Source: Alphaproteobacteria bacterium | GTDB taxonomy: Bacteria; Pseudomonadota; Alphaproteobacteria; Rhizobiales; Rhizobiaceae | DNA: 6,649 nt | Assembly: GCA_017308345.1 (NCBI GenBank) | Contig: JAFKFE010001019.1 | Coordinates: 1-6,649 of the forward strand | Direction: 5' to 3' | Part shown: piece after piece, positions 1 through 6,649 of the stretch | Layout of the letters: every line of letters begins with the position of its first letter | Position numbering within the stretch: the first letter of the stretch is position 1 | Position numbers and translations under genes: made by a program | Notes under the pieces: generated by a model | Told to the model about the DNA's origin: nothing | What the model saw: the letters and a program-made list of their open reading frames with translations, nothing else | The model's database searches: none

Positions 1-939
1 GCGATCGCCGAAGGCGACATGGCGATGCTGGCGGTGCCGGCATCGCATGTGACCGGGCTGGTCGCCATCATCCTGACCGCGATGCGCGTCGCGGGCTGCA
101 CCGTCATCCAGCGCGCCTTCAAGGCGCGCCAGTTCCTCGAACTCGCCTCCCGCGAGAAGATCAACTTCACCGTCGTCGTCCCCGCCATCTACAACCTGCT
201 GCTGCTCGATCCCGATTTCATGCAGTTCGACCTTTCCAACTGGAAGGTCGCCGGGTTCGGAGGAGCTGCAATGCCGGAGGCCACGATCGAGCGCCTGGCG
301 GCCGCGCTGCCCAACCTTACCTTGTGCAACGTCTACGGCTCGACCGAAACAAGTTCGCCCGTGACGATGATGCCGCTCGGCGACATCACCAAGGCGCCCA
401 GTTCCGTGGGCAAAGTGCTGCCTTGCGCCGACATCATCATCGTCGACGATCAAGGGCATGAAGTTCCGCCGGGGCAGAGCGGCGAGCTTCTGATCGGCGG
501 CGCCGTCGTCGTCCCGGGATATTGGGACAATCCCGCGGGCAACAAGGCCGGTTTCGTCATGGGCTATTGGGTGTCCGGCGATATCGGTTCGAAAGACGAG
601 CAAGGCTATGTCTATGTCTTCGACCGCAAGAAGGACATGATCAACAGGGCCGGCTTCAAGGTCTACTGCATCGAGGTCGAAAGCACGCTCGCGCATATTC
701 CCGGCCTCGTCGAAAGCGCGGTGGTGGGCAAGCCGGATCCCGTCCTGGGCGAACGGGTGCACGCCTTCATCTACAGTGACGGCTCACTGAGCGACGAGGC
801 CGCCGTCAAGAGTTTCTGCGCTGAGCGCCTGTCCGACTACAAGGTGCCGGACGGCGTGACCTTCCTGAAGGAACCATTGCCCCGCAACGCCAACGGCAAT
901 GTGCTGAAGAATTCACTGCGCGCGCTGATCACCGGGTAG
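1..939 (+). CDS. Acyl-CoA ligase (class I adenylate-forming enzyme), 5' end outside window
   Basis: The frame is open from base 1, so this is the last 312 residues of a protein of roughly 500. The enzyme would activate a carboxylic acid through an acyl-adenylate to its CoA thioester in the cytoplasm. Visible core motifs in order: the A4-like SHVTG near residues 15-19, the A5 motif YGSTE at 112-116, the A7 aspartate in SGDIG (D194), and A8 around DRKKD (208-212) followed by the hinge and the IEVE segment (224-227). The C-terminal A10 motif reads PLPRNANGNVLK (292-303). The position normally held by the catalytic lysine (GK) is Asn300 (codon AAT, 898-900), so adenylation may be weak or absent. 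The A3 phosphate loop lies outside the window. The acyl-CoA dehydrogenase gene follows after about 100 bases in the same direction, which suggests one pathway. Family assignment is secure; the substrate (fatty, aromatic or alicyclic acid) is unknown. Confidence 0.93.
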   Translation, partial: AIAEGDMAMLAVPASHVTGLVAIILTAMRVAGCTVIQRAFKARQFLELASREKINFTVVVPAIYNLLLLDPDFMQFDLSNWKVAGFGGAAMPEATIERLAAALPNLTLCNVYGSTETSSPVTMMPLGDITKAPSSVGKVLPCADIIIVDDQGHEVPPGQSGELLIGGAVVVPGYWDNPAGNKAGFVMGYWVSGDIGSKDEQGYVYVFDRKKDMINRAGFKVYCIEVESTLAHIPGLVESAVVGKPDPVLGERVHAFIYSDGSLSDEAAVKSFCAERLSDYKVPDGVTFLKEPLPRNANGNVLKNSLRALITG

Positions 940-1028
940 GCGGCCGAGGCGCGAGCTTCAGGCCGGAAGTCGAGCCCGCGATATCAGCCGAAGCGCTCCG
1001 AAGAAATCCTCGATCGGGGGTCATGACG

Positions 1029-1034
1029 AAAGGA
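1029..1034 (+). promoter_or_regulatory. Ribosome binding site of the acyl-CoA dehydrogenase gene
   Basis: AAAGGA lies two bases before the ATG at 1037 and five bases before the ATG at 1040. The spacing favours the second ATG as the main start, though the first cannot be excluded. A five-codon frame (ATG at 1023) runs through this site, and its TGA overlaps the ATG at 1040. Confidence 0.6.
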
Positions 1035-1039
1035 AGATG

Positions 1040-2296
1040 ATGAACTTCGAATATTCACCAAAGGTCCAGTCTTTCAAGGCGGAACTCAACCGGTTCATGG
1101 AAGATCACATCCTGCCCAACGACCGGCGCTGGCATGAAATAGTCAACTCCGGCGCCTATCCAAGCGAAGTGGTCGAGCCGCTGAAGGACAAGGCCAGGAG
1201 CGCCGGGCTTTGGAACCTGTTCCTTCCCGCGCTTCGTCCGGACGAACCGGGGACGGCGCTGAGCAATGTCGACTATGCGCCCCTGGCCGAGATCATGGGG
1301 CGCGTGCCCTGGGCTTCGGAGGTGTTCAATTGCAGCGCGCCGGACACAGGCAACATGGAAATTCTCCACATGTTCGCCACACCGGCCCAGCGGGAGCAAT
1401 GGCTCAATCCGCTGCTGCACGGCAAGATACGGTCTGGCGTGTCCATCACCGAGCCGGACGTGGCATCGTCGGACCCGACCAACCTCTCCACGACGATCGA
1501 TCGCGACGGCGACCATTTTGTCATCAACGGGAGCAAATGGTTCACGACGGGCGCGCTGCATCCGCTCTTTGCCTTCACCCTGGTGTTCGGCGTTTCCGAC
1601 AGGTCGCCGGACGCGCCGAAACATTCCAAGCATTCCTTCGTGATCGTGCCGGTGGGCACGCCCGGATTCAGCGTCGTGCGCGATGTCACCCTGATGCACC
1701 ACCACTCGCCCGAAGGACATTGCGAGGTGCGCTTCGAAAATGTCCGCGTGCCGGTCACGAATCTCCTTGGAGAGGAGGGGGCGGGGTTCGCCATCGCGCA
1801 GGCCCGTCTGGGACCGGGCCGGATCCATCATTGCATGCGCACGATCGGCCAATGCGAACTCGCCCTGGAACTGATGTGCGATCGCGCGCTCAGCCGATCC
1901 ACCTTCGGCAAATCCCTGGCGGACAATGCCAACATCCAGGACTGGATCGCCGAATCCCGGATCGAGATCGAGCAGGCCCGGCTGTTGAACCTGAAAGCGG
2001 CCTGGCTTATGGACGTTGCCGGGAACAAGGCCGCCAAAAGAGAAATATCGGCAATCAAAGTCGTTGCCGCTCGTTTACAGACAAAGGTTGCCGACCGGGC
2101 TATGCAGGTCTTTGGAGCAAAAGGATTGACTTCGGATACTCCGCTTGCATTTCTGTGGACTTGGGGCCGGGCGCTGCGCTACATCGACGGGCCTGACGAG
2201 GTTCATCTGCGCGGCATCGCTCGCGACGAACTGAAGGCCGCGAAAATGCGCGGGGCAGCGGCGAATTCCGCGAAAGACGTGCCGCCCGCGATTTGA
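1040..2296 (+). CDS. Acyl-CoA dehydrogenase, ACAD10/11-like
   Basis: This 418-residue flavoprotein would introduce a 2,3 double bond into an acyl-CoA and pass electrons to ETF. The layout is the standard one: an all-alpha N-terminal domain (to about residue 125), a middle beta domain with the flavin/substrate segment SITEPDVASSD (135-145) and KWFTT (166-170), then the C-terminal helical domain with RSTFGK and QVFGAKGLTSDTPLA. The end reads RYIDGPDEVHLRGIAR. This aligns without gaps with the YEGTxxI-type end of medium-chain enzymes, putting Asp383 at the catalytic Glu position; the GPDEVH signature is typical of the ACAD10/11 branch. That branch in animals is linked to 4-hydroxy acyl-CoA catabolism, but bacterial members are varied, so the substrate stays open. 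The start at 1040 is chosen for RBS spacing; 1037 would add one Met. The ligase lies upstream and the regulator starts 41 bases downstream, probably in the same transcript. Confidence 0.95.
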   Translation: MNFEYSPKVQSFKAELNRFMEDHILPNDRRWHEIVNSGAYPSEVVEPLKDKARSAGLWNLFLPALRPDEPGTALSNVDYAPLAEIMGRVPWASEVFNCSAPDTGNMEILHMFATPAQREQWLNPLLHGKIRSGVSITEPDVASSDPTNLSTTIDRDGDHFVINGSKWFTTGALHPLFAFTLVFGVSDRSPDAPKHSKHSFVIVPVGTPGFSVVRDVTLMHHHSPEGHCEVRFENVRVPVTNLLGEEGAGFAIAQARLGPGRIHHCMRTIGQCELALELMCDRALSRSTFGKSLADNANIQDWIAESRIEIEQARLLNLKAAWLMDVAGNKAAKREISAIKVVAARLQTKVADRAMQVFGAKGLTSDTPLAFLWTWGRALRYIDGPDEVHLRGIARDELKAAKMRGAAANSAKDVPPAI

Positions 2297-2325
2297 GCAA
2301 GATCACCGCGGATACTGCGGCCACC

Positions 2326-2330
2326 AAAGG
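2326..2330 (+). promoter_or_regulatory. Ribosome binding site that sets the GntR start
   Basis: AAAGG stands seven bases before the ATG at 2338. The same frame could begin at a TTG at 2293 that overlaps the dehydrogenase stop codon, but that TTG has no comparable purine-rich site, and the 15 extra residues do not look like GntR sequence. Confidence 0.6.
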
Positions 2331-2337
2331 CGTAAGA

Positions 2338-3333
2338 ATGCTGAACATCGAGAAATTGAGCGTCCCGCCCGCGTATCAGGTCGTGTCGAACGAGTTGAGG
2401 CGGCACATTCTTGCCGGCTCGCTGCGGCCGGGCGATCCCTTGCCCAGCGAAGTCGAGCTCGCCGCCCGATTCGGCGTCAACCGCTCGACCGTGCGCGAAG
2501 GCATACGCCAGCTCGAAAGCGACGGCCTGGTCAGGCGCGAGGGGCGCAAGCGGCTCCTCGTGACGATACCGGATCATGCGGACCTGACGCCGCGCACGAC
2601 GCGTGCGCTCGTCATGCGCGCCGTGACCTTCGGCGAGCTTTGGGATGTGTCGCGGGTGCTGGAGCCCCTCGCGGCCAGGCTCGCCGCGGAAAACATCACG
2701 GAGGCGGAACTGGACGCCCTCAAGCAGAATCTCGAGGCAACGAAGCAGGCCGTCGAGCGGGGGCAGTCGCCGGGCATCCTCGACCTGGAATTCCATACGC
2801 TGCTGTCGGAGGCCGCCCACAATCACGCGCTGCTTTTGTGCCGGGAGCCGGTGGGCCGGTTGCTCTATCCCGCGTTCGAGCAGATCCAGCCCCAGCTTCC
2901 CCAGGCTGCCGGTCGCCTGATAAAAGCGCATACGGAGATCGCGGAGGCGCTGGATTTCAGCTTTCGCGCGGCGCGTTCGGCAAAGAACGTCTCGATCGCG
3001 GCCTGGAAGGCGGCGGTTCCGGCGCATGCCATGAAGGCAGTCCGCTCCTGCTCCAACTGGTCCTCCAGCGGCCGATTGAAATTCTCACGGAAGAGGCGCC
3101 GGGTGCGGACCAGGGCCTCGCGGTTGCCGCCCGACAGCTTTTCCGCGATGGCGGTAGCGCTCCGCAGCAGTTCCGGTGCCGGCACCGTCATTGCAACAAG
3201 TCCGAGGCTCTCGGCCTCGTCGGCGGTCAGCTCTCCTTTCAGGAACGCGAACTTCAGCGCTCTGCCCAGGCCGACCGTGCGAGGCAGGAAGTGCGACAGG
3301 CCGCCGTCCGGCACCGCCGCGATGGCATCATAG
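2338..3333 (+). CDS. GntR-family regulator (FadR/FCD type) with its C-terminus replaced by antisense-derived sequence
   Basis: The open frame encodes 331 residues, against about 230-250 for the family. Residues 13-72 form the winged helix DNA-binding domain, with LPSEVELAARFGVNRSTVRE (35-54) and the wing at GLVRREGRK. An FCD ligand-binding domain follows, with the metal-site pair D149 and H153 (DLEFH) and a third ligand-like H198 in AHTEIAEAL. Family-like sequence stops at about residue 205-207 (2950-2958). From there to the stop at 3333 the frame is the antisense of the crotonase gene and has no regulator character. The last FCD helix, which normally carries a fourth metal-binding His about 22 residues after H198, is therefore missing. 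DNA binding may survive while effector sensing is impaired. It sits directly behind the dehydrogenase gene and is the likely local regulator of the TGTCNGACA sites. GntR/FCD assignment is firm; whether the product is functional is uncertain. Confidence 0.85.
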   Translation: MLNIEKLSVPPAYQVVSNELRRHILAGSLRPGDPLPSEVELAARFGVNRSTVREGIRQLESDGLVRREGRKRLLVTIPDHADLTPRTTRALVMRAVTFGELWDVSRVLEPLAARLAAENITEAELDALKQNLEATKQAVERGQSPGILDLEFHTLLSEAAHNHALLLCREPVGRLLYPAFEQIQPQLPQAAGRLIKAHTEIAEALDFSFRAARSAKNVSIAAWKAAVPAHAMKAVRSCSNWSSSGRLKFSRKRRRVRTRASRLPPDSFSAMAVALRSSSGAGTVIATSPRLSASSAVSSPFRNANFSALPRPTVRGRKCDRPPSGTAAMAS

Positions 3334-3734
3334 GCATATACAAAGCGGCAATCGCGTGCGGCCACCGTCACATCGCAAGCCATCAGGATGCTGAGCCCGG
3401 CTCCCGCCACCACCCCATGGACGCAGGCGACCGTCGGCTTGGACAGGCGCGTCAGCCGCAGGATGGTCCTGTTCAGGCAATGGATCGTAGCGCCGGCGGC
3501 AGCCGGCGCGTCCTCGGCGACGCGCAGATAATCCAGATCGCCGCCGGCCATGAAGGCCCGGCCCTCGCCACGCATCAGCACGGCGCGGATATCCGTGGCG
3601 CCGTCGATCTGAGCCAGCAGCCCGTCAAGCTCCTCGATCATGTCCAGCGTCAGCGCGTTCAAGGCCTCCTCGCGGTCGAAGGCGATCGTCGCGATGCCTC
3701 CTGCTCTTTGCAGCGAAACGAACCGGCGAGTCAT
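2865..3734 (-). CDS. Crotonase-fold protein (enoyl-CoA isomerase/hydratase family), C-terminus extended by read-through
   Basis: This minus-strand frame of 289 residues starts at the ATG at 3734-3732. It has the crotonase oxyanion-hole segment AFMAGGDL (60-67), the second one at GVVAGAGLSILMACD (107-121), and FLPRTVG (149-155). Aligned with mitochondrial enoyl-CoA hydratase, the two catalytic glutamates are replaced by Ser115 and Tyr135. The aspartate of the PDGG motif (D143) matches the catalytic Asp of PaaG-like enoyl-CoA isomerases. An isomerase or related role is therefore more likely than plain hydration. Family-like sequence ends at about FFAERAARKLK (250-260). The remaining 29 residues are the antisense of the GntR gene, so the native stop codon appears lost. 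The core fold seems complete. It diverges from the second crotonase over a short region holding a candidate operator. Confidence 0.88.
   Translation of the reverse strand: MTRRFVSLQRAGGIATIAFDREEALNALTLDMIEELDGLLAQIDGATDIRAVLMRGEGRAFMAGGDLDYLRVAEDAPAAAGATIHCLNRTILRLTRLSKPTVACVHGVVAGAGLSILMACDVTVAARDCRFVYAYDAIAAVPDGGLSHFLPRTVGLGRALKFAFLKGELTADEAESLGLVAMTVPAPELLRSATAIAEKLSGGNREALVRTRRLFRENFNRPLEDQLEQERTAFMACAGTAAFQAAIETFFAERAARKLKSSASAISVCAFIRRPAAWGSWGWICSNAG
2952..2966. other. Tail-to-tail junction of the GntR and crotonase genes
   Basis: Family-like sequence of the plus-strand regulator ends just left of this interval, at the codons for AEAL (2941-2952). That of the minus-strand crotonase ends at its right edge, at the codons for ERAAR. 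No stop codon for either gene and no intergenic sequence lie between them. This is what a deletion joining two convergent genes at their 3' ends would leave. The exact breakpoint cannot be fixed without an intact relative; an inversion endpoint or assembly chimera would look the same. Confidence 0.6.
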
Positions 3735-3760
3735 GGCTTTTACCGTCCAATTTGTCTAAC

Positions 3761-3769
3761 TGTCGGACA
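3761..3769. promoter_or_regulatory. Candidate GntR operator between the divergent crotonase genes
   Basis: TGTCGGACA is a perfect 4+1+4 inverted repeat and is followed by A, giving TGTCNGACAA. It lies 27 bases before the minus-strand crotonase start and 54 bases before the plus-strand one, so it could control both. A further TTGTC half-site stands at 3752-3756. The pattern fits the TNGTNNNACNA consensus known for FadR-subfamily GntR proteins except at its first base. The same nine bases recur, on the opposite strand, before the transporter genes. Confidence 0.55.
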
Positions 3770-3810
3770 AGCCGACGTTGATGGCGGACACGAAACTTGT
3801 CAACTCCAAG

Positions 3811-3816
3811 AAAGGG
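3811..3816 (+). promoter_or_regulatory. Ribosome binding site that sets the GTG start of the second crotonase
   Basis: AAAGGG lies seven bases before GTG 3824. A TTG at 3797 in the same frame would place this site inside the coding region and add nine residues (MSTPRKGNP) that family members do not need. Confidence 0.6.
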
Positions 3817-3823
3817 CAATCCG

Positions 3824-4675
3824 GTGGACACTGAAATCAAATGCGAGGTGGATGGACGCGTCGCGACGATCACGTTGGACGGGCCAGCGAAGCTGAACGC
3901 CATAACGCAGAATGGCATAGACGATCTTTTCGAAGCTCTTGATGAGGTCGACCGCAACGATGCCGTAAGGGCGGTCGTGGTGACGGGGGCGGGCCGGGCA
4001 TTCTGCGCGGGGACCGACCTGACCAACGGTTTCGCCCTGCCCACCGGTGGCGATCCGGTGACCGGCGAAGGCGTGCCGGCCGACCTCGGCGCAAAAGTCG
4101 TGCTGCGTATTTTCCGGATGAACAAGCCGGTCATCGGCGCGATCAACGGCCCTGCGGTCGGGTTTGGGGCCTCGGTTACACTCCCGATGGATATGCGGAT
4201 CTGCTCGACCCAGGCCCGCTTCGGCTATGTCTTTGTCCGGCGCGCCATCGTGGCGGAGTCCTGCTCGAGCTGGTTCCTGCCGCGCATCGTGGGTATCGCG
4301 AATGCCGTCGAATGGATGATGACCGGCAGGATGATCGAGGCCGACGAAGCGTTGGCTAAAGGGCTCGTCCATGAAGTCGTCAGCCCGGAAGACCTGATGG
4401 CGCGGGCGCTGCGGAAGGCGAACGAGATCGCCGCCGACGGGGCGCCCGTTTCAGTCGCGATGACGCGGCGTCTGCTCTGGCGCATGCTGGGCGCGAGCCA
4501 TCCAATCGTTGCGCATCGTTACGAGTCGCGGGCGCTGGTGGCTGCCCTTGCGCTGCCGGACGTCGCCGAGGCCATGGCCGCATATAAGGAAAAACGGCGG
4601 CCAGGTTTCAACGCCTCGATCAGTGCTCATGATCTTGCCTCCGACTGGTGGGCCAGCGACGACACGCCCTTGTAG
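3824..4675 (+). CDS. Enoyl-CoA hydratase/isomerase-family (crotonase-fold) protein
   Basis: The product has 283 residues, slightly longer than the usual 255-270. It shows the crotonase core: VDGRVATITLDGP (9-21), the oxyanion-hole segment FCAGTDL (60-66), the second one at GPAVGFGAS (109-117), and SSWFLPRIVG (148-157). The two glutamates of classical enoyl-CoA hydratase are replaced by Ser117 and Phe137. Glu145 in RRAIVAESCSSW occupies the position of the PaaG-type aspartate, a layout seen in a branch of crotonases with RRGxxPE-SSWFLPR sequences. It probably acts as hydratase, isomerase or another CoA-thioester enzyme of the same pathway; the exact reaction is open. It is clearly different in sequence from the minus-strand crotonase, so the two are unlikely to be a recent duplication. 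The GTG start is chosen from the AAAGGG ribosome binding site. A candidate GntR operator lies upstream. Confidence 0.92.
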   Translation: MDTEIKCEVDGRVATITLDGPAKLNAITQNGIDDLFEALDEVDRNDAVRAVVVTGAGRAFCAGTDLTNGFALPTGGDPVTGEGVPADLGAKVVLRIFRMNKPVIGAINGPAVGFGASVTLPMDMRICSTQARFGYVFVRRAIVAESCSSWFLPRIVGIANAVEWMMTGRMIEADEALAKGLVHEVVSPEDLMARALRKANEIAADGAPVSVAMTRRLLWRMLGASHPIVAHRYESRALVAALALPDVAEAMAAYKEKRRPGFNASISAHDLASDWWASDDTPL

Positions 4676-4717
4676 CGATTTGTGTTCAGCAAAATCGAGC
4701 GGCGACCATCAACGGCG

Positions 4718-4747
4718 TTGACGGGCATAGCCAGACATGGTTATGTC
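4718..4747 (+). promoter_or_regulatory. Candidate sigma-70-type promoter of the transporter genes
   Basis: TTGACG at 4718-4723 matches five of six bases of the -35 consensus. A weak TATGTC -10 element at 4742-4747 follows with an 18-base spacer. The TGTCCGACA palindrome overlaps the -10 element, as expected if a bound repressor blocks the polymerase. The -10 match is poor, so this is tentative. Confidence 0.35.
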
Positions 4748-4752
4748 CGACA
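4744..4752. promoter_or_regulatory. Candidate GntR operator upstream of the transporter genes
   Basis: TGTCCGACA is the exact reverse complement of the nine-base palindrome at 3761-3769, and here too an A follows. It lies about 120 bases before the binding-protein start in the 196-base region between the second crotonase and the transporter. The shared palindrome suggests that one regulator controls both the catabolic and the uptake genes. Confidence 0.55.
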
Positions 4753-4771
4753 ATCAGTCAGTCGGTTAAAT

Positions 4772-4784
4772 CGACAACATGTCG
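4772..4784. repeat. Inverted repeat CGACA-ACA-TGTCG
   Basis: Perfect five-base arms around a three-base centre, 19 bases beyond the TGTCCGACA site. The arms are the same CGACA/TGTCG half-sites in outward order, so this may be a secondary binding site or part of a cooperative array. Short enough that chance is possible. Confidence 0.4.
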
Positions 4785-4857
4785 TACGCCTCGATTGAGT
4801 GGGGAGAGAGTCGAATTTCCAATGGCAGCCGGGCCTGGCCTGGCTGTGGGTTCGTTC

Positions 4858-4865
4858 AAGGGAGG
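4858..4865 (+). promoter_or_regulatory. Strong ribosome binding site of the binding-protein gene
   Basis: AAGGGAGG stands six bases before ATG 4872. It settles the start in preference to an in-frame ATG at 4779, which would put 31 residues of non-signal sequence before a good signal peptide. Confidence 0.75.
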
Positions 4866-4871
4866 AAAGTC

Positions 4872-5996
4872 ATGAATTTCTGGAAATCCGCCGCCTTGGG
4901 TCTGGCAACCGCAGCGGTCGCGGCCCTGTCGGTGACGTCGCAGGCGATGGCTGAGAAGCGGCACAAGATCTATCTGAGCATGAGCTATATCGGCAACGAC
5001 TGGCAGGCCGAGGCGGCCAATATGCTGAAGGCCATGGCGGCGTCGAAGGAGTATGCCGACAAGGTGGATCTGAAGGTCCAGGTGGCCGGCCCGAACGCCC
5101 AGAAGCAGATCCAGCAGATAAACGCCATGGTGCAGGCCGGGGCGGAGGCGATCATCGTCTACCCGATCTCACCCACCGCGCTCAACGAAGCGGTCAAGAA
5201 TGCCTGCGCCAAGGGCGTCACCATCGTCGCCTATGACGGTGTGATCGAGGAGCCGTGCGCCTACAACGTCCATATCGATCAGGCCGAATGGGGCCGGGTG
5301 ACGGCGCAGTGGCTTGCCGACAAACTCGGCGGCAAGGGCAATATCGTGATGATCACCGGTGTCTCCGGAACCTCCGTCGACACGCTGCGCAACAAGGCCG
5401 CTCGCGAGGTTTTCGCGAAATATCCCGACATCAAGGTGGTCGCCGAGGCGAATGGCATGTGGAGCCAGGCGGTCGCCCGCACCGAGTTGGCGAAGATCGT
5501 GGCCACCCATAGCTGGGATACGCTGAACGGCTTGTGGATGCAGGTCGGCTGCTACACGGCTAACTCGATGCAGCTCGAGGCTGGTGTCGCCGACGACAAG
5601 GTTCTGCCTTGCGCGGGCGAGGGATCCAATGGCCACCGTGTGCAGATGCTTCCCAAGGACACGCAGGCCGCCGGCTCGAACGGCACCTACAGGCCGCTCG
5701 GCGCGCCCAGCATCTCGGCGAGCTCGCAAGCCTATCCGGGCGCTTATGCCTTCAAGATCGCGATGGAGGTCTTGGCGAAGAAGAAAGTCGAGAAGACCAC
5801 GCTCCTGTCTCCCGGCGCGGTCACGAACGACAAGGTCAAGCTGTGCCAGACTGGCTCCTGGGAGGAAATGAAGGCCGGCTGCAACACGTTCCAGCCCGAG
5901 ATCATTCCCAATCCCGGCTGGTACGCCTCGATCTTCTCGCCGGATCTGCCGCAGGTCGGCCTCAACGCCGCGCTTACCGGCACGCCTGAAGAGTAA
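4872..5996 (+). CDS. Sugar-type ABC transporter periplasmic substrate-binding protein
   Basis: The product has 374 residues. Residues 1-27 are a typical Sec signal peptide: Lys at 5, a hydrophobic stretch from A7 to V21, and cleavage expected after AMA27. There is no lipobox cysteine, so the mature protein should be free in the periplasm. The rest reads as a type I (RbsB-like, Peripla_BP_4) binding protein: beta strand KIYLSMSYIGNDW (32-44), QIQQINAMVQAGAEAIIVYP (79-98), KGVTIVAYDG (114-123), and the second lobe starting near GNIVMITG (156-163). Tryptophans at 44, 140, 197 and 222 are candidate ligand stackers. The mature protein has six cysteines (112, 129, 227, 247, 325, 337), which is many for this family. 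It is followed by a hairpin and the ATPase gene, and preceded by a candidate GntR operator. The ligand is unknown: a sugar, cyclitol, glycoside or other polar ring compound is plausible given the neighbouring CoA-thioester genes. Confidence 0.94.
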   Translation: MNFWKSAALGLATAAVAALSVTSQAMAEKRHKIYLSMSYIGNDWQAEAANMLKAMAASKEYADKVDLKVQVAGPNAQKQIQQINAMVQAGAEAIIVYPISPTALNEAVKNACAKGVTIVAYDGVIEEPCAYNVHIDQAEWGRVTAQWLADKLGGKGNIVMITGVSGTSVDTLRNKAAREVFAKYPDIKVVAEANGMWSQAVARTELAKIVATHSWDTLNGLWMQVGCYTANSMQLEAGVADDKVLPCAGEGSNGHRVQMLPKDTQAAGSNGTYRPLGAPSISASSQAYPGAYAFKIAMEVLAKKKVEKTTLLSPGAVTNDKVKLCQTGSWEEMKAGCNTFQPEIIPNPGWYASIFSPDLPQVGLNAALTGTPEE

Positions 5997-6008
5997 TCGG
6001 CGCACGAA

Positions 6009-6038
6009 CCGGCATTTGGCGTCCGCGCCAGATGCCGG
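6009..6038 (+). promoter_or_regulatory. Intercistronic RNA hairpin with a UCCG tetraloop
   Basis: The 13-base arms CCGGCATTTGGCG and CGCCAGATGCCGG pair fully, with one U-G wobble, around the four-base loop TCCG, a UNCG-type tetraloop. It starts 13 bases after the binding-protein stop codon and ends 28 bases before the ATPase start. No T-run follows, so full intrinsic termination is unlikely. Such hairpins after binding-protein genes commonly protect the upstream mRNA and let the binding protein be made in excess of the membrane parts; that role is inferred here. Confidence 0.7.
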
Positions 6039-6066
6039 CCTGTCTGCTTGCCTGGCGAGTGATACC

Positions 6067-6649
<583 letters not shown>

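Follow-up and report, generated by a model that had tools for sequence, protein, structure and literature searches.

What produced a pair of convergent genes, each of which reads on through the antisense strand of the other? The question is raised by a stretch of 6,649 nucleotides (the window), which makes up record C1156 in its entirety; the MAG that it comes from is fragmented (1307 records, 80% complete). A regulator of the GntR/FCD type and an opposing crotonase lie tail to tail in it, and both frames are open in the ORF list over an antisense overlap of 469 bp at 2865-3333. The first-pass annotation had put this overlap at about 470 bases and had explained it by a single deletion across the end of the regulator and the crotonase stop codon.

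Profile matches show where each protein leaves its family. The regulator has the GntR winged helix (2-63 of 64 profile positions), though it lacks a complete FCD domain: the FCD match covers only positions 1-107 of 125 and ends at residue 205. The crotonase retains nearly the whole of its domain (ECH_1 3-244 of 251), with the family match ending at residue 254. Family character is thus lost in mid-frame in both proteins and without a stop codon, as had been read from the letters of the sequence, and the break falls at 2952-2954 (Table 1).

Table 1. Features of the window, with coordinates counted from its first nucleotide.
Feature	Position	Strand	Remarks
AMP-binding ligase gene, 3' part	1-939		
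Acyl-CoA dehydrogenase	1037-2296		
Regulator ORF	2293-3333	+	ATG at 2338
GntR/FCD regulator, retained part	2338-2954	+	Residues 1-205 match the family; GntR 3e-20, FCD 4.4e-18; 97% identity to intact homologue P0001 over residues 1-206
Junction	2952-2954		121 bp of L032 and L033 absent; most likely two assembly pieces joined without a mark
Run-on of the regulator frame through crotonase antisense	2955-3333	+	Chance stop at 3331-3333
Opposing crotonase ORF	2865-3734	-	
Opposing crotonase, retained part	2955-3734	-	ECH_1 9.9e-40; last residues and stop missing; 264 residues in relatives
Run-on of the crotonase frame through regulator antisense	2865-2954	-	Runs to a chance stop
Second crotonase	to 4675	+	
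Putative periplasmic substrate-binding protein gene	ends at 5996		Judged by its sequence
Putative ABC ATPase gene	open at right end of window		Judged by its sequence

A search for relatives with an intact neighbourhood, which had been proposed together with the deletion, found two. One is L032, from a MAG and identical to genome G007 over 801 bases; the other is L033, from Mesorhizobium sp. B2-7-1 (G164). The window is 95-97% identical to L032 (95.4% and 96.6% in two blocks) and 92-93% identical to L033, and it is collinear with both save for 121 bp and smaller indels. Against the two relatives together the break can be placed equally well after 2952, 2953 or 2954, and against L032 alone 2951 also fits. 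The missing 121 bp encode regulator residues 206-245 and the stop codon, as well as the last residues and the stop codon of the crotonase. Regulator and crotonase are 245 and 264 residues long in each of the relatives, where the two genes share a natural convergent overlap of 15 bp (5724-5738 in L032; the same is seen at 1863-1877 in L113). The geometry that had been proposed therefore holds, in that one contiguous loss, seen in the collinear comparison with the two relatives, removes the final long helix of the regulator and both stop codons. The supposed loss of intergenic DNA does not, as the ends of the two genes overlap in each relative and leave nothing between them. With neither stop left, each frame continues into the antisense of its neighbour until it meets a chance stop. 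The largest of the smaller indels is a 10-base gain against L032 at window 2291-2300, just upstream of the regulator start, which is not seen against L033.

Two genome collections were searched for the locus. Among 101 genomes, high-identity matches occurred only in the window's own genome and in G007, the latter in two pieces with offsets differing by 121. A search of 146 genomes from the genus gave long matches in the window's genome, G007 and G164, and the locus is unbroken in the last two. The junction is absent from both of these other genomes with the locus in the searched collections, no intact second copy of the locus was found in the MAG itself, and no plasmid relatives were found at the megablast level. 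A deletion between direct repeats was considered and rejected: only 2 bases are common to the break ends, and the repeats present in L032 and L033 do not bracket the break.

All 120 regulator homologues among the matches listed (of 721) extend at least 37 residues past the break. Six genomes of a family-wide sample gave a hit at 1e-60 or better; the match to P0001 reaches at least residue 236 in five of them and residue 206 in the sixth, the window's own genome. The structural model of P0001 (mean pLDDT 87) shows the lost part as a helix, residues 210-230, that carries H220. P0001 keeps D149, H153, H198 and H220, and H220 is found in 120 of the 120 homologues listed. By position, H153, H198 and H220 match the three-histidine metal site of FCD regulators, as that site is set out in the available parts of two papers (PMC7674646, PMC4746285). 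For the crotonase, none of the 120 homologues listed (of 483) exceeds 279 residues.

Constraint on what is left of the two genes is normal. On the branch leading to the window we counted 9 silent against 2 replacement changes in the regulator and 15 silent against 4 replacement changes in the crotonase. The loss is therefore either very recent or did not take place in the organism.

The order of the records in the MAG bears on this choice. From a sample of 60 other records of the MAG, the unbroken series C1140-C1170 was judged for length order. Length order is kept by 23 of its 31 records; the eight that fall out of it are C1144, C1145, C1146, C1156 (the window), C1161, C1162, C1164 and C1166. 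The window stands between C1155, with 3787 nucleotides, and C1157, with 3786. Two of the exceptions contain runs of N, which we take to be assembly gaps. C1164 consists of 3760+N19+2654 nucleotides between neighbours of 3760 and 3755, and C1166 of 2501+N4+3755 between neighbours of 3755 and 3753; in both, the longest piece fits the order. The same build is found outside the series in C1 (910+N16+3066; next record 3060). Because the longest piece of the records with N runs fits, the record number ranks the longest piece, and records that break the order are joined pieces.

Five further exceptions in the series carry no N and yet change abruptly at one point when compared with relatives. C1146 has lost 104 bases at 3859 and C1161 29 bases at 3762, both against both relatives; C1145 repeats 31 bases at 3863/3864, again against both relatives (the two copies are 24/31 identical); and C1144 has lost 13 bases at 3874 against G007 alone. 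In these four records the change falls where a piece of the length required by the order would end. In the fifth, C1162, 77 bases are lost at 3147/3148 against both G007 and G164. All seven exceptions other than the window thus show either N runs (2) or an abrupt change without N (5). Outside the series, C1080 has lost 41 bases at 4234/4235 against G007 alone. When the six fitting pieces were substituted and the window and C1162 were left out, all 29 records stood in order. The product of the six single chances of fitting the order is about 1e-15, a rough figure for which, where a record had more than one difference, the one without unaligned bases was used. Some of these records also differ from the relatives in ways that are not abrupt: at 1648-1721 of C1161 (L160), 74 unaligned bases stand in place of about 2.4 kb present in both relatives, and C1145 differs at 1601-1652. 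Part of C1164 falls in a divergent region.

The controls were records in their proper place by length. Fourteen of the 60 records overlapped the stretches of the relatives that were compared, namely eight exceptions and six order-keeping records (C5, C950, C1141, C1142, C1154 and C1200), the order of C950 and C1200 being judged from distant neighbours. Within about 18 kb of aligned blocks, no indel of at least 8 bases was found inside these six. Two larger differences in C5 leave 37 and 97 bases unaligned between the blocks and hence are not abrupt.

Taken together, these observations indicate that the 121-bp loss is very probably an unmarked join, made when the assembler abutted two contigs without marking a gap. 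A join is favoured over a real deletion because other joined records of the same MAG show abrupt changes of like kind. The assembler would have placed the two contigs end to end without N, and 121 bp would have dropped out at 2952-2954, where the window's own join would lie. The organism itself would then most likely have both genes complete, their tails overlapping by 15 bp as in its relatives. Against this reading, the record number implies 3786-3787 nucleotides, whereas a break at this point leaves a right piece of 3695-3697, a shortfall of 89-92; C1162 is likewise short, by 93-95 (3667 instead of 3760-3762). No indel is present in the window at 3786 or 2863. Given this shortfall, the numbering itself does not locate the join of the window. 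Some scaffolders trim contig starts without checking for overlap. Trimming of the second contig's start over a supposed negative gap would explain the shortfalls of both the window and C1162, and the lengths, together with the way such programs work, suggest as a likely route a scaffolder that assumed a negative gap and trimmed without an overlap check.

The best of the other explanations is that a recent deletion in the organism itself removed 121 bp, its two ends having 2 bases in common, and so truncated a catabolic regulator and extended the crotonase. We consider this unlikely. The geometry would follow from one clean event, and the kept genes are otherwise intact and normally constrained, as would be expected soon after it. 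Against this, the record number marks the window as a joined record, other joined records change in the same manner at their joins, both relatives are intact, and the tail of the regulator has no homologue among the candidates searched. The one-step deletion put forward in the first-pass annotation survives as a description of what is missing, and gives way to a probable assembly join as an account of how it came to be missing. Were the deletion true, it would cost the regulator its final long helix, which carries the third metal-binding histidine, and thereby probably its response to ligand.

A bolder version of the deletion would be a real and very recent event in which a catabolic repressor lost its last metal-binding helix and gained a 125-residue tail of crotonase antisense, with a low-confidence helix whose histidine aligns under the lost one. 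We regard this as very improbable. The lengths of the two run-ons were compared with a null model that drew synonymous codons anew according to the codon usage of the window itself (third-position GC 0.81; 5000 draws, frame 1 of each list). The length of the regulator tail was reached in 23% of draws and that of the crotonase tail in 50%. The run-on lengths are what codon usage gives by chance; the break itself is not chance. When the flanks of the relatives were joined likewise, the stop fell at residue 240 for L033 and at residue 331 for L032. Homologues of the regulator tail numbered 0 among 1340 candidates at 0.001, and from residue 211 on the tail is predicted with low confidence (block-mean pLDDT 30-69). 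With chance-like lengths, no tail homologue and a low-confidence structure, the long antisense frames were discarded as a sign of function. The tail histidine that aligns under H220 was given no weight, as it is encoded by antisense crotonase DNA.

Least probable, to the point of being a marginal prospect, is a strain mixture, in which intact and deleted forms coexisted in the sample and the deleted branch of a graph branching at the junction was printed: the shortfall of 89-92 bases could be a contig-end overlap shared at the branch, and two G007 contigs do overlap by 91 bases on the query (2075-2165), but real losses or repeats would be needed at all five of the other joins without N in the series, and the MAG holds no intact second copy.

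We also noted a short palindrome, TGTCSGACA, in the window. One copy lies at 3761-3769, between the divergent crotonases, and another at 4744-4752, upstream of the gene starting near 4872. Both are conserved in both relatives, which have two additional sites near the left end of the compared stretch (sites at 846, 942, 6545 and 7528 in L032 and at 873, 968, 6545 and 7529 in L033); 0.08 and 0.055 sites are expected per 10.6 kb. The more distant relatives L125 and L126 carry one such site about 70 bp upstream of the regulator homologue. The palindrome is a candidate operator of the GntR/FCD regulator.

As printed, the antisense overlap is probably not real biology, although the observation of it was correct. 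What the relatives show at this locus is a catabolic cluster of the ordinary kind, including a regulator of the GntR/FCD type. For genome scans the case calls for caution, as joins without N can mimic both gene-truncating deletions and antisense overlaps. Here it was the record numbering that exposed the joined records. A cheap check is to ask whether a record falls out of the length order of its neighbours, and whether other records of that kind have bases missing or duplicated at a single point when set against relatives. Other readings of broken genes in this MAG should be checked for joins without N (C1144, C1145, C1146, C1161, C1162 and C1080, with 13-104 bases lost or 31 repeated).

Several known systems resemble parts of what is seen here. 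The Meraculous paper, in the part available, reports negative estimates for some of the gaps in scaffolds (PMC3158087). Joins made in short-read assemblies across gaps whose size was misjudged or taken as negative are like those of this MAG in that pieces are placed by pairing, with joins here occurring both with and without N runs. Unchecked trimming, as in the route proposed above, is not described in that part of the paper. Among FCD-domain GntR regulators such as NanR, VanR/Atu1419 and CGL2915, the intact homologue P0001 matches the known folds, whereas the window copy as printed is unlike them in lacking the last long helix with H220. In the stop codon mutation model of convergent overlaps, as presented in the available text (PMC2174442), a frame without its stop similarly reads on to a new stop in the neighbouring gene; in our case both stops were lost together with 121 bp, most likely in the assembly only. 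Deletion-born gene fusions, as far as the accessible portion of that study describes them (PMC12803068), are comparable in that the beginning of a gene would be fused by a deletion to coding sequence from elsewhere. There it is the end of another ORF that is joined, whereas here the tail is antisense and the loss probably did not occur in the organism.
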